A stretch of 64,000 nt of DNA from Panacibacter microcysteis (GTDB lineage Bacteria > Bacteroidota > Bacteroidia > Chitinophagales > Chitinophagaceae): positions 186,001 through 250,000 of the forward strand of contig NZ_JADWYR010000001.1 in NCBI RefSeq assembly GCF_015831355.1. The letters are read 5' to 3'. The position numbers and the translations under genes are program-made. Below, piece by piece: positions 1-64,000 of this stretch. The notes under the pieces are model-generated. The model made no database searches. It was not told the DNA's origin and saw only the letters and a program-made list of their open reading frames with translations. Position 1 is the stretch's first letter; each line of letters begins with the position of its first letter.

Positions 1-2
1 CG

Positions 3-374
3 TTATATGTACTACGTTTCAACACCTTACCATGTATAAGTTTTATTGGTGAAACAGACCCTACAAAAGCATATGCTTATATAAAAGAAATGTTTGACAA
101 AGACGTAAAGGAAATTTACCAGCACTCGTTTTTTGATCACGATCAGGGAGAAACTTTTTTCAACAATACGATCTTCATCATGGCAAATGAACGAATGATA
201 GAAATAGGCAGTAACTATTGCCATTTGCTGCATAACACTACTGATTATGGCTGGGCACGTAATACCGTACAGGCTCTTGCCGGCTTCAGAATTGCAAACG
301 CGGCAGCGTCAACTGCCACTGCACAAACCAGGATCATTGGTTTTGCAAAGCACACAACAATGAGCAATAATTAA
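3..374 (+). CDS. C-terminal part of an unrecognised protein (5' end outside window)
   Basis: The reading frame is open from the left edge, so the gene starts outside the window; the first internal ATG (position 90) is probably not the true start. About 123 residues are visible, with no signal peptide, membrane segment or motif I recognise. The stretch around FIMANERMIEIGSNYCHLLH looks like ordinary globular protein. A 10-bp hairpin with one G-U pair (435-459, loop GCAAG) follows the stop but has no T-run. No function is proposed. Confidence 0.5.
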   Translation, partial: LYVLRFNTLPCISFIGETDPTKAYAYIKEMFDKDVKEIYQHSFFDHDQGETFFNNTIFIMANERMIEIGSNYCHLLHNTTDYGWARNTVQALAGFRIANAAASTATAQTRIIGFAKHTTMSNN

Positions 375-710
375 GACCAGGGTTACTTCCGGGTCTTTAA
401 TGCGGCAGGTTTCAACCCTTAACCCGCTTGAAGTGTTGGGCTGCGCAAGGCAGCTCAACCATCTTCAACAACATCGCCCGCAAGCTATGTATGCAGCGTT
501 GCAGTTAAATGTGGTACACAACTAAAACGAAAAACTGCATTTATTACTGCCTGGCATATGCAGCATCGTTGCTGCACATAGCTATACAGTACAAGTGAGT
601 GACACAACAGGCGATGCCATAAAAAACTACAGTTGACAACCAGATAATGCTAACTATGCCATTGGCCGGAAAGTGTTATTGCATTTTATTACTAAAAAAT
701 TACGACAACA
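375..710. other. Intergenic stretch
   Basis: It holds a 10-bp hairpin at 435-459 (arms GTTGGGCTGC and GCAGCTCAAC) without a T-run, and copy 1 of the dispersed intergenic repeat at 589-642. I see no convincing gene or promoter. Confidence 0.5.
589..642 (+). repeat. Dispersed intergenic repeat, copy 1
   Basis: Core ACAAGTGAGTGACACAAC followed by AGGCGATGCCA and an A-rich CTACAGTTGACAACC tail. The tail end faces the MATE gene. Confidence 0.75.
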
Positions 711-2129
711 ATGTCGAACAGCAACCATACAACGAAGAGCATCTTTGCCTTAATAAAGCAATCGCTCAAAGGCGATGAACAGATGGATTATACAAGCGGC
801 AGTATTCGCAAAGCGGTATTCATGCTTGCCATACCGATGATCATTGAAATGAGCATGGAAAGCGTTTTTGCGCTGGTAGATCTTTTTTTCGTGGGGCACT
901 TACACAACAGCCAGCACACACTGCAAACAGTTAGTTTAACGGAGAGTGTATTATCTATTATGTATGCACTGGCCATTGGTATAAGCATGGCGGCAACTGC
1001 GGTGGTGGCAAGACGCATTGGGGAGAAAAACCCGGATGCTGCTGCAACAGCAGGCGTACAGGCCATATGGCTATCACTCATACTTACAGCCATAATAAGT
1101 GTAGCAGGTTTTATATATGCTGCAGATATTTTACGGCTTATGGGTGCAGAACCTGAAACAATTGCTATGGGCACAACTTACACGCGTATTATGATGGGCG
1201 GAAGTATTGTCATCATGCTGTTGTTTTTGATCAATGGTATCTTTCGTGGTGCCGGCGATGCGTCTATGGCTATGAAGAGCCTGATGATCGCCAACTGTTG
1301 CAACATTGTATTGTGCCCTTTGCTCATCAATGGCCTTGGCCCCATACCTGCATTTGGTTTAAACGGCGCAGCAATGGCAACAACCATTGGCAGGGGCATA
1401 GGTGTAGTGTATCAACTATACCATCTTTTTAAAGGAGCAGGTGTTATTAAAATACACCGAAAGAATATAAAGATGGAGTGGCCTGTAATCAGGTCGTTGG
1501 TAAACATTGCATCACCTGGTACGTTTCAGTTTATCATTGGCTCGTGCAGTTGGATACTGCTGGCAAGGCTTGTTGCTGAAACTGGCCACAGCACTGCATC
1601 TGCGGGCTACCAGACCGCTATACGCGTGGTAATATTTTTTATACTGCCAGCATGGGGTTTAAGCAATGCATCAGCAACATTGGTGGGCCAAAACCTGGGT
1701 GCCAAACAACCAGACAGGGCACAGGAGTCTGTGTTGAAAACGGCCAAATACAGCGGTGTATTCATGGGTATTGTTTCATTGATATTCCTGCTTGGTGCAG
1801 AACCCATACTGGGCATTTTTACAAACGACGTTGTGGTTAAAGAAATAGCGGCAGAAGCGTTACGCATTATAACTGCAGGTTACATTTTTTATGGTGTGGG
1901 CATGGTGATCGTAAGTTCTTTTAATGGTGCCGGCGATACATGGACACCAACATGGATCAATCTTTTTGGCTTCTGGCTTTTTCAAATACCGCTGGCTTAT
2001 TTACTGGCGCAATATTTTAAAATGGGTCCCACGGGTGTGTTTATAGCCATCCCCGTTGCAGAAACATTGATGGCTGTTGCCGCGTTTATATTATTCAGGC
2101 GTGGCAAGTGGAAAACAGTGACTGTGTAG
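711..2129 (+). CDS. MATE family multidrug/organic cation efflux transporter
   Basis: The 472-residue protein has the length and the roughly twelve hydrophobic segments of the MATE family. These transporters export drugs or metabolites through the inner membrane using a Na+ or H+ gradient. The N-terminal segment TSGSIRKAVFMLAIPMIIEM and the internally duplicated FNGAGDTWTP / FRGAGDASMA motifs, one in each half, are typical. The start is taken at the first ATG because family members often carry a short cytoplasmic tail ending in a basic SLKGDEQ-like segment; an alternative start lies at 783. The gene stands alone, bracketed by inverted copies of the dispersed repeat. Substrate cannot be told. 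Confidence 0.93.
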   Translation: MSNSNHTTKSIFALIKQSLKGDEQMDYTSGSIRKAVFMLAIPMIIEMSMESVFALVDLFFVGHLHNSQHTLQTVSLTESVLSIMYALAIGISMAATAVVARRIGEKNPDAAATAGVQAIWLSLILTAIISVAGFIYAADILRLMGAEPETIAMGTTYTRIMMGGSIVIMLLFLINGIFRGAGDASMAMKSLMIANCCNIVLCPLLINGLGPIPAFGLNGAAMATTIGRGIGVVYQLYHLFKGAGVIKIHRKNIKMEWPVIRSLVNIASPGTFQFIIGSCSWILLARLVAETGHSTASAGYQTAIRVVIFFILPAWGLSNASATLVGQNLGAKQPDRAQESVLKTAKYSGVFMGIVSLIFLLGAEPILGIFTNDVVVKEIAAEALRIITAGYIFYGVGMVIVSSFNGAGDTWTPTWINLFGFWLFQIPLAYLLAQYFKMGPTGVFIAIPVAETLMAVAAFILFRRGKWKTVTV

Positions 2130-2180
2130 TGAGTTGTAAGTAGTAAGAAGTAAGTTTTGGGGCCAGGCTAAAGAACAAGT

Positions 2181-2212
2181 ATTAAGCATCCGTTGCGTCG
2201 CACACTTGTACG
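2181..2212 (-). repeat. Dispersed intergenic repeat, copy 2
   Basis: On the minus strand it reads GTACAAGTGTGCGACGCAAC then GGATGC. It lies 57 bp after the MATE stop and is inverted relative to copy 1. Confidence 0.75.
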
Positions 2213-2349
2213 GTTGGAACGTTTTTCAACAACGATGTGTAATAGCAAAATACTAATGAGACAAGTCTGTAACAATGTGCCTGGGAAATGACGATTAACA
2301 AATTATATATACAATAATCCTTTTATGATCTTGATGATATGTAGGAAAA

Positions 2350-2442
2350 AACATAAACGACCGGAAAGGTATAACAAGCTTTGCTGATGCAGTCAGTAAA
2401 GGAGGTATAGCCCGGTCATGTAAAATGGACCGGGCTTTTTTT
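2350..2442 (+). ncRNA. Structured leader or small RNA with competing hairpins ahead of the tRNA-like array
   Basis: Three helices can be drawn. The first pairs GACCGG (2359-2364) with CCGGTC (2412-2417). The second is a 9-bp stem with one G-U pair (2379-2387 with 2393-2401, loop TGCAG). The third is the terminator at 2409-2436. The first and third use the same bases, so they exclude each other, as in transcription attenuators. A perfect anti-Shine-Dalgarno complement, AAAGGAGGT, lies at 2398-2406, partly inside the second stem. No open reading frame longer than ATG-TAA follows it before the terminator. It could instead be an independent small RNA. The element matches no riboswitch class I know. 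Confidence 0.4.
2409..2442 (+). terminator. Rho-independent terminator in front of the tRNA-like array
   Basis: A 9-bp GC-rich stem (AGCCCGGTC with GACCGGGCT, 10-nt loop) is followed by seven T. It ends three bases before the His-type tRNA-like gene, so either the array has its own promoter or read-through is regulated. Confidence 0.8.
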
Positions 2443-2444
2443 AT

Positions 2445-2518
2445 GTTGGCTTTAGCTTATGTGGTAAAGTGCCACACTGTGCATGTGGAGAACAGGGTTC
2501 GGACCCCGGAGTCAACCA
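2445..2518 (+). tRNA. tRNA-His-like gene (anticodon GTG), divergent
   Basis: The anticodon stem is five perfect pairs (2472-2476 with 2484-2488) closing the 7-nt loop CTGTGCA, which gives anticodon GTG. The acceptor stem pairs GTTGGCT with AGTCAAC. If the first G is taken as G-1, it pairs with the C at 2516, the G-1:C73 pair diagnostic of histidine tRNAs. The D stem is GCTT/AAGT with a GG-containing loop, and the T loop starts TTCGG. Deviations are G instead of A at position 58, one A-G mismatch in the T stem, and one nucleotide of ambiguity in the acceptor/D junction. A degenerate tRNA or tRNA mimic is as likely as a working tRNA. Confidence 0.6.
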
Positions 2519-2528
2519 ATAAAAAAAA

Positions 2529-2623
2529 TGCGGCCTGGTGTAACGGTAACATATCCTGCTTCCTCGCTTAATGAGAGGTAAACATAAGCCGGATGTTTTC
2601 AGTTCGAATCTGAAAGTCGCACA
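2529..2623 (+). tRNA. tRNA-like gene with expanded anticodon arm
   Basis: It keeps a near-complete acceptor stem (TGCGGCC with AGTCGCA: six of seven pairs, one of them G-U), a D arm (GTGT/ACAT around AACGGTA, resembling Gln or Glu tRNAs) and a perfect T arm (TTCAG, loop TTCGAAT, CTGAA). In place of a normal anticodon arm, an outer stem ATCC/GGAT encloses about 33 nt that fold further: GCTT with AAGC, then CCTC with GAGG. The apical loop can be drawn as CTTAATG, which would show TAA, but no normal anticodon can be assigned with confidence. It may be a tRNA mimic, a decayed tRNA, or a tRNA with an insertion in the anticodon loop. Confidence 0.5.
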
Positions 2624-2628
2624 GAGGC

Positions 2629-2700
2629 TGGCTTATAGCTCAATGGAAAATGCTACGCTCCGACAGCGATGATGAAAGTTCAAGCCTTTCTAAGCCGACA
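2629..2700 (+). tRNA. Degenerate tRNA-like gene, anticodon uncertain
   Basis: The acceptor stem TGGCTTA/TAAGCCG (seven pairs, one of them T-G) is followed by ACA. The T arm GAAAG-TTCAAGC-CTTTC is perfect. The D region can pair as TAGC/GCTA around a 12-nt loop. The anticodon arm is poor: CGC/GCG with loop TCCGACA would read CGA (Ser), but base 33 is C instead of the otherwise universal T and the outer pairs are mismatched. I consider it unlikely to decode normally. Confidence 0.45.
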
Positions 2701-2718
2701 GGTGATGGCACATACAAC

Positions 2719-2793
2719 GGACGAATAGCTCCAATTGGCAGAGCATTGCGTTGAAGCCGCAACAGTGCCGGTTCGAACCCGGCTTCGTCCACA
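2719..2793 (+). tRNA. tRNA-Phe-like gene (anticodon GAA)
   Basis: This is the best-formed member of the array. The acceptor GGACGAA/TTCGTCC (7 bp), D stem GCTC/GAGC, anticodon stem TTGCG/CGCAA and T stem GCCGG/CCGGC are all perfect. The T loop is TTCGAAC and A73 is followed by CA. The anticodon loop TTGAAGC gives GAA. Oddities are G37 and C38, where a normal tRNA-Phe has A, and a 4-nt variable loop. It is probably a full-length tRNA, but divergent enough that it may be a spare or decoy copy. Confidence 0.7.
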
Positions 2794-2871
2794 CCTGTAT
2801 TGCACTATACGTCGACTATAAAACAGGTGTTGCAACTACAGTGATCGCTGCAGTTGCCACATTAACAGAAA

Positions 2872-2918
2872 GTACAAGTGAGTGACACAACGAAGATGCC
2901 ATGAAATGCTACCGCTGA
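2872..2918 (+). repeat. Dispersed intergenic repeat, copy 3
   Basis: Core ACAAGTGAGTGACACAAC, then GAAGATGCCATGAAATGCTA. It lies 40-60 bp before the YkuK-like gene with its tail towards that gene. Confidence 0.75.
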
Positions 2919-2957
2919 AACAATAATAAATAAAGCATTTAGTGCAACTAAATACAA

Positions 2958-3470
2958 ATGCTGGTAACTCAACTAAAACCGATAACAATGGAACAGCAAC
3001 AATGGCGGCGGCTCGACGGAAGAAGGATCAGGCAGCCGATTGAGGCAGAAGTGAGGCAGATGCTGATAACTGAAAAAGAAAATGGCCACGCGCTGCGTGT
3101 ATGTATTGGTACAGACAGTCAGCGAAAAGGCAGTGAGATTGAGTTTGCAACAGTGATCGTTTTTATACGCAAAGGCAAAGGCGGCTTTATGTACATACAC
3201 AACGAAATGGTACAGCGGAAAATGGCCATTAAAGAAAGGATGCTGGAAGAAGTTGCACGAAGCATTGACATTGCCTTCAGGTTATGTGATCTGTTTATTG
3301 CATTTAATGTTGATATGGAAGTGCATGCAGACATTAATACGAACCCCAACTTTAAAAGTAATGATGCTTTGAAAGAAGCGATGGGCTACATCATGGGAAT
3401 GGGCTTTGGATTTAAAGCTAAACCTTACGCATTTGCCAGCAGCAGCTGTGCGAATAAGATAGTACAGTAA
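2958..3470 (+). CDS. YkuK-family RNase H-fold protein (DUF458)
   Basis: The 170-residue protein matches the YkuK family. It shows IGTDSQ at residues 50-55, the first beta-strand and acidic residue of an RNase H-like fold; EVHADINTNPNFKSND at about 121-136, with a second acidic site; and a GMGFGFKAKPYAFASSS C-terminus with the family's conserved K-P. RNase H-fold members usually cut or bind nucleic acid; no exact role is established for YkuK. An internal ATG at 2988 gives a shorter, equally plausible start. It lies 138 bp before the PcfJ gene, and both sit inside one inverted repeat pair. Its place between a tRNA-like array and RNA-repair genes suggests a role in RNA processing (inference). 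Confidence 0.8.
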   Translation: MLVTQLKPITMEQQQWRRLDGRRIRQPIEAEVRQMLITEKENGHALRVCIGTDSQRKGSEIEFATVIVFIRKGKGGFMYIHNEMVQRKMAIKERMLEEVARSIDIAFRLCDLFIAFNVDMEVHADINTNPNFKSNDALKEAMGYIMGMGFGFKAKPYAFASSSCANKIVQ

Positions 3471-3608
3471 TTATTAACAAGGTGCTGCATGTAAAGCGCA
3501 GCGACTATAAAAAATAAAAATGAGAAAGATCAGTCCTGTTCAGTTTTTACCACAGAAAATGAGAACTGAAAAATTAACAGCTACAAGGCGATGTAAAAAC
3601 TTACTACT

Positions 3609-4859
3609 ATGGGAAAGACATCTAAGATTCAAAGAGAAAAGCAACTGCTTTTACACTTAGAAAAAGAAAAATTATTGGAAGAGGCGTTACGCTATTCCAA
3701 TAAACGCTTCAAGAAGTTTGATGAAGTGATAATGCAATTGTATACAGGCGATAAGCTGAATGCCTTTTTTGGCACAGATAAAAGGATATGGAAGATTAGT
3801 GAATGTTTTGCTACTGCAGGTAAAGACACCAAAATCCTGCTGAGAGATGTGTTTATCCATCTAGATAAAACTTCTGCATTAATTGTGGCAGAAGAGCATA
3901 TAGAAGCGGTAATAAATATGGCGAAGTTTAAAGCTTACTGGCGGAAAAATATTTTTGATTGGAAACCAACATCTAAAAACGCTTTGATGCAATTGCATGA
4001 ACTTGCTGACTTTTTGTTTTGCGCCTACAGCGTTCCAAAGTTCCTGTACAAAGCATTCTTCGAGAAGAAGCATAAGCTTTTTATAAACTGGTTTATTCAC
4101 CTGGGTGATGGCCGAAAAGTAAAAGAACTGAAAGATATGCCCATTCCCTTTACTCAAAAAATGGGGCATTATTTCACAATTGCACCTGGTAATTTCACCA
4201 TACAGGAAGCAATACGCTGGGCACAGGTAAGAGGTTTGGGTGGAGATGAAAGACTGGCAAACAGAATAGTAGCATCATGGTTGGGATACAAGCCTTATGC
4301 GGATGAAGATTTCTGGCAGGCGTTTTTACAAATTGTTATACACGGAGGTATGTTCAATCTTGCAAAACTAACCGAGCTGATTGATTATGTAAGAGACGCG
4401 AAACAACAGCATGTGAATTATCATTTGAAAGGAAGAACACTGCAGTCTTTGTTAAGGCAAAGCGATGTATGGCATAACAGGTTCAAACACATAAAAAATA
4501 TTGGTCTTTGCTGGAAACCATGTGGCATTGAAGGATTCAGGATAAAAAAGAAAGAAGAAGTGCTGGTGCTGGAAGAACTTACTGAATCTAAGCTATTATC
4601 TGCCGAAGGACAGGCAATGAAACATTGCGTAGCGTCTTATGCATTGTATTGTTCGCAAGGGAGGTCTGCTATTTTTTCTATGAGAAAATATGTCGGGAAT
4701 GTATTGCTGGAAAGATTGGCAACAGTTGAGGTGAATCTTTCCTCAGGAAAGATCGTTCAGGCAAAAGGAAAAATGAACAGACCTGTGTCTGACGAAGTGA
4801 AAAGATATATGCTGAACTGGGCGGAGGAAAATGCATTGACTGTAAACCAGTATCTGTGA
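3609..4859 (+). CDS. PcfJ-domain protein
   Basis: The 416-residue protein has a helical N-terminal two thirds with no motif I recognise and a C-terminal PcfJ-like module (about residues 330-400). In that module one sees EGQAMKHCVASYALYCSQG, then AIFSMR, then ATVEVNLSSGKIVQAKGKMNR; the invariant H-C, the Y...C and the Q-x-K-G-x-x-N-R signature are all kept. PcfJ was named on a conjugative plasmid, but its biochemical role is not known. There is no signal peptide or membrane segment, so it should be cytoplasmic. It follows the YkuK gene on the same strand and is followed at once by a repeat copy. A role in RNA handling is inferred only from the neighbourhood. Confidence 0.8.
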   Translation: MGKTSKIQREKQLLLHLEKEKLLEEALRYSNKRFKKFDEVIMQLYTGDKLNAFFGTDKRIWKISECFATAGKDTKILLRDVFIHLDKTSALIVAEEHIEAVINMAKFKAYWRKNIFDWKPTSKNALMQLHELADFLFCAYSVPKFLYKAFFEKKHKLFINWFIHLGDGRKVKELKDMPIPFTQKMGHYFTIAPGNFTIQEAIRWAQVRGLGGDERLANRIVASWLGYKPYADEDFWQAFLQIVIHGGMFNLAKLTELIDYVRDAKQQHVNYHLKGRTLQSLLRQSDVWHNRFKHIKNIGLCWKPCGIEGFRIKKKEEVLVLEELTESKLLSAEGQAMKHCVASYALYCSQGRSAIFSMRKYVGNVLLERLATVEVNLSSGKIVQAKGKMNRPVSDEVKRYMLNWAEENALTVNQYL

Positions 4860-4874
4860 AAATAATTGTAATGA

Positions 4875-4925
4875 ACTTAGCTGCATTGCTACTATTAAGC
4901 TTTTGTTGTGTCACTCACTTCAACT
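4875..4925 (-). repeat. Dispersed intergenic repeat, copy 4
   Basis: On the minus strand it reads AAGTGAGTGACACAAC, followed by the long tail variant AAAAGCTTAATAGTAGCAAT and GCAGCTAAGT. It starts 16 bp after the PcfJ stop and makes a false N-terminal extension of the next gene. Confidence 0.75.
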
Positions 4926-5005
4926 GCAACAATACTATTGGGCATTGTGTAACATCAAATAGTGAATGCTGCAGCTTGCAATGCTACATTGGTTATTTTT
5001 GGCGC

Positions 5006-5959
5006 ATGGCATTACTACAGGTACAACATATCAGTAAAAAAGTGAATGACATTATCCTGCTGGATGATATCAGTTTTGAGCAACAGCCATTACAGAAAAT
5101 TGCCATTACCGGAGAATCAGGAGCAGGCAAAACAACTTTGCTGAAGATCATCAGCGGGCATGGGCAGGCTGATAGCGGAACAGTGTTGTTTGAAGCAAAA
5201 AAAGTTGCCGGTTCTGAGGAACAATTATTGCCCGGGCACAAAAAAATTGCATACCTATCGCAGCACTACGAGTTGCTCAATAACTATTATGTGGAAGAAC
5301 TCGTATGGTTTGGCAACCAGCTCAGCGAAGAGAACGCTGGTAAGCTCTTTGACATATGCAGGATCACACACCTGCTCAGGCGCAGAACCAATAAACTATC
5401 CGGTGGCGAAAAACAGCGCATTGCACTTTGTATGTTGCTGGTAAAACAACCGGTGCTGCTGGTGCTTGATGAACCGTTTTCCAATCTTGATCCCATACAT
5501 ACAGATATATTGAAAACCGTATTGGACGAACTGACGGACGGCTTCCAGATAAGCTGCATTTTAACATCGCACGACCCGCACGATACCTTATCATGGGCAG
5601 ATGAAATTATTGTAATGAAGGAAGGAAAGATCGTTCAGCAGGGAGCGCCGGAAGAAATTTATCACACACCGATAAATGAATATGTAGCAGGTATGTTTGG
5701 CAGGTACAATTTGCTTACTGCCAACGATGCTGCAGTATTTGGCATTGAATTAAATGGTAAAACGGTAATGCTGCGGCCTGAAGAGTTTGTGCTAAGTAAA
5801 AACCCCGCAGAAGGCGTAAAAGGCGTAATTGAACAAATGAGCTTTCGGGGCAGTTTTTATGAATTGCAGGTGTTGGCAAATAATGTAAGCGTTGTAGTTC
5901 GCACCATGAGCAATGAATGGCGCAAGGGCGATACAATGTTTATAAAGATCCGGTCTTAG
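5006..5959 (+). CDS. ABC transporter ATP-binding protein with C-terminal TOBE-like domain
   Basis: This 317-residue protein is the nucleotide-binding subunit of an ABC importer of the sulfate/iron/polyamine type. Walker A is GESGAGKTT, the Q-loop YLSQHYELL, the signature LSGGEKQR, Walker B VLLVLDEP and the H-loop LTSHD. The last 80 residues (VMLRPEEF...) resemble a TOBE domain. The start MALLQVQHIS is chosen because the longer frame reads through repeat copy 4 and gives Cys-rich nonsense. No permease or binding protein gene is nearby, so partner and substrate are unknown. The stop overlaps that of the convergent WYL gene by four bases. Its link to the RNA-repair genes may be accidental. Confidence 0.9.
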   Translation: MALLQVQHISKKVNDIILLDDISFEQQPLQKIAITGESGAGKTTLLKIISGHGQADSGTVLFEAKKVAGSEEQLLPGHKKIAYLSQHYELLNNYYVEELVWFGNQLSEENAGKLFDICRITHLLRRRTNKLSGGEKQRIALCMLLVKQPVLLVLDEPFSNLDPIHTDILKTVLDELTDGFQISCILTSHDPHDTLSWADEIIVMKEGKIVQQGAPEEIYHTPINEYVAGMFGRYNLLTANDAAVFGIELNGKTVMLRPEEFVLSKNPAEGVKGVIEQMSFRGSFYELQVLANNVSVVVRTMSNEWRKGDTMFIKIRS

Positions 5960-6987
5960 CCAACACCCGGCTCTTCATTAAAGTAGACTTCATGCATCAA
6001 CCTGATGCGTCTCCTGATACGACGCATAAATGAAGCGGGAGATAAAATTTTCAGCCCTTCACCAAAGCCGATCAGTTCGCGTTCCAGTTCAAAGTTTGGT
6101 ATAACATCGATGCTGAACACTACACCATCCTTTCGTTCCTCCACGATTTTTTGCGACGGATGAACAGGCTTGGTCTTTATATAAGGGGCCTGGTGATAGT
6201 CTGCCAGGAACTCGATATGCAGCGGGCTATCGGCTGCATTGCGGGTTACACCAACAATATCTTTGAAGTAGGTATGCGGATCAAAGTTCTTATGTGCTTT
6301 GTATGGTTCTTGGGTTGCAGTGGTAACCATTTGTATCCTGTCAAGCGCGAAGGTTGCAATCTCTTTTCCTTTTTTGTTCATCCCCAGTACAAACCACCTG
6401 TTACGGTATTCTTTTAAAAGATATGGATAAAATAAAATGTCGCTAGACTGCCTGGCCTTAAAAGACTGGTACGTTAATACTACAGTTGTTTTATTAATAA
6501 TAGCCTTGTATAATCCATCGAGCCACTCAATACCGGTGAGCAATTCATTTTTTTCGAAGTCTATTACAGGTGTTTGCTGATGTTGTTCACTGTATATTTT
6601 GTCTTCCAGTTTGTTCACCATTTCTGTAACCTCATTAAAGTGGCTGAAACCTTTAAATTGCTTCAACAGGTAAGATACTTCCTGCAGAATACTCAAGTCC
6701 TGGGTGGTAAGTGGGATGTTGGTGATGGAATAACCGGGGTATTCGTAGCTGTAATATTTTTTGTCTGTAACGATGATGGGTGCATTATAACCCAGTTTGT
6801 CGCTGCGCATGGCATTAAGATCAAGTCGTATGGTGCGAACGCTCACACCCTTATCGATGCCTTCATACTCGAAAAGTGCGTCGTTACAGGCTTCTATAAG
6901 GTTTTCGATGGTCCACTTGCGGCGGCGGTTTTGCAGGCATTTGTCAATTGTGCGGTAGCGTATCAGGGCATTGCGATTTACCGGCAT
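5956..6987 (-). CDS. WYL-domain transcriptional regulator
   Basis: The 343-residue protein has an N-terminal winged-helix-like region (residues 5-70, with TIENLIEACNDAL and SVRTIRLDLNAMR as recognition-helix candidates) and a WYL domain (about 145-235; NKTTVVLTYQSF, FYPYLLKEYRNRWFVLG, FALDRIQ). It ends with the usual C-terminal extension, ending RRIRLMHEVYF. WYL regulators sense nucleic-acid or nucleotide ligands and often control defence and repair genes. It is transcribed away from the TROVE gene. A perfect 9-bp dyad lies in the shared promoter region, 36 bp before its start, and is a good operator candidate. I infer that it controls the TROVE/Y RNA and perhaps RtcB units. Confidence 0.88.
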   Translation of the reverse strand: MPVNRNALIRYRTIDKCLQNRRRKWTIENLIEACNDALFEYEGIDKGVSVRTIRLDLNAMRSDKLGYNAPIIVTDKKYYSYEYPGYSITNIPLTTQDLSILQEVSYLLKQFKGFSHFNEVTEMVNKLEDKIYSEQHQQTPVIDFEKNELLTGIEWLDGLYKAIINKTTVVLTYQSFKARQSSDILFYPYLLKEYRNRWFVLGMNKKGKEIATFALDRIQMVTTATQEPYKAHKNFDPHTYFKDIVGVTRNAADSPLHIEFLADYHQAPYIKTKPVHPSQKIVEERKDGVVFSIDVIPNFELERELIGFGEGLKILSPASFMRRIRRRIRLMHEVYFNEEPGVG

Positions 6988-7022
6988 GAAAAAAATTTTG
7001 AGAAAAATAAAAAATAATTTTT

Positions 7023-7045
7023 ACTGTGCAAAAAGATTGCACAGT
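7023..7045. promoter_or_regulatory. Perfect 9-bp dyad between WYL regulator and TROVE gene
   Basis: The arms ACTGTGCAA and TTGCACAGT are exact reverse complements separated by AAAGA. It lies 36 bp upstream of the WYL start and 167 bp upstream of the TROVE start, with no T-run on the plus strand, so operator is more likely than terminator. Confidence 0.5.
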
Positions 7046-7140
7046 TACTTCAGAGGTTTGTATGGTCAAAGCAAATAACTGCTTACAACGCCAAAACTTC
7101 GCTTCGATCTTCGCGTTTGCTGCATAAAGAACCGAACGAT

Positions 7141-7190
7141 GAAGTGAGTGACACAACGAAAGATGCACAAAGTGTTGCAGCAGATAACCA
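7141..7190 (+). repeat. Dispersed intergenic repeat, copy 5
   Basis: Core GAAGTGAGTGACACAAC with a divergent tail (GAAAGATGC then GCAGATAACC). It is located 20-70 bp before the TROVE start with its tail towards the gene. Confidence 0.65.
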
Positions 7191-7200
7191 AAAACAACAA

Positions 7201-7206
7201 AGGAGG
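7201..7206 (+). promoter_or_regulatory. Strong Shine-Dalgarno sequence of the TROVE gene
   Basis: AGGAGG, extended as AAAGGAGG, lies five bases before the ATG. Such a match to the 16S 3' end is rare in Bacteroidota, where the anti-SD is normally masked, and I see no other gene in this window with one. Confidence 0.7.
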
Positions 7207-7211
7207 CTATT

Positions 7212-8735
7212 ATGAAATTCAATTTCAGAATTAAAAACGCAGTAAAAGAAACCACCAACTACGAAGGCGCAAAAGCATTTGTACTTACACCTGCAATGGA
7301 ATTATACACTGCTGTTGTAACAGCCTCTTTGAGTAACCAGTTTTATGAAACTGCAGACAGCAGGCTGCAACGCATCTGCGACCTGATAGAAAAGAATGAC
7401 CCGGAATTTGTAGCTAAACTGGCTATATATGCTCGGGAAGCAATGTACCTGCGCAGCATACCGCTGGTGCTTACTGTAGAACTTGCAAAAAGACACAATG
7501 GTAACGACCTGGTAAGCAGGCTTACCAATCGTGTAGTACAACGGGCCGATGAAGTAACTGAATTGCTTTCTTATTACTCACTTTCAAACGGAAGAGATAA
7601 TGTAAAGCAACTAAACAGGCTAAGCAAACAATTGCAAAAAGGCCTGGCAGCAGCTTTCAACAAATTTGATGAATACCAGTTTGCCAAATACAACCGGGAT
7701 GCCAGTGTAAAACTAAGAGATGCACTGTTCCTGGTGCACCCTAAAGCAAAAGATGACGCACAGCAGGCGTTGTTTGATAAAATTGTGAAAGATGAATTGC
7801 AGGCACCCTATACATGGGAAGTTGAGCTGAGTGCACTGGGCCAGCAAAAGTTTGATTCTGCTGAAGTAAAGCAGGCAGCATTTCGTACAAAATGGGAAGA
7901 ACTGATCTTTAGCAACAAACTTGGTTACATGGCCACATTGCGTAACCTGCGCAATATATTGGGAGCAGCAGTAAGTAAAGAAGCATTGAAAAAAGTATGC
8001 GATTATATTGCTAACGAAAAAGCGGTAGCAAACAGCAAACAATTACCGTTTCGTTTTTTGAGCGCATACCGTGAATTGAAAGAGCTGAGAAATGGCAATG
8101 TATCTAAAGTGCTGGATGCATTGGAAGATGCAGTAGCATTTAGTGCTGCCAACATTGCCGGATATGATGCTGATACCAGAGTTGTAATTGCAGCAGATGT
8201 AAGCGGAAGCATGCAACAAGCTCTAAGTTCAAAAAGCAAAGTACAGAACTATGATATTGGTTTAATGCTGGCCATGTTGCTGCAAAACCGTTGTGAAAAT
8301 GTCATCACAGGTATGTTTGGAGATACGTGGAAAGTGATGAATGTGCCAAAGAAAAATATTCTGGCAAATGTTGATGCATTCTACCGCCGGGAAGGAGAAG
8401 TTGGTTACAGCACCAATGGTTACCTTGTTATTAAAGACCTGTTGCGGCGTAAAAAAGCGGTTGATAAAGTGATGATGTTTACAGACTGCCAGTTGTGGAA
8501 CAGCAATAACACAAGTGAGACTATTGCGGGTTTGTGGAAACAATACAAGCATATAGCGCCGCAAGCAAAACTCTATTTGTTTGACCTGGCTGGTAACGGA
8601 AACACTCCGCTGAACATTGTGCGTGATGATGTATTCCTGGTGGCAGGATGGAGCGATAAGATCTTTGATATACTCGCTGCAATTGAAAAGGGAAGCGATG
8701 CATTGACGAAGATCAACAGCATAACAATTGACTAA
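7212..8735 (+). CDS. TROVE/Ro60-type RNA-binding protein with vWA domain
   Basis: The 507-residue protein is an orthologue of Ro60/Rsr. The TROVE domain (about 1-310) is made of helical repeats that form a ring binding misfolded RNAs in its hole and Y RNAs on its outer face; typical are YAREAMYLRSIPLVLTVELA and the YRELKELRNGNVSKVLDALE region. The C-terminal third is a von Willebrand A fold whose MIDAS motif DVSGSM starts near residue 329. Bacterial Ro proteins help rRNA maturation and RNA decay with exoribonucleases, and are often encoded beside Y RNAs and RtcB, as here. The start is fixed by a strong ribosome binding site. A terminator follows 15 bp after the stop, and the Y RNA array begins about 30 bp later. 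Confidence 0.95.
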   Translation: MKFNFRIKNAVKETTNYEGAKAFVLTPAMELYTAVVTASLSNQFYETADSRLQRICDLIEKNDPEFVAKLAIYAREAMYLRSIPLVLTVELAKRHNGNDLVSRLTNRVVQRADEVTELLSYYSLSNGRDNVKQLNRLSKQLQKGLAAAFNKFDEYQFAKYNRDASVKLRDALFLVHPKAKDDAQQALFDKIVKDELQAPYTWEVELSALGQQKFDSAEVKQAAFRTKWEELIFSNKLGYMATLRNLRNILGAAVSKEALKKVCDYIANEKAVANSKQLPFRFLSAYRELKELRNGNVSKVLDALEDAVAFSAANIAGYDADTRVVIAADVSGSMQQALSSKSKVQNYDIGLMLAMLLQNRCENVITGMFGDTWKVMNVPKKNILANVDAFYRREGEVGYSTNGYLVIKDLLRRKKAVDKVMMFTDCQLWNSNNTSETIAGLWKQYKHIAPQAKLYLFDLAGNGNTPLNIVRDDVFLVAGWSDKIFDILAAIEKGSDALTKINSITID

Positions 8736-8750
8736 TGCAGGTTGCATACA

Positions 8751-8787
8751 AGTAGTGTCCTGTTTCAAAAACAGGATACTACTTTTT
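8751..8787 (+). terminator. Terminator of the TROVE gene
   Basis: A 13-bp stem with one G-U pair (AGTAGTGTCCTGT with ACAGGATACTACT, 7-nt loop) runs into a T-run. It separates the TROVE mRNA from the Y RNAs, which therefore need their own promoter(s) or read-through. Confidence 0.85.
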
Positions 8788-8819
8788 TAAAAAAGTTCTT
8801 TGAAGATATAATTGATTGT

Positions 8820-8942
8820 AAGGATGTCGTAGGGATGAGTTACTTCGTCTCCAATTCAGGGAAGGATTCTGAAGCAATTCAGAAGAGGTGCAACTCCTCC
8901 GCATGACAGCGTTCCCGTTGCTCAACCCGCTTGTTACTCCTT
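8820..8942 (+). ncRNA. Y RNA-like gene 1
   Basis: The terminal stem AAGGA/TCCTT brackets the conserved strands TGTCGTAG (5') and TTGTTAC (3'), the presumed Ro-binding helix. A second helix GGG-AT-GAG / CTC-AA-CCC and the conserved TTACTTCG follow. The interior has two hairpins; one, GAGG-TGCAACT-CCTC, resembles a T arm, and a short closed stem CGC/GCG follows it as in YrlA RNAs. A classical GGTTCGA T loop is missing, so the tRNA mimicry is weak in this copy. Confidence 0.7.
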
Positions 8943-8954
8943 ATTATTTTATTG

Positions 8955-9053
8955 AAAGGTGTCGTAAATGAGAGGTACTTCGCGGCCATCGTTGGTCGAA
9001 TCCAACCGTTTGTATAAAAAGCAAACGAAAGCTCTTGTTGGCTGTTACCCTTC
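8955..9053 (+). ncRNA. Y RNA-like gene 2 (YrlA type)
   Basis: Terminal stem AAGG/CCTT with one unpaired C; conserved strands GTCGTAA and TGTTAC; conserved GTACTTCG. The interior is a permuted tRNA module: T arm GTTGG-TCGAAT-CCAAC, then a closed acceptor-like stem CGTTTG/CAAACG over a 9-nt loop, then a D-arm-like AGC-TCTTGTTG-GCT. The order T arm, acceptor, D arm is that described for YrlA RNAs. Confidence 0.8.
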
Positions 9054-9086
9054 TCAATTTTTTGGTGCGTAGAGTTTACCCTAAAC

Positions 9087-9174
9087 AAAAGGTGCCGTAA
9101 GTGAGAGATCCTTCGGTAAGGTCTTCGGGACCCGTGGTTCAAATCCACAACTCTTATTGCTTTATCGCCCTTTT
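9087..9174 (+). ncRNA. Y RNA-like gene 3 (short)
   Basis: The terminal stem is AAAAGG/CCTTTT. The conserved 5' strand has changed from GTCGTA to GCCGTA, and the 3' strand correspondingly from TTAC to TCGC, so a U-A pair becomes C-G: direct covariation in the presumed Ro-binding helix. A T-arm-like hairpin GTGG-TTCAAAT-CCAC is present, but I see no acceptor or D arm. Five T follow the stem, as in an intrinsic terminator. Confidence 0.75.
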
Positions 9175-9183
9175 TAAAACTGC

Positions 9184-9245
9184 AGCGTGTCGTAGCACAG
9201 TGATACTTCGACTGAAAATCTAAAGCCACTATGCGTTTATAACCG
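9184..9245 (+). ncRNA. Y RNA-like gene 4 (small, no tRNA module)
   Basis: The conserved strand TGTCGTAG pairs with TTTATAAC, and the next helix GCACAGTG/CACTATGC has seven of eight pairs, capped by about 24 nt that begin with the conserved ATACTTCG. The outer terminal stem seen in other copies is not evident, so the ends are uncertain; this copy may be minimal or decayed. Confidence 0.55.
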
Positions 9246-9255
9246 ATATAATTAT

Positions 9256-9330
9256 ATAGCAGCATTCCAATTGGGTGGATACTTCGTTTGGAACGAAGAG
9301 GCTGCAGGTTCGAGCCCTGCCTACTATACA
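9256..9330 (+). tRNA. tRNA-Pro-like gene (anticodon TGG) inside the Y RNA array
   Basis: It is in normal (not permuted) order. The acceptor is ATAGCAG/CTACTAT (six of seven pairs), with a D loop containing GGG and a perfect anticodon stem CTTCG/CGAAG around TTTGGAA (anticodon TGG). The T arm GCAGG-TTCGAGC-CCTGC is perfect, and A73 is followed by CA. Unusual points are C at position 8, a weak D stem, and A1-T72 where bacterial tRNA-Pro normally starts with a C-G pair. It may be a divergent tRNA or a mimic. Confidence 0.6.
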
Positions 9331-9331
9331 A

Positions 9332-9461
9332 ACAAGTGTCGTAGAGAAGTGTTACTTCGTGGATTATTCTACACAGGTTCGAATCCTGTCATTTCGAAAT
9401 ATCGAAATGTAGCTAAGCGGTTAAGCAAATAACAATAGTCACTTTTCGTTTGTTACCTTGT
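9332..9461 (+). ncRNA. Y RNA-like gene 5 (YrlA type, complete tRNA module)
   Basis: Terminal stem ACAAG/CTTGT; conserved strands TGTCGTAG and TTGTTAC with one unpaired C; helix AGAAGTG/CACTTTT; conserved TTACTTCG. The interior is a permuted tRNA: T arm ACAGG-TTCGAAT-CCTGT, closed acceptor stem CATTTCG/CGAAATG (7 bp, loop AAATAT), then TA and a D arm GCT...AGC with GG in its loop. This is the YrlA architecture. Confidence 0.85.
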
Positions 9462-9478
9462 TACATCATTCAATTCTT

Positions 9479-9621
9479 TACAGGTGTCGTAGATCAGCGT
9501 TACTTCGAATCATAACTCGGCATGTCGCAGGTTCGAGTCCTGCCAGGTCCACCAATAACAAAATAAATGGGCCTGTAGCTCAGTGGCAGAGCAGCGTACG
9601 CTTTTCGCCTATTACCCTGTA
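9479..9621 (+). ncRNA. Y RNA-like gene 6 (YrlA type, CCA-containing acceptor loop)
   Basis: Terminal stem TACAGG/CCTGTA, followed by six T that probably end transcription; conserved strands GTCGTAG and CTATTAC; TTACTTCG; helix AGCGT/ACGCT. The tRNA module comprises T arm GCAGG-TTCGAGT-CCTGC, acceptor strands CAGGTCC and GGGCCTG (7 bp with one G-U) joined by an 18-nt loop that begins ACCA, then TA and a perfect D arm GCTC/GAGC. The ACCA directly after the 3' acceptor strand looks like a retained tRNA 3' end. Confidence 0.88.
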
Positions 9622-9641
9622 TTTTTTAAAAGTATAATTAT

Positions 9642-9693
9642 GTACTTAGCTGCAGTGCTGCTATGAAGCTTTGATTGCGTCGCACACTTGTAC
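9642..9693 (-). repeat. Dispersed intergenic repeat, copy 6
   Basis: On the minus strand it reads GTACAAGTGTGCGACGCAAT, then the long tail variant with AAAGCTTCATAGCAGCACT. It begins about 20 bp after the last Y RNA, tail facing it. Confidence 0.75.
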
Positions 9694-9840
9694 TAAGGGA
9701 ACTTTATTGAACAAATTTTATAACTATTGAAAGTATGAGTATTTGTGTAAGCGAAAATTATAGTGCAGAGGATAAAATGCGAGTGGGTAAATAACTAAAT
9801 AATTTTGTTATAATAGATGACGAATAAAATATAGACGTTT

Positions 9841-10659
9841 ATGGAGAATATTTTTAGAAGACTAGATTTTGTAATTAAAAAAGCCGATGAAGTTACAGAA
9901 CATTTTCATAAAAATGAATTAGACGAAGTAACAATGTTTTGTATGTGCATACTTGACAGACTAAACTTTGCTTCACAAAGTTTGAAGATATTGGTGTTTA
10001 ATTTTTACAAAAAAACCAAGGTCGATTACGGTTCAGGAATTATACTTAGAGCAGTTTTGCTCGATTATTTGATTGTTCTAAACGCATTAGATATTTACGG
10101 GAAAAACCTAAAAGATCCACAAACCTGCTACAAAGAATTAAAAAATTTTACATTGATGATGCTATGTGATAGTGTGAGAAACACTTTGGATTATTTTGAA
10201 ACTCTAGAAAATCGATTGCCACAAGAAGTTTTATCTAACATGTACAAAAACTTAGTCAAAATGAATCCATCTTGTTTTGAAGAATATTCATTTGACGGAA
10301 GCAAACCTATTATTAAGATGACAAATTTTAGAAGCCCTAAACAGATGTTCAATGTATTATTAACTTCTAGGGAATTACAAAGCTATAAAAGTATTTATGA
10401 CGCTTATTTGTTTTATTCAAAGTATGATCACTTTGGTAACATGTTTTATGGACTATCAAGAATAAAACCAGCGGATCAACTTGCCAATATTGATAAAGCA
10501 GTTACAGCTTTTCCTAAATCGTTAATGTTTATCATTGTAATTCTGAATTCATTATATCCAAAAGACGAATTAATACAAAACAAACTTTACGAAACGATGT
10601 CTTTTATAGACGAAATTGAAAATCTTGCTCCTCACAGTTCCAAACGTACAAGTGAGTGA
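9841..10659 (+). CDS. Unrecognised all-helical protein
   Basis: The 272-residue AT-rich gene encodes a mostly helical, soluble-looking protein rich in Lys, Leu and Phe. The pattern GSGIILRAVLLDYLIVLNALDI followed by YSKYDHFGNMFYG recalls helical HEPN/DUF5677-type families, but I cannot assign it. Its last residues and stop codon lie inside repeat copy 7, so the native C-terminus may have been altered by arrival of the repeat. It precedes the AbiV-like gene by 46 bp on the same strand. Base composition is clearly lower in GC than the flanking TROVE and RtcB genes, which fits separate acquisition. Confidence 0.65.
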   Translation: MENIFRRLDFVIKKADEVTEHFHKNELDEVTMFCMCILDRLNFASQSLKILVFNFYKKTKVDYGSGIILRAVLLDYLIVLNALDIYGKNLKDPQTCYKELKNFTLMMLCDSVRNTLDYFETLENRLPQEVLSNMYKNLVKMNPSCFEEYSFDGSKPIIKMTNFRSPKQMFNVLLTSRELQSYKSIYDAYLFYSKYDHFGNMFYGLSRIKPADQLANIDKAVTAFPKSLMFIIVILNSLYPKDELIQNKLYETMSFIDEIENLAPHSSKRTSE

Positions 10660-10700
10660 CACAACAGGCGATGCCATAAAACATTTCAAGCTCAGGTAAC
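10645..10700 (+). repeat. Dispersed intergenic repeat, copy 7
   Basis: Core GTACAAGTGAGTGACACAAC then AGGCGATGCCAT. It overlaps the 3' end of the upstream gene and supplies its TGA stop, and points its tail at the AbiV-like gene. Confidence 0.75.
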
Positions 10701-10705
10701 TTTAT

Positions 10706-11401
10706 TTGTTTTCATTAAATAATTTAATGATGAATTTTAGCGAGAACGATTTACTCATTGCAGTATTAAAAAGTATTTCAAATAGTGAAGATTTGATTTC
10801 AGATGCCGATTTGCTTTTGGATTATGTTAGATTACCAAGAGCACATGCTTTATATCTGTTAGCTATTGAGGAAGCAGGGAAAGCGATGGATATTTATGAA
10901 AGTTTGTTATTTGGAACATACAAAGACAGCAAAGGGCAGAAAAAACTAAAAGAAAATTTTAAAGACCACCTTAAGAAAGCTGGAAAAGCCAGATCTATAA
11001 GTATTCTTTGGGCTATTCAATTGTTTAAGAATAATAATAAATCAAAAGGAGAAGAGATACTACAACATATGCTCCTGGAAATAGGAGCTGCTAAAGAAAT
11101 AAACGATTATAAAAACTATAGTCTTTACACTTCATTTATTCACGGCACATATAAAGCTCCAAGTGAAATCATTACCGAAAAAATGGTAAGTGTTATCAGA
11201 AGTATGGCGAAGGATAGATTTAAGCTTGTAAAACAACTTTCTATGATCCCACCAAAAGAATATGAAGAAATGAGAAAATATGCTGAACAAAATCCAATCA
11301 CCAGTGAGGCTAATGATGAAGAAGTGATGAACTATCTTAAAGAAAATGTGTCCATAGATTTTTTTGAAAAAATTTCATCTATGGCAAAAAATAAAAATTA
11401 A
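10706..11401 (+). CDS. AbiV-like HEPN protein (abortive infection family)
   Basis: The 231-residue protein resembles the AbiV family. It has RLPRAHALYLLAIEEAGKAMDI at about residues 47-68 (the conserved helix with E-E-x-G-K-A), FKDHLKKAGKARSIS near 94-108, and the conserved SLYTSFIHG segment near 147-155. AbiV blocks translation of phage messages in lactococci; HEPN proteins are often RNases. An alternative ATG lies at 10727. The gene ends two bases before the RtcB start, so the two are translationally coupled and form one transcription unit. A toxin that damages RNA next to a ligase that mends it would make sense, but cleavage activity is inference. No clear R-x4-6-H catalytic motif could be fixed. 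Confidence 0.7.
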   Translation: MFSLNNLMMNFSENDLLIAVLKSISNSEDLISDADLLLDYVRLPRAHALYLLAIEEAGKAMDIYESLLFGTYKDSKGQKKLKENFKDHLKKAGKARSISILWAIQLFKNNNKSKGEEILQHMLLEIGAAKEINDYKNYSLYTSFIHGTYKAPSEIITEKMVSVIRSMAKDRFKLVKQLSMIPPKEYEEMRKYAEQNPITSEANDEEVMNYLKENVSIDFFEKISSMAKNKN

Positions 11402-11403
11402 TA

Positions 11404-12858
11404 ATGAGCAGGCTAAAAATAACAGCCAAAGAATTGCGTGCTATCGGCTACCCCGAAAGCCCTGTAATTCCCGTGGCGATGAACGTGATGGAAAAACATT
11501 TTAAACATCACACAAAAGAAGCAGCGTTTGATATTTTAAAGGCGGTGTTACAATCGCCAAAAGATTATGCAACGCATGAAACACTGCAACCAATTGCAGA
11601 AAAATTATTGCCAAAAGAAAAGGCAGACGGCGCTGAAATTTCGCTGAACAATGAAGGTGTGCATTTCAACATATTTGGTGCAGACAATATTGAACAGGGC
11701 GCCTTGCAACAAATGTACAGTGCAGCCAAATTGCCGGTGGCAGTTGCAGGTGCCTTAATGCCCGATGCGCATCACGGTTACGGCTTGCCGATTGGTGGTG
11801 TGCTCGCAACAGAGAATGCGGTTATTCCTTACGGCGTTGGTGTTGATATTGGCTGCCGTATGTGTTTAAGCATTTTTGATATAGACGTAAAAGACCTTAC
11901 ACAGCGTGAGGCGTTCTTTACACGTGAACTTGGTGAAGCTACTTTGTTTGGCAGCGGTGCAATGTTTCAGCATGCAGCAGATCATGCAGTAATGGATAAT
12001 GCACTGTTCTACGAAATGCCGCTGTTGAAGAGCCTGCATGGCCGTGCATGGAAACAGTTGGGCTCATCAGGAAGCGGAAATCACTTTGCTGAGTTTGGCA
12101 TTGTTGATGTGCCGGCAACAGATGCTACGCTGAATGTTCCCGCAGGCACCTACGTTGGATTCTTAACGCATAGCGGTTCACGTGCATTGGGCGCCAACAT
12201 CGCCAATCATTATACAAAACTTGCCATGAGCAAACGCCGTTTACCACAGGAAGCAAAGCATCTTGCCTGGTTAACGCTTAATGAAGCAGAAGGCATGGAA
12301 TACTGGCTGGCTATGAACCTTGCGGGTGATTACGCAAGTGCCTGTCACCACATCATACACCAAAAGATTGCAAAACAGTTAGGCCGCAAGCCGATAACGA
12401 TGGTGGAGAATCACCACAACTTTGCATGGAAAGAAAGGTATGATAACAAGGAAGTAATTGTGCATCGCAAAGGAGCCACGCCTGCCGGTAAAGATGTGTT
12501 GGGTATTATTCCCGGCAGCATGACGGCGCCCGGCTTTATTGTAAAAGGAAAGGGCGAGGAAGCGAGCATCAACTCTGCATCGCATGGTGCCGGTAGAAAG
12601 ATGAGCCGCACACAAGCCATGGCAAACATTACGAACAATGCACTCAAAGAAGAACTCGCCAAACACCATGTAAAATTGCTCGGCGGCGGTTTAGATGAAG
12701 CGCCATTTGCGTACAAGGATATTGAAGTGGTGATGCAACATCAGAAAGCATTGGTTGATGTGGTGGGCAAGTTTACGCCAAAGATTGTAAAGATGTGCGG
12801 CGCCGAAACCAACCGTACAAGAAAGAATAATAAAAGAGATGTAGTGGAAGGGGAATGA
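11404..12858 (+). CDS. rtcB: RtcB-family RNA ligase
   Basis: The 484-residue protein has the RtcB signature motifs. These are DAHHGYGLPIGGV from residue 121, GVDIGCRMC (metal-binding Cys near 151), GSSGSGNHFAEFG, HSGSRALGANIANHY, NHHNFAWKE, PGSMTAPGF and SASHGAGRKMSR, which carries the histidine that becomes guanylylated. RtcB joins 2',3'-cyclic phosphate or 3'-phosphate RNA ends to 5'-OH ends using GTP and Mn2+, repairing broken tRNA and rRNA. A roughly 80-residue N-terminal extension (LKITAKELRAIGYPESPVIP) precedes the core. It is cotranscribed with the AbiV-like gene and ends in a strong terminator. No RtcA cyclase or Archease gene is visible in the window. Confidence 0.96.
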   Translation: MSRLKITAKELRAIGYPESPVIPVAMNVMEKHFKHHTKEAAFDILKAVLQSPKDYATHETLQPIAEKLLPKEKADGAEISLNNEGVHFNIFGADNIEQGALQQMYSAAKLPVAVAGALMPDAHHGYGLPIGGVLATENAVIPYGVGVDIGCRMCLSIFDIDVKDLTQREAFFTRELGEATLFGSGAMFQHAADHAVMDNALFYEMPLLKSLHGRAWKQLGSSGSGNHFAEFGIVDVPATDATLNVPAGTYVGFLTHSGSRALGANIANHYTKLAMSKRRLPQEAKHLAWLTLNEAEGMEYWLAMNLAGDYASACHHIIHQKIAKQLGRKPITMVENHHNFAWKERYDNKEVIVHRKGATPAGKDVLGIIPGSMTAPGFIVKGKGEEASINSASHGAGRKMSRTQAMANITNNALKEELAKHHVKLLGGGLDEAPFAYKDIEVVMQHQKALVDVVGKFTPKIVKMCGAETNRTRKNNKRDVVEGE

Positions 12859-12863
12859 TGTTT

Positions 12864-12900
12864 AACATACAACGTAATAATTTTGCGTTGTATGTTTTTT
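12864..12900 (+). terminator. Terminator of the AbiV-RtcB unit
   Basis: An 11-bp perfect stem (AACATACAACG with CGTTGTATGTT, 11-nt loop) ends in a T-run, 5 bp after the stop. Confidence 0.85.
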
Positions 12901-12901
12901 A

Positions 12902-12955
12902 TGTACTAAGCTGTAGTGGTGCTATTAAGCTGCGGTTGCGTCACACACTGGAACT
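12902..12955 (-). repeat. Dispersed intergenic repeat, copy 8
   Basis: A diverged copy reading GTGTGTGACGCAACC on the minus strand, with the long tail variant. It lies just after the terminator of the RtcB unit and is inverted relative to copy 7. Confidence 0.65.
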
Positions 12956-12991
12956 GTTGGATATTCTACTCAACATACATCTGCTTCTTAT

Positions 12992-13672
12992 TTAAGTATT
13001 TACAAACTCTTTAAGTTGTTCCGTAATATAATAAGTCGCAGGTGGTGATCCATATCCAGCATGTGCATCAATCCATTCTTCAAACAAAGGACTGTTAAGG
13101 AAATTTCTAAATTCACTCTTTAGATACTCCTTTACTGCTTCATTGCATTGCTTCAACTCTTCCCATATAGAAAATCTGTTTTCGAAGACAAACACAATAT
13201 CTTCAAAATCAGTACTAGTACGCCCATCATTTTTACCTCTGCTTTTAAAAGCTTCAAGTTTAGAAGCAATAAAATATGGAGCGCTAAAAATTTTTACTAC
13301 ATGATCATCTATTTCGTAGTCTATGGCATTTTTATATCCTTCAGGATACCATTTATTTGAAAAGCCTAGTACACTTTTTTCAATTGGCATTACATCAACT
13401 GTAATGCCCTGAATTGTAAATCTGCAAATAATTCCAGATTCCTGATCATTCGTAAATCCAATGCTACGCAACTTTTCTTCTAGTTCCGCATAACCTCTAT
13501 GTGTCCACAATTCTATAAGCACATCAACATCATCAGTTGGTCTTACCTCTTCTGCCATTCTATCCGCATACAATGAGACCGTAGCACCGCCAACAAAAAC
13601 GACTTCCTTTCTTAAGTCTTTTAGAGCACCATGCACAGCTTTTATCCGAACTATATTCCTATGATTGCTCAT
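12992..13672 (-). CDS. Nucleotidyltransferase-fold protein, AbiEii-like (putative toxin)
   Basis: The 226-residue protein shows the nucleotidyltransferase core: VVFVGGATVSLYADR (residues 24-38), then RPTDDVDVLIE (44-54) with the catalytic-type acidic pair D-x-D, and a downstream acidic strand ITVDVMP. AbiEii-type enzymes transfer nucleotides to RNA (tRNA acceptor ends in related toxins) and act as type IV toxin-antitoxin or abortive-infection effectors. It overlaps the preceding winged-helix gene by four bases (ATGA), the usual antitoxin-toxin order. A tRNA target would fit a neighbourhood rich in tRNA-like genes, but the target is not known from sequence. Confidence 0.78.
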   Translation of the reverse strand: MSNHRNIVRIKAVHGALKDLRKEVVFVGGATVSLYADRMAEEVRPTDDVDVLIELWTHRGYAELEEKLRSIGFTNDQESGIICRFTIQGITVDVMPIEKSVLGFSNKWYPEGYKNAIDYEIDDHVVKIFSAPYFIASKLEAFKSRGKNDGRTSTDFEDIVFVFENRFSIWEELKQCNEAVKEYLKSEFRNFLNSPLFEEWIDAHAGYGSPPATYYITEQLKEFVNT

Positions 13673-14184
13673 GATAATAATATTTTTGAAAGTTCTTTCA
13701 CAGCCAGATTGATTTCTCTTTGTCTTCCTACTCTTATTACATCTACTAAAGCAAGTAGCTTGTATAGTGTTTCATCATTTTTGACAGCCGAAGCTTGTTT
13801 TGGATAAAAAGGTTCGATTGATAATCCTCTTTCTTTTCCATGAAGGTCTGACCAAACATAAAATACATCGCTATCAAAAAATTGTCGCAGATATGGATGG
13901 GAATGTGCTGTTGGAATTCCATTAGTCATACTGCCTGGTTGCTGAGGGAAAACATAGTGAATGCCATGCTCGAGAAATTCAAGCAGACTTTGCCTGTTCA
14001 CTCTTTTTTTATTGTAATCAATGAGTCCGGCTATAGAACTTCTGTTTAGAGATTCCGATACTTCAGACGAACTTATAAATAACGTTTGAGCAAGATCTTT
14101 TGCCTGCCATAAAGTTTTTCCCAAAGAAACTATTTTTAATAAAATAGGAATATCCTGGGGACGCATCCCATTATGCTTTCTCAT
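13669..14184 (-). CDS. Winged-helix partner of the nucleotidyltransferase (putative AbiEi-like antitoxin)
   Basis: The 171-residue protein has an N-terminal helix-turn-helix (about 12-62: LLKIVSLGKTLWQAKDLAQT, then ISSSEVSESLNRSSIAGLI). An uncharacterised C-terminal part holds the HPYLRQFFDSDVFYVWSDLHG segment often found in such partner proteins. It is the first gene of a two-gene minus-strand operon, and just upstream lies a long perfect palindrome suited to autoregulation. In AbiE systems the antitoxin represses its own promoter by binding inverted repeats. Assignment rests on gene order and fold; sequence similarity to classical AbiEi is limited. Confidence 0.65.
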   Translation of the reverse strand: MRKHNGMRPQDIPILLKIVSLGKTLWQAKDLAQTLFISSSEVSESLNRSSIAGLIDYNKKRVNRQSLLEFLEHGIHYVFPQQPGSMTNGIPTAHSHPYLRQFFDSDVFYVWSDLHGKERGLSIEPFYPKQASAVKNDETLYKLLALVDVIRVGRQREINLAVKELSKILLS

Positions 14185-14201
14185 TCATCAAATATATACA
14201 A

Positions 14202-14236
14202 CAATTCGCAATTCGCGAATTGCGAATTGCGAATTG
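14202..14236. promoter_or_regulatory. Palindromic operator of the AbiE-like operon
   Basis: Bases 14202-14229 form a perfect 28-bp palindrome built from CAATTCG/CGAATTG units, and one more CGAATTG follows. In all there are five 7-bp half-sites in tandem, ending 18 bp before the first start codon. It is a strong candidate for binding of the winged-helix protein. Confidence 0.65.
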
Positions 14237-14269
14237 AGGATTAATCAAACCTTTCTAGTTGAAAATCAA

Positions 14270-14829
14270 CATTATTTATTTGCCAAAAAAGATAGATCGT
14301 CTTGAAGTGTTTCAAAACGAACTTAAGCTTTAGAATATTGCCGACTTAAAAATCTAGGAAGTAATTGCCAATCAGGAGAGTACAATTAAAAAATATTTCC
14401 TCGGCTCATAACAAATAGTGCAATATGCGAAATCTATTAAATTAACATCTATACTTATAGCAGATGATGACATAAAGTTTACAGATGTTGGGGCGTTTGA
14501 TTTCTATTTAAAGAAAGACCCAAATGATTTTGATCTTTACTTAGGCGGTATTGTATGGGGGGAGCATAGAAAACGACAATTCTGTAAAAGATTTTTCAGG
14601 AACTATGCTATATATAATTCATGAAAGATTTTTTGACACTTTCCTATCTGTCGATGAACAATATCATATAGACAGAGGTTTGAAAAATAAAGGTCGGTTT
14701 TTTGTATGTAATCCTATGGTAGTTGTACAACACAATGGCTACAGTGACAATGCAAAAAGAATAATGAACTATGATATTTATTTAAAACGACGGAAATTAT
14801 ATAAAAGTGAACAACACTTATACAAATGA
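14270..14829 (+). pseudogene. Broken glycosyltransferase-like gene
   Basis: Two overlapping frames make one protein. The first reads ...SILIADDDIKFTDVGAFDF...DLYLGG with a D-x-D-like motif. Near 14550 one extra base shifts to a second frame reading YGGSIENDNSVKDFSGTMLY...CNPMVVVQHNGYSDN. Traces of an upstream part (KKIDRLEVFQNELKL) with stops appear from about 14280. The pieces look like a small sugar transferase of the LPS type with its N-terminal part decayed. There is no intact start. Confidence 0.55.
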
Positions 14830-14856
14830 ATTTATTCTGTTCAAAGAGATTCAATT

Positions 14857-15399
14857 ATGCTCACGGAAAACCAAACCACTCATCTTTCCAAACTTCTCTC
14901 CTATATTCTTCGCCACAAACCAGGAGAATATGGAATTGTATTAGATGAAAACGGCTATGCAAATGTTGATGAACTCATTCAAAGACTTAACGAGCATCAT
15001 GTAAATATTGATTTCGCTACACTGCAACACATTGTAGATACCAATAACAAAAAACGTTTTGCATTCAATGAGGATGGCACCAAAATAAGAGCAAGCCAGG
15101 GTCATTCAGTTGGGGTTGAATTAGGTTATACAGAACAACAACCGCCGGCCATTTTATACCACGGCACGGTCGAAAAATTTCTTGCATCAATCATGAAGGA
15201 TGGTTTGCAAAAAATGAATCGGCATCATGTACATTTAAGCGCAGATACAACAACCGCCACAAAAGTTGCTGAGCGAAGAGGTAAACCAATTATACTGGAA
15301 ATAAAAGCCGGTGAAATGTTTGCAGCAGGTTATGCATTTTATCTTTCAGCTAATGGTGTTTGGTTAACGGAGCATGTACACGTTGACTTTATACTATAA
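14857..15399 (+). CDS. kptA: RNA 2'-phosphotransferase (KptA/Tpt1 family)
   Basis: The 180-residue protein has the family's normal length and motifs: LSKLLSYILRHKPGEYGI at residues 10-27 (catalytic Arg-His), a winged-helix N-lobe, NKKRFAF, LYHGTVEKFLASIMKDGL (the NAD+-binding H-G-T) and RHHVHLSAD. The enzyme moves a 2'-phosphate from an RNA splice junction to NAD+, giving ADP-ribose 1'',2''-cyclic phosphate. RtcB does not leave such a phosphate, so in bacteria the substrate is unclear; damaged or capped RNA ends have been suggested. It is a single gene, 28 bp after the pseudogene, and completes the RNA-repair gene set. Confidence 0.93.
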   Translation: MLTENQTTHLSKLLSYILRHKPGEYGIVLDENGYANVDELIQRLNEHHVNIDFATLQHIVDTNNKKRFAFNEDGTKIRASQGHSVGVELGYTEQQPPAILYHGTVEKFLASIMKDGLQKMNRHHVHLSADTTTATKVAERRGKPIILEIKAGEMFAAGYAFYLSANGVWLTEHVHVDFIL

Positions 15400-15430
15400 T
15401 GAATCTCTTGCTTTCTGGTACTATTACAAT

Positions 15431-15463
15431 AAAAAACCTGCAAGCAATTAATACTTACAGGTT
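15431..15463 (-). terminator. Terminator of hpf
   Basis: A 10-bp stem (minus strand AACCTGTAAG with CTTGCAGGTT, one T-G pair) is followed by T's, 19 bp after the hpf stop. Confidence 0.7.
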
Positions 15464-15481
15464 CACAACAATTAGGTTGAT

Positions 15482-15862
15482 TTATTTTACCACATCTTCC
15501 AACTCAGTTTCTTCATCGTCGTTTTGGTTGGCAAGTAATTCGTCTTGAATCAGACCCTCATCGGCATGCCGCTGGCTTATGTTTATGTCGCGTTGCTTCT
15601 TTAACTTATTTTGAAGGATATCTACACATTCGCTTACTGCGGTTTCAAAATGAGCATTACCTTTTTTTACAAAATAATCGTTACCCGGCACTTCAAGCCT
15701 TATTTCACATACCTGGTTGTCAGGATTACCTTCTGAAGCAAAATATAATGTAACATTAGCTCTCACAATTTTATCACTCTTAAGCGCATTTACTTTTTCA
15801 CGAATGAATGCATCAAGTGTTTCGCTTGCAGTAAATCCAAGGTGTTGAATAATTATGTCCAT
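15482..15862 (-). CDS. hpf: Ribosome hibernation promoting factor (HPF/RaiA family)
   Basis: The 126-residue protein starts at MDIIIQHLGFTASETLDAFI, matching the usual short HPF N-terminus. The beta-strand RANVTLYFASEGNPDNQVCEIRLEVPG and helix FETAVSECVDILQNKLKKQRD complete the fold, and an acidic tail follows. HPF binds the 30S decoding site and stalls ribosomes in stationary phase or stress. A longer frame reaching to 16078 is rejected: its first part reads through repeat copy 9. It is monocistronic, with its own terminator. It is normal chromosomal content, though its position beside the RNA-repair island may be of regulatory interest. Confidence 0.9.
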   Translation of the reverse strand: MDIIIQHLGFTASETLDAFIREKVNALKSDKIVRANVTLYFASEGNPDNQVCEIRLEVPGNDYFVKKGNAHFETAVSECVDILQNKLKKQRDINISQRHADEGLIQDELLANQNDDEETELEDVVK

Positions 15863-16046
15863 AAAATATTTTAAAGAATAACCAACCATAATTATGCCGT
15901 TGCGTAAATGACCAATTAAAGAATTGCGTTTGGAAATCATTCCCTCATATATGGGAAGTATTACCTCAATGTTTGGAAGATATGTGGGCCTGTCTAAGAC
16001 TACACGTGTACGAAATAATAATGGAACAGCTGACACACATCCCTCC

Positions 16047-16100
16047 GTACAAGTGTGCGACGCAACAGGCGATGCCATGAAATACTACTGCTGATACCCA
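16047..16100 (+). repeat. Dispersed intergenic repeat, copy 9
   Basis: GTACAAGTGTGCGACGCAAC, then AGGCGATGCCATGAAATACT and ACTGCTGA: the fullest match to the consensus. The tail faces the 3' end of the M48 gene. Confidence 0.8.
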
Positions 16101-16153
16101 ACTAAAAAACACCGGCACAGCTACGAGTGATGACCAACACAGGCAGGTATTTT

Positions 16154-18262
16154 CTAAGCAGACAATGCAGTGTTTCCTGCAGCTTTATAATAACCATCGA
16201 GCTGCTGCTGCAACAGCAATTTGTATTTACGGAATCTGTGATCGTTGCACGCATCAGTAGCTTCCACAGCAATATTTGTAAGCTCATTCAACTCATCATT
16301 CCTGAACGAACCATCGTGAAAGTAAGCGTACTGCTTCGAAAGGAAGGCTATTATTTTTTCGTGCAGTGCAGGATTATTTTGCGTAGTGATCATTTCTTCA
16401 TCCACCAATAATTGCAACCATTTTTTGAGCTGGATTTCATGGTTGTCTTTGAGCCGGCTAATGCCATCGTTTACCTGCTCTATAGAAAGACCGCCCTGGT
16501 AAAATGGATTGAGTATTTCAAAGAGATTATTTACCACCTGTGTGAGTTGTGTGTATTTAATCTCAATCGCTTTGTATGACCGGTAATATACATCGAGCTC
16601 TGTGGTGAATGCATAAAAAAAGACGAATGCTTCTTTATCCAACTGTTTGACCAAAGCCTGTTTAGCTGCCAGATCTTTTTCGAGTATTTCCAATACGGTA
16701 TCACATTCTTCCCGGTTGTATTTTGTACCATCAAAATCGAATGTTTTTACCGCTATCTTTTTTTCTTTGATGGCTTTTACTGTTTCAATGTCTGCGGTAC
16801 AGGTATTGATAAAAGCCTGCAACCGGCTGTTGGCTTCATTGAAAAGCTGCTCAAATGTATACGCACTGTTTCTCTGTGTAAGTTCATCAAAATCCCAGTC
16901 AGCAGTTTCGATGTAGCGCCTGTCGTAAAAACCTTTATAATCTTCGGGCAGATCGTATTGCTCTATCTCCTGCAGGTAATCCTGGTTAAAATTGTTTGTA
17001 TCTATAAGCTGCATGCCTGCGCTACCAGGAACGTGCTGGTACAATTTAACGGTAAGGCTTTCCTGCAAGGCATCTTTATCTTTGAATACATTCCATGCAG
17101 TTGTTTCATCTGCTGCCACATTCATATCTAACAGATCAAGGTGTTGCTTTCTTTCTTTTAGTTCAGGATGGCTTGCCCACTGGTCTTTGTAATTGATCCT
17201 GGAAGAAGAAAAGGAATCTACAAAAGCAAAAGATATTTCTGGTAAGCCGTTCTTTACAGGCAGTTTAAACTTCGAGGCCATTTCATTGTAAATGGTATAA
17301 TGACCTTCGAACATATTTTTAATGACCTTCTGCTGTTTGAGGTACTCCCCTGCCTTATTCAGCGCCGTATTGTAACAACCGGCGGCCACTTCAATCCTGC
17401 TGAGCCCGCTCACTACATTATTTCCACCGGCGGCACTTGCTGCAACAGCATCTGCATGAAACTCCATTTCCCTGCTGAGCGCCAGGTAATTTTTATTGAT
17501 GAGTGTATACATAGCCCTCAATATATACTGTATGCCTTCAGCAATTTTAACGGTGATCATTGCACAAATACTCAGTACCCCATGCAGGTTGCCCCATGCA
17601 TTTAAAAAAGAAGTATAGCTGTTGTTTTCATACAGCATGTTGTAAATGATCTTATTGACATTGTAGGTGAAAACACCCAGCTTCATACTGCGCTGGCTGA
17701 AATGCCCAAACTCATGCGCTATCACAGCTTTCAGCTCACTGATATTAATACTGTTAACCAGGCCCAGTCCAATTTCGAGGTTTTTACGAACCGGGAAGAA
17801 CATGCTCCAGAAACTGGAATTATAAAACACGCATGCGTTTACATCTGGTGAGAGGTATATTTTTTTAGGGAAAGGTGTTTTGGTTTCTTCGCTCAGTCTC
17901 CTGATAAATGCGAACAATTCCGGCTGATCGCTTTCCATTATTTCGATCCTGTTGGGGTTTTCATTTTTTGCAACAGCAAAGATGAACTTGATCAAAAAGA
18001 AAATAACAGAAATACCCACGGCCACAAGGCCAAGGCCAAGGATAATGGTGATGAACTTTGGTATTGTTACAATGATCTTAATACCGATAAAACAACAAAT
18101 AATGGCAAGGCCAATTGATGCCGCAACGAGTAGTAAATAAACGATCAGAAACAAAATGATTGAAGTAATAACACCTGCTACCTGTTTGCGAAAAGCGGGT
18201 GAAGGCTGCAGTTTTTCGGCATTGATAAATGCCGGTGAGGGAGGGTAATGGTAGGTTGACAT
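16154..18262 (-). CDS. M48-family metallopeptidase, membrane-bound
   Basis: The 702-residue protein has two to three membrane segments at residues 28-112 and an extracytoplasmic or cytoplasmic zinc protease domain. The motif AVIAHEFGHFSQ (HEXXH near 183-187) and the downstream SREMEFHADAVAAS (third zinc ligand Glu near 260) identify family M48 (HtpX/Ste24-like). The C-terminal half is a long helical region with coiled-coil character (KEKKIAVKTFDFDG..., LAAKQALVKQLDKEA). M48 enzymes of this large type occur in Bacteroidota and are thought to act in membrane protein quality control; the substrate is unknown. It is last in a minus-strand series with the DUF3857 gene, 97 bp downstream of it. Confidence 0.9.
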   Translation of the reverse strand: MSTYHYPPSPAFINAEKLQPSPAFRKQVAGVITSIILFLIVYLLLVAASIGLAIICCFIGIKIIVTIPKFITIILGLGLVAVGISVIFFLIKFIFAVAKNENPNRIEIMESDQPELFAFIRRLSEETKTPFPKKIYLSPDVNACVFYNSSFWSMFFPVRKNLEIGLGLVNSINISELKAVIAHEFGHFSQRSMKLGVFTYNVNKIIYNMLYENNSYTSFLNAWGNLHGVLSICAMITVKIAEGIQYILRAMYTLINKNYLALSREMEFHADAVAASAAGGNNVVSGLSRIEVAAGCYNTALNKAGEYLKQQKVIKNMFEGHYTIYNEMASKFKLPVKNGLPEISFAFVDSFSSSRINYKDQWASHPELKERKQHLDLLDMNVAADETTAWNVFKDKDALQESLTVKLYQHVPGSAGMQLIDTNNFNQDYLQEIEQYDLPEDYKGFYDRRYIETADWDFDELTQRNSAYTFEQLFNEANSRLQAFINTCTADIETVKAIKEKKIAVKTFDFDGTKYNREECDTVLEILEKDLAAKQALVKQLDKEAFVFFYAFTTELDVYYRSYKAIEIKYTQLTQVVNNLFEILNPFYQGGLSIEQVNDGISRLKDNHEIQLKKWLQLLVDEEMITTQNNPALHEKIIAFLSKQYAYFHDGSFRNDELNELTNIAVEATDACNDHRFRKYKLLLQQQLDGYYKAAGNTALSA

Positions 18263-18359
18263 GATACGTATATAATTTGGATAAAGAAAACACTTTTATA
18301 CTTTAAACAAAAGCTGCACGCTGCAATTTAACGGCCGTTTAATGCCGGCATTATATACA

Positions 18360-20402
18360 CTACTGCGTATTTTTATAAAACACGATCTGCTCGCTTTGCT
18401 TTTTCAAAATGTTGCTGTAAAAATCTTTCAGCATCTCGTAATCTTCTGCTCCGTACACTGTTTTATCGATCTTTATGCGTGACTTCAATTGTATACGCTC
18501 ACCTGATTGCTGTATAATGTATTCAAAGAACCCTGCATTGTCTGGAAGATTGATTCTTGCAGACTTTGGCAGTTCTTCCGTTTTGTAACCTTGTGGTACT
18601 TCCATATTTACTGTAAAAACATCATCCGTACAATAAGGCATTTCAATGGGGAACATGCGCCTGGAATCTCCTTTGAAGGGATTTTCCTTTAACGCATTTC
18701 CAAACAACGGATTGATGTATAACCTTTCTGCATTATTAAAATCAATTGCAAAATTGTAATGCATGTTTAAAGGCACATCGTATGCATGCAGAGAATCGAA
18801 AGCTACGTCTGACAACCTGATCTCCTGTGGAAACCTTAATGCAAAATTTTTAATATAGTCGCCTATTTGCTGAGAGGACAACGTGCTTCGAAGGTTCACA
18901 GATTCATCGTACGTGTAGGTTGTTGAAAAAGTACCTGAGTAGCCATTCTTACTTTCATTGTTAATTACAAACAATGACTGGTAACTTGTTTCCTTCAGAG
19001 AATCGGCATAAAGCTTAAGCGTTGCTGTATCTATACTTATCACTCTTGCCAGACCGTTATAACAGTCTTTTGAGAGCCTGTTAAAACCCAGGAACCTGTT
19101 ACTCGCATCAAGCAAATAAGTATGATCATTTGTTTTAACCCTCGTTATTACATAATTGTATTTATCCAGTATGGGGTACACGGGATGCACAAACCCGTGA
19201 TTACGCGTACTTAGGATAACAGGATCTGTTCTTATACCAGCCTGCTTTATCATGGAAGTCAACATGAGGTTGATGTCGCTTACGGTTCCCTTTCGTTGCT
19301 TATAAATTGTTCGCAGGTAAGTATCCGGCGTAAGGAAGATGCCGCCGTTTCCTGTACACGTAAAATTATCCCGCACAAACGCATAGATGGTTCGTGCCTT
19401 TTCATCGTCAGTCATTTGATCATTTACCAACTTATCTACTTCCGGCTTTAACCATGTGGCATTATCTATTTGAAAGCCAAAATCCTGGTGTAGCATAAAC
19501 TCTTTGCTTACGGTAAGCCAGTTATGCATTTTATCTTCCGGCGGTGTGGTAAAATGTGTTTTTGAAAGCTGGAACTCTATTTTAGAAATGTAGTTGTTGG
19601 TGGCGGAAACCATATCTTCTTCTTTAACAGCAGGTACATTTTTTATTGCCCAGCGATTGATGCCAACATTTGCATTAATCATAAAAACATCCGGCGTATT
19701 TGAGCCAATTTCACCCTTCTTCCACGGTATGTCTTCTATGCGGTAAACCTGTGCACCAAGTTTGGCAGTCTTAATTGTATAAGGGTTATAGCCGGTTGAC
19801 AGTGTAACATAGGAGAAACAATCCGGAATTTTAACCGTATACTCACTCCACAGGCATGGATACTTGCCCTGGAAATACCATGGCTGCAGGTTGAAAATAT
19901 AGTCTGAATTAATGGTGTAAGAGAATTCTATAATAGAGCCGGCTTTTACGGCAGGCATGGTAAACTTTTTTTCTACCCAGTTACGGCTTAGCCTGTCTTC
20001 AAAAACTGTTTTTGAATCAAGTTCTGTTTTTATAATACTGCCGTTCTCGAGGTTATAGGTTGTTGCTTTCAGATTGACCAGTTCTTCCTTGCTTTTCCTG
20101 TCTTCATAATAACCATTATCTGTGTACAGGCGTATTTTAAAGTTTGCAGCATCTGCACCATTCAGGTTAAGAATTTTTACCCTCCTTATTCGTTTAAAAA
20201 CCAGTGTAAACCAACCTTTGTTGTTACCCTCAAACTCAGAGCTTCCAATATCAGCAAGAACAATAGCATTAACGTCGCTGCTTATCATGGAAGAAGTGAC
20301 ATCAAAATCAGCAGCATCAATTTTTCCATACTTAATGGTTTCCTGCGCCTGGATTTTAACGGCACATACAAATACGGCAAACAGTGTAATCAGCAGTTTC
20401 AT
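18360..20402 (-). CDS. DUF3857 / transglutaminase-like secreted protein
   Basis: The 680-residue protein has a signal peptide (1-19, ending VKIQAQ), a DUF3857 domain (about 55-215) and a transglutaminase-like core (about 320-420: ARTIYAFVRDNFTCTG, KGTVSDINLMLTSMIKQAGI, STRNHGFVHPVYP). The position where papain-type transglutaminases carry the catalytic Cys is Val/Ser here (KGTVSD), as in many Bacteroidota members, so it probably has no enzyme activity. The C-terminal part is beta-rich. Function is unknown; such proteins are periplasmic or surface-exposed. Confidence 0.85.
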   Translation of the reverse strand: MKLLITLFAVFVCAVKIQAQETIKYGKIDAADFDVTSSMISSDVNAIVLADIGSSEFEGNNKGWFTLVFKRIRRVKILNLNGADAANFKIRLYTDNGYYEDRKSKEELVNLKATTYNLENGSIIKTELDSKTVFEDRLSRNWVEKKFTMPAVKAGSIIEFSYTINSDYIFNLQPWYFQGKYPCLWSEYTVKIPDCFSYVTLSTGYNPYTIKTAKLGAQVYRIEDIPWKKGEIGSNTPDVFMINANVGINRWAIKNVPAVKEEDMVSATNNYISKIEFQLSKTHFTTPPEDKMHNWLTVSKEFMLHQDFGFQIDNATWLKPEVDKLVNDQMTDDEKARTIYAFVRDNFTCTGNGGIFLTPDTYLRTIYKQRKGTVSDINLMLTSMIKQAGIRTDPVILSTRNHGFVHPVYPILDKYNYVITRVKTNDHTYLLDASNRFLGFNRLSKDCYNGLARVISIDTATLKLYADSLKETSYQSLFVINNESKNGYSGTFSTTYTYDESVNLRSTLSSQQIGDYIKNFALRFPQEIRLSDVAFDSLHAYDVPLNMHYNFAIDFNNAERLYINPLFGNALKENPFKGDSRRMFPIEMPYCTDDVFTVNMEVPQGYKTEELPKSARINLPDNAGFFEYIIQQSGERIQLKSRIKIDKTVYGAEDYEMLKDFYSNILKKQSEQIVFYKNTQ

Positions 20403-20511
20403 TATAAAGGATTTAGGTATGATCTGTGGACTCGCTTTATTAAAGCATTAAAAATAGGAATAGTTTTTTACCCACAAAACGTAACCGGGAAACACTTATT
20501 GCGCCCTGAAA

Positions 20512-22071
20512 TTATTCTACCACTACCCGGCACTTTACACTCCCGTTATTATGATTAATTTTTAACATATAAACACCTGGTACAACGTTGCCGGCAAGGT
20601 TTATTCCTGCTGTTAGCAACCCTGCAACAGGCACTGCTTTTTGTTGCCAGATTTTAATGCCGGCAGCGCTATACAAGCAAACCTCTGCCTGTTGTATTTG
20701 CTGCGGCAAATGCAGTGTTACAATAAAATTGCCGTTGCACGGGTTAGGTGTAACGCTTACTACATTTGTTGCAGTATGCAGATCGTTAGAAGTATTTGCA
20801 CTAAAAGACTGTACCCGCTTTGTAGTAAATGCCGGGCCGATTATCCATGCAGCTGTGTGGGCCGCACAAAAACTCTTCATTTTCCATTTGTAAGTTGTGC
20901 CGGGTAGTAAACCGTGTATAAGCACACGGCTGGTATTTGAAGCAACGGTCCGTTTATGCACATCATTTGCATAAACAGCTTCGCACCTGATCCTGTAACC
21001 GTTTACAGTGTCTTCCGGAAGACTCCAGCCAAGTAACACAGCCGTGTCTGCCACATGAATTGTTTGTAAAGCATATGGTGTAGCACAAGTATCCTGTACA
21101 GCTATCGAAGGAGTGTATTGCCAGAAATCTTTTTCTGGTCCATTTATGCCCATGTACGCTGTTTTATTAATTACCAACGCCAGTAAACCATAATTCCCGG
21201 TTCCAGGAAAATCATTTCGCTGAATCCACTCATCAGCAACTGTACTATATTCCCAAACATCTTTTTTTCTTGTAGCACTGGCAACATCATACCCGCCACT
21301 AAAAAAGCCACTTTCGGACAATGCAAAACCACAAGTATGTGTTCGCTCACCAGGTGTAAAGTCTGCCTTCCTGGTCCAGGCGTTGGCTATAGGGTCGTAT
21401 TGCCAAAAATCCTTGTAATTAAGCATAATAGTTCCGCTGCTTGTTTCGTCAAAAAAATTACCAGTGCCAACGTACATTTTTCCTCCGACAACAAATCCAC
21501 TTGCGTGACGTCTTGCCCCTCCGATCAGACGGGACTTACTTGTCCACGCATTAGGCACAGGATCGAATTCCCATAAATCATCCCAGCAAAAAGGATCATA
21601 CTCCCCAAAGTAACTGCCAAAGCCTACATAGCCTTTATTTCCAATAGCAAGACCAATTGCTGCATATCTGCCTCGGGATAAGGGTATGTCTGCTTTTCTC
21701 ACCCATTCATTTGCTAAAGGATCGTATTCCCATAAATCTCGAAACGTAAACGGCCACTCATCTCCATTTTCTCCTGTACCAAGATACCCTTTGTCGCCAA
21801 TGCTAAAACCCACACCACCTTCGCGTGGTACACCTCCAAAATCTGCTTTTTGCGTCCATACATTTGTGGCGGGGTCGTATTCCCAAAAATCTTTTAGCCA
21901 CTGACCGTCATAGAAACCTGTGCCAACGTAGCCCTTTTCATTAAGCGAAAATCCTGAAGCACCAGTACGTACCCCTCCACCAAAATCTGCTTTCTGTACC
22001 CAGCTATCCTGCGCCACGGCAAACATACCCGGTGTAAGCAGCATTAATAAAAGACCAATATGCGTTTTCAT
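20512..22071 (-). CDS. Secreted Kelch-repeat protein with type IX sorting domain
   Basis: The 519-residue protein carries a signal peptide (1-20), then about six Kelch-like units (25-330). Each unit has a GYVGTG strand and a DLWEYDPxxNxWxxKAD motif, predicting a beta-propeller. A fibronectin type III-like domain (about 335-425; ATPYALQTIHVADTAVLLGWSLPED, SNTSRVLIHGLLPGTTYKWKM) follows, and then a C-terminal sorting domain (445-519; VTPNPCNGNFIVTL, GVYMLKI). It should be exported through the type IX system to the surface. It is followed upstream, 17 bp away, by the DUF4907 gene; these two families often occur together, so they probably form an operon. Confidence 0.88.
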   Translation of the reverse strand: MKTHIGLLLMLLTPGMFAVAQDSWVQKADFGGGVRTGASGFSLNEKGYVGTGFYDGQWLKDFWEYDPATNVWTQKADFGGVPREGGVGFSIGDKGYLGTGENGDEWPFTFRDLWEYDPLANEWVRKADIPLSRGRYAAIGLAIGNKGYVGFGSYFGEYDPFCWDDLWEFDPVPNAWTSKSRLIGGARRHASGFVVGGKMYVGTGNFFDETSSGTIMLNYKDFWQYDPIANAWTRKADFTPGERTHTCGFALSESGFFSGGYDVASATRKKDVWEYSTVADEWIQRNDFPGTGNYGLLALVINKTAYMGINGPEKDFWQYTPSIAVQDTCATPYALQTIHVADTAVLLGWSLPEDTVNGYRIRCEAVYANDVHKRTVASNTSRVLIHGLLPGTTYKWKMKSFCAAHTAAWIIGPAFTTKRVQSFSANTSNDLHTATNVVSVTPNPCNGNFIVTLHLPQQIQQAEVCLYSAAGIKIWQQKAVPVAGLLTAGINLAGNVVPGVYMLKINHNNGSVKCRVVVE

Positions 22072-22088
22072 ATAATGGTGTTTAAAAA

Positions 22089-22403
22089 TTAATCGTGTAA
22101 TACTTTCAACTCTTCCAGTTCCTGCTTTAAAGTGGTCGGCGGCATTACACCCTGTTCAAGTTTTTTAATCACAAGCTTTGCTACCGCCACGGCATCTTTC
22201 CTCAGCGCAAACCCTTTGTTTCCGGGCATTCCAGGAACAGATGGCTGATGCACCAGCATTTTTTTATTTGCATAAATATCATAACCGTAAGTGCCGTTTG
22301 CGGTAATTATTTTGTAGGTGTATGCCGGTTTTGCAGCAGGCTGTTGAGCGGTTATCGCAGTGCAGGCAAACAGCAACAAGACCGAAAGCAGTAGTGTTTT
22401 CAT
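22089..22403 (-). CDS. DUF4907 small secreted protein
   Basis: The 104-residue protein starts at MKTLLLSVLLLFACTAITAQ (signal peptide; cleavage after TAQ likely). The mature part YGYDIYANKKMLVHQPSVPG...KGFALRKDAVAVAKLVIKKL is the DUF4907 signature. A longer frame begins 12 codons earlier but places non-signal residues in front. It is first gene of an operon with the Kelch protein. Function is unknown; it may be a partner or substrate-binding accessory of the propeller protein. Confidence 0.85.
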   Translation of the reverse strand: MKTLLLSVLLLFACTAITAQQPAAKPAYTYKIITANGTYGYDIYANKKMLVHQPSVPGMPGNKGFALRKDAVAVAKLVIKKLEQGVMPPTTLKQELEELKVLHD

Positions 22404-22482
22404 ATCAACCAATCTTACACTGAATATAAAGCAGCTCAAAAAAAATTCATATGATCTTCATCAGTTACACACAGGTTTATAT

Positions 22483-22508
22483 AAAAACACCCGGCAAATG
22501 CCGGGTGT
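22483..22508 (-). terminator. Terminator of the amidohydrolase gene
   Basis: A 9-bp stem (ACACCCGGC with GCCGGGTGT, loop of four) is followed on the minus strand by TTTTTAT. Repeat copy 10 lies between the stop codon and this hairpin, so the repeat is transcribed. Confidence 0.8.
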
Positions 22509-22519
22509 AGTATCTGTTT

Positions 22520-22569
22520 ACTTAGCTGCATTGCTACTATTGAGCTTTTGTTGTGTCACTCACTTGTAC
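22520..22569 (-). repeat. Dispersed intergenic repeat, copy 10
   Basis: On the minus strand it reads GTACAAGTGAGTGACACAAC, then AAAAGCTCAATAGTAGCAAT and GCAGCTAAG. It is nearly identical to copy 4. Confidence 0.78.
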
Positions 22570-22613
22570 TGCAGCAGGTAACTCAGCAATGTGCAGCGTG
22601 GTTATTGCAACAT

Positions 22614-23888
22614 TTACGGGTTAATCATCTTACCACCGATAAAAACGCTTTTTACATCATACAAAGTCTTTTCAAAGTTTTGTTCCATATCGCCGTTGAA
22701 AATAACAAGGTCTGCCGCTGCACCTTTTTTTATTACTCCTTTTCGGTCTTTGGCATTTAAAATAATAGCAGCATTCCAGGTTGCAAAACGCAGTGCGGTA
22801 GCCGCACCCACTGCATCGTAATAAGAAAGTATGGCCTCTTTGGCCAGGTTTCCATAAGTGTCTTTATAATCTATGTACTGATCTGACCCTGCCACTACAA
22901 GCACGCCTTTTTTCAAAGCCCTGTTGATTCTTTCAGGCAAAACAGCAATCTCTTTTTTTGCATCTTCTGTGGTGTAGTTGTTATTGCCCATCAGCTTATA
23001 AGACTTCACCATCAGCCTTGCAGATGGGTCTGTTGCCACGAGGTATACATTTTTTTCGGCCATCAGTTCCAGCGTACTGTCTGTAATATAGTAGCCATGC
23101 TCTATCCCATCTACGCCTGCTTTTACCGCCATGTTTATAAAAGGATCTGCAGTGGCATGCGCAGTTACTTTTAAGCCATACTCGTGTGCGGTTTTTACAA
23201 TAGCAGCAATCTCGTCGGGGGTAAGATTGATGCGCTCACTATTGGCACAGATCTTTATAAGGTCTGCACCATGGTTCACATGCTCCTTTACTGCTTTTAC
23301 TGCATCTTCCACGCCATTTACAACCCTGTACTCCTGCGCAGCAACCTGGTTTTTGACATGAAAAGGCAACTGGTAAAACTGCCCGCCTTCACCACTGATA
23401 ATGGGCCCTGAAACATGCATTTCCGGACCTGCAATATAACCGCGTGCAATGGCAGAAGAAACCCTGCAGTCCAGGTACTGCCCGGAATTGCCCACATCCC
23501 TGATGGTGGTAAACCCGGCATCGAGGTAAGATTTTGCAAAGCCTGCCGCCCTTAACACGCGGTATGCATCATCATGCATCAACGCATCGGCAGCAAGGTT
23601 CTCGCCAGGCGCGCTCATGGTTAGCAAGTGTGTGTGGGCATCAATCAAACCGGGTGTAACCGTTGCGTTGCCTGCATCAATTACCACAACCCCGGCGGGT
23701 GCATCTACTTTTGAGCCAACGGCTTCTATGGTATTGTTCTTTATAAGAATCTGCTGCTCTTTTACAAAACGATTGTTCTCTGCATCATATATTTTTCCTG
23801 CTTTAATAAGGTAATATTTATCGGCAGGCTGCTGCGCAAATACACCATGCGAAAAACATAAGAAACCGAGTAATGCTATTTTCTTCAT
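22614..23888 (-). CDS. Secreted metal-dependent amidohydrolase
   Basis: The 424-residue protein has a signal peptide (MKKIALLGFLCFSHGVFAQQ). The amidohydrolase fold shows the HxH metal motif in GLIDAHTHLL (about residue 85), a conserved Lys region HGADLIKICANS, the metal-binding histidines in VTAHATADP and GIEHGYY, and the catalytic Asp in VAGSDQYID. The closest type is the imidazolonepropionase-like / Xaa-Pro dipeptidase group of secreted amidohydrolases. The substrate is not predictable; peptide or N-acyl compounds are likely. It is transcribed alone with its own terminator. Confidence 0.9.
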   Translation of the reverse strand: MKKIALLGFLCFSHGVFAQQPADKYYLIKAGKIYDAENNRFVKEQQILIKNNTIEAVGSKVDAPAGVVVIDAGNATVTPGLIDAHTHLLTMSAPGENLAADALMHDDAYRVLRAAGFAKSYLDAGFTTIRDVGNSGQYLDCRVSSAIARGYIAGPEMHVSGPIISGEGGQFYQLPFHVKNQVAAQEYRVVNGVEDAVKAVKEHVNHGADLIKICANSERINLTPDEIAAIVKTAHEYGLKVTAHATADPFINMAVKAGVDGIEHGYYITDSTLELMAEKNVYLVATDPSARLMVKSYKLMGNNNYTTEDAKKEIAVLPERINRALKKGVLVVAGSDQYIDYKDTYGNLAKEAILSYYDAVGAATALRFATWNAAIILNAKDRKGVIKKGAAADLVIFNGDMEQNFEKTLYDVKSVFIGGKMINP

Positions 23889-24071
23889 TTGCTGTGTTTA
23901 TTGTAAGGCTAATATATAACACAAGATCTGCCTGCAATTGTTATCAACACATTTTTTTACCAGGCCTGTATCAACCATACAAATGACATTTTCACATAGC
24001 GATTTTTCACCATAACAGGTGTGCAAACATGATACGCCATTACACCCGCAACTGCCGCCCGGAGTGTTACA

Positions 24072-24118
24072 GTACAAGAGTGCGACGCAACAGGCGATGC
24101 CACCAGTACTACTGCCGG
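24072..24118 (+). repeat. Dispersed intergenic repeat, copy 11
   Basis: GTACAAGAGTGCGACGCAAC, then AGGCGATGCCACCAGTACTA and CTGCCGGGC. Its tail faces the 3' end of the PPC-domain gene. Confidence 0.78.
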
Positions 24119-24160
24119 GCTCAAAAAAATGACCGCTGCAGATAGATGAAGCCGGCAATA

Positions 24161-24191
24161 AAAAAGGCTGCCCCGGTTAAGGACAGCCTTT
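24161..24191 (-). terminator. Terminator of the PPC-domain gene
   Basis: On the minus strand AAAGGCTGTCC pairs with GGGGCAGCCTTT (one internal mismatch), followed by a T-run, 20 bp after the stop. Confidence 0.75.
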
Positions 24192-24210
24192 GTGTTTACA
24201 TAAATGCTGT

Positions 24211-26601
24211 TTATTTAGCAACGGCAATTCTTGATGTTATTATTTCATTTGTTGCATGATCTTTTACTTCGAGTATATATAACCCATTGGCAAAAGCTGC
24301 TACATCAATCTTGCTGTTATTAACAGATGCCGCAGGTACATTTGCTTTACTCCAGACAATTGCACTGTTCATATTGCGCAGGGTGAGTGAAACTTTATTG
24401 TTTGCGTTCATATTGCTCAGCTGTATTGTAAATGCAGTAGTAACAGGGTTTGGATATATACGAACATTCAACTTATCCTGCTGTACCGGTTTTACAGTAA
24501 CACCGCTTTCAACAACATTGCCCGCCAGAGCTGCGGTTGTAGTGAAGGCAACACTATCGGTATAATTTCCGATTGCAGACAGGTTATTGGCACTGTCGGC
24601 TGAAGCTACGCGCCAGAAATATTGTGTACCTCCGGTAAGGTTTCTAATAATAAGGAACGTTGTATTGCCATTGGTATTGGTGGTTACCCACGCGGTATCT
24701 GTTGCCTTACGATACTTAACGCTGAAATATTTTGCGCACGTAACTGTGTTCCAGTTTAGCCTTGCCTGTACATTGGTAATGGCTGTTGTTCTTGTATTGG
24801 TTGGTATGGGTACCAAAGCGACGTTTGTGCTGCGCCCGAATGCACTGCCTGTTGCGCCATCGCCAAAGACAGTGGCATAATACACACCTGAAGGTAAATT
24901 GGTGTAGGTGAAATTTGCGGTATTGTTTACCGTTCTTACAGCATTATACGCCACGCCGTTGCGGTACAGTTGTACCCTGTATGGAGCTTTGCTTTTTGTA
25001 CATCTGAATGTTATACTGCTGGCACTGTCGCAGGCTGCCGATACCGTGGTACTTTGAACAGTTATAACGGCTTTTGTTTGTGTAAATGTAGGCGTGATGC
25101 TATAAGGCTGAAAATCGCTGGCATAATAACATCTTATTTTAACCCAGTAATAACCCTGCGACAAGGCGGAAAGGTTAGCGGTAAGCACGCCTGCATTGGT
25201 ATAGGTATTATATAGCGGCGCAGCATTCGTGTCTTTGTAAATAGTCATGTATGTATAATTATAACCGCTGGTAAAAGGATCTTCAAAATTGAGCGTAACG
25301 GTCATTGTTCCATTTTGACTGCCTGTGTAGTTTATCTTATGCCAGTCTGCTGTGTCGCGTTTATTGTTGTAGTAAAAACCAACATGACCACTGTTTGCCT
25401 GGTTTGCAGACAAGGTTTTTGCGAGGTAAGCGCTGCCATTTGGTTCGGCGTCGGTTTTGTTCGTATACTTTTTAAGACTGTCAGTTAATGTATAAGGCGC
25501 AAACTTGTTGTTATAATAACAATTTACCCTTACATAGTAGGTGCCGGCGGCCAGCCCATCTGTATTGATGGTAAATTTACCGGTGCTGTAAGAAGAATTT
25601 AACAAGGAGGTGCCGTTGTTATCAAACAGGTATGCCCAAACATATTCACCAATAGCAGGTGTAAGGGTAAGTGCTATCATACCATCTTCGGGTATGGTAA
25701 CTTTATACCAGTCGAAGGTATCTCTTATATTGTTGTAGTAATAACCAATATGGCCGGTGGCGGTTGAGTTAACACCGAGGTTTACTGCCTGTTCTTTTGT
25801 ATTATTGGCTTCAGGATCGTTTGCCTGTGCAGGCAGGGTTAAAGTATTCGACAATTTATATGGCGCAAACTTGTTGTTGTAATAGCAATTTACCCTGATG
25901 TAGTAGGTTCCTGCTGCCAGCCCGTTCTGGCTTAACGTAAAGGTGCCATTGCTGTATTGTGAATTTAAGAGGGTTGTGCCATTGTTGTCAAACAAATAGA
26001 TCCACACATATTCACCATTGCCCTGGGTAAGTGTAAGGTTTAACTGCCCGTCTGCATTTGTGGTAACCTGCCACCAGTCTGCAGTATCTCTCGCATTATC
26101 GTAGTAATAACCAACGTGGCCGGTTCTGTTTCCTGCAAGTGGCAAAATTTTGGCCTGTGCGCGGCTGTTATTGGGCTCTGCGTCATTGGCATCTGCAGGT
26201 TGCACAAGTGTGTTGCTGATATTATAACTTCCTGTATCGGTACCGTAGTAGGTGTTTACTTTAAGGTAATAAGTACCGGCAGCAAGACCGTCCTGGCTAA
26301 ACGTGAATGCGCCGTTGGAGTACTTTGAGTTGAGCAAGGTTGTACCATTCTTATCATATATATACACCCATGTATACCTGCCCGATAAAGGTGTTAATGT
26401 TACATCAAGCCGGCCATCTGCCGTTGTAGTAACTTTCCACCAGTCTATGTCTCCGGCGGAATTTATTTTTCCTGAATTGCTGCCGTTTGCCGCTAACGTG
26501 TTTGCCGTGGCACTCGTGTTGTTTGGTTCTGTTTCTGCAGCCATTGCCCGTTGCAGCAACAATGAAGCGAACATGAAGAGTAAAATTTTTGCGTGTCTCA
26601 T
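24211..26601 (-). CDS. Secreted protein with four PPC-like domains, FN3 and type IX sorting domain
   Basis: The 796-residue protein has a signal peptide (about 1-21). Four consecutive pre-peptidase C-terminal-like beta-sandwich units (about 22-130, 138-255, 262-380, 385-505) each open with xEPNNT/S and contain DWW(K/Q)VT...LxAGTYYxxVxxYY. An adhesin-like segment and an FN3-like domain (about 600-700; TRTTAITNVQARLNWNTV) follow, and the C-terminal sorting domain is at 715-796 (RIYPNPVTTAFTIQL, GLYILEV). No catalytic domain is visible, so a binding or surface-coat role is likelier than enzymatic. It is monocistronic, between repeat copies 11 and 12. Confidence 0.88.
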   Translation of the reverse strand: MRHAKILLFMFASLLLQRAMAAETEPNNTSATANTLAANGSNSGKINSAGDIDWWKVTTTADGRLDVTLTPLSGRYTWVYIYDKNGTTLLNSKYSNGAFTFSQDGLAAGTYYLKVNTYYGTDTGSYNISNTLVQPADANDAEPNNSRAQAKILPLAGNRTGHVGYYYDNARDTADWWQVTTNADGQLNLTLTQGNGEYVWIYLFDNNGTTLLNSQYSNGTFTLSQNGLAAGTYYIRVNCYYNNKFAPYKLSNTLTLPAQANDPEANNTKEQAVNLGVNSTATGHIGYYYNNIRDTFDWYKVTIPEDGMIALTLTPAIGEYVWAYLFDNNGTSLLNSSYSTGKFTINTDGLAAGTYYVRVNCYYNNKFAPYTLTDSLKKYTNKTDAEPNGSAYLAKTLSANQANSGHVGFYYNNKRDTADWHKINYTGSQNGTMTVTLNFEDPFTSGYNYTYMTIYKDTNAAPLYNTYTNAGVLTANLSALSQGYYWVKIRCYYASDFQPYSITPTFTQTKAVITVQSTTVSAACDSASSITFRCTKSKAPYRVQLYRNGVAYNAVRTVNNTANFTYTNLPSGVYYATVFGDGATGSAFGRSTNVALVPIPTNTRTTAITNVQARLNWNTVTCAKYFSVKYRKATDTAWVTTNTNGNTTFLIIRNLTGGTQYFWRVASADSANNLSAIGNYTDSVAFTTTAALAGNVVESGVTVKPVQQDKLNVRIYPNPVTTAFTIQLSNMNANNKVSLTLRNMNSAIVWSKANVPAASVNNSKIDVAAFANGLYILEVKDHATNEIITSRIAVAK

Positions 26602-26802
26602 AAAGCATGATTTTGATTGAATATTCTTTGAGGCTTCAAAAATTGTTTAAAAGCGGAAAGCAGGAAATACTCAATTTGTAGTAGTGGGGGTTTTTTGTTC
26701 TATGGGTAATGCTGACCGGAACGCGGTGACCGTGAGAAGACATTAATATTCGATGAAGAAATGACCGGATGGGCTGTTTTTAAAGCTCAATATATTATCT
26801 TC

Positions 26803-26855
26803 AGCACAAGAGTGCGACGCAACGATGTACCCATGAAATACTTTAGCTGACAACC
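26803..26855 (+). repeat. Dispersed intergenic repeat, copy 12
   Basis: GCACAAGAGTGCGACGCAAC, then GATGTACCCATGAAATACTT and TAGCTGACAACC. Its end lies 17-20 bp before the histidine kinase start. Confidence 0.75.
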
Positions 26856-26871
26856 AAAAAACTTCCTTCAT

Positions 26872-28827
26872 ATGTTCAACCGGTTATTACCTCTTTTATT
26901 CCTGCTACTAATTTATTTTACCACTACAGCCCAAACAAAAAAGATTGACAGTTTAAAAAGCATTGCAGATAAAACAACGGAGCCCGAAGCTAAACTTGCC
27001 GCTATTCTTGCTTACTGCGAAGACTATTCTAATTTAAACCAGGACAGTCTTGATAAGTATGCCTATGTAGCTTTGGAACTGGCAGGAAGGTCGAAAAACG
27101 ATTCTTACAAAAGCCTTGCACAGCTAACGCTTGCGCAGGATTATATACAATGGGGTTGGACGGACAGCGCATTGTACGTGATTGGTAAAGAACTTCCTAA
27201 AAACCCTGTAACGGATGATAACCGGCGCAGCATTTACTTCAGGCTTAAACGTTTGAATGCAGTTGCATTTGGAGCAGACGGAAAAATACAGGATTGTCTT
27301 GCTGTGCTGTACCCACTTTTTACGGAAGTTGAAAAATACAAAGACACGATGCATATTATTGGTGTAGCGAATTCTATCGGTAACGTGCTGATGGGTTTGA
27401 ACCAGTTAGATGAATCAAAGAAATGGAATGAGCAATCACTTCGTTTTTGTGCCGGTAATTTTGAAAAGTATAAAGGTTCTCCATTGATTTCGAGGGCGCA
27501 GTTACTGCACAAAGAGAACAAGCATGACTCGGTTTTGTATTATTTGAACACGGGCATTAACTGTTGTAAAAAGATAGAAGTGTATGACCGGCTTGCAGGT
27601 GCCTACAGGTTTATGTCTGTTGTGTATACTGGCGCAGGAGAACTTGAGAAAGCGGAAGATGCATTGAAGCAGATGCAGGAGTGCAGGAGAAAAGCACACA
27701 ATACGCCCGATGCCATTATTGACGACAATATTCAGATTGCTGATTTCTACGCCAATACGGGCCAGTTAAAGAAAGCCATTGCTTTTTGCTGGAGCAAACT
27801 GGAGCGTGGTGACTACAAGGAAAAACCGAAAGATTCTGCCAAAACGTTTAATACCGAGCCATCATCACGGTTACCATTTTACCTGGCGCTTGCACGCTAT
27901 TTGAAAGAGGATAAAAATTTTACTGAATACCAGGCTGTGCTGGAAGAGATCATTGATCTGAAAGATTCTGTATATGAAAGAAACAAAGCAGCGGCCATTG
28001 CTGAGATACAGACTAAATATGATGTGGAACAAAAAGAGAATATTATTGCGGCACAACAATTCAAAATTGCACAAAGAAATTACCTGCTATATGGCTCACT
28101 GGTATTTATAGTAATGGCTTCGGTTATTACTTTTTTAATGTGGCGCAACCAGCGTAATAAACAGTTGTTGAAAATGCGGTTAGCTATAGAAGAAGAAAAA
28201 AGGCAGGCATCGCAATCAATACTGGATGCGGAAGAGAAAGAGCGCAAACGAATTGCTGCAGACCTGCATGACAATATCGGCGCTTATGCTTCTGCTATTT
28301 CTGCAGATGTGGAAAGCATAGCGCATAAAGGATTTAATGGCAATGAAGAACAACTGCACAACCTGCAACAACATTCCAGGGAGATCATTCATTCTCTCAG
28401 GGATACGATATGGGTATTGAATAAAGACAATATAACCATCACCGGCATCAGTGACCGGGTGAAAAACTACGTCAACAAACTTAGGCCAAGTTATGAATCG
28501 ATCAATATTGTTGTGGAAGAAGCCATACAAGAGGATATTCGTATCGGTTCCCAGAAAGCACTCAATATTTTTCGCATTGTGCAGGAGGCGGTACACAATA
28601 CCCTAAAACACAGTAATGCAAAGAATGTGATGATAAAAATAGAGAGTGACCGCGTAATGAACATCTCCGTTGCAGATGATGGGAAAGGCTTACCGGCCGA
28701 ATATACCAGTGACGGGAACGGACTGCGTAATATGCAGGCAAGGGCTGCGGATGCAGGCATAAGGCTGAATGTTACGTCCGCTGCAGGTAATGGCACCCGC
28801 ATTTCAATAAGCGATACTACAAATTAA
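26872..28827 (+). CDS. TPR-containing sensor histidine kinase (NarL-type, HisKA_3)
   Basis: The 651-residue protein has a signal peptide (1-21) and a periplasmic helical region (25-380) that looks like tetratricopeptide repeats. One membrane helix (about 404-424, YGSLVFIVMASVITFLMW) and a coiled coil follow. The dimerization domain has the phospho-accepting His in RIAADLHDNIGAY (near 465), and the ATPase has FRIVQEAVHNTLKHSNA and VADDGKGL. It is paired with the response regulator 30-80 bp downstream. The signal is unknown. Periplasmic-TPR kinases of this build are common in Bacteroidota. Confidence 0.92.
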   Translation: MFNRLLPLLFLLLIYFTTTAQTKKIDSLKSIADKTTEPEAKLAAILAYCEDYSNLNQDSLDKYAYVALELAGRSKNDSYKSLAQLTLAQDYIQWGWTDSALYVIGKELPKNPVTDDNRRSIYFRLKRLNAVAFGADGKIQDCLAVLYPLFTEVEKYKDTMHIIGVANSIGNVLMGLNQLDESKKWNEQSLRFCAGNFEKYKGSPLISRAQLLHKENKHDSVLYYLNTGINCCKKIEVYDRLAGAYRFMSVVYTGAGELEKAEDALKQMQECRRKAHNTPDAIIDDNIQIADFYANTGQLKKAIAFCWSKLERGDYKEKPKDSAKTFNTEPSSRLPFYLALARYLKEDKNFTEYQAVLEEIIDLKDSVYERNKAAAIAEIQTKYDVEQKENIIAAQQFKIAQRNYLLYGSLVFIVMASVITFLMWRNQRNKQLLKMRLAIEEEKRQASQSILDAEEKERKRIAADLHDNIGAYASAISADVESIAHKGFNGNEEQLHNLQQHSREIIHSLRDTIWVLNKDNITITGISDRVKNYVNKLRPSYESINIVVEEAIQEDIRIGSQKALNIFRIVQEAVHNTLKHSNAKNVMIKIESDRVMNISVADDGKGLPAEYTSDGNGLRNMQARAADAGIRLNVTSAAGNGTRISISDTTN

Positions 28828-28908
28828 GTATTGTGAGGCCTTGTAATAAATGGACATTTGTGTATGGTGGAAATTGGTATTTTAAAGAACTATAAAAGTA
28901 GTGGGCAT

Positions 28909-29586
28909 ATGAAAATATTGAACATAGGCATAACTGACGACAAATCGATAAACCGGAAAAACATTGCCGATAAAATAAGCCAGTTTAATGATGTAAAGCT
29001 TTCTTTCTCTGCAGTAAATGGAAAGGACTGCCTGGAGCAGTTAAAAGGCTTGCCCCTTGAAAAGATGCCCCACATTATTTTCATGGACATAGAAATGCCG
29101 GAAATGGACGGTATTCAGGCGATAAGTATTGCACGATCGCTTTATCCGCAGATTTTTTTTATCGTACTTACCATCTTTGATGATGATGACAAAATCTTTG
29201 AAGCAATACGAGCAGGCGCACACGGGTATTTACTGAAAGATGAAAGTGCAGCCATGCTACACCATGCTATTACATCCGTTGCAGAATATGGCGGTGCGCC
29301 GCTAAGCCCGGCTATTGCAAGAAAAGCACTACAATTGCTAAGCAATGCTTCTGTAAATATTCCTGAAAAGAAAAATACAGACAATATAAGTTCATTACTC
29401 TCAGAAAGAGAAGCCGAAATTCTGCAGCACACTGTAAAAGGTTACGACGCAAAAAGAATTGCGGAACTAACCAATATAAGCGTACTAACGGTAAGAAAAC
29501 ACATTGCCAATATATACCAGAAATTGCACGTCAACAGCAAGGCCCAGGCCATGAAAATTGCTTATGACCAGGGACTGATTGGTTAA
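28909..29586 (+). CDS. LuxR/NarL-family response regulator
   Basis: The 225-residue protein starts at MKILNIGITDDKS. The receiver domain has the acidic pocket (TDD), the phospho-accepting Asp in HIIFMDIEMPEMDG (near residue 55), the switch Thr in VLTIFDD and the Lys in GYLLKDESA. The C-terminal LuxR-type helix-turn-helix (about 160-222) reads LSEREAEILQHTVKGYDAKR then ISVLTVRKHIANIYQKL. It is cognate partner of the upstream kinase. The start at 28909 is preferred over 28858 because the fold begins there. Confidence 0.93.
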   Translation: MKILNIGITDDKSINRKNIADKISQFNDVKLSFSAVNGKDCLEQLKGLPLEKMPHIIFMDIEMPEMDGIQAISIARSLYPQIFFIVLTIFDDDDKIFEAIRAGAHGYLLKDESAAMLHHAITSVAEYGGAPLSPAIARKALQLLSNASVNIPEKKNTDNISSLLSEREAEILQHTVKGYDAKRIAELTNISVLTVRKHIANIYQKLHVNSKAQAMKIAYDQGLIG

Positions 29587-29608
29587 ACTTTTTTTTTCAC
29601 AAAAAAAG

Positions 29609-31177
29609 TTACAACACTATTTTCTTTGACATGGTGTGCCCGTCTTTTATTACCTGTACAATGTAAACGCCCGCAGTAAAATTGCTGCAGTCTATCGTAA
29701 CAGGTGTTTCGTTGATGTTTCTTGACAGCATACGTGTGCCGGTAATACTGAATACATTTACAGACGACGGAGCAGGCTTCGAAAAACTGATGACAACCGA
29801 TTTGTTCTGCTGTATAATTTTTATTTCGCCGGTTTCAGTTTTGTTGATGGCTTGCTGCTCTGCTGTTACTGCAGCAATCGCAGATGCGGGACATACCGCA
29901 GTATTGCTGCAAAGCGTTGAAGCATCGCCAAGGCAACCGGAGCGAGGGTTTACACAATCGACAAACCGGGTATGCGTAAGCGTAGAAGGGAAAGACGGGT
30001 TTGTTATATATTGAAAAAAGGTAACAGCCCTTTGTACAATATAAGCCTGTACATCTTTATTAGGCACTGAGGTACCCAGTCCAAAATCAGACTCGCCCTG
30101 TTGTAACCCGTGGCCCATATCGCAGTCGATATAGAGCTCACTTTTAATGCCGAGTTGCCCTTTTACAATATCATATAAGCCTTGTGAACCCAACAGTTTA
30201 AAGTCTGAGACATTTCTTCCGTTTGATGGTAATCTGAACGTTTTACTACTGGTACATAATGTTTCAGAGTTATAAACAGTTCCTTCTGAAAAGAATTTAT
30301 TAGAAGTATTTATATTCACCTCTTTGTCCTGATTTCCGTGAAATGCAATAATTGGTGGAATATTAGGGCTCAGTTTAATGAAATCTACGGGGTTTGCAGC
30401 ATATGTAGTTGGTACTGGAAATCCGCCCCACATATCGAGAACTCCTCGTATTCTATAAGGTGAATTTCCGGCATATCGGTTTACGCTGGCTGCCCCAAGC
30501 ACAGCACCAACTCCTGAAAACAATCGAATCATCATATCATCGGTAAAATAGGCTACCATCAACGCAAGGTCTGTACCCGAGCTTGTGCCTCCCACAAATA
30601 TCCTGCTTGTATCGATCCTGTAAGGTTGACTTTTATCCAGTTCTCTTGACACAATTGTTCTCAAAGCACCTCTTCCATCCTGAACGCCGCGATAAAGCGC
30701 AAGCCAGTGGCTGGCCGATGTATATTTTGTCTGTGGATCTTCGTTTCTTCCTCTTCTGTATTCAATGTTGAACGCAACATAGCCCCGCTGTGCAAACTGC
30801 ATACAAACCTGTTCTGCACCGTTTTGATTGCTGGAACAATCAGAAAAGCCACCAGAGTGAAACATTACAAACGCAGGCAATTTATTTGCGTCCGAATAGG
30901 AAATATTCGGATAATACACTTCGTAATTAAGAATAGAATTTCCGTTCACACATGTATTACCGGTACTGCAAGGTCTGCCGCTTAAAGAATCAGACAAATA
31001 GCTGACGTCATTATTTACATATCCCGTTCTTGCATAGTTCAATCCGGGGTTTGAAATCTTCGTGATTTGTGTTGTAGCATAAAAAGGATTTACAAGGTTA
31101 GTACATCCGGTAATCTGCGCATTGGCATAACAAAAAGACAGCAATAAAATTGCAACTGCAAGGGAAAGTGCTTTCAT
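29609..31177 (-). CDS. Secreted alpha/beta hydrolase with type IX sorting domain
   Basis: The 522-residue protein has a signal peptide (1-20). Its alpha/beta-hydrolase domain shows an oxyanion-type LPAFVMFHSGGFSDC (about 95-110), nucleophile elbow FVGGTSSGTDLAL (Ser near 200) and CDMGHGLQQGE carrying the likely catalytic His. The C-terminal sorting domain (about 450-522) includes SVNVFSITGTRML and FTAGVYIVQV. It resembles carboxylesterase / polyhydroxybutyrate-depolymerase-type esterases; the substrate is open. It converges on the response regulator gene, the stops being 22 bp apart. Confidence 0.85.
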   Translation of the reverse strand: MKALSLAVAILLLSFCYANAQITGCTNLVNPFYATTQITKISNPGLNYARTGYVNNDVSYLSDSLSGRPCSTGNTCVNGNSILNYEVYYPNISYSDANKLPAFVMFHSGGFSDCSSNQNGAEQVCMQFAQRGYVAFNIEYRRGRNEDPQTKYTSASHWLALYRGVQDGRGALRTIVSRELDKSQPYRIDTSRIFVGGTSSGTDLALMVAYFTDDMMIRLFSGVGAVLGAASVNRYAGNSPYRIRGVLDMWGGFPVPTTYAANPVDFIKLSPNIPPIIAFHGNQDKEVNINTSNKFFSEGTVYNSETLCTSSKTFRLPSNGRNVSDFKLLGSQGLYDIVKGQLGIKSELYIDCDMGHGLQQGESDFGLGTSVPNKDVQAYIVQRAVTFFQYITNPSFPSTLTHTRFVDCVNPRSGCLGDASTLCSNTAVCPASAIAAVTAEQQAINKTETGEIKIIQQNKSVVISFSKPAPSSVNVFSITGTRMLSRNINETPVTIDCSNFTAGVYIVQVIKDGHTMSKKIVL

Positions 31178-31606
31178 AGTTCAGGCTTAAAAAAATGGTA
31201 CGTTTAATGTTTTTAGGATCGTCGAAATAAAATTAGTCATAAAACGTTTCCATCATTCTTTTTCACAACAAATTTTTAAAATAATCCTTCACACACTGCA
31301 ATAAATGTATATATGTAGATTTTATTATACACTTAAAAAGGTAACCCGCATACGTTATAATTCTTATTGCGCATTTATATTATTCTTATTGTGTGGTTCG
31401 GTTATGCAACACCTGTTATGAAAGGCTGTTTATTTTTCTCTACAGGTGCCACGGAAGGTGCTAACGCACCAGACAATTATATATACCGTTTCAACAATAG
31501 AAACTCCCGGTTGAGCCTCGTAATCATCTTGGTGATACAAGTAGCATGTTTATTGCCACTTGCAATAACGATACATTTCCATCTCACCTTTTTTAAAATT
31601 TAACCT
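31178..31606. other. Divergent intergenic stretch
   Basis: An AT-rich promoter region between divergent genes. A 10-bp direct repeat (ATTCTTATTG) occurs twice 22 bp apart at 31360 and 31382. A 78-codon frame (31367-31603) lacks family features and is probably not a gene. Confidence 0.4.
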
Positions 31607-32752
31607 ATGAGGGTAACAATTACCACCCTGGCACTTGCCACTATTCTTTTTGCCTGTAAAAAAGAAAACCTCACTACACAAAGTGTAGATGCATTATCAG
31701 CTACGAATGCTGTGTCATCATTTCAGCCAACTGTTGCAGTATTAAATAACCAGCTTAATTATCCATGGGAAATTTTGTGGGGGCCCGATAATTACATATG
31801 GTTTACTGAAAGGGAAGGCCACGTTAACCGGATGAATCCTGCAACGGGTGAAGTAACCCCGGTGGCAACCATTGCAGATGTAGCTACCACCACTAACTAC
31901 AATGGCTTAATGGGTATGGTACTCCACCCGCAGTTTGAAACAAACCCATATGTGTACGTTGTGTACAATTATCTTGCGCCAAGCGATACCATGTTTGAGA
32001 AAGTTGTACGTTTTATGTACGATGGCAAAACACTTGTTTCACCAACAATCCTCGTAGACAGTATTATTGGCAAAAAAAATGGCAACTATATTCACAATGG
32101 TGCACGCCTGGTTATCTCGCCAGATATGAAGCTTTTCATCAGCACGGCTGATGCCAATCACCGTTATTTATTGCCGCAAAACCGCAACAGCCTCAATGGA
32201 AAAATTCTTCGTGTAAATCTTGACGGTTCTATACCTGCCGACAATCCGTTTGGCAATGCTGTATGGGCTACAGGCATGCGTAACCCGCAGGGTCTTGTTT
32301 ATGCGTCAAACGGTAAAATGTATAGCTCTATGCACGGTCAAACAACTGATGATGAAATAGACATCATTGAAAGAAAAGGCAATTATGGCTGGCCTTATAT
32401 AGAAGGCTACATAAACCAGGATTCTATCCGCGAAGTACGCTTTGCCAATAATTATAAAACAATAGAACCAATATATGCATGGACGCCAACGATCGCTCCT
32501 TCCGGCATGGACTATTACGATAAAGATTCAATTGCGGAATGGAAAAACTCATTGCTGGTAGCTGTGCTGAAAGATGAAAAATTATTACAGCTAAAACTTA
32601 ATGCATCCGGCACTGCTGTAGAATCTGAAACAGCTTTTCTCCAACACCAGTATGGGCGTTTAAGAGATGTGGCAATTGCACCAAACGGCGATGTATATGT
32701 CTGCACCGATAACGGCAATAATGCAGATATGATCATCAGGATATCAAAATAG
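31607..32752 (+). CDS. PQQ-dependent sugar dehydrogenase-like lipoprotein
   Basis: The 381-residue protein has a lipoprotein signal (ATILFACKKEN, lipobox Cys at residue 16) and a six-bladed propeller of the soluble glucose/sorbosone dehydrogenase family. Typical segments are NYPWEILWGPDNYIWFTERE, GLMGMVLHPQF, NGARLVISPDMKLFISTADA, NSLNGKILRVNLDGSIPADN, WATGMRNPQGLVY and RKGNYGWPYIEGY. Family members oxidise aldoses with PQQ, though many homologues have unknown cofactor use. It is likely periplasmic, anchored to the membrane. A strong terminator follows. Confidence 0.9.
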   Translation: MRVTITTLALATILFACKKENLTTQSVDALSATNAVSSFQPTVAVLNNQLNYPWEILWGPDNYIWFTEREGHVNRMNPATGEVTPVATIADVATTTNYNGLMGMVLHPQFETNPYVYVVYNYLAPSDTMFEKVVRFMYDGKTLVSPTILVDSIIGKKNGNYIHNGARLVISPDMKLFISTADANHRYLLPQNRNSLNGKILRVNLDGSIPADNPFGNAVWATGMRNPQGLVYASNGKMYSSMHGQTTDDEIDIIERKGNYGWPYIEGYINQDSIREVRFANNYKTIEPIYAWTPTIAPSGMDYYDKDSIAEWKNSLLVAVLKDEKLLQLKLNASGTAVESETAFLQHQYGRLRDVAIAPNGDVYVCTDNGNNADMIIRISK

Positions 32753-32774
32753 CCTTGTCAACATATTTTTGGAA

Positions 32775-32804
32775 AGAAGAGCCGGTTACGGCTCTTCTTT
32801 TTTT
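32775..32804 (+). terminator. Terminator of the sugar dehydrogenase gene
   Basis: A 10-bp perfect stem AGAAGAGCCG/CGGCTCTTCT with loop GTTA is followed by seven T. Confidence 0.9.
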
Positions 32805-32823
32805 GTCACCATGCATCAGTTTT

Positions 32824-32857
32824 TCATGGCATCACCTGTTGTGTCACTCACTTGTGC
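32824..32857 (-). repeat. Dispersed intergenic repeat, copy 13
   Basis: On the minus strand it reads GCACAAGTGAGTGACACAAC, then AGGTGATGCCATG. It lies after the terminator of the upstream gene. Confidence 0.75.
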
Positions 32858-33057
32858 GTCCCGCTTTAATGGCGGCTGTAGCGCTGCAGTTTATCTGACA
32901 CCGGCAGATTACTCACTATACTGTTGCGTTTTATAACGTGCGCAGCATTCATATTATACCTCGCATACTATCTTATAATAAAGCCCCACATAATTATGTA
33001 TGATTATGCAGTTTTAAATAATCTATTTTTATCGCCAACGTTAAATCCTTAAGACCC

Positions 33058-34866
33058 ATGAACCCTAATTTACCCGTTGTACGTAAATCATTGTACACTT
33101 TGTTATTGCTCCTTTTTGCTATTACGGTTCAGGCCCAACCCGGCACACCTGATATTACATTTGGCATCAACGGCACAGTACTTACCAAGGTTTATGAAAA
33201 AAGACCCTCAACCGCTTTGTCTATTGCTATGCAGGGGCCAGATAAAATAATAATAGGCGGCGCAATTGATTTTTCAGATCATCTGAGAAACGCTGTACTT
33301 ATCAGGTATAACCTTAATGGAACAGTAGATTCAACGTTTGGAAAAAACGGTATAGTATTACATACAAGTATATATTCTTCTACCAGCGATGACCGTTTCA
33401 GAAAAATAGAAGTTTTACAGAACGGAAAAATCTTAGCGCTGGAAGAAACGGATGATATGAATTTTGACTACCAGTTTAATGTTATACGTTATAATCCTGA
33501 AGGCACGATCGACAGCACTTTTGGCACCAATGGTATTTTTTCTTCCAGGATGAATATTGAAGCAACAGAGATTCATACAGCTGATAATGGAGACATCTTT
33601 GTAGGTGGCTATATTGAAAAAGGAAAAGACAGTGTTGGGTGTATGATTCAAAAGTTAAAACCAACCGGTTTACCTGATTCGGGTTTCGGTAAAAATGGTT
33701 TATTGCTGATTATTGAAAAAGAATACCTCAATCGTGCTTACAGTTTTGCAATACAAAAGGATGGTAAGTTTATTATAGCCGGTGATAGCAGGCCATTTTG
33801 GGGACTAACTCAATCCTTTATTATGCGGGTGAATACAGATGGATCTGTTGATAGTTCTTTCGGAATTAACGGTATAGTAAAGGAAGATTATATAACGCCA
33901 CATCAAATAAAAACAGATAATTATAATAATTACTATATAACAGGTAGCTATGATTATGGTTATCTAAACCAGCAAGTAATAGTTGCAAAATACAATGCCT
34001 CAGGTAAACCATTCACCAATTTTGGCACCGACGGCAAATTTTTGTTTAATACCAATAATTCTTCCTCGTATGGTACCAGTCTTTTTGTTCAAAAAGACAA
34101 CACGCTAATGATAGCAGGTGTAATCAGCCCTTATCAAAAAAGTGGATGCATACTAAAATTGCTTGCTGATGGAAGCTTTGATCAGTCTTTTGGCCAAAGT
34201 GGTATTGTAATAAATGACAGTGCAACCTTTTATGACGCTATATTACAACCAGACAACAAAATTACCACAGCAGGTGAAAAAATGTCGGAGACGCCTTTTT
34301 CAATAAAACAATTTGTTACATTAACCCGATACAACAATGATATTGTTTTACCAATTATACTGCTTTCATTCAAAGGTTTTAAAGAACTAGCTTCGGTAAC
34401 GCTTTCATGGCAGTTACAAACCAGCAGTTATACAACATGCTGGTTAGAGCATAGTAAAAATGGAACTGATTATTTAAGTCTTTATTCAGCGGAAAACAAA
34501 AATACCGGAGGGCAAATCTTAAGCTACACTTACAATGACCGGAATAACAGTACAGGCAAAAATTTTTATCGCCTGAAGTTGATTGATGAAAGTGGAAAAA
34601 CAACTTACTCTGAAGTGTTAGACTTTATGTTTAATGAGAATACGCTGCCCTTAATTTATCCTAACCCTGCGAACGGTTATATCAATGTAAGTGTCGCAAA
34701 GAAATCATCATTCACTATCAATGATCAACTGGGCAAACAGGTACTGAAAGGCTATCTTAATGGTTCAGATAAAGTAAACATACAATATCTCAAACCGGGT
34801 ATTTACTATTTACGAATTGCCGGTGACAAAAGTGTAACCACAACGAGATTTGTAAAATTGAATTAG
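33058..34866 (+). CDS. Secreted delta-60 repeat protein with type IX sorting domain
   Basis: The 602-residue protein has a signal peptide (about 1-26, ending ITVQAQ). At least seven delta-60 type repeats (30-435) each contain the (L/V)DSTFGxNGxV hallmark, as in GTPDITFGINGTV, GTVDSTFGKNGIV and GSVDSSFGINGIV; these fold as propeller blades. An FN3-like region and a C-terminal sorting domain (about 535-602; LIYPNPANGYINVSV, LKPGIYYLRI) follow. It is probably a surface or secreted binding protein; no catalytic residues are recognised. Confidence 0.87.
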   Translation: MNPNLPVVRKSLYTLLLLLFAITVQAQPGTPDITFGINGTVLTKVYEKRPSTALSIAMQGPDKIIIGGAIDFSDHLRNAVLIRYNLNGTVDSTFGKNGIVLHTSIYSSTSDDRFRKIEVLQNGKILALEETDDMNFDYQFNVIRYNPEGTIDSTFGTNGIFSSRMNIEATEIHTADNGDIFVGGYIEKGKDSVGCMIQKLKPTGLPDSGFGKNGLLLIIEKEYLNRAYSFAIQKDGKFIIAGDSRPFWGLTQSFIMRVNTDGSVDSSFGINGIVKEDYITPHQIKTDNYNNYYITGSYDYGYLNQQVIVAKYNASGKPFTNFGTDGKFLFNTNNSSSYGTSLFVQKDNTLMIAGVISPYQKSGCILKLLADGSFDQSFGQSGIVINDSATFYDAILQPDNKITTAGEKMSETPFSIKQFVTLTRYNNDIVLPIILLSFKGFKELASVTLSWQLQTSSYTTCWLEHSKNGTDYLSLYSAENKNTGGQILSYTYNDRNNSTGKNFYRLKLIDESGKTTYSEVLDFMFNENTLPLIYPNPANGYINVSVAKKSSFTINDQLGKQVLKGYLNGSDKVNIQYLKPGIYYLRIAGDKSVTTTRFVKLN

Positions 34867-35005
34867 TCGTGTAAAATCTTTCTAATAGCGGCAAACATTT
34901 TTATGATGCAATCGCATTCGCAGGCAGGCTGTTTTTAAACCTTTGCATTCAGAGCGATTAAGCGCGAACCGCTGTTTTGATTAAATCCTGACGAAGGAGC
35001 AATTC

Positions 35006-35033
35006 CGGTCAGGCGGCTAAAGCCGTCAGACCG
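35006..35033. repeat. GC-rich hairpin
   Basis: CGGTC-A-GGCGGC pairs with GCCGTC-A-GACCG over loop TAAA (one G-U). It looks like a REP-type palindrome. It lies after the delta-60 gene and could act in transcript 3' end protection. Confidence 0.45.
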
Positions 35034-35118
35034 CTAACCAAACACTTACACTTTAAACCGATATACAACCAGTTCAATAAAACACAGCCACTTCGCACAT
35101 GCTCAATAAAGTTATACA

Positions 35119-35145
35119 GTACAAGAGTGCGACGCAACCGGGCTC
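35119..35145 (+). repeat. Dispersed intergenic repeat, copy 14
   Basis: GTACAAGAGTGCGACGCAAC followed by CGGGCTC, without the usual GGCGATGCC element. Confidence 0.7.
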
Positions 35146-35175
35146 AATGCTTACTCAACAGTTGGGCTCATAATA

Positions 35176-35727
35176 CTAATTCAATGTGGGATCTATCGGG
35201 TAGTGAATGATCTGTTCGTACTCCCCGCCTATTTGTTTAATGGCATCCTGCCAAACGAGGTTTTCATCGTGGTGAAAAACGAGTTTCTTATTGCCTTTGG
35301 TGGTAAGCCAGCTTTTCTCTTTCACTTCTTCTTCAAGTTGTCCTTCACTCCATCCACTGTAACCTGCAAAAAACCGTATCTGGTTTTCCTTTATCCAGTT
35401 GCTTTGTATCAATACAGACACTTCTTCAAAATTGCCGCCCCAGAAAATGCCATCCGTTATTTCCACTCCACCGCTTATAACATCAGGACAACGATGCAGG
35501 AAATGGAGTGTTTCCATTTGTACGGGCCCGCCATAATGTACCGGAAAATTACAATCCGCCAGGTCCGGCACAAGTTCAGATACCACACGTTTCCATTTGC
35601 GGTTAAGCACAAAACCAAAGCTGCCTGCGGCTTCATGATCGCACAGGAAAATTACAGTACGCATAAAATTGGGATCTTTCAGGAAGGGATCAGCAATGAG
35701 TATGGTTCCGTTGATGAGGTCAGGCAT
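35176..35727 (-). CDS. YqgE/AlgH family protein
   Basis: The 183-residue protein matches the family in length and in its N-terminal signature: GTILIADPFLKDPNFMRTVIFLCDHEAAGSFGFVLNR. The FAGYSGWSEGQLEEEVKEKSWL segment further on is also conserved. It is soluble. Its function is unsettled; AlgH was linked to alginate regulation in Pseudomonas. Conserved across most Bacteroidota, it is probably housekeeping. It diverges from the histidine kinase gene, with about 125 bp between starts. Confidence 0.93.
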   Translation of the reverse strand: MPDLINGTILIADPFLKDPNFMRTVIFLCDHEAAGSFGFVLNRKWKRVVSELVPDLADCNFPVHYGGPVQMETLHFLHRCPDVISGGVEITDGIFWGGNFEEVSVLIQSNWIKENQIRFFAGYSGWSEGQLEEEVKEKSWLTTKGNKKLVFHHDENLVWQDAIKQIGGEYEQIIHYPIDPTLN

Positions 35728-35806
35728 AGTACAATTTAATGTTTTTATTGAGTATTGAAAATAACTATTTACACATATCGTACCGTTAAAAAGCTGGTAA
35801 ACATTC

Positions 35807-35847
35807 TTTGCAAACTTGCACTACTTTCGGCCGTATCTATATATTTG
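35807..35847 (+). promoter_or_regulatory. Possible Bacteroidota-type promoter of the orphan histidine kinase
   Basis: A -7 element TATATTTG (35840-35847) matches TAnnTTTG, with CTTG 21 bp upstream as a weak -33 match. The predicted start would leave almost no leader before the ATG at 35854. Confidence 0.3.
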
Positions 35848-35853
35848 TAAGGC

Positions 35854-37200
35854 ATGAAGAAAATTTTTCCCGTTATTGTTGTACTTATTGCATTATCTAT
35901 TGCAGGCCTCATTGTTATACAGGTGCAATGGGTTTCCAATCTTCTGGTAGTACAGGGAGAGCGTTTTCTTTACAAGGTAGACCGTGCCGGCGTATCTGTT
36001 TCTGAGCAGATAGGCAAACAAACACTGGCCGGCAGAATGATGCGCCTGCAACGCAAACGGGACCTGGCCTTTCCCAACGATCTTACATTTGGTATTACAC
36101 GAATGCCCACCATTGCAGAACGCTACACCCAGCAGGATATTGACTCTGCACTGCGGCATGCCTTTGACAGGGAAGAGCTGAAAAACTTCCGGTTCGAATT
36201 TGCCGTTACTTCCAATGCTTCTGACTTCAGGGCTGTGGAATTGCAATCGCCTGATTTCTTTAAAGAGCTTATGGATACGGTGCATAACCGGCGCGAAGAA
36301 ATTGCCATCGTACCCGAAAGTGGCACAGACCTGGAAGGACTCATGGCATATGAACACCTGATATTGATTATACCTGATTTTAAAACACAGGTGTGGCGCT
36401 CCATTACGTGGGTTATCATTGGTGCCGTATTGTTCAACATAATTATTATTGCAGCCTTTTACCTTGCGGTAAAAACGATCCTTAACCAACGCAAGCTAAA
36501 TGCCATCAAGAGCGATTTTATCAATAACATGACGCATGAGTTGAAAACGCCGCTGGCCACCATTTCACTTGCCACAGATGCATTGAAAAATGAAAAAGTA
36601 CTGGCAGACCGCTCAAAGCTTGAATACTTCAGCGGCATTATCAAAGATGAGAACAAACGCATGAGCAAACATGTGGAAACAATTTTACAGGCGGGGTTAA
36701 TGGACAGGCAGGATATACGTATGAATATAAAGTCTATTCATGTGCATGAACTTATTCAGACAGTGCTGGATAATTTTAGTTTGCAAATGCAGGAAAAAGG
36801 CGCCGCCACTACGTTACAGCTCAATGCAAAAGACGACAACATCAATGCAGATGAAGCACACTTTACCAATCTTATTTCCAATCTTATTGATAACGCTATT
36901 AAATACTCCAAAGAAAAAGATCCGCTGCAATTAAAGATTACCACGCATTCCACACCAAAGTTCCTGGTTATACAGTTTGAAGACAATGGTATTGGCATGA
37001 GCAAAGAAACCGTAAAACGCATCTTCGAAAAATTCTACCGTGCACATACCGGTAACATACACAATGTAAAAGGTTTTGGTCTCGGTATGAGTTATGTAAA
37101 AACGGTGGTAGACATGCACAAAGGCCGTGTGCGGGTAGATAGTACGCTTGGTAAGGGAAGTACCTTTACGCTCGAAATGCCGCTCGGTGATAATGCATAA
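35854..37200 (+). CDS. Membrane sensor histidine kinase (orphan)
   Basis: The 448-residue protein has an N-terminal membrane helix (3-27), a periplasmic sensor of about 150 residues without recognised fold, and a second helix (about 184-207). The HisKA domain has the phospho-accepting His in NNMTHELKTPLATISLA (near 229). The ATPase carries NLIDNAIKYSKEK, EDNGIGMS, KGFGLGMSYV and GKGSTFTLEMP. No HAMP domain is evident. No response regulator is adjacent, so the partner is encoded elsewhere. Confidence 0.93.
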   Translation: MKKIFPVIVVLIALSIAGLIVIQVQWVSNLLVVQGERFLYKVDRAGVSVSEQIGKQTLAGRMMRLQRKRDLAFPNDLTFGITRMPTIAERYTQQDIDSALRHAFDREELKNFRFEFAVTSNASDFRAVELQSPDFFKELMDTVHNRREEIAIVPESGTDLEGLMAYEHLILIIPDFKTQVWRSITWVIIGAVLFNIIIIAAFYLAVKTILNQRKLNAIKSDFINNMTHELKTPLATISLATDALKNEKVLADRSKLEYFSGIIKDENKRMSKHVETILQAGLMDRQDIRMNIKSIHVHELIQTVLDNFSLQMQEKGAATTLQLNAKDDNINADEAHFTNLISNLIDNAIKYSKEKDPLQLKITTHSTPKFLVIQFEDNGIGMSKETVKRIFEKFYRAHTGNIHNVKGFGLGMSYVKTVVDMHKGRVRVDSTLGKGSTFTLEMPLGDNA

Positions 37201-37240
37201 AAAAATTTTCGTGTACCAGGCAAAAGAATCATAATCAAGC

Positions 37241-37264
37241 ACCGGTTGCGTCGCACTCTTCAAC
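37241..37264 (-). repeat. Dispersed intergenic repeat, copy 15
   Basis: On the minus strand it reads TTGAAGAGTGCGACGCAACC. It lies between convergent stops and is inverted relative to copy 14. Confidence 0.7.
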
Positions 37265-37349
37265 TGTATATCGCTCATCAGCTGTTCGCACTCCATACCA
37301 GGCTACGCATTTACTACAACCTGCTGGTTTCTGTCAATTAGTTTTACAG

Positions 37350-38582
37350 TTAATACGCCGGCGGAAAAAGCAAACAACCATCACCATAGCTCAAAAACCT
37401 GAAATCGTGCTGCAATGCATAATCGTATACTTTCTTCCAGTCTTCACCAATAATTGCAGCAACAAGCAATAACAAGGTAGATTGTGGCTGGTGAAAATTT
37501 GTAATAAGCGCATGCGCAACCTTTAAACCATAGCCCGGTGCAATAATAACCTGTGTTTTGCTGACCAGTTTTGTTACCCCATGTTTATCCATCCACTGCA
37601 GCAGGCAATTTAAAGCTTCATTTGTTGTGGTATTCTGCCAGTCAAGTTCATATGCATCCCACTGGTAAACCTGCAGGTGCTCTATAGCAATGCCAGGATC
37701 CAGTTTTGCTTTTAAACCCAGCCAGTAAAGGCTTTCAATGGTTCTTAACGACGTAGTGCCTACCGCAACCACCGTGCTGTCAGCATGTGCCAGAATATTT
37801 TCTATCAACGACCTGTTTACTTCTATAAATTCTGTATGCATTTCATGCTCCTGCATACTTTCGGCTTTCACAGGTTTAAAAGTGCCTGCACCTACATGTA
37901 GTGTTACAAAATCTTTCTGAATGTTTTGCGTGGCCAGTTTTTCGAACAATCTTTCAGTAAAGTGTAAACCTGCGGTTGGCGCAGCAACAGAGCCATCATG
38001 CTTTGCATAAATGGTCTGGTATCTTTCCTTATCACTTTCTTCTGCGCTGCGGTTTAAATAAGGAGGCAACGGCATGGCGCCTGCAAGGTGCAGTACTTCT
38101 GCAAAAGATAAAGCGCTGTTATTCCAGCTAAATGCAATCAGAAAATAATCAGAGAATTTCTCCACCTTTTTCACCTGCAGCTTAAACTGCACATTACCTG
38201 CATGGATCGTTTTTGTAAGTGTTTCTTCTTTCCATTTTTTTGCACCGCCCACCAGGCATTTCCAGTATACATTTCCTTTTTGCAGCATAGCCGTGGTAAT
38301 GTCTGCATATTCATCAGCGGGCTCCAGGCAAAATATTTCGATGGTGCTGCCGGTTTGTTTTTGAAAAAGCAATCGTGCTTCTACCACTTTGGTGTTGTTA
38401 AAAACAAGCAGCGAGCCTGTTGGCAGAAATTTACCGAGGTGGTAATAATTATCCTGTTCAATACTACCGTTTTTATAAACAAGCAGTTTACTTAAATCCC
38501 TTTCCGGCAAAGGGTAGCGCGCAATACGCTCTTCCGGCAGGTTGTATAAGAAATCTCTTATCAGTAATCTTTTTGGATGCAC
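37350..38582 (-). CDS. queA: S-adenosylmethionine:tRNA ribosyltransferase-isomerase QueA
   Basis: The 410-residue protein shows QueA hallmarks: LIRDFLYNLPEERIARYPLPERDLSKLLVY (N-terminus), FNNTKVVEARL, GAMPLPPYLNR, YQTIYAKHDGSVAAPTAGLHFTE, LHVGAGTFKPV, HEMHTEFIEV and ITNFHQPQSTLLLLVAA. The enzyme moves the ribosyl part of SAM onto preQ1 in the wobble position of tRNAs with GUN anticodons (Asp, Asn, His, Tyr), making epoxyqueuosine. It is longer than the 350-residue norm. The His-type GTG tRNA-like gene of this window would be a formal substrate (inference). It is monocistronic. Confidence 0.96.
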   Translation of the reverse strand: MHPKRLLIRDFLYNLPEERIARYPLPERDLSKLLVYKNGSIEQDNYYHLGKFLPTGSLLVFNNTKVVEARLLFQKQTGSTIEIFCLEPADEYADITTAMLQKGNVYWKCLVGGAKKWKEETLTKTIHAGNVQFKLQVKKVEKFSDYFLIAFSWNNSALSFAEVLHLAGAMPLPPYLNRSAEESDKERYQTIYAKHDGSVAAPTAGLHFTERLFEKLATQNIQKDFVTLHVGAGTFKPVKAESMQEHEMHTEFIEVNRSLIENILAHADSTVVAVGTTSLRTIESLYWLGLKAKLDPGIAIEHLQVYQWDAYELDWQNTTTNEALNCLLQWMDKHGVTKLVSKTQVIIAPGYGLKVAHALITNFHQPQSTLLLLVAAIIGEDWKKVYDYALQHDFRFLSYGDGCLLFPPAY

Positions 38583-38610
38583 TGTTTTGAATTTACAAAA
38601 TGCATGAAAT

Positions 38611-38643
38611 ATAAAACCTGTTAGAAGCTGGTCTAACAGGTTT
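38611..38643 (-). terminator. Terminator of the ddl-PASTA-rhodanese unit
   Basis: A 12-bp perfect stem (AAACCTGTTAGA with TCTAACAGGTTT, loop of six) is followed on the minus strand by TTATATTT. It lies about 150 bp beyond the rhodanese stop, with repeat copy 16 between. Confidence 0.65.
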
Positions 38644-38742
38644 GTATGAATTTGCTGATGATGTGTTTACTACAGCTTTGCTTAAAGGCTTGCTCTTTTA
38701 CTAACGCTGTTGCACCCGCAGCTGCTGAATATTGTTATAACC

Positions 38743-38790
38743 GTACAAGTGAGTGACACAACAGGCGATGCCACATGCACTGCGGCCGGC
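38743..38790 (+). repeat. Dispersed intergenic repeat, copy 16
   Basis: GTACAAGTGAGTGACACAAC, then AGGCGATGCCACATGCACTG. Its tail reaches the 3' end of the rhodanese gene. Confidence 0.78.
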
Positions 38791-38794
38791 TACA

Positions 38795-39103
38795 TTATTT
38801 TCCAAACTTCTCCTGCCACGCAAGCATGCCGCCGGTAAGGTTTACAGCATTTTTAAACCCTGCCTGCTCCAGGAATGTGCTTGCAATACCGCTGCGGTTA
38901 CCGCTACGGCAATACACGATCACTTCTTTGTCTTTCCAGTCTTCTATATCATCGAACTGCATGGATTGAATTTTACCAATCGGAATATGTCTACCGCCGA
39001 TGTTAAAGTCTGCTCTTTCATGGTCTTCGCGCACATCGAGCAGGTTTACTTCTTCGCCGTTATCTATCCGTGCTTTTAAAGCGTCTACAGTAGTGGTTTG
39101 CAT
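38795..39103 (-). CDS. Single-domain rhodanese-like protein
   Basis: The 102-residue protein is a rhodanese domain with VNLLDVREDHERADFNIGGRHIPIG and the active-site loop VIVYCRSGNRSG (Cys near residue 70). Such proteins carry persulfide sulfur on the Cys for transfer to tRNA modification, cofactors or cyanide. No signal peptide is present. It is third in a minus-strand series after ddl and the PASTA gene, 26 bp from the latter, so probably cotranscribed. Confidence 0.92.
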   Translation of the reverse strand: MQTTTVDALKARIDNGEEVNLLDVREDHERADFNIGGRHIPIGKIQSMQFDDIEDWKDKEVIVYCRSGNRSGIASTFLEQAGFKNAVNLTGGMLAWQEKFGK

Positions 39104-39129
39104 ATAAGAATATGTTTTGTGTGTATTAA

Positions 39130-39933
39130 TTATTCGGCTGGTGGTGCCACAAGTTTTTCTTTACTGATCCATACATCCATGATCTGTCCCGGCCTGATTT
39201 TGTTGATCATGGTAGTACCATCTGGATTGGTGGTAAGTTGTATCGGTTTCTGGTTTACAATGTATGCATTATCAGTATCGGTAACAGCATCCAGCGGGAT
39301 CATAGCGCCGAGTATGATATTGTTACTGCCCAGAACAGATTTGGCTTCCGCTACGGTAAGCCCCACGAGGTTGGGAACATCAAGTTCTATATCGCTTACA
39401 CCATTACCTATTACGAGGTCTACCTTGCTTCCCATATTGATCTTGGTACCCGGCTGTATTGATTTGCCGTTGTACAACTGGTCTTTGATGGCATTGCGTG
39501 CTATGTCGTACACATACGATGTATCACCAATTTTAAGACCCAGGCTCTGCAGGTACAGTTCTGCGCTTTTTATTGAAAAGCCTCGCAGGTCTGGCATATC
39601 GATTTGTGGAGGTACAGCACGGTTGATGGTTAAATAAACCGTTCTGCCTTCTTTTACAACTGCATCTACATCGGGCGACTGGCGCAATACCTGCAATGGT
39701 CTTGCGGTGTCTGCATATACAGAATCCTGTATGCCTGCATCGAAACCTGCTGCTGCAAGAATTTTCTCTGCTTCTTCGTAAGACTTGCCTGTAACGGAAG
39801 GCACTTTTTGTGTTTCGTTGTGGTTGGTAAAGGAACCCAGCAAACTAAAAAACAAAAAGACGAGTATACCAACCAGCAATATTATTACCAGCAGGTTTAT
39901 GAAGAAAGACTTATGCGTAATGAATTTAAACAC
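39130..39933 (-). CDS. Membrane-anchored PASTA-domain protein
   Basis: The 267-residue protein has one N-terminal membrane helix (about 9-32) and three extracytoplasmic PASTA domains (about 40-108, 110-180, 185-255). Each opens with a VPxxxGxSxxEAxxxL-like pattern: VPSVTGKSYEEAEKIL, MPDLRGFSIKSAELYL and VPNLVGLTVAEAKSVL. PASTA domains bind peptidoglycan or muropeptides. No kinase domain is attached. Its place directly after D-alanine-D-alanine ligase suggests a role in cell-wall synthesis. Confidence 0.92.
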   Translation of the reverse strand: MFKFITHKSFFINLLVIILLVGILVFLFFSLLGSFTNHNETQKVPSVTGKSYEEAEKILAAAGFDAGIQDSVYADTARPLQVLRQSPDVDAVVKEGRTVYLTINRAVPPQIDMPDLRGFSIKSAELYLQSLGLKIGDTSYVYDIARNAIKDQLYNGKSIQPGTKINMGSKVDLVIGNGVSDIELDVPNLVGLTVAEAKSVLGSNNIILGAMIPLDAVTDTDNAYIVNQKPIQLTTNPDGTTMINKIRPGQIMDVWISKEKLVAPPAE

Positions 39934-40023
39934 GTAGTGTATTTTGGCGTTTGCTATTATTGGTACTAAAAATAATTTGCCCGGGTTTAATCAAATCTCT
40001 GCATTTGGTGTGGCAATTCCAAA

Positions 40024-41022
40024 TCAGGCAAAGGCCTCTTCAATCACTGCTGTATAGAACTCCTGCAATGTCCAGCCCATTGCTTTTACCTGTTGGGGTA
40101 CAAGGCTTGCCTCGCTCTGGCCGGGTACCGTGTTAATCTCGAGCATAAACGGCTCTCCTGCTTTTTCATTGTAGATAAAATCAATTCTAACAATGCCTTT
40201 GCAGTTGAATACCTCATAAATCTTTTTTGCTGCTGTCCGCACTTTTTCCGCCACCGTTTCATCTACCTGCGCAGGCGTTATTTCGTCACTTTTACCAAGA
40301 TACTTTGCTTCAAAATCGAAGAACTCTTTTTTTGAGATGATCTCGGTCATTGGCAAGGTAATGACTTCATTATTTTTTCTGAATACACCGATGGTTAGTT
40401 CACGCCCTTCTATAAATTCTTCTACAAGTACCTGGTCGTCTTCTTTAAATGCTTTTTCTATTGCCGCACCCAACTCTTCCGACGGACTGTTTACTTTGCT
40501 CATACCAATGCTGGAGCCGCCGTTATTGGGTTTTACAAACACCGGGAACTGCAGCGTATTGATAATATCTTCAGGATTGGTAAACCGGTTTTTGATTAAC
40601 AGTACAGAACGTGCAACCCTTATTCCGCTAAAGGCAGCCACAGCAACGGTATATCTCTTATTGAATGTAAGGGCGCTGGTTGCAGCATCGCAACTGGTAT
40701 AAGGAATTTTCAGCATATCAAAATAGCCCTGTAATTTTCCGTCTTCTCCCGGGTTACCATGAATGCACATCAATACGGCATCAAAAGTTATATACGCACC
40801 ATTTACGGTAACGGAGAAGTCATTCCTGTTTACCGCAGTACAGCTGTTGCCATCATCATATAACCAGCCTTCATTACATATATCTATTTTATAGAGATCA
40901 TATTTTTCCCTGTCTACATTTTGCTCTACAGTTACTGCGCTTTTATAGCTGATCTGCGCTTCGCCGCTATAGCCGCCCGTAACCAATGCAATTCGTTTTT
41001 TCATCCTTTTCTGTTGATTCAC
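40024..41022 (-). CDS. ddl: D-alanine--D-alanine ligase
   Basis: The 332-residue ATP-grasp enzyme joins two D-alanines for peptidoglycan. It shows RIALVTGGYSGEAQISYKSA (N-lobe glycine-rich loop), LMCIHGNPGEDGKLQGYFDMLKIPYTSC, FVKPNNGGSSIGMSKVN, VLVEEFIEGRELTIGVF, and the metal/active-site region CKGIVRIDFIYNEKAGEPFMLEINTVPG. It is first in an operon with the PASTA and rhodanese genes. Its start is taken at MNQQKRMKK; an internal ATG six codons later is an alternative. Confidence 0.96.
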   Translation of the reverse strand: MNQQKRMKKRIALVTGGYSGEAQISYKSAVTVEQNVDREKYDLYKIDICNEGWLYDDGNSCTAVNRNDFSVTVNGAYITFDAVLMCIHGNPGEDGKLQGYFDMLKIPYTSCDAATSALTFNKRYTVAVAAFSGIRVARSVLLIKNRFTNPEDIINTLQFPVFVKPNNGGSSIGMSKVNSPSEELGAAIEKAFKEDDQVLVEEFIEGRELTIGVFRKNNEVITLPMTEIISKKEFFDFEAKYLGKSDEITPAQVDETVAEKVRTAAKKIYEVFNCKGIVRIDFIYNEKAGEPFMLEINTVPGQSEASLVPQQVKAMGWTLQEFYTAVIEEAFA

Positions 41023-41332
41023 GCAAAGAAATAGAAATTTTTGAACTGCACCTGATTAATTGAAATTATTCAGTAAACATTGGCAATTTGCCGGCGTGCT
41101 TTTGGCGCACGAAAACTTTCTAATTATGCTGGCTGCTGTTATATGACGTACTAATTCTACACATTTCCACATCCTTAACGGCAAGCAGTACCGTAATACT
41201 ATTTACCGGTATAGCCGGTACCAAAACCATTGACCAGCAATGATTTCGGCAATTTACCGGTCAAATGTTTCTACCCTCATTTTATACATGGCACAGCATT
41301 TGAAAAATGGTGGTGAAATTAAATATGTGACT
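41023..41332. other. Divergent intergenic stretch
   Basis: It holds several small hairpins around 41085-41115 (arms GGCAA/TTGCC and CGTGC/GCACG) without T-runs. The in-frame extension of the next gene begins here but is not credible as coding. Confidence 0.4.
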
Positions 41333-41938
41333 ATGAAAAAAATGATTCTGGGAGCGGCGATTATTACTTTCGCAGCAATTGCACATACAGCCGGTGCGCA
41401 AACTGCCAACCACAAACAATGGATGCATACAATGCCAAAATTTGGTATTAAAGGTGGGGTAAGCTTAACAGGTCTTTCCAACCTTAACGGCGATTACAGG
41501 ACCACGGGACATGGTGGTATTTTTGTACACCACACACTGAATAAAAACTGGTGTTTTCAGCCGGAGATCCTGTACGCAGCGCAGGGGCAGCAGTTTATAA
41601 ACCAGGAGGGTGATAAGCGTGTGCTTACTGCAGATTATATACAGGCGCCTTTCATGATGCAATATTTTCCTGCAAAAAAATTCTACGTGGAGTTTGGGCC
41701 ACAGGTAAGTTTCCTGCTCAATTCTAAAGTTAAAAACGAAGGCGGCGGCGATAAAACAGATGTTACCGATAATTACCGTAAGGTAGATCTTGGCGTTAAT
41801 GCCGGGCTGGGTGTAAACTTTACAGAGCATGTAGGCATTTATGCCCGTTACAACCAGGGTTTGCTGGATATTTCAAAAACCACCAGCACGTACCGTGTAA
41901 ACAATGGCGTGCAGCTTGGTGCCGCAATAAAGTTTTAA
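41333..41938 (+). CDS. Outer-membrane beta-barrel protein (porin family)
   Basis: The 201-residue protein starts at MKKMILGAAIITFAAIAHTA (signal peptide; likely cleavage after AGA). The mature part has the alternating strands of an eight-stranded OMP_b-brl barrel: FGIKGGVSLTGLSNL, FQPEILYAAQGQQF, FYVEFGPQVSFLLN, DLGVNAGLGVNF and VGIYARYNQGLLDI, ending VQLGAAIKF with the aromatic C-terminal residue of outer-membrane proteins. The upstream frame from 41240 is not used, as it would bury the signal peptide. It is monocistronic with a strong terminator. Confidence 0.9.
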   Translation: MKKMILGAAIITFAAIAHTAGAQTANHKQWMHTMPKFGIKGGVSLTGLSNLNGDYRTTGHGGIFVHHTLNKNWCFQPEILYAAQGQQFINQEGDKRVLTADYIQAPFMMQYFPAKKFYVEFGPQVSFLLNSKVKNEGGGDKTDVTDNYRKVDLGVNAGLGVNFTEHVGIYARYNQGLLDISKTTSTYRVNNGVQLGAAIKF

Positions 41939-41955
41939 TAATTTACTGATCTTAA

Positions 41956-41987
41956 AAAGCGGTTGCCGTTTAAGGCAACCGCTTTTT
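41956..41987 (+). terminator. Terminator of the outer-membrane protein gene
   Basis: A 12-bp perfect stem AAAGCGGTTGCC/GGCAACCGCTTT with a 6-nt loop continues into T7. Confidence 0.92.
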
Positions 41988-42083
41988 TTATTGTACCCTC
42001 TTTATTCAAGTATTATAGCCAGGTTTTCTGCTATCGCTCCAAGGTTAATGTGCTCTTCGCGTTGCCCCATTGTTGTTGCTGCA

Positions 42084-42118
42084 GTTGAAGAGTGCGACGC
42101 AACAACAGCTTCATGCAT
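42084..42118 (+). repeat. Dispersed intergenic repeat, copy 17
   Basis: GTTGAAGAGTGCGACGCAAC, then AACAGCTTCATGCATGG. It is diverged at the outer end, and its frame gives a false N-terminal extension of the next gene. Confidence 0.7.
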
Positions 42119-42259
42119 GGTTCAAAAGCCGGGTTAATAAAAATTCCCTGCACTGGTAACGAGTTTAGTCCTTTTGTCGCAAAATTTTCTCCGATTGTCT
42201 CATTTGCCCTATTCGGTCGCTTTTACGCAATATATCTTTGCGCTATCAAAATTATACTT

Positions 42260-44902
42260 ATGAAGAGGATTTTACTCATTGCTTTTGTTGTACTTACGGC
42301 TTCTGCCACCATGGCCCAGTTCCCGGGCGCACCGGGTGGTGGAAAAGGAAATGCACAGTCAATGAATATGGGGCATGTTTATGGAAAGATCATCGACAGT
42401 CTCGGCAAACCAATAGGCGAGGCTTCTGTTATATTACTCCAGACAAAATTCGATACAGTTACGAAAAAGAAAAAAGAGGTGTTGCTAAAAGGCGTTACCA
42501 CAAAGGCAAACGGGGAATTCAGCCTGGAAGAGTTACCGATCTTTGGCCAGTTAAAACTCAAGATTTCTGCAGTAGGTTTTCAGATTTTAGAGCAGCCCGT
42601 GGTTTTTCAAATGAAGATGGACCCCAATGCCGCAAAGCCGGGCGCTACACCACAGCAGCAAATGAGCGCCATGTCGAGCATGCTTAATAACATTGATAAA
42701 GATCTTGGAAATATAACTCTTGCCGCAGATGCAAAGCAACTGGCGGGTGTAACGGTTACTGCCACTACTTCCGGTCTTAAAATGGATATTGATAAAAAAG
42801 TTTTTAGCGTAGATAAAAACATTGTAAGCGCAGGCGGTACGGCACTGGATGTTATGAAAAATGTTCCGTCTTTACAGGTAGATATTGATGGGAATGTGAA
42901 ACTAAGAAATGCCGCACCGCAGCTCTATATTGACGGCAGACCGACTACTCTAACGCTCGACCAGATTCCGGCAGATGCCATAGAAAATGTGGAAGTGATC
43001 ACTAACCCTTCTGCGAAATATGATGCATCCGGCGGTAATGCGGGTATATTGAATATCGTATTAAAGAAAAACAAAAAGACGGGTTATAATGGTAACGTAA
43101 TGGCCGGCGTGGACAGAAGAGGCGGCGTTAACGGCGGCGGTAATTTCAACCTCAGGCAAGGTAAAATAAATTTTTCTGCAGCAGCCATGGTAAACATGAT
43201 GCGCAACAAAACAACAGGTACTACAGATCGCCTGAATTTTGGCGATACACAAACACACGTTTACCAGAACAACCTCAACAAAACAAATGGTGGTTTTATG
43301 TTTGGCAGGCTGGGGTTAGATTACTTTGTCACCAACAGGCTAACGTTATCACTGGCGGCGGTAAAAGTACATGGCGAGTTTAAACCAAATGAAACGATTG
43401 GTATTACCACAGACAGCCTGTTTAAAACGGGCGCCACAACGCAAAGTTTTAGTGAGCGTGTGTCTGTAAACACGAGGGAATTTAATGCCACCGGTTTGCA
43501 GGGCGGTTTCAAATATAATTTTCCAAAAGCCGGCGAAGAGTTAACTGGTGATGCCAATTATTTTAATGGCAAAAACGAAGGTAATTCTATGTACACCACC
43601 AGCTATTACACAGGCGCCACTGTAAGCGGTAAGCAATACCAGCAGGTAGTAAGCAGCGGCGGCAATAAGTTCCTCACCATACAAACAGATTATGTAAAAC
43701 CTGTTACCGAAAAAACAAAACTGGAAGCAGGCTTACGTGCACAGCTCAACAGGATTAAGAACAACAACGAAACATTTATAAAAGGTATAAACGCAGATGA
43801 TTTTTCCAAGATACCGTCTGCAACAAATAATTACAGCAACAAAGACAACGTGTATGCAGCATATGTGTCTGTTACCAGTGCCATTAAAGATTTTGGTTAT
43901 AAAGCAGGCCTGCGTGCAGAAAGCTCCAACTATACCGGCGAGCTTACCAATACCGGTGAAACTTTTAGTAACAAATACCCGTTAAGTCTTTTCCCGTCTT
44001 TGTTCCTGAGCCAGAAGCTTAAGAACAAACAGGAAGTACAATTAAGTTATACACGACGTGTAAGAAGACCAAATTTCTTTCAGCTTATACCGATTGTAGA
44101 TTATACAGACAGCCTCAACATCAGGCGTGGAAACCCCAACCTGCAGCCGGAATTTACAAACTCCCTGGAGATGTCTTATACAAAAACGCTTAAGGGAAAC
44201 AATACGGTGTTAGGGTCTGTATACTTTAAGCAAAGCAATAACCTTATTACCAGTTTTCTCGATAAAGACATTAACCCGCTAACAGGCAAAGAAGACCTTA
44301 TATACACGTTTGTTAACGCCAACTCCAGCTATAGTTATGGTGCAGAATTAACGTCTGTTAACTATGTAAAAAAATGGTGGGATTTTACGGCCAACATCAA
44401 CGTATATAACTCGAAGATCAACACAGACAATATTGGCACATCGCAGGATGCGTTGTGGAGCTGGTTTGGTAAAATGAACAACAACTTTAAACTGCCAAAG
44501 AATTTTACCATACAATTAAGCGGCGATTACCAGAGCAAAACAAACCTGCCTGTTAGTAACGGTGGCGGCCAGCCAGGCCCTCCTATGATGCAGGCACAGG
44601 CATCCGCACAGGGTTACATACGCGCCTTCTGGGGTGTAGATGCAGCTTTCAAGAAAACCTTTCTTAAAAACAATGCAGCAAGCATAACCTTAAGCGTTAG
44701 TGATATTTTCAGAACGCGTAAGCAGGATCAATATTCATACAGCCAGTATTTTACCCAGAACTACTATCGTTTAAACAACCCGCAAATGGTACGTTTGAAT
44801 TTCAGTTACCGTTTTGGAAAAATGGATGCATCATTGTTTAAACGCCAGAATATGAAGAGCCAGGCAGAAGGTATGCAGGGCGCCACACAGGGCATGCAGT
44901 AA
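42260..44902 (+). CDS. TonB-dependent receptor-like outer-membrane protein
   Basis: The 880-residue protein starts at MKRILLIAFVVLTASATMAQ (signal peptide). A carboxypeptidase-regulatory-like beta-sandwich (about 35-145; VYGKIIDSLGKPIGEASVIL), a plug (about 160-290; GGTALDVMKNVPSLQVDIDG, PQLYIDGRPTTLTLDQIPAD, NPSAKYDASGGNAGILNIVL) and a C-terminal beta-barrel of the outer_membrane_beta-barrel_3 type, ending near NFSYRFG, follow in order. Such proteins import or bind large ligands at the outer membrane. The ligand is unknown; there is no SusD partner. The Met/Gln-rich tail after the barrel (MKSQAEGMQGATQGMQ) is unusual. Confidence 0.92.
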   Translation: MKRILLIAFVVLTASATMAQFPGAPGGGKGNAQSMNMGHVYGKIIDSLGKPIGEASVILLQTKFDTVTKKKKEVLLKGVTTKANGEFSLEELPIFGQLKLKISAVGFQILEQPVVFQMKMDPNAAKPGATPQQQMSAMSSMLNNIDKDLGNITLAADAKQLAGVTVTATTSGLKMDIDKKVFSVDKNIVSAGGTALDVMKNVPSLQVDIDGNVKLRNAAPQLYIDGRPTTLTLDQIPADAIENVEVITNPSAKYDASGGNAGILNIVLKKNKKTGYNGNVMAGVDRRGGVNGGGNFNLRQGKINFSAAAMVNMMRNKTTGTTDRLNFGDTQTHVYQNNLNKTNGGFMFGRLGLDYFVTNRLTLSLAAVKVHGEFKPNETIGITTDSLFKTGATTQSFSERVSVNTREFNATGLQGGFKYNFPKAGEELTGDANYFNGKNEGNSMYTTSYYTGATVSGKQYQQVVSSGGNKFLTIQTDYVKPVTEKTKLEAGLRAQLNRIKNNNETFIKGINADDFSKIPSATNNYSNKDNVYAAYVSVTSAIKDFGYKAGLRAESSNYTGELTNTGETFSNKYPLSLFPSLFLSQKLKNKQEVQLSYTRRVRRPNFFQLIPIVDYTDSLNIRRGNPNLQPEFTNSLEMSYTKTLKGNNTVLGSVYFKQSNNLITSFLDKDINPLTGKEDLIYTFVNANSSYSYGAELTSVNYVKKWWDFTANINVYNSKINTDNIGTSQDALWSWFGKMNNNFKLPKNFTIQLSGDYQSKTNLPVSNGGGQPGPPMMQAQASAQGYIRAFWGVDAAFKKTFLKNNAASITLSVSDIFRTRKQDQYSYSQYFTQNYYRLNNPQMVRLNFSYRFGKMDASLFKRQNMKSQAEGMQGATQGMQ

Positions 44903-44985
44903 CATATTGCGCTAACCTTTGAAACACACAATTTGCGCTGGCCATTACACGTTAAAATAATAATGTAACCAGCTACAGTTCTTTG

Positions 44986-45014
44986 GGCATCTTCGTTGCG
45001 TCGCACATTTGAAC
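44986..45014 (-). repeat. Dispersed intergenic repeat, copy 18
   Basis: On the minus strand it reads GTTCAAATGTGCGACGCAAC, then GAAGATGCCC. Confidence 0.7.
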
Positions 45015-45152
45015 GTTCGGCTATTACTGTAGCTGCAGCGTTCAGATTTCCACACCATGTGAAATTTTTTTGATCCTCAGGATGGCTGTTTTTTAGTTGA
45101 TATTAATTGGGACAGAATTGATACGCTTCTAACGAACCTACTTGAGCGAGAG

Positions 45153-45180
45153 AAAAGTGTGCGGCGCAACGTTGGTGCCT
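45153..45180 (+). repeat. Dispersed intergenic repeat, copy 19
   Basis: A diverged copy, AAAAGTGTGCGGCGCAAC followed by GTTGGTGCC; the centre base of the dyad is G instead of A. Confidence 0.55.
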
Positions 45181-45280
45181 TTTTTATTGCGCACCGCTAA
45201 ACCATGCAGCCTGTTTGGTGTTATAAAGAAAGTCTTTCAAAAAACATTGTCTATTTTCAGGAAGCTACTTTTTACCATAA

Positions 45281-46447
<1,167 letters not shown>

Positions 46448-46501
46448 ATTTTGTTTGTAACGGCGTTGGCACGCAGCATCGTTGATGCCATAAATTATAC
46501 T

Positions 46502-46540
46502 GTACAAGTGTGCGACGCAACAGGCGATGCCACAACGTAC
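46502..46540 (+). repeat. Dispersed intergenic repeat, copy 20
   Basis: GTACAAGTGTGCGACGCAAC, then AGGCGATGCCACAACGTAC. Just upstream, CGCAGCATCGTTG resembles a sequence also found before copy 1. Confidence 0.78.
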
Positions 46541-46559
46541 ATATGCCGGGTACATAAAT

Positions 46560-47339
46560 TTAGAAAGCCAGTATCATACCTTCTCTCAAAGCCTTATCAT
46601 ACCTGCGTTTATCAAATTTGTACAAAAAGGGTGAGCGGTGTGCGCCTATGCTTTTACGCTCATTCAGCTTTTTGATTAACCCAAGTGATACGATTTTCTT
46701 GGCAAAATTTCTGCGGTCAAGCGCTTTGCCAAGAATGGTTTCATACAGGTCGTGTATCTCGGGCAGTGTAAATTTTTCGGGCAATAAATTATACCCGATC
46801 GGCTGGTGGTATATCTGCATTCTCAAAGCCTTCAGTGCTTCAGAAAAAATAAGGTTATGATCGAAAATGAGCCTGGGCACGGCATCAATTTCGCACCAGG
46901 TACATTCGTCTGACAGATGATCTGGCTGCGGGTTTACTTTTGAATATTCTGTAACCGCATAGTAACCGATAGAGACGGTGCGTTTCAGCAGCCAGTGGTC
47001 AGGGCCCATTGCTGCGTTGGTGATGGTGGACAGGTGCGCCACATCTTCTTTGCTGCGGTATGAGCGGCCGGGCTCTCCAAAGGTTTGAAACTGCTGTAAA
47101 AATATTTCATCAAGCCCTGTTCGCTCATTCAGAATACGCGTTGCCGCCTGCTCCAGGTTTTCATCCAGCCTTATAAAACCGCCGGGCAAAGACCATTTTT
47201 CAGCGTCTTTCCATTTGAGCAACAGTACTTTTAAATGGCGGTCGTGGTACCCAAACAACACACAGTCGATAGATAAATGATGAAGGTATTCCTTCTCCCC
47301 TTTTTTAATAAACTCTGTTGCGTTGTGTTGAGGCATCAT
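46560..47339 (-). CDS. NUDIX-domain transcriptional regulator (NrtR/AraR-like)
   Basis: The 259-residue protein has an N-terminal NUDIX fold (about 20-160; VLLLKWKDAEKWSLPGGFIR) and a C-terminal winged helix (about 170-245; ETILGKALDRRNFAKKIVSLGLIKKL). The NUDIX box reads G-x5-E-x7-R-I-L-N-E-R-T-G, so two of its glutamates are replaced (REUXEE is RILNER). It is therefore probably a ligand sensor rather than a hydrolase. Family members regulate NAD metabolism or, in Bacteroidota, arabinose use. The neighbouring hemicellulose-type esterases make a sugar-responsive role plausible. Two adjacent start codons exist. Confidence 0.85.
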   Translation of the reverse strand: MMPQHNATEFIKKGEKEYLHHLSIDCVLFGYHDRHLKVLLLKWKDAEKWSLPGGFIRLDENLEQAATRILNERTGLDEIFLQQFQTFGEPGRSYRSKEDVAHLSTITNAAMGPDHWLLKRTVSIGYYAVTEYSKVNPQPDHLSDECTWCEIDAVPRLIFDHNLIFSEALKALRMQIYHQPIGYNLLPEKFTLPEIHDLYETILGKALDRRNFAKKIVSLGLIKKLNERKSIGAHRSPFLYKFDKRRYDKALREGMILAF

Positions 47340-47478
47340 TGAATAAAAGTAAAAATTTACTTCAAGATAAAATATTCAGCACGAAAAAACTGTATCTTCA
47401 ATGCGTATTTATTACGGAATGATTATTGCTGCACAGGAATATAAATACGAAGCATAGTTTCTAAACCAACCACCATAA

Positions 47479-47500
47479 GGCCCGGCTTCAGTGCCGGGCC
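47479..47500. other. GC-rich hairpin in the intergenic region
   Basis: An 8-bp perfect stem GGCCCGGC/GCCGGGCC has loop TTCAGT and no T-run. It lies about 105 bp before the isomerase-like gene, so it may be a leader structure or an operator. Confidence 0.4.
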
Positions 47501-47605
47501 GTTAGTTTGAAACTATTACAACAGCAAAGAAAGATTGTTTAGCCGGGAAACAGGTAATACCATTACGATTGCAGATCTCTCCTTCAATAAATTAAAACAA
47601 CTGAT

Positions 47606-48523
47606 ATGTACAACCGCAGAAAATTTTTGCAAAACTCCGGTGCGCTTGCATTGGGTGGACTATTGTTATCCGGCAACAGTAAAGCATTTTTCCATGGCAG
47701 TAAAGCTCATGCAGTGGGCTTACAGCTTTTTACATTTTTCAACGAGATTGATAATGATGTAGAAGGCACGTTAAAGAAAATTGCAGCAATAGGCTATACA
47801 GAAATAGAATCTGCATTCAGTAAAAAAGGCGGTTATTATGGTATGAAGCCAAAAGAGTTTGCCGCATACCTTACCAGCATCGGTCTCGGCTGGAAATCGC
47901 ACCATGTACTCGGCGCCCCTTTCAAAATGCCGCCCGGCGCAAAGATGCCCACAGATGCAAATGGCAACCCAATTAAAATTCCGCCAATGCGTAACCTTGC
48001 TGATAACATGCAGGAACTGGTAGACGAAGCAGCAGAAGGCGGTGTGGAATTTCTGGTATGCGCCAATACGCCTATAAACACATTAAGCGATATCAACGCT
48101 TCAATTGAAGTATTGAATAAAACAGATGAAGCCTGTAAAAAAGCAGGTATTGGTTTTGCTTACCACAACCACGATGCGGAGTTTCACACCATAGAGGGCC
48201 AGGTACCTTACGAAATGTTTTTATCGCAAACAAAGATGCAGATGGAGCTTGATCTTGCCTGGGCTACAAAAGGCGGTAAAGACCCCGTAGAACTTTTCAA
48301 ACAACATCCCGGCCGTTTTCCGCTATGGCACGTAAAAGATGTAGATGCCACTTTCGAAAATATATTACCCGTTGGCAGCGGCACCATCAATTACAAACGC
48401 ATATTCGATGCGGCTGCAACTGCCGGTATGAAGCATTTTTTTGTAGAGCACGATATGCCTAAAGATGCAATGGCAAGCATTACCGCAAGCTATGAATACC
48501 TTACCAAAAAATTAGGAGTATAG
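47606..48523 (+). CDS. Sugar phosphate isomerase/epimerase-like TIM-barrel protein with Tat-type signal
   Basis: The 305-residue protein has a twin-arginine-like N-terminus (YNRRKFLQNSGALALGGLLL) and an AP-endonuclease-2-type TIM barrel. Key segments are GLQLFTFFNEIDNDVEGTLKKIAAIGYTEIE, GFAYHNHDAEFH (metal-binding His), MELDLAWATKGG, FPLWHVKDVD and FFVEHDMP. Such proteins isomerise or oxidise sugars or inositols; many are secreted in Bacteroidota. It is monocistronic. Confidence 0.9.
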   Translation: MYNRRKFLQNSGALALGGLLLSGNSKAFFHGSKAHAVGLQLFTFFNEIDNDVEGTLKKIAAIGYTEIESAFSKKGGYYGMKPKEFAAYLTSIGLGWKSHHVLGAPFKMPPGAKMPTDANGNPIKIPPMRNLADNMQELVDEAAEGGVEFLVCANTPINTLSDINASIEVLNKTDEACKKAGIGFAYHNHDAEFHTIEGQVPYEMFLSQTKMQMELDLAWATKGGKDPVELFKQHPGRFPLWHVKDVDATFENILPVGSGTINYKRIFDAAATAGMKHFFVEHDMPKDAMASITASYEYLTKKLGV

Positions 48524-48553
48524 TATTTTTGTAGCAGGCTGCATTACTACTAT

Positions 48554-48582
48554 CATCGCCTGTTGTGTCACTCACTTGTACG
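48554..48582 (-). repeat. Dispersed intergenic repeat, copy 21
   Basis: On the minus strand it reads GTACAAGTGAGTGACACAAC, then AGGCGATGA. It lies 30 bp after the isomerase stop with its tail facing the gene. Confidence 0.78.
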
Positions 48583-48803
48583 GCCGGGGCGCTACTCAGC
48601 AACTGCGAAGTGCCGGGCGATTGAATGAATACCACAACAGCAAATAAGTCAGCAAATGCCGGAGTAAGTAATGGAAATCTTTATCCCCTTCAGGTTTCGT
48701 TACAGTTTTCGGCTTTGCTGACATATTTATTCCATGCTTCTCATTACTCGTTGGTTTTAATCATTTCAAAATTGGTTATATTGAATACCAAAAAAATTTT
48801 ACC

Positions 48804-50390
48804 ATGCTTCAACGATTATTGCTGTTCCTTTTTATGTCATTTTCCGCTGTTACGCTGTATGCGCAGGATAAGGTAATCAGGCTTTACGAAGGTGCTGCGC
48901 CGGGCTCAGAAAGCTGGACCTGGGATGAAGCAGAAAATAATAACAATGCATGGCAAACAACAGCTGTATACAATGTTTCCAAACCAACACTCACTGTTTT
49001 TGAACCCGCTCAAAGATCAGCCACCGGCACCGCGGTTGTTATATGCCCTGGCGGGGCGTTTCACGCATTATCTATAAACAGTGAAGGTTTTGATGTGGCC
49101 AGGTGGCTCGCAAATAAAGGAGTAACCTGTTTTGTATTAAAGTATAGGCTGGCGCACAGCGTTACTACTGATCCCGTAAAAGAAATGACCGAGAAATGGG
49201 GCAAGAAAGAATTCAACGAAGAAAACAAAGCAGTTATTCCTCTATGCATAGCCGATGGCAAAGCCGCTATAGCCTATGTACGGGCGCATGCAAAAGAATA
49301 TAACATAAACCCCGGCAAGATCGGTATTGCTGGTTTCTCTGCCGGTGGCACAGTAGCCACCGCAGCAGCTTTTGATTATACGCCGGAAAACAGGCCAGAC
49401 TTCGTGGCTCCTGTGTACCCGTTTTTTCCCACTGAAATGATCGGTACCATACCGCAGGATGCACCGCCGATGTTTATTGTTGCAGCAACAGACGATGGTC
49501 TTAAACTGGCACCACACAGCACCAACTTATACGAGAAATGGGTGGCAGCTAATCATTCCGCAGAAATTCATATGTATTCAACCGGCAACCATGGTTTTGG
49601 CATGCGGGTGCAGCATTTACCAAGCGATACCTGGATAGATCGTTTTGGCGACTGGCTGAAAGTAAACGGCTATCTCAAACTCCAAAACCCACCCGAATGG
49701 ATGAAGAATTTTACAGACGCACAGCTTGACGAGATGCGTAAAAAGGACGAAGAGCGGCAGCGCAACGACTGGGCAAACCTTACACGCTATAAGGAAGAAA
49801 ACGACAAGGTAGCACAAATGGCATCTTCCAAACCCCGTATTGTTTTTATGGGTAATTCAATAACAGAAGGCTGGAAGAATGCTGACTCCTCTTTTTTTGC
49901 GCCTGGAAAAAATTACCTGGATCGTGGCATCAGCGGACAAACAACACCGCAAATGATCTTACGTTTCCGGCAGGATGTTATAGAGCTTAAACCGGCTGTG
50001 GTAGTAATTCTTGCAGGCATTAACGACATTGCACAAAATACCGGCCCTATAACGACGGAACAAACTTTCGGCAATATTGTTACCATGGCAGAACTCGCCA
50101 GGGCAAACAATATAAAAGTCATTATATCATCTGTACTTCCTGCATACGATTTTCCATGGCGGCCGGGGCTTTCACCGGCAGACAAGGTGGTAAAATTGAA
50201 TGGCATGCTAAAGGACTATTCCGCAAAACACAACATTGTGTATCTTGATTATTTTACGCCTATGAAAGATGAACGCAATGGTTTAAAGGCAGACCTCACT
50301 TACGATGGCGTACATCCTACATTAGCCGGGTACAAAGTAATGGAGCCACTGGCGGAGAAAGCAATAACAGAAGCGATGAAAAGGAAATGA
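48804..50390 (+). CDS. Fusion of an alpha/beta-hydrolase esterase and an SGNH/GDSL esterase
   Basis: The 528-residue protein has a signal peptide (1-20, ending LYAQD). Its first domain is an alpha/beta hydrolase of the acetylxylan-esterase-like type (about 65-290; VVICPGGAFHALSINSEGFD, nucleophile in IGIAGFSAGGTVATAAA, GNHGFGMR). Its second is an SGNH hydrolase (about 348-525; IVFMGNSITEGW with Ser, RGISGQTT, LAGINDIAQ, and DGVHPTLAGY with the Asp-His pair). Two esterases of different fold in one chain suggest joint deacetylation of plant polysaccharide (inference). Confidence 0.93.
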   Translation: MLQRLLLFLFMSFSAVTLYAQDKVIRLYEGAAPGSESWTWDEAENNNNAWQTTAVYNVSKPTLTVFEPAQRSATGTAVVICPGGAFHALSINSEGFDVARWLANKGVTCFVLKYRLAHSVTTDPVKEMTEKWGKKEFNEENKAVIPLCIADGKAAIAYVRAHAKEYNINPGKIGIAGFSAGGTVATAAAFDYTPENRPDFVAPVYPFFPTEMIGTIPQDAPPMFIVAATDDGLKLAPHSTNLYEKWVAANHSAEIHMYSTGNHGFGMRVQHLPSDTWIDRFGDWLKVNGYLKLQNPPEWMKNFTDAQLDEMRKKDEERQRNDWANLTRYKEENDKVAQMASSKPRIVFMGNSITEGWKNADSSFFAPGKNYLDRGISGQTTPQMILRFRQDVIELKPAVVVILAGINDIAQNTGPITTEQTFGNIVTMAELARANNIKVIISSVLPAYDFPWRPGLSPADKVVKLNGMLKDYSAKHNIVYLDYFTPMKDERNGLKADLTYDGVHPTLAGYKVMEPLAEKAITEAMKRK

Positions 50391-50472
50391 TAAAAGTGCG
50401 CACCAGCAACAAAACTATTGGTAATTGTTCCCGAATTTGTAAGAGCATGGCTACAGCGAAGCCAACGTCTGG

Positions 50473-51351
50473 TTAGGCCTTACTTTGCCTTTGTACCATG
50501 TAAAGTCCGGCAATAACAAAGACCACACCAATAATAGTATAGGTTGTAACAGGTTCACCCATAAGTACGGCGGCAATACAAAAACCGGAAATGGGGCAAA
50601 GAAAGAGCCAGAAAGAGGCTTTTACAGGGTTTGCCCTCAAGAGATACAGCCACAACTGCACCGCGAAAATGGATACGGGAACAGCAAGCCACAGAACGCT
50701 CCCCAGCCAGCGTAAATCAAATACATTTTCAGACTGATCGTAAGAAGTAAATAAGAAGGGTAACAGGAAAATACCGCCCAATAAGGTTTGCCATCCATTG
50801 ATGGTAAGTATATGGAGGTGGTTCCATGTGCTGCGGGAAAAATACAAGGCACCGGCGGAATAAGAAATCATGCTTATAAGCAGTATAAGTAAACCAGCGG
50901 GTGTTGCATAACTTTCCTGCAAGAGCGGGTAGGCCGCTATAACAATGCCAGCAGAGCAAAGGAACAGACTGCCAATTGTTTTAAAAGTAACAGGCTGTTT
51001 TAGCCACACAGCCGTGATGATGCTGATCATTACAGGATTTGTACCAACAAACAAAGACCCCAGCCCGGCAGAAACATGCTGCATGGCTATTACATACAGG
51101 CCCAGGTAGATTGTAACATTCAGCAGCCCGTAAACAGCCAGTTTTCTGAGCTCGGCGATTGAAGGCACCGGCTTTTTAAGTATTGCGTGTGCAATAAGCA
51201 GCATAACTAATGCAGCTATGAAAAAGCGTGGTACAGCTATAACAAAAGGCTGCGCAGATGCTAACCCGATTTTGGTAGCGGCGGACGCTGATGACCATAG
51301 TATGGCAAATAATAACCCTGCTGCAACTGATGTAAACCCATTTGCTTTCAT
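50473..51351 (-). CDS. EamA/DMT-family transporter
   Basis: The 292-residue protein has ten hydrophobic segments in two repeats of five. The EamA features include LLFAILWSSASAATKIGLAS (helix 1), VSAGLGSLFVGTNPVMISII (end of the first repeat) and FWLFLCPISGFCIAAVLMGEPVT (second repeat). Drug/metabolite transporters of this family export amino acids or metabolites. The substrate is unknown. It is monocistronic, converging with the esterase fusion gene. Confidence 0.92.
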   Translation of the reverse strand: MKANGFTSVAAGLLFAILWSSASAATKIGLASAQPFVIAVPRFFIAALVMLLIAHAILKKPVPSIAELRKLAVYGLLNVTIYLGLYVIAMQHVSAGLGSLFVGTNPVMISIITAVWLKQPVTFKTIGSLFLCSAGIVIAAYPLLQESYATPAGLLILLISMISYSAGALYFSRSTWNHLHILTINGWQTLLGGIFLLPFLFTSYDQSENVFDLRWLGSVLWLAVPVSIFAVQLWLYLLRANPVKASFWLFLCPISGFCIAAVLMGEPVTTYTIIGVVFVIAGLYMVQRQSKA

Positions 51352-51834
51352 AAACTGTAATTACGCATTACGATTGGAACGATATAAAATTGTAACAGTA
51401 CTGATACATTGCCGATTGCATATACCACCTTAAAATTGCTTAAGCCCAAGTAGTAAAAATTCTACAGAATTATAATATTCTATTCTATTTATCAGCGATC
51501 ATTTACGTCGTTACTTTGTACTGTTGATGAGCGAATAGTGAAGACTGAAAATAAAGTTCGAAATAAATTTGGTGTTTTTCATAGGTTAGCAACGGCCGGT
51601 TCTGTCTAGAGCTGGCTCTTTTTTTTATTTCACAAGCTTTACTAGAAATTGTGATTAACATTATATCCGATGCTGAAAAAATCTGGTTCGCCTGCTTTTA
51701 GGTATTTCTACTGATTTTTTGTCTTCTGTATGTTTCCTAACAAATACTCTTGCATTTGAGGTAAATAAATGGTAGATTTAGTTACCAAAATTAATCTGTT
51801 TACCTAATCATTCCTTCCACTTCAATTTACAAAA
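51352..51834. other. Long divergent intergenic region before the giant repeat protein
   Basis: It contains an isolated plus-strand terminator (51595-51627) with no protein gene upstream on that strand, which suggests a small RNA or attenuated leader. No repeat copy is present. Confidence 0.45.
51595..51627 (+). terminator. Isolated terminator, possible small RNA 3' end or attenuator
   Basis: GCCGGTTCT pairs with AGAGCTGGC (9 bp, two G-U) over loop GTCT, followed by a nearly pure T-run. A TTACTTTG box near 51510, close to TAnnTTTG, could start a transcript of about 110 nt. Confidence 0.5.
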
Positions 51835-54800
51835 ATGAACACCAGATTTTACCTGCAGTTGGCGTTTGCCATGTTCGCAAACTTATATGCTCATTCGCAA
51901 ACGATAGAAAAAAAAATGAGTTCGACAAACGGAACCGTTTATAGTGTCCATAAAAATTCAGGTACCTACTATATCGGCGGCCAGTTTAACTATGTTGGTC
52001 TTATGACAGGCTCTTCGGCTCTTGTTACTAAATCTTCTGATTATCCCGACATGGATTTCCCGGCATTTAACGGTACTGTGCGGACCGTAGTTGCTGATGG
52101 AGCTGGCGGTTGGTTTATTGGGGGTACCTTATACAGTTACGATGGGATAAATACAAATAGTCTTGTGCATATTTTACCAAATAAAACCGTAGACCCCGCC
52201 TTTACAGTTGTAGTCAATGGTTCAGTCTACAGCTTGTTCCGCTATGGCACTCAGTTGTTTGTGGGGGGCACTTTCACAACGATAAACGGAGTATCTAGAA
52301 CTTACATCGGGGCTGTTAACACCTCAAATGGCAGTACTTTAAGTTTTAATCCGGCAGCAAATAGTTATGTATACGCTATTTCCGCCGATGTCAACAATGT
52401 ATATGCAGGGGGTTCATTTACTACTATCGGCACAAAAAGCAAAGCTTATTTCGCCGTTTTGAATAGAACGACAGGCGTTGCAAAAAATGGATTTATTACT
52501 CCAAACAGTACCGTTTATGCTATAGAAAGCAAAGGCGACACACTCTTAATTGGAGGCCAGTTCACACAAACGGGCCTTCAAACAAATTATGTGTCAGCGT
52601 TAACTGATACCTCCGACATAGCAAATACAGATTTCCCATCAACAAACGGAATAGTAAGAGTTATAATACCAGATGGCGCCGGCGGCTGGTATATCGGGGG
52701 CAGCTTTTCTCAAATAGGCGGCGTTGCAAAAAACAACCTTGCGCGAATAAATGCTTCCAGATTAGTGGTTCCTGGTTTTACCGCTAATACGAATGGTGAG
52801 GTGAGGACATTGCTTCGCGCAGATACGAAATTATACATCGGAGGTTCATTCTCTACCGTAAATAGCACATCCCGTGAAAACGCGGCAGCAGTCAATACGA
52901 GTACCGGTGCCCTGTTTGGCTGGAATCCGGCGCCTAATTCTACAGTCTACACACTTGCTTCAATAGATACTGCTATTTATATCGGCGGTTCTTTTACCAC
53001 AGTAGGAATATCAAATAAAAACCGACCTTACCTTACAAGGGTTAATAATACGACCGGGGCTATCCTGGAAGGTTCAATTAACGCAAATAGTACAGTAAGT
53101 AAAATTATTGCCAGAGGAGATTCTTTATATGTAGGCGGTTATTTTTCCAAACTTGGTTTTCGTACAGATTATTTGTCAGGCATCAAAGTTGGATCGGGTA
53201 TTCCCGATCAATCGATGCCTTCAGCAAATGGCGAAGTGAAATGTATTATTGGAGATGGTTCAGGAGGATGGTATATCGGCGGAAGTTTTACTGCAATTGG
53301 AGGCCAAACAAGAAGCTATCTTGCGAAAATAAAAGCTGATAAGACTATAGATATAGCTTTTAACACAGTACTTAACGGAGTTGTTTATGCCATTGCAAAA
53401 GATGGAACCAATTTGTATATAGGAGGTTCATTTACTACTGTAAACGGATCATCAAGAAATTATATCGCCAAATTAAACTCGTCAACAGGTGCTGTACAAA
53501 CATGGGATCCGTCCGCAAACTCATATGTTTACTCTCTAACATTGAAAGACACGTCCATACTTGCCGGGGGAATATTTACTAATATAAAAGGAAAAAACGC
53601 TTATAGATTTGCCGCCTTATCAAAAACTAACGGAAATGTAATAAGTGGGTTTGCAGGATTTAACTCAAATGTCAATAAAGTTTCCATACTTAATGATACG
53701 ATATTAATAGGAGGAAACTTTTCACAAACAGGTTATTATAGCCCTTATAGCGCAAAATTGAATACCATTAATAGTAATCCTGATATTAAATTTCCTGCTA
53801 CAAATGGACAAATTAACGATGTTGTAAAAGATGCGAGTGGTAATTTATATGTTGCTGGTTCATTTACACAAATCGGTGGCGTTAACCAGGCATATCTTGC
53901 CAAGTTATCACCGGCATTTGAAGTAATAACAGCATGGGCACCTTCAATAAACGGAGAAGTTAAAAGCATAGCTTTAACGGGCACAACGCTATATATAGGC
54001 GGCAATTTTACTTTCGTAAATGGTACATCTAAAAGTTATATTGGAGCATTGAATACGGCTAATCCAGGCAGTAATAAAACCTGGTCAGCGACTCTAAATG
54101 GCGCCGTATACAAAATATTATTTGATGGAATCAATGTCTATGCCGGCGGCACCTTCACCCTTGCAAATAGCACAACCACAAGAAACAGGCTCGCAAAGTT
54201 TGATGCATCCGGCGTACTGGACGCACTATGGAATCCGGATGCAAACAGCACAGTACAGGATTTGGCTTTATCTGGTGCAAATATTCTTGTAGGTGGGAGT
54301 TTTACTACATTAGCTGGTATTGGAAGAAGTTATATAGCAAAACTCAATACTACAAACGGAGCATCTTTGAATTGGGCAAATGCTAACAGTACGGTTTATG
54401 ATCTCTTTGTGGATGGTGCCAATTGCTATGTAAGCGGATCATTTACAAGTCTTGGTGGCATTACACGTAATCGTATTGGATGCGTTGTTATTTCCAACGG
54501 CAACATCACCGGGTTTAATCCAGATGTCAACAACACGGTTTTTAAAATTGGAGGTAAATATGGTTCTGTCTTATATTTTGGTGGTGCTTTCACAAACGTA
54601 AGTGGCCTTGTTCGGAACTACGTTGCAGCATCAAATATTTCAACTAGTACTCTTCAATCCTGGAATCCAACAGCAAACTCTACCGTCAATTCAATGATAC
54701 TTGACTCTTCTTCTACTAATATTTTTGTTGGCGGAAGTTTTAGCGCCTTCAAAGAAGTTAGCAAAACGTATGCAGGCATGCTAAGGTATTCAACGGGAAG

Positions 54801-57363
54801 CTACACAAACTGGACGCCCTCCATTGACTACATTGTCTACGACATTACTTCGTCAGGAGGAAAAATTTTCATAGGTGGCGATTTTAATACGGTTAATGGT
54901 GTTACAAGAAACGGGATAGCTGCCTTTAATAGTTCTACTGGTGTATTAGACCCAATGAATATCAGCCTTTCACGAAACGGAACGGGTACCTCGGTGTCAG
55001 TCCGTGCTTTGTGGGCTACACCTACGATCATCTATATTGGCGGGGATTTTGACAAAGCCGGCACCTTTACAAGATACAACTTCGCCGCTGCAAACGTTAC
55101 AAACAACGCTATTGCAACTACTAATGCATCTCCTGATGGCACTGTAAACGATATTTATCTAAACGGCACAGACATCACCTACGTTGGCTATTTTAATTAT
55201 AGCAATTATGCTAACCGTAGTTATCTGGGGTTATTTAGACGTTCTAGCGGAATAGCAACAGCATGGAATCCCATATTAGATTATTATGTGTACGATCTTT
55301 CTGCGAATAGCAAAAATTTGTATGTAGCCGGACCCTTTAATACCGCTAACGGTGTAACACGCAATGGTGTCTGCTCCTATCGTCTTTCAACAGGTGCCAT
55401 TAACGGGTGGAATCCGAATTTATCTTTGAATGGCCAGGGCAGTTACGCTGATTGTTACGCCGTAGCCGCAAACGATTCTATGGTATATGTCGGCGGAAAT
55501 TTTGATAAAGCTAATACTACATTACGCGGATTTGTTGCAAAAATATCAGACCTGAACGCAGCAGTTCAAAGCTGGAATCCTAACCTGAATTATTACCCGT
55601 ACACTATAGCCCTTAACAACAAGGATGTACTACTCGGAGGTTATTTTACTTTTACAAAATATAACGCCAGAAATTACCTTGGTGCCTTATCAAAAACCAC
55701 CGGTTTGATGAACTCATGGAATCCAACGCCCGATTATACCGTTTATGACATAGCTGTAAATCATAATAGAATCTTTGCGGTCGGTTCTTTTGATAACGTT
55801 AATGGTCAGCAACATACCGGTGCCGCTTGCTTTCTATTGAACACGGGTGCTTTACAAACATGGAATCCACAATTATCACGAGCTGGGAATTATAGCTATG
55901 CGGACTTGTACACCGTATTCGCAGATTCAACAAATGTGTACCTTGGAGGATACTTTGACGAGGCCAAGGGTGCAACAAGAAACAATGCCGCTGCTGTAAA
56001 TGCAGTAAACGCAACGCTGGTTAACTGGAACCCCAACGCTAATTATTTAGTCCGCACTCTCACAATAAATGGTTCTGACATTGTTTTGGGAGGTGAATTT
56101 GATTTCTGTAAAGGTGCTACACGTACAAATCTTGCCGCTATAGATTCTGCAACAGGCCTGGTAACTTCGTGGAATCCTTCTCCCAATGGAACTATTTATG
56201 CAATTTTACGCAATGGAACCAATGTATATGTAGGAGGTAACTACAATACTATAGCAGGAGTAGCGAGAACAAGTCTTTCTGCTGTGAACGCAACAACAGG
56301 ATCAGTAACGGCCTTTGACCCCGTTGTACAAAACAATGCTTCCCAGGGTACTGTATACGCTTTAGAGTATGATAACGCAAGCTCAATCCTTTATCTTGGC
56401 GGAACCTTTACAACCGTAAAAAATACCTCCCGCAACAATGCCGCTGCAATAAATGCTTCGGCTGCACTTCAGTCATGGAATCCAAATACAAATGGGTCAG
56501 TAAATGCTTTAGCTTTAAGTACGAGCAGTGTTTATATTGGCGGCAGTTTTACCTCCGTTAATGGCGCTACTTTACGCAACAGACTTGCATCACTTAATAA
56601 AACAACAGGGATTGCGACAGGTTTTAATCCTAACATAAACAGTACTGTGAACGCTTTAAAAATAAGCGGTAATAATCTGTATGTAGCAGGTTCATTCAGT
56701 TCTGTAAATAATGGCACTGCTATACGCAATAATCTTGCAGCATACAACATTACTAACAATGCCCTTGCCTCGTGGAATCCAAATGCAAATAGTGGTGTAC
56801 TTGCGATTACAGCGGTTGCTGACACCGTTTTTGCTGGTGGATATTTTACTACTTTAAATGGAAACACGAGACAATATATGGCCGCAACAAGAACAGCTAC
56901 AGGCACTGTATTGCTTCCATTTAATCCTGGGCCCAATAACTATATCAGATCTCTTTATCAGTCGGAGAGAAATGTGCTGGCGGGTGGAAGTTTCAATGTT
57001 ATTAGTGGAAAATCACGCGGTGGCTTTGCTGTCTATAAACTTTCAGGTTCATCATCGGGCAAATCTGTACCAGAAGTAATTTTTGCCGATAATTCGACAA
57101 CATCTCTGCAAAACAATAGCAAGCTAACACTGTTTCCAAATCCGGTATCCTTTGGTGTAACAACCATTAAGCTAACGGGCATAAAGGGCACATGTAGTAT
57201 TAAAATTTCTTCGCTTAGTGGAAAACAATTATATATGCAGTCATATAAACATGTGGACAATAACATCGTAACGATTAATGTAGGAAATTTACTACCCGGC
57301 ACCTACATTGTCAGCGTAATAAGTCGAACAACCACACAATCTGGCACTTTAGTAATTCTGTAA
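51835..57363 (+). CDS. Giant secreted beta-propeller-type repeat protein with type IX sorting domain
   Basis: The 1842-residue protein has a signal peptide (1-22) and then about 1700 residues of a repeat of roughly 40-50 residues. Consensus elements are LYIGGSFTTVNGxxRNYxA (blade strands) and AxNTxTGAxxxWNPxANSTVYAL. The repeats resemble those of Rax2-like/delta-60 propellers and occur dozens of times with internal divergence; an outer block near residues 980-1500 carries longer inserts such as NPNLSLNGQGSYADCYAV. The C-terminal sorting domain (about 1765-1842) has LTLFPNPVSFGVTTIKL and LLPGTYIVSVIS. It is expected on the cell surface as an adhesin or binding scaffold. A strong terminator follows. 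Confidence 0.88.
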   Translation: MNTRFYLQLAFAMFANLYAHSQTIEKKMSSTNGTVYSVHKNSGTYYIGGQFNYVGLMTGSSALVTKSSDYPDMDFPAFNGTVRTVVADGAGGWFIGGTLYSYDGINTNSLVHILPNKTVDPAFTVVVNGSVYSLFRYGTQLFVGGTFTTINGVSRTYIGAVNTSNGSTLSFNPAANSYVYAISADVNNVYAGGSFTTIGTKSKAYFAVLNRTTGVAKNGFITPNSTVYAIESKGDTLLIGGQFTQTGLQTNYVSALTDTSDIANTDFPSTNGIVRVIIPDGAGGWYIGGSFSQIGGVAKNNLARINASRLVVPGFTANTNGEVRTLLRADTKLYIGGSFSTVNSTSRENAAAVNTSTGALFGWNPAPNSTVYTLASIDTAIYIGGSFTTVGISNKNRPYLTRVNNTTGAILEGSINANSTVSKIIARGDSLYVGGYFSKLGFRTDYLSGIKVGSGIPDQSMPSANGEVKCIIGDGSGGWYIGGSFTAIGGQTRSYLAKIKADKTIDIAFNTVLNGVVYAIAKDGTNLYIGGSFTTVNGSSRNYIAKLNSSTGAVQTWDPSANSYVYSLTLKDTSILAGGIFTNIKGKNAYRFAALSKTNGNVISGFAGFNSNVNKVSILNDTILIGGNFSQTGYYSPYSAKLNTINSNPDIKFPATNGQINDVVKDASGNLYVAGSFTQIGGVNQAYLAKLSPAFEVITAWAPSINGEVKSIALTGTTLYIGGNFTFVNGTSKSYIGALNTANPGSNKTWSATLNGAVYKILFDGINVYAGGTFTLANSTTTRNRLAKFDASGVLDALWNPDANSTVQDLALSGANILVGGSFTTLAGIGRSYIAKLNTTNGASLNWANANSTVYDLFVDGANCYVSGSFTSLGGITRNRIGCVVISNGNITGFNPDVNNTVFKIGGKYGSVLYFGGAFTNVSGLVRNYVAASNISTSTLQSWNPTANSTVNSMILDSSSTNIFVGGSFSAFKEVSKTYAGMLRYSTGSYTNWTPSIDYIVYDITSSGGKIFIGGDFNTVNGVTRNGIAAFNSSTGVLDPMNISLSRNGTGTSVSVRALWATPTIIYIGGDFDKAGTFTRYNFAAANVTNNAIATTNASPDGTVNDIYLNGTDITYVGYFNYSNYANRSYLGLFRRSSGIATAWNPILDYYVYDLSANSKNLYVAGPFNTANGVTRNGVCSYRLSTGAINGWNPNLSLNGQGSYADCYAVAANDSMVYVGGNFDKANTTLRGFVAKISDLNAAVQSWNPNLNYYPYTIALNNKDVLLGGYFTFTKYNARNYLGALSKTTGLMNSWNPTPDYTVYDIAVNHNRIFAVGSFDNVNGQQHTGAACFLLNTGALQTWNPQLSRAGNYSYADLYTVFADSTNVYLGGYFDEAKGATRNNAAAVNAVNATLVNWNPNANYLVRTLTINGSDIVLGGEFDFCKGATRTNLAAIDSATGLVTSWNPSPNGTIYAILRNGTNVYVGGNYNTIAGVARTSLSAVNATTGSVTAFDPVVQNNASQGTVYALEYDNASSILYLGGTFTTVKNTSRNNAAAINASAALQSWNPNTNGSVNALALSTSSVYIGGSFTSVNGATLRNRLASLNKTTGIATGFNPNINSTVNALKISGNNLYVAGSFSSVNNGTAIRNNLAAYNITNNALASWNPNANSGVLAITAVADTVFAGGYFTTLNGNTRQYMAATRTATGTVLLPFNPGPNNYIRSLYQSERNVLAGGSFNVISGKSRGGFAVYKLSGSSSGKSVPEVIFADNSTTSLQNNSKLTLFPNPVSFGVTTIKLTGIKGTCSIKISSLSGKQLYMQSYKHVDNNIVTINVGNLLPGTYIVSVISRTTTQSGTLVIL

Positions 57364-57380
57364 TTTAGTAAAAGAGATAA

Positions 57381-57418
57381 AAGAGGCTGTCTGAAAATTT
57401 TGGACAGCCTCTTTTTTT
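57381..57418 (+). terminator. Terminator of the giant repeat protein gene
   Basis: An 11-bp perfect stem AAGAGGCTGTC/GACAGCCTCTT is followed by T's; the A-run on the other side may let it serve the converging gene as well. Confidence 0.9.
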
Positions 57419-57468
57419 AACCCCTACTAAACAGAAAGATTTACCTCTTCTACGTTTATTTATTATAA

Positions 57469-58425
57469 TCAAAAAAACATCACCCTCCCCTGTTCAGGAA
57501 ACAAATATTGTACACCCGTTGTATTCGCGTCTGATAATTCTTTCTGTATAATGGCCTCTGCGTTTTCTGCAGGTTTTATGTGTGTAATAACAACATTCAA
57601 ATGCTTCATATACACGCTGCCGGCATAGCCTGCTAAAGTATGCAGCTCAGCGGTAAGCAGAGCAGGCGTAAGGTGGCCAAATAATTTATTGAGCGGCTGT
57701 GCATTTGTGTAAGACACTTCAATGAAAATACCTTTCAGCTTGCCGGCCGCTACCAGCGGAGCTACAGTTTTCCACAACACAGAAAGGTTTTGCGCATGCT
57801 CTATCGTATCTGCCCCGGTATCTCCCAGGTACAGTAAATAATTATCTGCATGCCTGATGAGAAAAGCAGTGCTTTCAAAAGGTTTACCATGGCTGAGTGA
57901 ATATGCTGTTACAAACATATTTGTACCGGCGAGTGGTGTTTCTTTCCCCTCCTGCAGGGATGCATAATGGTATTTATTGAGTAAAGGCTTTTCCCCGGCG
58001 TCTGTAAAATTTGCCCAGCTTTTCCAGGTAAAATAATTGCTCTTTAAAACATCGAGACAATAATCCATGCCATAAATATTTTTTGCAGTATCATCCGGCG
58101 AGTTGATAATAAGCCCAGCAAGATGATCGAGGTGCGCATGCGAAATACAGTAACCCTTTATGTTTTGCTTCAACACAGTAGTTACGCTTCTGCCAGGGAA
58201 TAAGCCGTTATTAACCGACTGCTGAATGCCTGCATACAAAGTGCCTGCATCAAAAGCTATATAATCCGTTGTTCCGGCTGCAGCAACCATATAGGCAGAT
58301 AAATTACTTTCATCAAGCCCGCCTTTTACACCTAACGGAATAACCTGGAATGCCGGCTCCTGCGCAGATGCATTCAATATCCACGCTACGCAACACAACA
58401 GGTACAACAAAAATCTTTGCATCAT
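57469..58425 (-). CDS. Class II 3',5'-cyclic-nucleotide phosphodiesterase, secreted
   Basis: The 318-residue protein has a signal peptide (1-21, ending NASAQE) and a metallo-beta-lactamase-fold class II phosphodiesterase domain. It carries the metal motif ISHAHLDHLAG (near residue 95), the FDAGTLYAGI strand, SHGKPFESTAFLIRH and LLYLGDTGADTIEH, and ends with VVITHIKP. Family enzymes hydrolyse cAMP or cGMP; a secreted one would act on periplasmic or outside nucleotide. The upstream lipoprotein gene is only 11 bp away, so the two are cotranscribed. Confidence 0.92.
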   Translation of the reverse strand: MMQRFLLYLLCCVAWILNASAQEPAFQVIPLGVKGGLDESNLSAYMVAAAGTTDYIAFDAGTLYAGIQQSVNNGLFPGRSVTTVLKQNIKGYCISHAHLDHLAGLIINSPDDTAKNIYGMDYCLDVLKSNYFTWKSWANFTDAGEKPLLNKYHYASLQEGKETPLAGTNMFVTAYSLSHGKPFESTAFLIRHADNYLLYLGDTGADTIEHAQNLSVLWKTVAPLVAAGKLKGIFIEVSYTNAQPLNKLFGHLTPALLTAELHTLAGYAGSVYMKHLNVVITHIKPAENAEAIIQKELSDANTTGVQYLFPEQGRVMFF

Positions 58426-58436
58426 TTTAGATTATG

Positions 58437-58949
58437 TTATTTACAATCTATTCTTTTATATACCTGTGTAAATTGCACTTCTGAAGGATTTTTAAACACA
58501 AAACGGTTGTCTTTTTCCACCATCTCTCCAAAACCTTCTGTAAGGGTTTCACCATCGAGTTTAAACATTACCTGTCTTGCAGATAAGGTTCCCTCTGACC
58601 TGAATGTATAGTTAGCTGTAAGAATGTTATTGACCAGTAACCCTTTAAACTTGCCTTTGTTATCATCTTTTTCATACATATTGTATTCAAGTTCGCCAAA
58701 GACAAGCGTATCCTTAATGTTTAGTTTAATATAGACGGTATCTCTTTGTACAACACTGCGAAAACATACCTGGCCCGGCAGTGTAATATTATTCGTAGTT
58801 GAAGTGTCTGCATTGTTGTTATTTGCCGCAGATGTACCGGCCGGTTCATTTACCAGCGATGTGGAATCTTCATGAGCACTTGTCTGCCGGTCGCCGTTGT
58901 TGCATGCCATAACGGTAGCAACCATCAAAAACAATAAAACCTTTTTCAT
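58437..58949 (-). CDS. Small lipoprotein of unknown function
   Basis: The 170-residue protein has a lipobox signal (LFLMVATVMACNN, Cys at about residue 16). A Ser/Thr/Asn-rich linker and a compact beta-rich domain (about 60-170; DTVYIKLNIKDTLVFGELEY, MYEKDDNKGKFKGLLVNNIL, GETLTEGFGEMVEKDNRFVF) follow. The domain recalls small META/lipocalin-like barrels, but I cannot name the family. It is first gene of an operon with the phosphodiesterase. Confidence 0.75.
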   Translation of the reverse strand: MKKVLLFLMVATVMACNNGDRQTSAHEDSTSLVNEPAGTSAANNNNADTSTTNNITLPGQVCFRSVVQRDTVYIKLNIKDTLVFGELEYNMYEKDDNKGKFKGLLVNNILTANYTFRSEGTLSARQVMFKLDGETLTEGFGEMVEKDNRFVFKNPSEVQFTQVYKRIDCK

Positions 58950-59040
58950 ACAATTTATTTGTGCGAAAATAACAAAGAGAATACCAAATAAAATGGCAGG
59001 AGCAATAAGTATGAAGGATCATGTAGCCGGCAGCGGCGCA

Positions 59041-59065
59041 GGTGGCATCGCCTGTTGCCACGCTC
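59041..59065 (-). repeat. Dispersed intergenic repeat, copy 22 (partial)
   Basis: The GGCGATGCC half (minus strand CAACAGGCGATGCCA) is intact, but the dyad core is damaged. Confidence 0.5.
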
Positions 59066-59241
59066 GGTTCAGGGTTCCTCTTTTATGGCAGCTGCAGTTC
59101 GCGGTTTAAACTGCGCCATGCAACAAACCAACGCTCATGCATAAGAGATGTGTATCAGAAAAACAGGAGATCTTTCCTACCCGAAGATGACAACTGGGGA
59201 CTTATGCCCAGGTCTGCGCATTTGTTCAAAAAGTTTCAACA

Positions 59242-59290
59242 GTTGAAGAGTGCGACGCAAGGGACGATGCCACAGCCACTATAGCCGGGC
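59242..59290 (+). repeat. Dispersed intergenic repeat, copy 23
   Basis: GTTGAAGAGTGCGACGCAAG, then GGACGATGCCACAGCC and an ATAGCCGGGCTC tail facing the 3' end of the hydrolase gene; the tail is like that of copy 11. Confidence 0.7.
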
Positions 59291-59301
59291 TCACAAAAAA
59301 A

Positions 59302-60333
59302 TCAATGCCGCAATTGCACGCTGTTGTCTATAACAATATCCTGTTGCTTCTGCAAACCCAGTGTATGCTGCATAAATTCGTCGATTGCAAGTTGCACACT
59401 GCGCAGGTCTTTTGATTTTATATAACTGCCCAGCACATGATCGCCGGTATTTGGCAATGCTTTTTTCTCCTTTTTTACAGAAGACACTTCGTCAAACATC
59501 TTAAGCATGGCAGCTACACTTACCACACTATCCTGGTGTATGGAGTCTTTGTAGTAGTAAAGCAGGAGCAATGGCTGCGTAACCTTTTGAAATGTTTCTT
59601 TGGTCATGGTCGTTTCAAGCAGTTCCTGCAACTGTACCGCTGCCTGCAAAGGATAGTGGTGGTACCAGTAGGCTTTGAAGATATCCCGGTCATCGGAAGA
59701 TGTAACATGATCATCACCTGTAATGGCTTTTGCAATCTGCAAACCCCAGGGATTGTTTAGCAGGTATGCCTTGTCGTTAAAGATGGCCACGTTGGGGCTC
59801 ATGAGTACGAGCGCATCTATATCTTTTGGAAAAGCAGCAGCAAGCTGCAAGGCATTTGTGCCACCGGTAGATGTACCCATAATGATTACTTTATCACCAA
59901 GTTGCCTGCCTATGGCAAGCGCCTGTTTGGCAGATTCCCAGTACGATTGCGGTGTCAGGTTGATCATCGGTTCTGCCGTATCGAGCCCATGCTCTGAAAG
60001 CCTTGCCAGGTAAAGGTTATAGCCATATTCTTTTGCAATGGTGGTATGTATGGGGTTGCCCTCTTCAGGCGATGCTGAAAAGCCATGCAGGTAAACAATG
60101 GCATACGGTGTCTTTTGCTTTAGTGAATCATTGGCCCATATGATCCGGGCTTCATTACCGGGCTTAAGCTTATGCACGGATTCATTGCTGCGTACAAAAT
60201 GTTCCAGTGTTGCGCTTTGTGCAGGTACCGCAGGCATAGCCAAAGAATATTCCGGTGTTTCAGGGCTGGGGCCTAAGAGGTAGATGATACCCAATATTAA
60301 TATTATAACAAGCAGCCATTTCAGAAAACGCAT
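59302..60333 (-). CDS. Membrane-anchored alpha/beta hydrolase (serine esterase-like)
   Basis: The 343-residue protein has an N-terminal membrane anchor (about 5-23). Its alpha/beta-hydrolase fold shows AIVYLHGFSASPEEGNPIHT (oxyanion region), nucleophile Ser in IIMGTSTGGTNALQLA (near 155) and a C-terminal LPNTGDHVLGSYIKS with the likely His. It resembles monoacylglycerol-lipase/carboxylesterase types. The substrate is not predictable. It is probably monocistronic; a terminator separates it from the cupredoxin gene upstream. Confidence 0.88.
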   Translation of the reverse strand: MRFLKWLLVIILILGIIYLLGPSPETPEYSLAMPAVPAQSATLEHFVRSNESVHKLKPGNEARIIWANDSLKQKTPYAIVYLHGFSASPEEGNPIHTTIAKEYGYNLYLARLSEHGLDTAEPMINLTPQSYWESAKQALAIGRQLGDKVIIMGTSTGGTNALQLAAAFPKDIDALVLMSPNVAIFNDKAYLLNNPWGLQIAKAITGDDHVTSSDDRDIFKAYWYHHYPLQAAVQLQELLETTMTKETFQKVTQPLLLLYYYKDSIHQDSVVSVAAMLKMFDEVSSVKKEKKALPNTGDHVLGSYIKSKDLRSVQLAIDEFMQHTLGLQKQQDIVIDNSVQLRH

Positions 60334-60400
60334 ACAAATATTTTGAAATAAATCTAAGTAAATTTTTTACTGTTTCTCTCAACACCGTAATGGTATTGCA

Positions 60401-60437
60401 ATAAAAAAGCTGCCGGTTTTTTGCGCCGGCAGCTTTT
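60401..60437 (-). terminator. Terminator of the cupredoxin gene
   Basis: A 12-bp perfect stem (AAAAGCTGCCGG with CCGGCAGCTTTT, 9-nt loop) is followed on the minus strand by T's, 16 bp after the stop. Confidence 0.9.
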
Positions 60438-60452
60438 CATTTTTATAGTTCT

Positions 60453-61331
60453 CTATTTCATCATAATGGTGTGTTTCTCTGTTTTTGCACCCAGGGTACA
60501 CACAATATAATACGTACCCGGAGGCATGCCTCCCATATGTAAGTGCCCGTTGTTGATTCCTTTTGTGGCATACATAGAAACTTCTTTTACCAGTTTACCG
60601 GTTTGGGTAAATAACTTTACACGCATGGCTCCTTCTGCTCCGGCACTAAACTGTAGTAACAGGTGGCCTTCTTTTGAAACCGGATTTGGGCTCAGACTGG
60701 TTACCAGTTTATCATCATTCACATTGCGCGTTTGCATTAATATGTTCGAATACTCTGCATTGCCTTTTTTATCAACCATCTTTACTTGGTAATACACGTA
60801 TTTTTCTTTTGCATCATTATCTGTGTAACTATATGCATTACCAGCAGATGGCAGAATGCGTTTAATTTCCCGGAAGCTGTTGCCATCTGTACTGCGCTCT
60901 ACAGAAAAATACGCAATATCTGCTGCTGTTTTTGTTTTCCAGTTTACCTGTGCCTGCAGGTCATTACCACTAAGTGTAATATCACTCAGTCCGGCGCTCA
61001 GCGCTGCTGTTACCCGAATGGTACCATTCATACCTATTACACCATGTGGGGTGCATTTATACTTATACGTACCGGCCACCCGCAGTACATACCTGAAACT
61101 TTTATGCGCAGAATCCATTATGCGGTCCCATGCTACTGCACCGGCCGGAATAGTTACAGAAGTAGTGGTATGGTTACCATTTTTCCAGACAAACTGTATC
61201 GTATCCATCACTTTTGCATTCACCGTTTTAGGCTGAAACTGGAAATCGGAAACATTTACTTTGATGATCGTAGCAAAAGCGGCAGAAAAACTGCACATAA
61301 AAAGCGCAGCAATAAACGTAAACTTTTTCAT
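60453..61331 (-). CDS. Secreted cupredoxin-domain protein with type IX sorting domain
   Basis: The 292-residue protein starts at MKKFTFIAALFMCSFSAAFA (signal peptide). A plastocyanin-like domain (about 22-115) has type-1 copper ligands visible as His in KNGNHTTTSV and Cys-His-Met in YKCTPHGVIGMNG. A linker with an FN3-like fold (about 120-205; FSVERSTDGNSFREIKRI) and a C-terminal sorting domain (215-292; SLSPNPVSKEGHLLLQF, PPGTYYIVCTLG) follow. It is probably an electron carrier or copper binder at the cell surface. A longer frame starting 10 codons earlier is rejected because it puts residues before the signal peptide. Confidence 0.9.
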   Translation of the reverse strand: MKKFTFIAALFMCSFSAAFATIIKVNVSDFQFQPKTVNAKVMDTIQFVWKNGNHTTTSVTIPAGAVAWDRIMDSAHKSFRYVLRVAGTYKYKCTPHGVIGMNGTIRVTAALSAGLSDITLSGNDLQAQVNWKTKTAADIAYFSVERSTDGNSFREIKRILPSAGNAYSYTDNDAKEKYVYYQVKMVDKKGNAEYSNILMQTRNVNDDKLVTSLSPNPVSKEGHLLLQFSAGAEGAMRVKLFTQTGKLVKEVSMYATKGINNGHLHMGGMPPGTYYIVCTLGAKTEKHTIMMK

Positions 61332-61586
61332 GGTTGTATTTTTTAGATTTATGACAGGCATTATAAAACAGGTAAGTGAAACTTTGAATAAGCTGTTAGT
61401 TGTTGATCAATACGTATATGACCGAAACATACATAAAAGATATAATGTATATAAAGCTGCCGGAAGAAAGGGCTGCTGAAAAGGCAAAATAAGGTGCTGA
61501 ACCCGCATAAAATTTATAAGGGCAAAAACGGGCAGTTAATTCGGGCCGGCTAAATGCCAGCACAACATCATTACAGTTGAAACATG

Positions 61587-62801
61587 TTATCGCCTGCTTG
61601 CAATAAGCAGGTTAAGATCGGTAAACTTTAAATCGAAACGCTGACTGATGTAAAAATTGGTAAGATGGCCCTTGTACATGTACACGCCATGCCGCAGGTT
61701 AAAGTTGTGCCATATCATAGCGTCCAAACCGCCTTCATCACTGGCATCCAGTAAAAGCGGCATCAATACATTGCTGATTGCATGGCTGGCGGTTCTTGCA
61801 AAACCACTCGGTATATTGGGCACACAGTAATGAATAACTCCGTGCTTTTCAAATGTAGGGTGCTGATGTGTTGTTATCTCGCTGGTTTCAAAACAACCAC
61901 CACGGTCTATGCTCACATCAATAATGATGCTGCCAGGCCGCATAGCCATTACCATTTCTTCTGTTACAACAATCGGGCTGCGGCCATTTTCGTTACTCAG
62001 TGCGCCTACAGCAACCTCGCAGGTTTTTAATTGTTTGGCAAGTATACGTGGCTCCAGTACACTGGTCCATACCCGTACACCAAGGTTATTCTGCAGGCGC
62101 TTTAAACGGTAAACGTTGTTATCAAACACTTTTACTGATGCACCCATGGCTAGTGCAGTTCTGGTGGCAAACTCACCAACCACCCCCGCGCCGATAATGA
62201 TCACTTTTGTAGGCGGAATACCACTTATGCCACCCAGCAAAACACCTTTACCATTGTTAGGGCTGCCCAGGTACTGGCCGGCAATCAGCATTACGGCACT
62301 GCCGGCAATCTCGCTCATACTGCGCACAATCGGGTATGTACCGCTGTCGTCTTTCAGGTTTTCAAATCCAAAAGCTGTAATGCGCTTCGCCATCATTTGT
62401 TCAATGATGGTTTTCTTCAAAACAGAAAGATGAATAGGAGAAATGATCGTCTGGTTCATCTGCAGGTGCGGAAGATCCTGCTCTATAACAGGCGCACTTT
62501 TTATCAGTATCGGCGCTTTATAAACTTCTTCTTTTTCGTAAGCAATTCTTGCACCGGCATCACTAAAATCCTTGTCAGTATATTTACTTCCCTCACCGGC
62601 TTTTGTTTCCACAATTACTTCATGTCCGTTATCAACCAGTACACCCACGGCATCAGGTATAAGCGCCACACGGTTTTCCTGGAAAGCCGTTTCTTTCGGC
62701 AAACCAATATGCAGGCTTGCACGCTTTGATTTTATGTCTAATGTTTCTTCTAACGTCTCGTAGCTGAAAGATGTACTTACAATAGGTTTTGATGTAGCCA
62801 T
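61587..62801 (-). CDS. ald: Alanine dehydrogenase
   Basis: The 404-residue protein shows LHIGLPKETAFQENRVALIP (substrate site with Arg and Lys), the AlaDh/PNT catalytic region, NAD-binding VIIIGAGVVGEFATRTALAM, KVFDNNVYRLKRLQNNLG, DVSIDRGGCFETS and the C-terminal HYCVPNIPSGFARTASHAIS. The enzyme interconverts alanine and pyruvate with NAD. It carries an about 25-residue N-terminal extension compared with the 370-residue bacterial enzyme, a form common in Bacteroidota. It is likely cytoplasmic and monocistronic. Confidence 0.95.
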   Translation of the reverse strand: MATSKPIVSTSFSYETLEETLDIKSKRASLHIGLPKETAFQENRVALIPDAVGVLVDNGHEVIVETKAGEGSKYTDKDFSDAGARIAYEKEEVYKAPILIKSAPVIEQDLPHLQMNQTIISPIHLSVLKKTIIEQMMAKRITAFGFENLKDDSGTYPIVRSMSEIAGSAVMLIAGQYLGSPNNGKGVLLGGISGIPPTKVIIIGAGVVGEFATRTALAMGASVKVFDNNVYRLKRLQNNLGVRVWTSVLEPRILAKQLKTCEVAVGALSNENGRSPIVVTEEMVMAMRPGSIIIDVSIDRGGCFETSEITTHQHPTFEKHGVIHYCVPNIPSGFARTASHAISNVLMPLLLDASDEGGLDAMIWHNFNLRHGVYMYKGHLTNFYISQRFDLKFTDLNLLIASRR

Positions 62802-62888
62802 TGAAATGGTTTGATATTTACCGTTTAAGTAAAATTAAAACAAAATTATTCACAGAAAGATTTTATCGTACCAGCAGCAGAACACTGT

Positions 62889-62914
62889 GGCATCGCCTGT
62901 TGCGTCGCAAGCAC
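62889..62914 (-). repeat. Dispersed intergenic repeat, copy 24
   Basis: On the minus strand it reads TTGCGACGCAACAGGCGATG and CCA. It abuts the stop of tsaE and is inverted relative to copy 23. Confidence 0.72.
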
Positions 62915-62915
62915 T

Positions 62916-63353
62916 TTATCGTTCGGAACTTTGGGCATCTCCGGTGTCCGTGTACATGCTTCTTGTATTTTCATCTACCAGCGAAAGGTAGATACGCAGT
63001 GTATCATCGGGCAACAGTCCGGGTGCCTTACCGGGCCATTCCACCAGGCACAAATGGCCGCTCAAAAGGCAATCTTCAATACCTGCCTGTATCGCCTCTT
63101 CTTCATCTTTCAGCCGGTACCAGTCCATGTGATAAATGGAACCTGCCATCCCGCTTTTATACTCATTAACAATAGCAAATGTGGGGCTGCTCACTGCATC
63201 TTTCACCTGCAAAACGTCACAGAGCGCATGTATAAAAGTTGTTTTGCCTGCACCCATCTCTCCAAAAAACGCCCATACTTTGTGTTGCTGATGGTTTTGC
63301 CACATATCCCCGGCAACCTGTAAGATGTTTTCCCTGCTAAAATTTACTGTCAT
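62916..63353 (-). CDS. tsaE: tRNA threonylcarbamoyladenosine biosynthesis ATPase TsaE
   Basis: The 145-residue protein has the P-loop FGEMGAGKTTFIHALCDVLQ (residues 30-49), SSPTFAIVNEY and YHMDWYRLKDEEEAIQAGIE. The LVEWPGKAPGLLPDDTLRIY segment has the W/P-G motif typical of TsaE. With TsaB and TsaD it installs t6A at position 37 of ANN-decoding tRNAs. It lies upstream (transcriptionally) of ald by about 115 bp, with a repeat between, so probably separate. Confidence 0.94.
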   Translation of the reverse strand: MTVNFSRENILQVAGDMWQNHQQHKVWAFFGEMGAGKTTFIHALCDVLQVKDAVSSPTFAIVNEYKSGMAGSIYHMDWYRLKDEEEAIQAGIEDCLLSGHLCLVEWPGKAPGLLPDDTLRIYLSLVDENTRSMYTDTGDAQSSER

Positions 63354-63401
63354 TACAAATAAATAAAATTCTCAAAGCATTTATTACGGTTATGTATAAT
63401 A

Positions 63402-63686
63402 CTAGAGTAGCGCCTGTACAATAGTTCGCCATTCCTCTTCTAATGAAGTAGCTGGCCTCTTACTGTTTGCCCTGCGGTACCAGTAGTCAGCATTCCACGT
63501 GTCTCCTTCTTTCCTGTGCAAATATGCATGCACCAGGCAGGCCTTGCTGTCGGTAAGGCTGTCAACAAGGCTGTGCGCTGTAGCCCAGTCTCCAGCAGCA
63601 TCATACCACAACGAGTTTAAGCAGACTGAAAGACCAGCAGGTAGTTGCTTGTCTTTTACACTGTGCACAAATGCGTCGAAATCCAT
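63402..63686 (-). CDS. Small conserved-looking protein of unknown function
   Basis: The 94-residue, Trp-rich cytoplasmic protein has a helical-repeat look (SVCLNSLWYDAAGDWATAHS, then HAYLHRKEGDTWNADYWYRR, then EEWRTIVQALL), suggesting a two-repeat TPR-like hairpin. I cannot name a family with confidence. It lies 48 bp before tsaE on the same strand, so the two may be cotranscribed. Three tandem dyads lie 60-120 bp upstream of its start. Confidence 0.7.
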   Translation of the reverse strand: MDFDAFVHSVKDKQLPAGLSVCLNSLWYDAAGDWATAHSLVDSLTDSKACLVHAYLHRKEGDTWNADYWYRRANSKRPATSLEEEWRTIVQALL

Positions 63687-64000
63687 AAAGTAGTGTTTTT
63701 GCCAAAATTAGGCTATAACACTTTTGCACCATTCAATTACAACTGCGGTGAAAAATCACATTGCGCGGTGTGAAAAATCACATCGGAATATGTGAAAAAT
63801 CACATTTTTTGAAAGGAATGCGCGGCGTAGTATTGCATTGTCCTTTTTTCAACCACCCAAACACGATTTATATTTTGTAGATCAACCGTTGTGAATCTGT
63901 GAAAAACACCATTTTTTCCTTTACCACAGATTTCCCAACTATTTTTCCACCATACCTGCTTATTTGTTGCTGTTACACCTATTTATTAAACTCAATAATA
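63687..64000. other. Right-end intergenic region
   Basis: It contains three tandem TGTGAAAAATCACA-type dyads (63747-63804) and a weaker fourth at about 63898. The remainder is AT-rich without a visible gene up to the window edge. Confidence 0.5.
63747..63804. promoter_or_regulatory. Three tandem dyad operators spaced 22 bp
   Basis: GGTGAAAAATCACA, TGTGAAAAATCACA and TGTGAAAAATCACA start at 63747, 63769 and 63791. Copies 2 and 3 are perfect palindromes (TGTGA-4-TCACA), and the first has one mismatch. Exact 22-bp phasing places the sites on one face of the helix. The half-site equals the CRP/FNR-type TGTGA, but with a 4-bp instead of 6-bp spacer. Confidence 0.6.

What the first reader, a model, noticed from the sequence alone, without database searches (positions are those of the whole stretch)
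8820..9621. Six-member Y RNA array supported by covarying stems
Seen: six units share TGTCGTAG...TACTTCG...TTGTTAC. The terminal stems differ in sequence but keep pairing: AAGGA/TCCTT, AAGG/CCTT, AAAAGG/CCTTTT, ACAAG/CTTGT, TACAGG/CCTGTA. In unit 3 the inner strand change T to C is matched by A to G on the other side. Known: bacterial Y RNAs lie next to Ro genes and bind the protein through a conserved helix. An array this large and diverse behind one TROVE gene is, as far as I know, unusual.
Basis: partly seen in the sequence, partly recalled or inferred. Interest (0 to 1): 0.87.

Follow-up and report, generated by a model that had tools for sequence, protein, structure and literature searches.

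The report
Y RNA array mimicking many tRNAs
Behind a bacterial Ro60 (TROVE) gene lies a row of six small RNAs that share a stem expected to bind the protein while their heads imitate pieces of different transfer RNAs; such rows turn out to be normal in the Bacteroidota, and many heads in related bacteria carry a real tRNA anticodon loop, which suggests a tRNA-decoy or tRNA-repair role.

Summary
The array is real. A covariance model built only from other genomes finds all six units at 8816-9624 (E 2.5e-23 to 4.2e-5) and no full-length match elsewhere in the 5.2-Mb genome. Covariation is overwhelming: 34 of 40 pairs change on both sides, score 0.60 against 0.215 in shuffles.

The heads are tRNA mimics, mostly circularly permuted tRNAs (97 of 189 large units pass a rotation test, 0 of 189 shuffled). 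The conserved TACTTCG often forms the 5' strand of a rebuilt anticodon stem, followed by an exact tRNA anticodon loop: 16 of 43 distinct small units at one fixed offset, against 0.86 expected. Window unit 4 carries a Phe(GAA) loop and unit 6 a Met(CAU)-like one. The known YrlA consensus has no room for an anticodon hairpin. The loci also carry extra tRNA genes and RtcB.

Best reading: a variant Y RNA family that displays tRNA and anticodon mimics on the Ro ring in a tRNA-damage response. The mimicry is shown; the function is inferred.

The parts
7212..8735 (+). TROVE / Ro60 (Rsr) protein, 507 aa, with vWA domain
   Evidence: Pfam PF05731 E 1.9e-28 and PF25045 E 1.6e-7; the only TROVE gene of the genome
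8750..8788 (+). terminator-like hairpin after TROVE (AAGTAGTGTCCTGTTT / AACAGGATACTACTT + T run)
   Evidence: read from the sequence; not reported by the scanner, so a reading by eye
8791..8803 (+). boxA-like AAAAGTTCTTTGA in front of the array, same as in the genome's own rRNA operon
8816..8946 (+). Y unit 1: Y stem + GGGAA/TTCCC multiloop with T-arm-like hairpin (the GGGGARG..CCCC type common in related arrays)
   Evidence: held-out CM E 3.3e-8; relatives listed
8951..9058 (+). Y unit 2: Y stem + T arm + acceptor-like hairpin
   Evidence: held-out CM E 1.6e-9; fold z -2.5
9084..9177 (+). Y unit 3: Y stem (the C-G member of the covarying pair) + T-arm-like hairpin
   Evidence: held-out CM E 4.2e-6
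9179..9252 (+). Y unit 4: small unit; loop CTGAAAA = exact tRNA-Phe(GAA) anticodon loop after CTTCGA; weak outer stem
   Evidence: held-out CM E 4.2e-5; exact loop
9256..9328 (+). tRNA-Pro(TGG)-like gene, canonical order, between units 4 and 5
   Evidence: Rfam RF00005 46.2 bits; anticodon read from the loop by eye, ARAGORN did not call it
9328..9465 (+). Y unit 5: Y stem + circularly permuted tRNA-like domain (T arm, acceptor CATTTCG/CGAAATG, D arm)
   Evidence: held-out CM E 2.9e-23; rotation test positive; fold z -3.1
9476..9624 (+). Y unit 6: Y stem + circularly permuted tRNA-like domain with encoded CCA, AT-rich linker, D arm and an 8-nt anticodon-type loop ATCATAAC (CAU, Met-like)
   Evidence: held-out CM E 2.5e-23; Rfam YrlA 41.2 bits, E 1.9e-7; rotation test; MFE shows the same helices
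2445..2517 (+). accessory tRNA-His(GTG)
   Evidence: the host has another tRNA-His
2529..2622 (+). tRNA-like with hairpin insertion in the anticodon loop
   Evidence: ARAGORN with intron option
2629..2698 (+). accessory divergent tRNA-like
   Evidence: Rfam RF00005 31.6 bits
2719..2792 (+). accessory tRNA-Phe(GAA)
   Evidence: the host has another tRNA-Phe
5956..6987 (-). WYL-domain regulator, divergent from TROVE (conserved neighbour)
   Evidence: Pfam E 7.7e-13; in 20 of 72 full-flank loci
11404..12858 (+). RtcB RNA ligase
   Evidence: Pfam E 1.1e-78; in 21 of 72 full-flank loci
14857..15399 (+). KptA / Tpt1 RNA 2'-phosphotransferase (window only, not a conserved neighbour)
   Evidence: Pfam E 1.4e-53; 0 other loci within the flanks held

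Best explanation
The array is a set of Bacteroidota-type Y RNAs. Each RNA closes with a shared stem (variable outer helix, G-C plus covarying N-N' pair, GNCGTAG / UUGNNC motif, inner helix) that by homology binds the TROVE ring; above it sits an exchangeable head that imitates a tRNA. The heads come in several topologies: tRNAs permuted at the anticodon stem, tRNAs permuted at the D loop, heads in which the Y stem takes the place of the acceptor stem, and short heads with only an anticodon-type stem-loop. The most likely role is to hold tRNA-shaped baits and anticodon loops on the Ro ring next to an RNA-repair ligase: decoys or docking modules for enzymes that cut, repair or sense tRNAs during anticodon-nuclease stress. 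Shown here: the stem, its covariation, the tRNA-like heads, phase-locked anticodon loops in many relatives, linkage to TROVE, RtcB and extra tRNAs. Inferred: transcription, TROVE binding, and the decoy or docking function. Identity as Y RNAs about 0.95; the decoy or docking mechanism about 0.5.
For: Held-out CM finds all six units. Strict scan downstream of TROVE in 80 loci: 275 units on the sense strand, 4 antisense, 5.3 in shuffles. Covariation score 0.597 against 0.215 shuffled and 0.11-0.165 slid; 34/40 pairs change on both sides. Rotation test: 97/189 junction-spanning tRNAs against 0/189 shuffled and 3 unrotated. Anticodon loops: small units 16/43 exact matches at offset +1 against 0.86, none at offsets 0, 3, 4, 5 and two at offset 2; large units 19/129 at offsets 0-2 against about 3. 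Rebuilt anticodon stem 113/150 cells paired against 74.7 +/- 5.5 with swapped partners. RtcB in 21/72 loci, divergent WYL regulator in 20/72. 199 accessory tRNAs in 25 loci, 198 on the TROVE strand. Published precedent: Hughes et al. [quoted passage not shown]
Against: No expression or binding data. Only 66 of 281 units have a confidently assigned anticodon loop; many D-loop-opened heads have odd loops. TACTTCG is also conserved in units where it cannot form an anticodon stem, so it has another role too. In the window the anticodon evidence is thin: unit 4 has an exact loop but the predicted minimum-energy fold does not form it, and unit 6 has an 8-nt loop. A PNPase tether as in Deinococcus would explain generic tRNA-like heads without any decoy role.
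Confidence: 0.5

Rival explanations
1. Classical RYPER role: the Y RNAs only tether or gate the TROVE ring for PNPase, as in Deinococcus radiodurans. The tRNA-like head is a generic dock and the variety of heads reflects drift.
For: Same anatomy as known bacterial Y RNAs: stem plus tRNA-like head beside rsr. The PNPase tether is the only studied mechanism (PMC7790460; PMC8394870).
Against: Does not explain phase-locked, exact anticodon loops of many different tRNAs, including short units without any tRNA elbow, nor the rebuilt anticodon stem, nor the many units per locus.
Confidence: 0.3
2. Permuted tRNA genes: the units are precursors that are cut and joined (RtcB is encoded nearby) into working tRNAs, as for the permuted tRNA genes known from some algae and archaea (from memory).
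For: Unit 6 encodes CCA and a linker between the acceptor strands; RtcB in the same neighbourhood; the model's tRNA part also matches junctions of tandem tRNA genes, a plausible origin.
Against: CCA is encoded in only 6 of 100 permuted units; loops with deletions; the anticodon stem is rebuilt from the Y-specific TTCG; small units have no tRNA body; the Y stem is kept in all units.
Confidence: 0.07
3. Sensor or signal role: anticodon nucleases cut the displayed loops, and the fragments or emptied RNPs signal through the divergent WYL regulator, the way RtcR senses tRNA fragments.
For: A WYL regulator is divergent to TROVE in 20/72 loci, the same layout as rtcR beside rtcBA; RtcR senses cut tRNAs (PMC7790460).
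Against: No WYL ligand is known here; YrlA was not a substrate of the anticodon nuclease in Salmonella (PMC7790460).
Confidence: 0.1
4. Decaying accessory tRNA island: the units are pseudo-tRNAs without function.
For: The tRNA-like heads resemble tRNA fragments; several accessory tRNAs score poorly.
Against: Stems kept by compensatory change in dozens of genomes; held-out recognition; strict strand bias.
Confidence: 0.03

Closest known systems
Bacterial Y RNA YrlA (Rfam RF02553; Salmonella, PDB 6CU1)
   Same: Next to a TROVE/Rsr gene and often RtcB; 5'/3' Ro stem; circularly permuted tRNA-like domain with T arm, acceptor hairpin and D arm.
   Different: Below the Rfam gathering score (41.2 against 69). 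Up to about 11 units per locus. The YrlA consensus goes from the Y stem straight to the T arm, while the anticodon-opened units here have 13-19 nt after CTTCG, in many cases with an anticodon hairpin. Other heads are opened in the D loop, replace the acceptor, or carry only an anticodon stem-loop.
D. radiodurans Y RNA / RYPER
   Same: Y RNA beside the Ro gene, proposed tether of the Ro ring (PMC8394870).
   Different: Array of many RNAs with different heads; no PNPase link tested here.
rsr-yrlBA-rtcBA RNA-repair operon of Salmonella
   Same: TROVE + Y RNAs + RtcB, regulator divergent from the operon.
   Different: A WYL regulator instead of RtcR; KptA but no RtcA among the genes of this window that were scanned; added tRNA genes; more and more varied Y RNAs.
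tRNA gene clusters with TROVE genes (archaea, Morgado and Vicente 2019)
   Same: TROVE gene in 20 of 29 archaeal tRNA clusters (PMC6333295); extra tRNA sets here in 25 of 80 loci.
   Different: That paper reports tRNA genes; the Y RNA array and its permuted mimics are not described in the passages read.

Membership tests
Bacterial Y RNA (as a kind) | Encoded next to a Ro60/TROVE gene | tested here: met
   Array starts about 80 bases after the TROVE stop; 74/80 related loci have a strict unit downstream of TROVE
Bacterial Y RNA (as a kind) | 5' and 3' ends form a stem with a conserved Ro-binding motif | tested here: met
   Stem and covarying motif in 281 units, covariation test; that the motif equals the published Ro-binding motif rests on memory, since the primary papers are not held
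Bacterial Y RNA (as a kind) | At least one Y RNA of the species has a tRNA-like domain | tested here: met
   Units 5 and 6 rotate into tRNAs
Bacterial Y RNA (as a kind) | Bound by the Ro60 protein in the cell | not testable with these tools
   needs pull-down or CLIP
Rfam YrlA RF02553 | Score at or above the gathering cut-off (69 bits) | tested here: not met
   Best 41.2 bits, E 1.9e-7; no YrlA hit at gathering in the window or in 10 related loci
Rfam YrlA RF02553 | Head without anticodon hairpin (the model leads from Y stem to T arm) | tested here: not met
   Anticodon-type hairpins between Y stem and T arm in many units, window unit 6 included
tRNA gene (permuted) | Cloverleaf after circular permutation | tested here: met
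   97/189 large units, 0/189 shuffled; this holds for part of the units only
tRNA gene (permuted) | Matured into a translating tRNA | not testable with these tools
   no expression data; CCA encoded in 6/100
RNA-repair operon (rsr-yrl-rtcB type) | TROVE + Y RNA + RtcB in one neighbourhood | tested here: met
   RtcB within 5 kb flanks in 21/72 related loci, so linkage is frequent, not universal

The most novel reading that the evidence does not exclude
Bacteroidota Ro RNPs carry libraries of anticodon mimics: each Y RNA of an array displays the anticodon loop or body of a different tRNA, and the RNP works as a decoy system against anticodon nucleases, alongside accessory replacement tRNAs and an RtcB repair ligase.
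Probability: 0.35. Interest if true: 0.88.

Novelty: new variant of a known kind. Interest (0 to 1): 0.7.

Why it matters
What bacterial Ro60 and Y RNAs do is a long-standing open question; the only studied mechanism is a PNPase tether in one species (PMC7790460). Arrays whose heads carry exact anticodon loops of many tRNAs point to a concrete, testable answer: tRNA decoys or docking modules in the response to anticodon nucleases. The RNA anatomy (Y stem joined to tRNAs opened at several different points) would also be a natural collection of circular permutations of one fold, useful for studying tRNA recognition. Ro60 proteins of commensal Bacteroides are discussed as lupus triggers (papers PMC8319742 and PMC11277228 surfaced but were not read in detail), so knowing which RNAs they carry is of use.

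Tried and rejected
The exact motif GT[CG]CGTA..CTTCG as a scan of relatives gave no hits; replaced by a stem-based scan. Chance repeats: rejected, 275 sense against 4 antisense and 5.3 shuffled. Rfam at gathering: only tRNAs. HEPN-AbiV, PcfJ, ABC, AbiEii and KptA as conserved partners: unsupported, found in 0-2 related loci within the flanks held. The GTACAAGTG element as a regulator of this locus: rejected, it is a repeat spread over the genome. Complementarity between Y anticodons and accessory tRNAs of the same locus: 2 of 17 shared, 5.3 expected; suggestive at best, not claimed. The 12-nt complementarity between unit 1 and the downstream ORF: about what chance gives. Primary papers on bacterial Y RNAs (Chen 2014, Wang 2018, Sim and Wolin 2018, Burroughs and Aravind 2016, Sim 2020) are not in the library, so I could not check how many Y RNAs per locus they list; array size alone is therefore not claimed as new.

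Full report
OBSERVATION. The sequence at 8816-9624 holds six units in the same orientation as the TROVE gene that ends at 8735. A covariance model (R1) built from 42 units of other genomes, with no window sequence in the training set, finds all six: 9476-9624 E 2.5e-23, 9328-9465 E 2.9e-23, 8951-9058 E 1.6e-9, 8816-8946 E 3.3e-8, 9084-9177 E 4.2e-6, 9179-9252 E 4.2e-5. In the whole 5.2-Mb genome the model gives no other full-length match; the two extra partial matches overlap the tRNA-Pro-like gene and a pair of tandem tRNA genes. The gene is the only TROVE gene of the genome.

HOW COMMON. 80 TROVE loci were fetched, nearly all Bacteroidota by record title. A strict scan (outer helix of at least 5 bp flanking GNCGTA and a 3' YTNC motif) finds 275 units downstream of TROVE on the sense strand, 4 on the other strand and 5.3 per shuffle; 74 of 80 loci have at least one. 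With R1, 288 matches in 43 loci and 220 in 37 loci plus 11 viral TROVE loci all lie on the TROVE strand; these counts include some matches to tandem tRNA genes. By my count of the full-length matches the largest arrays (L033, L047) have 10-11 units. So a six-member array is ordinary for the phylum.

STRUCTURE. The stem has a variable outer helix (91 different 5-bp pairs), a G-C pair, a pair N-N' (C-G 153, T-A 96, T-G 16, C-A 3; N' was not used for selection) and an inner helix not used for selection (mostly 7-9 bp, against 4-5 with a partner from another unit). On alignment A1 the full structure (Y stem, anticodon stem, T arm, acceptor, D arm) has 86% paired cells, 34 of 40 pairs with changes on both sides and a covariation score of 0.597, against 0.215 +/- 0.010 in shuffles and 0.11-0.165 when slid. 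The outer helix was part of the selection and the units of A1 had passed the tRNA rotation test, so the N-N' pair, the inner helix and the held-out search are the least biased evidence. The sequences are related, so none of the counts is a count of independent events.

HEADS. Doubling the interior of each large unit, so that all rotations are present, and running ARAGORN gives a tRNA across the junction in 97 of 189 units, 0 of 189 shuffled and 3 unrotated. In 82 the opening lies in the anticodon region; in several (L018, L023, L026, L034, L088) it lies in the D loop and the anticodon arm is kept. L018:6843-6966 and relatives in L020 and L022 keep the normal order of D, anticodon and T arms, with the Y stem in the place of the acceptor stem (read by eye). 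A further type (GGGGARG..T arm..CCCC) includes window unit 1.

ANTICODON LOOPS. Right after the conserved TACTTCG many units carry a 7-nt loop with U33 and a purine at 37. Against a reference set of 115 distinct loops from ordinary tRNA genes, 16 of 43 distinct small units match exactly at offset +1 (0.86 expected from shuffles; 0 at offsets 0, 3, 4 and 5, 2 at offset 2), with loops of Gly(UCC), Arg(UCG), Arg(UCU), Lys(UUU), Phe(GAA), Asp(GUC), Tyr(GUA) and Ser(UGA). Large units match 19 times at offsets 0-2 (about 3 expected), with Met, Asp, Asn, Lys, Ile, Phe, Leu, Glu and Tyr loops. The upper anticodon stem is rebuilt from TTCG(N): 113 of 150 cells pair, against 74.7 +/- 5.5 with swapped partners. 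In the window, unit 4 has the Phe loop CTGAAAA (exact, though its minimum-energy fold does not form it) and unit 6 a CAU loop of 8 nt whose stem is in the minimum-energy fold. 66 of 281 units get a confident assignment. Since TACTTCG is also conserved where it cannot close an anticodon loop, it must have a further role.

SURROUNDINGS. RtcB lies downstream and near 21 of 72 related TROVE genes with full flanks; a divergent WYL regulator is next to 20; a PF04308 RNaseH-like gene near 12. HEPN-AbiV, AbiEii and KptA of this window are not conserved within the flanks held. Ordinary-order tRNA genes crowd these loci: 199 in 25 of 80, 198 on the TROVE strand, mostly Lys(UUU), His, Asn, Phe, Gln, Asp, Pro, Glu and Arg(ACG). 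In the window they are tRNA-His, tRNA-Phe, a tRNA-Pro-like gene and two divergent tRNA-likes; the host has separate His, Phe and Pro genes. A boxA-like AAAAGTTCTTTGA, as in the genome's rRNA operon, precedes the array, which suggests antiterminated transcription of the row (inference).

MECHANISM. Shown: conserved stem, tRNA-like heads, phase-locked anticodon loops, linkage. Inferred: the stem binds the TROVE ring (homology to bacterial Y RNAs); the heads occupy or recruit enzymes that act on tRNAs. Hughes et al. 2020 found that the Salmonella operon responds to cut tRNAs and proposed that the YrlA head may inhibit an anticodon nuclease (PMC7790460). YrlA has no anticodon hairpin in its Rfam consensus; the present RNAs do, which makes the proposal more specific: a set of decoys or docks for different tRNAs.

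NOVELTY. Y RNAs, their tRNA-like domain and its circular permutation are known (PMC8394870; PMC11472068). TROVE genes in tRNA clusters are known (PMC6333295). I found no open-access text on anticodon loops in Y RNAs or on the other opening points, but the primary papers could not be read. I file it as a new variant of a known kind.

Noticed in passing
window 8791-8803; L018, L019, L026, L027, L034, L043, L089: boxA-like (A)GTTCTTTGA between TROVE and the first Y unit in 8 of 75 loci (0.009 expected per locus), the same words as in the genome's rRNA operon; possible antitermination of the array transcript.
   Followed up: partly
window 2529-2622; L018 372-465; L019 1161-1255; L088 7717-7860: Accessory tRNA-likes whose anticodon loop holds a hairpin (CTTCC-hairpin-GGTAA) or a 70-nt insert, beside RNA-repair genes.
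   Followed up: partly
L019 4717-4913, L027 6584-6778, L043 6564-6768, L046 9175-9366, L050 4118-4310, L065 4696-4887, L070 3835-4026, L074 4698-4889, L087 7788-7980: A conserved ~190-nt RNA with tRNA-like ends and an insert of about 100 nt (GCACCGAAA..GTAGGGAAGCG) close to TROVE in 10-11 loci; the L065 copy has no Rfam match up to E 1; absent from this window.
   Followed up: partly
L128, L130, L132, L135, L136, L137, L138: TROVE loci on viral contigs also carry Y units on the same strand.
   Followed up: no
window-wide, e.g. 589, 2197, 2872, 9679, 10646: Repeat GTACAAGTG(A/T)G(T/C)GAC, 13 copies in the window with up to one mismatch (0.03 expected), also at many other places of the genome; unexplained.
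   Followed up: no
tandem tRNA genes, e.g. G000:C1:2223668-2223783: The tRNA part of the Y model matches junctions between tandem tRNA genes (3' half of one, 5' half of the next), a plausible origin of the permuted heads.
   Followed up: partly
window 26232-26390 (+): Weak full-length match to the Y model, 19.6 bits, E 0.0036, far from TROVE; probably chance.
   Followed up: no
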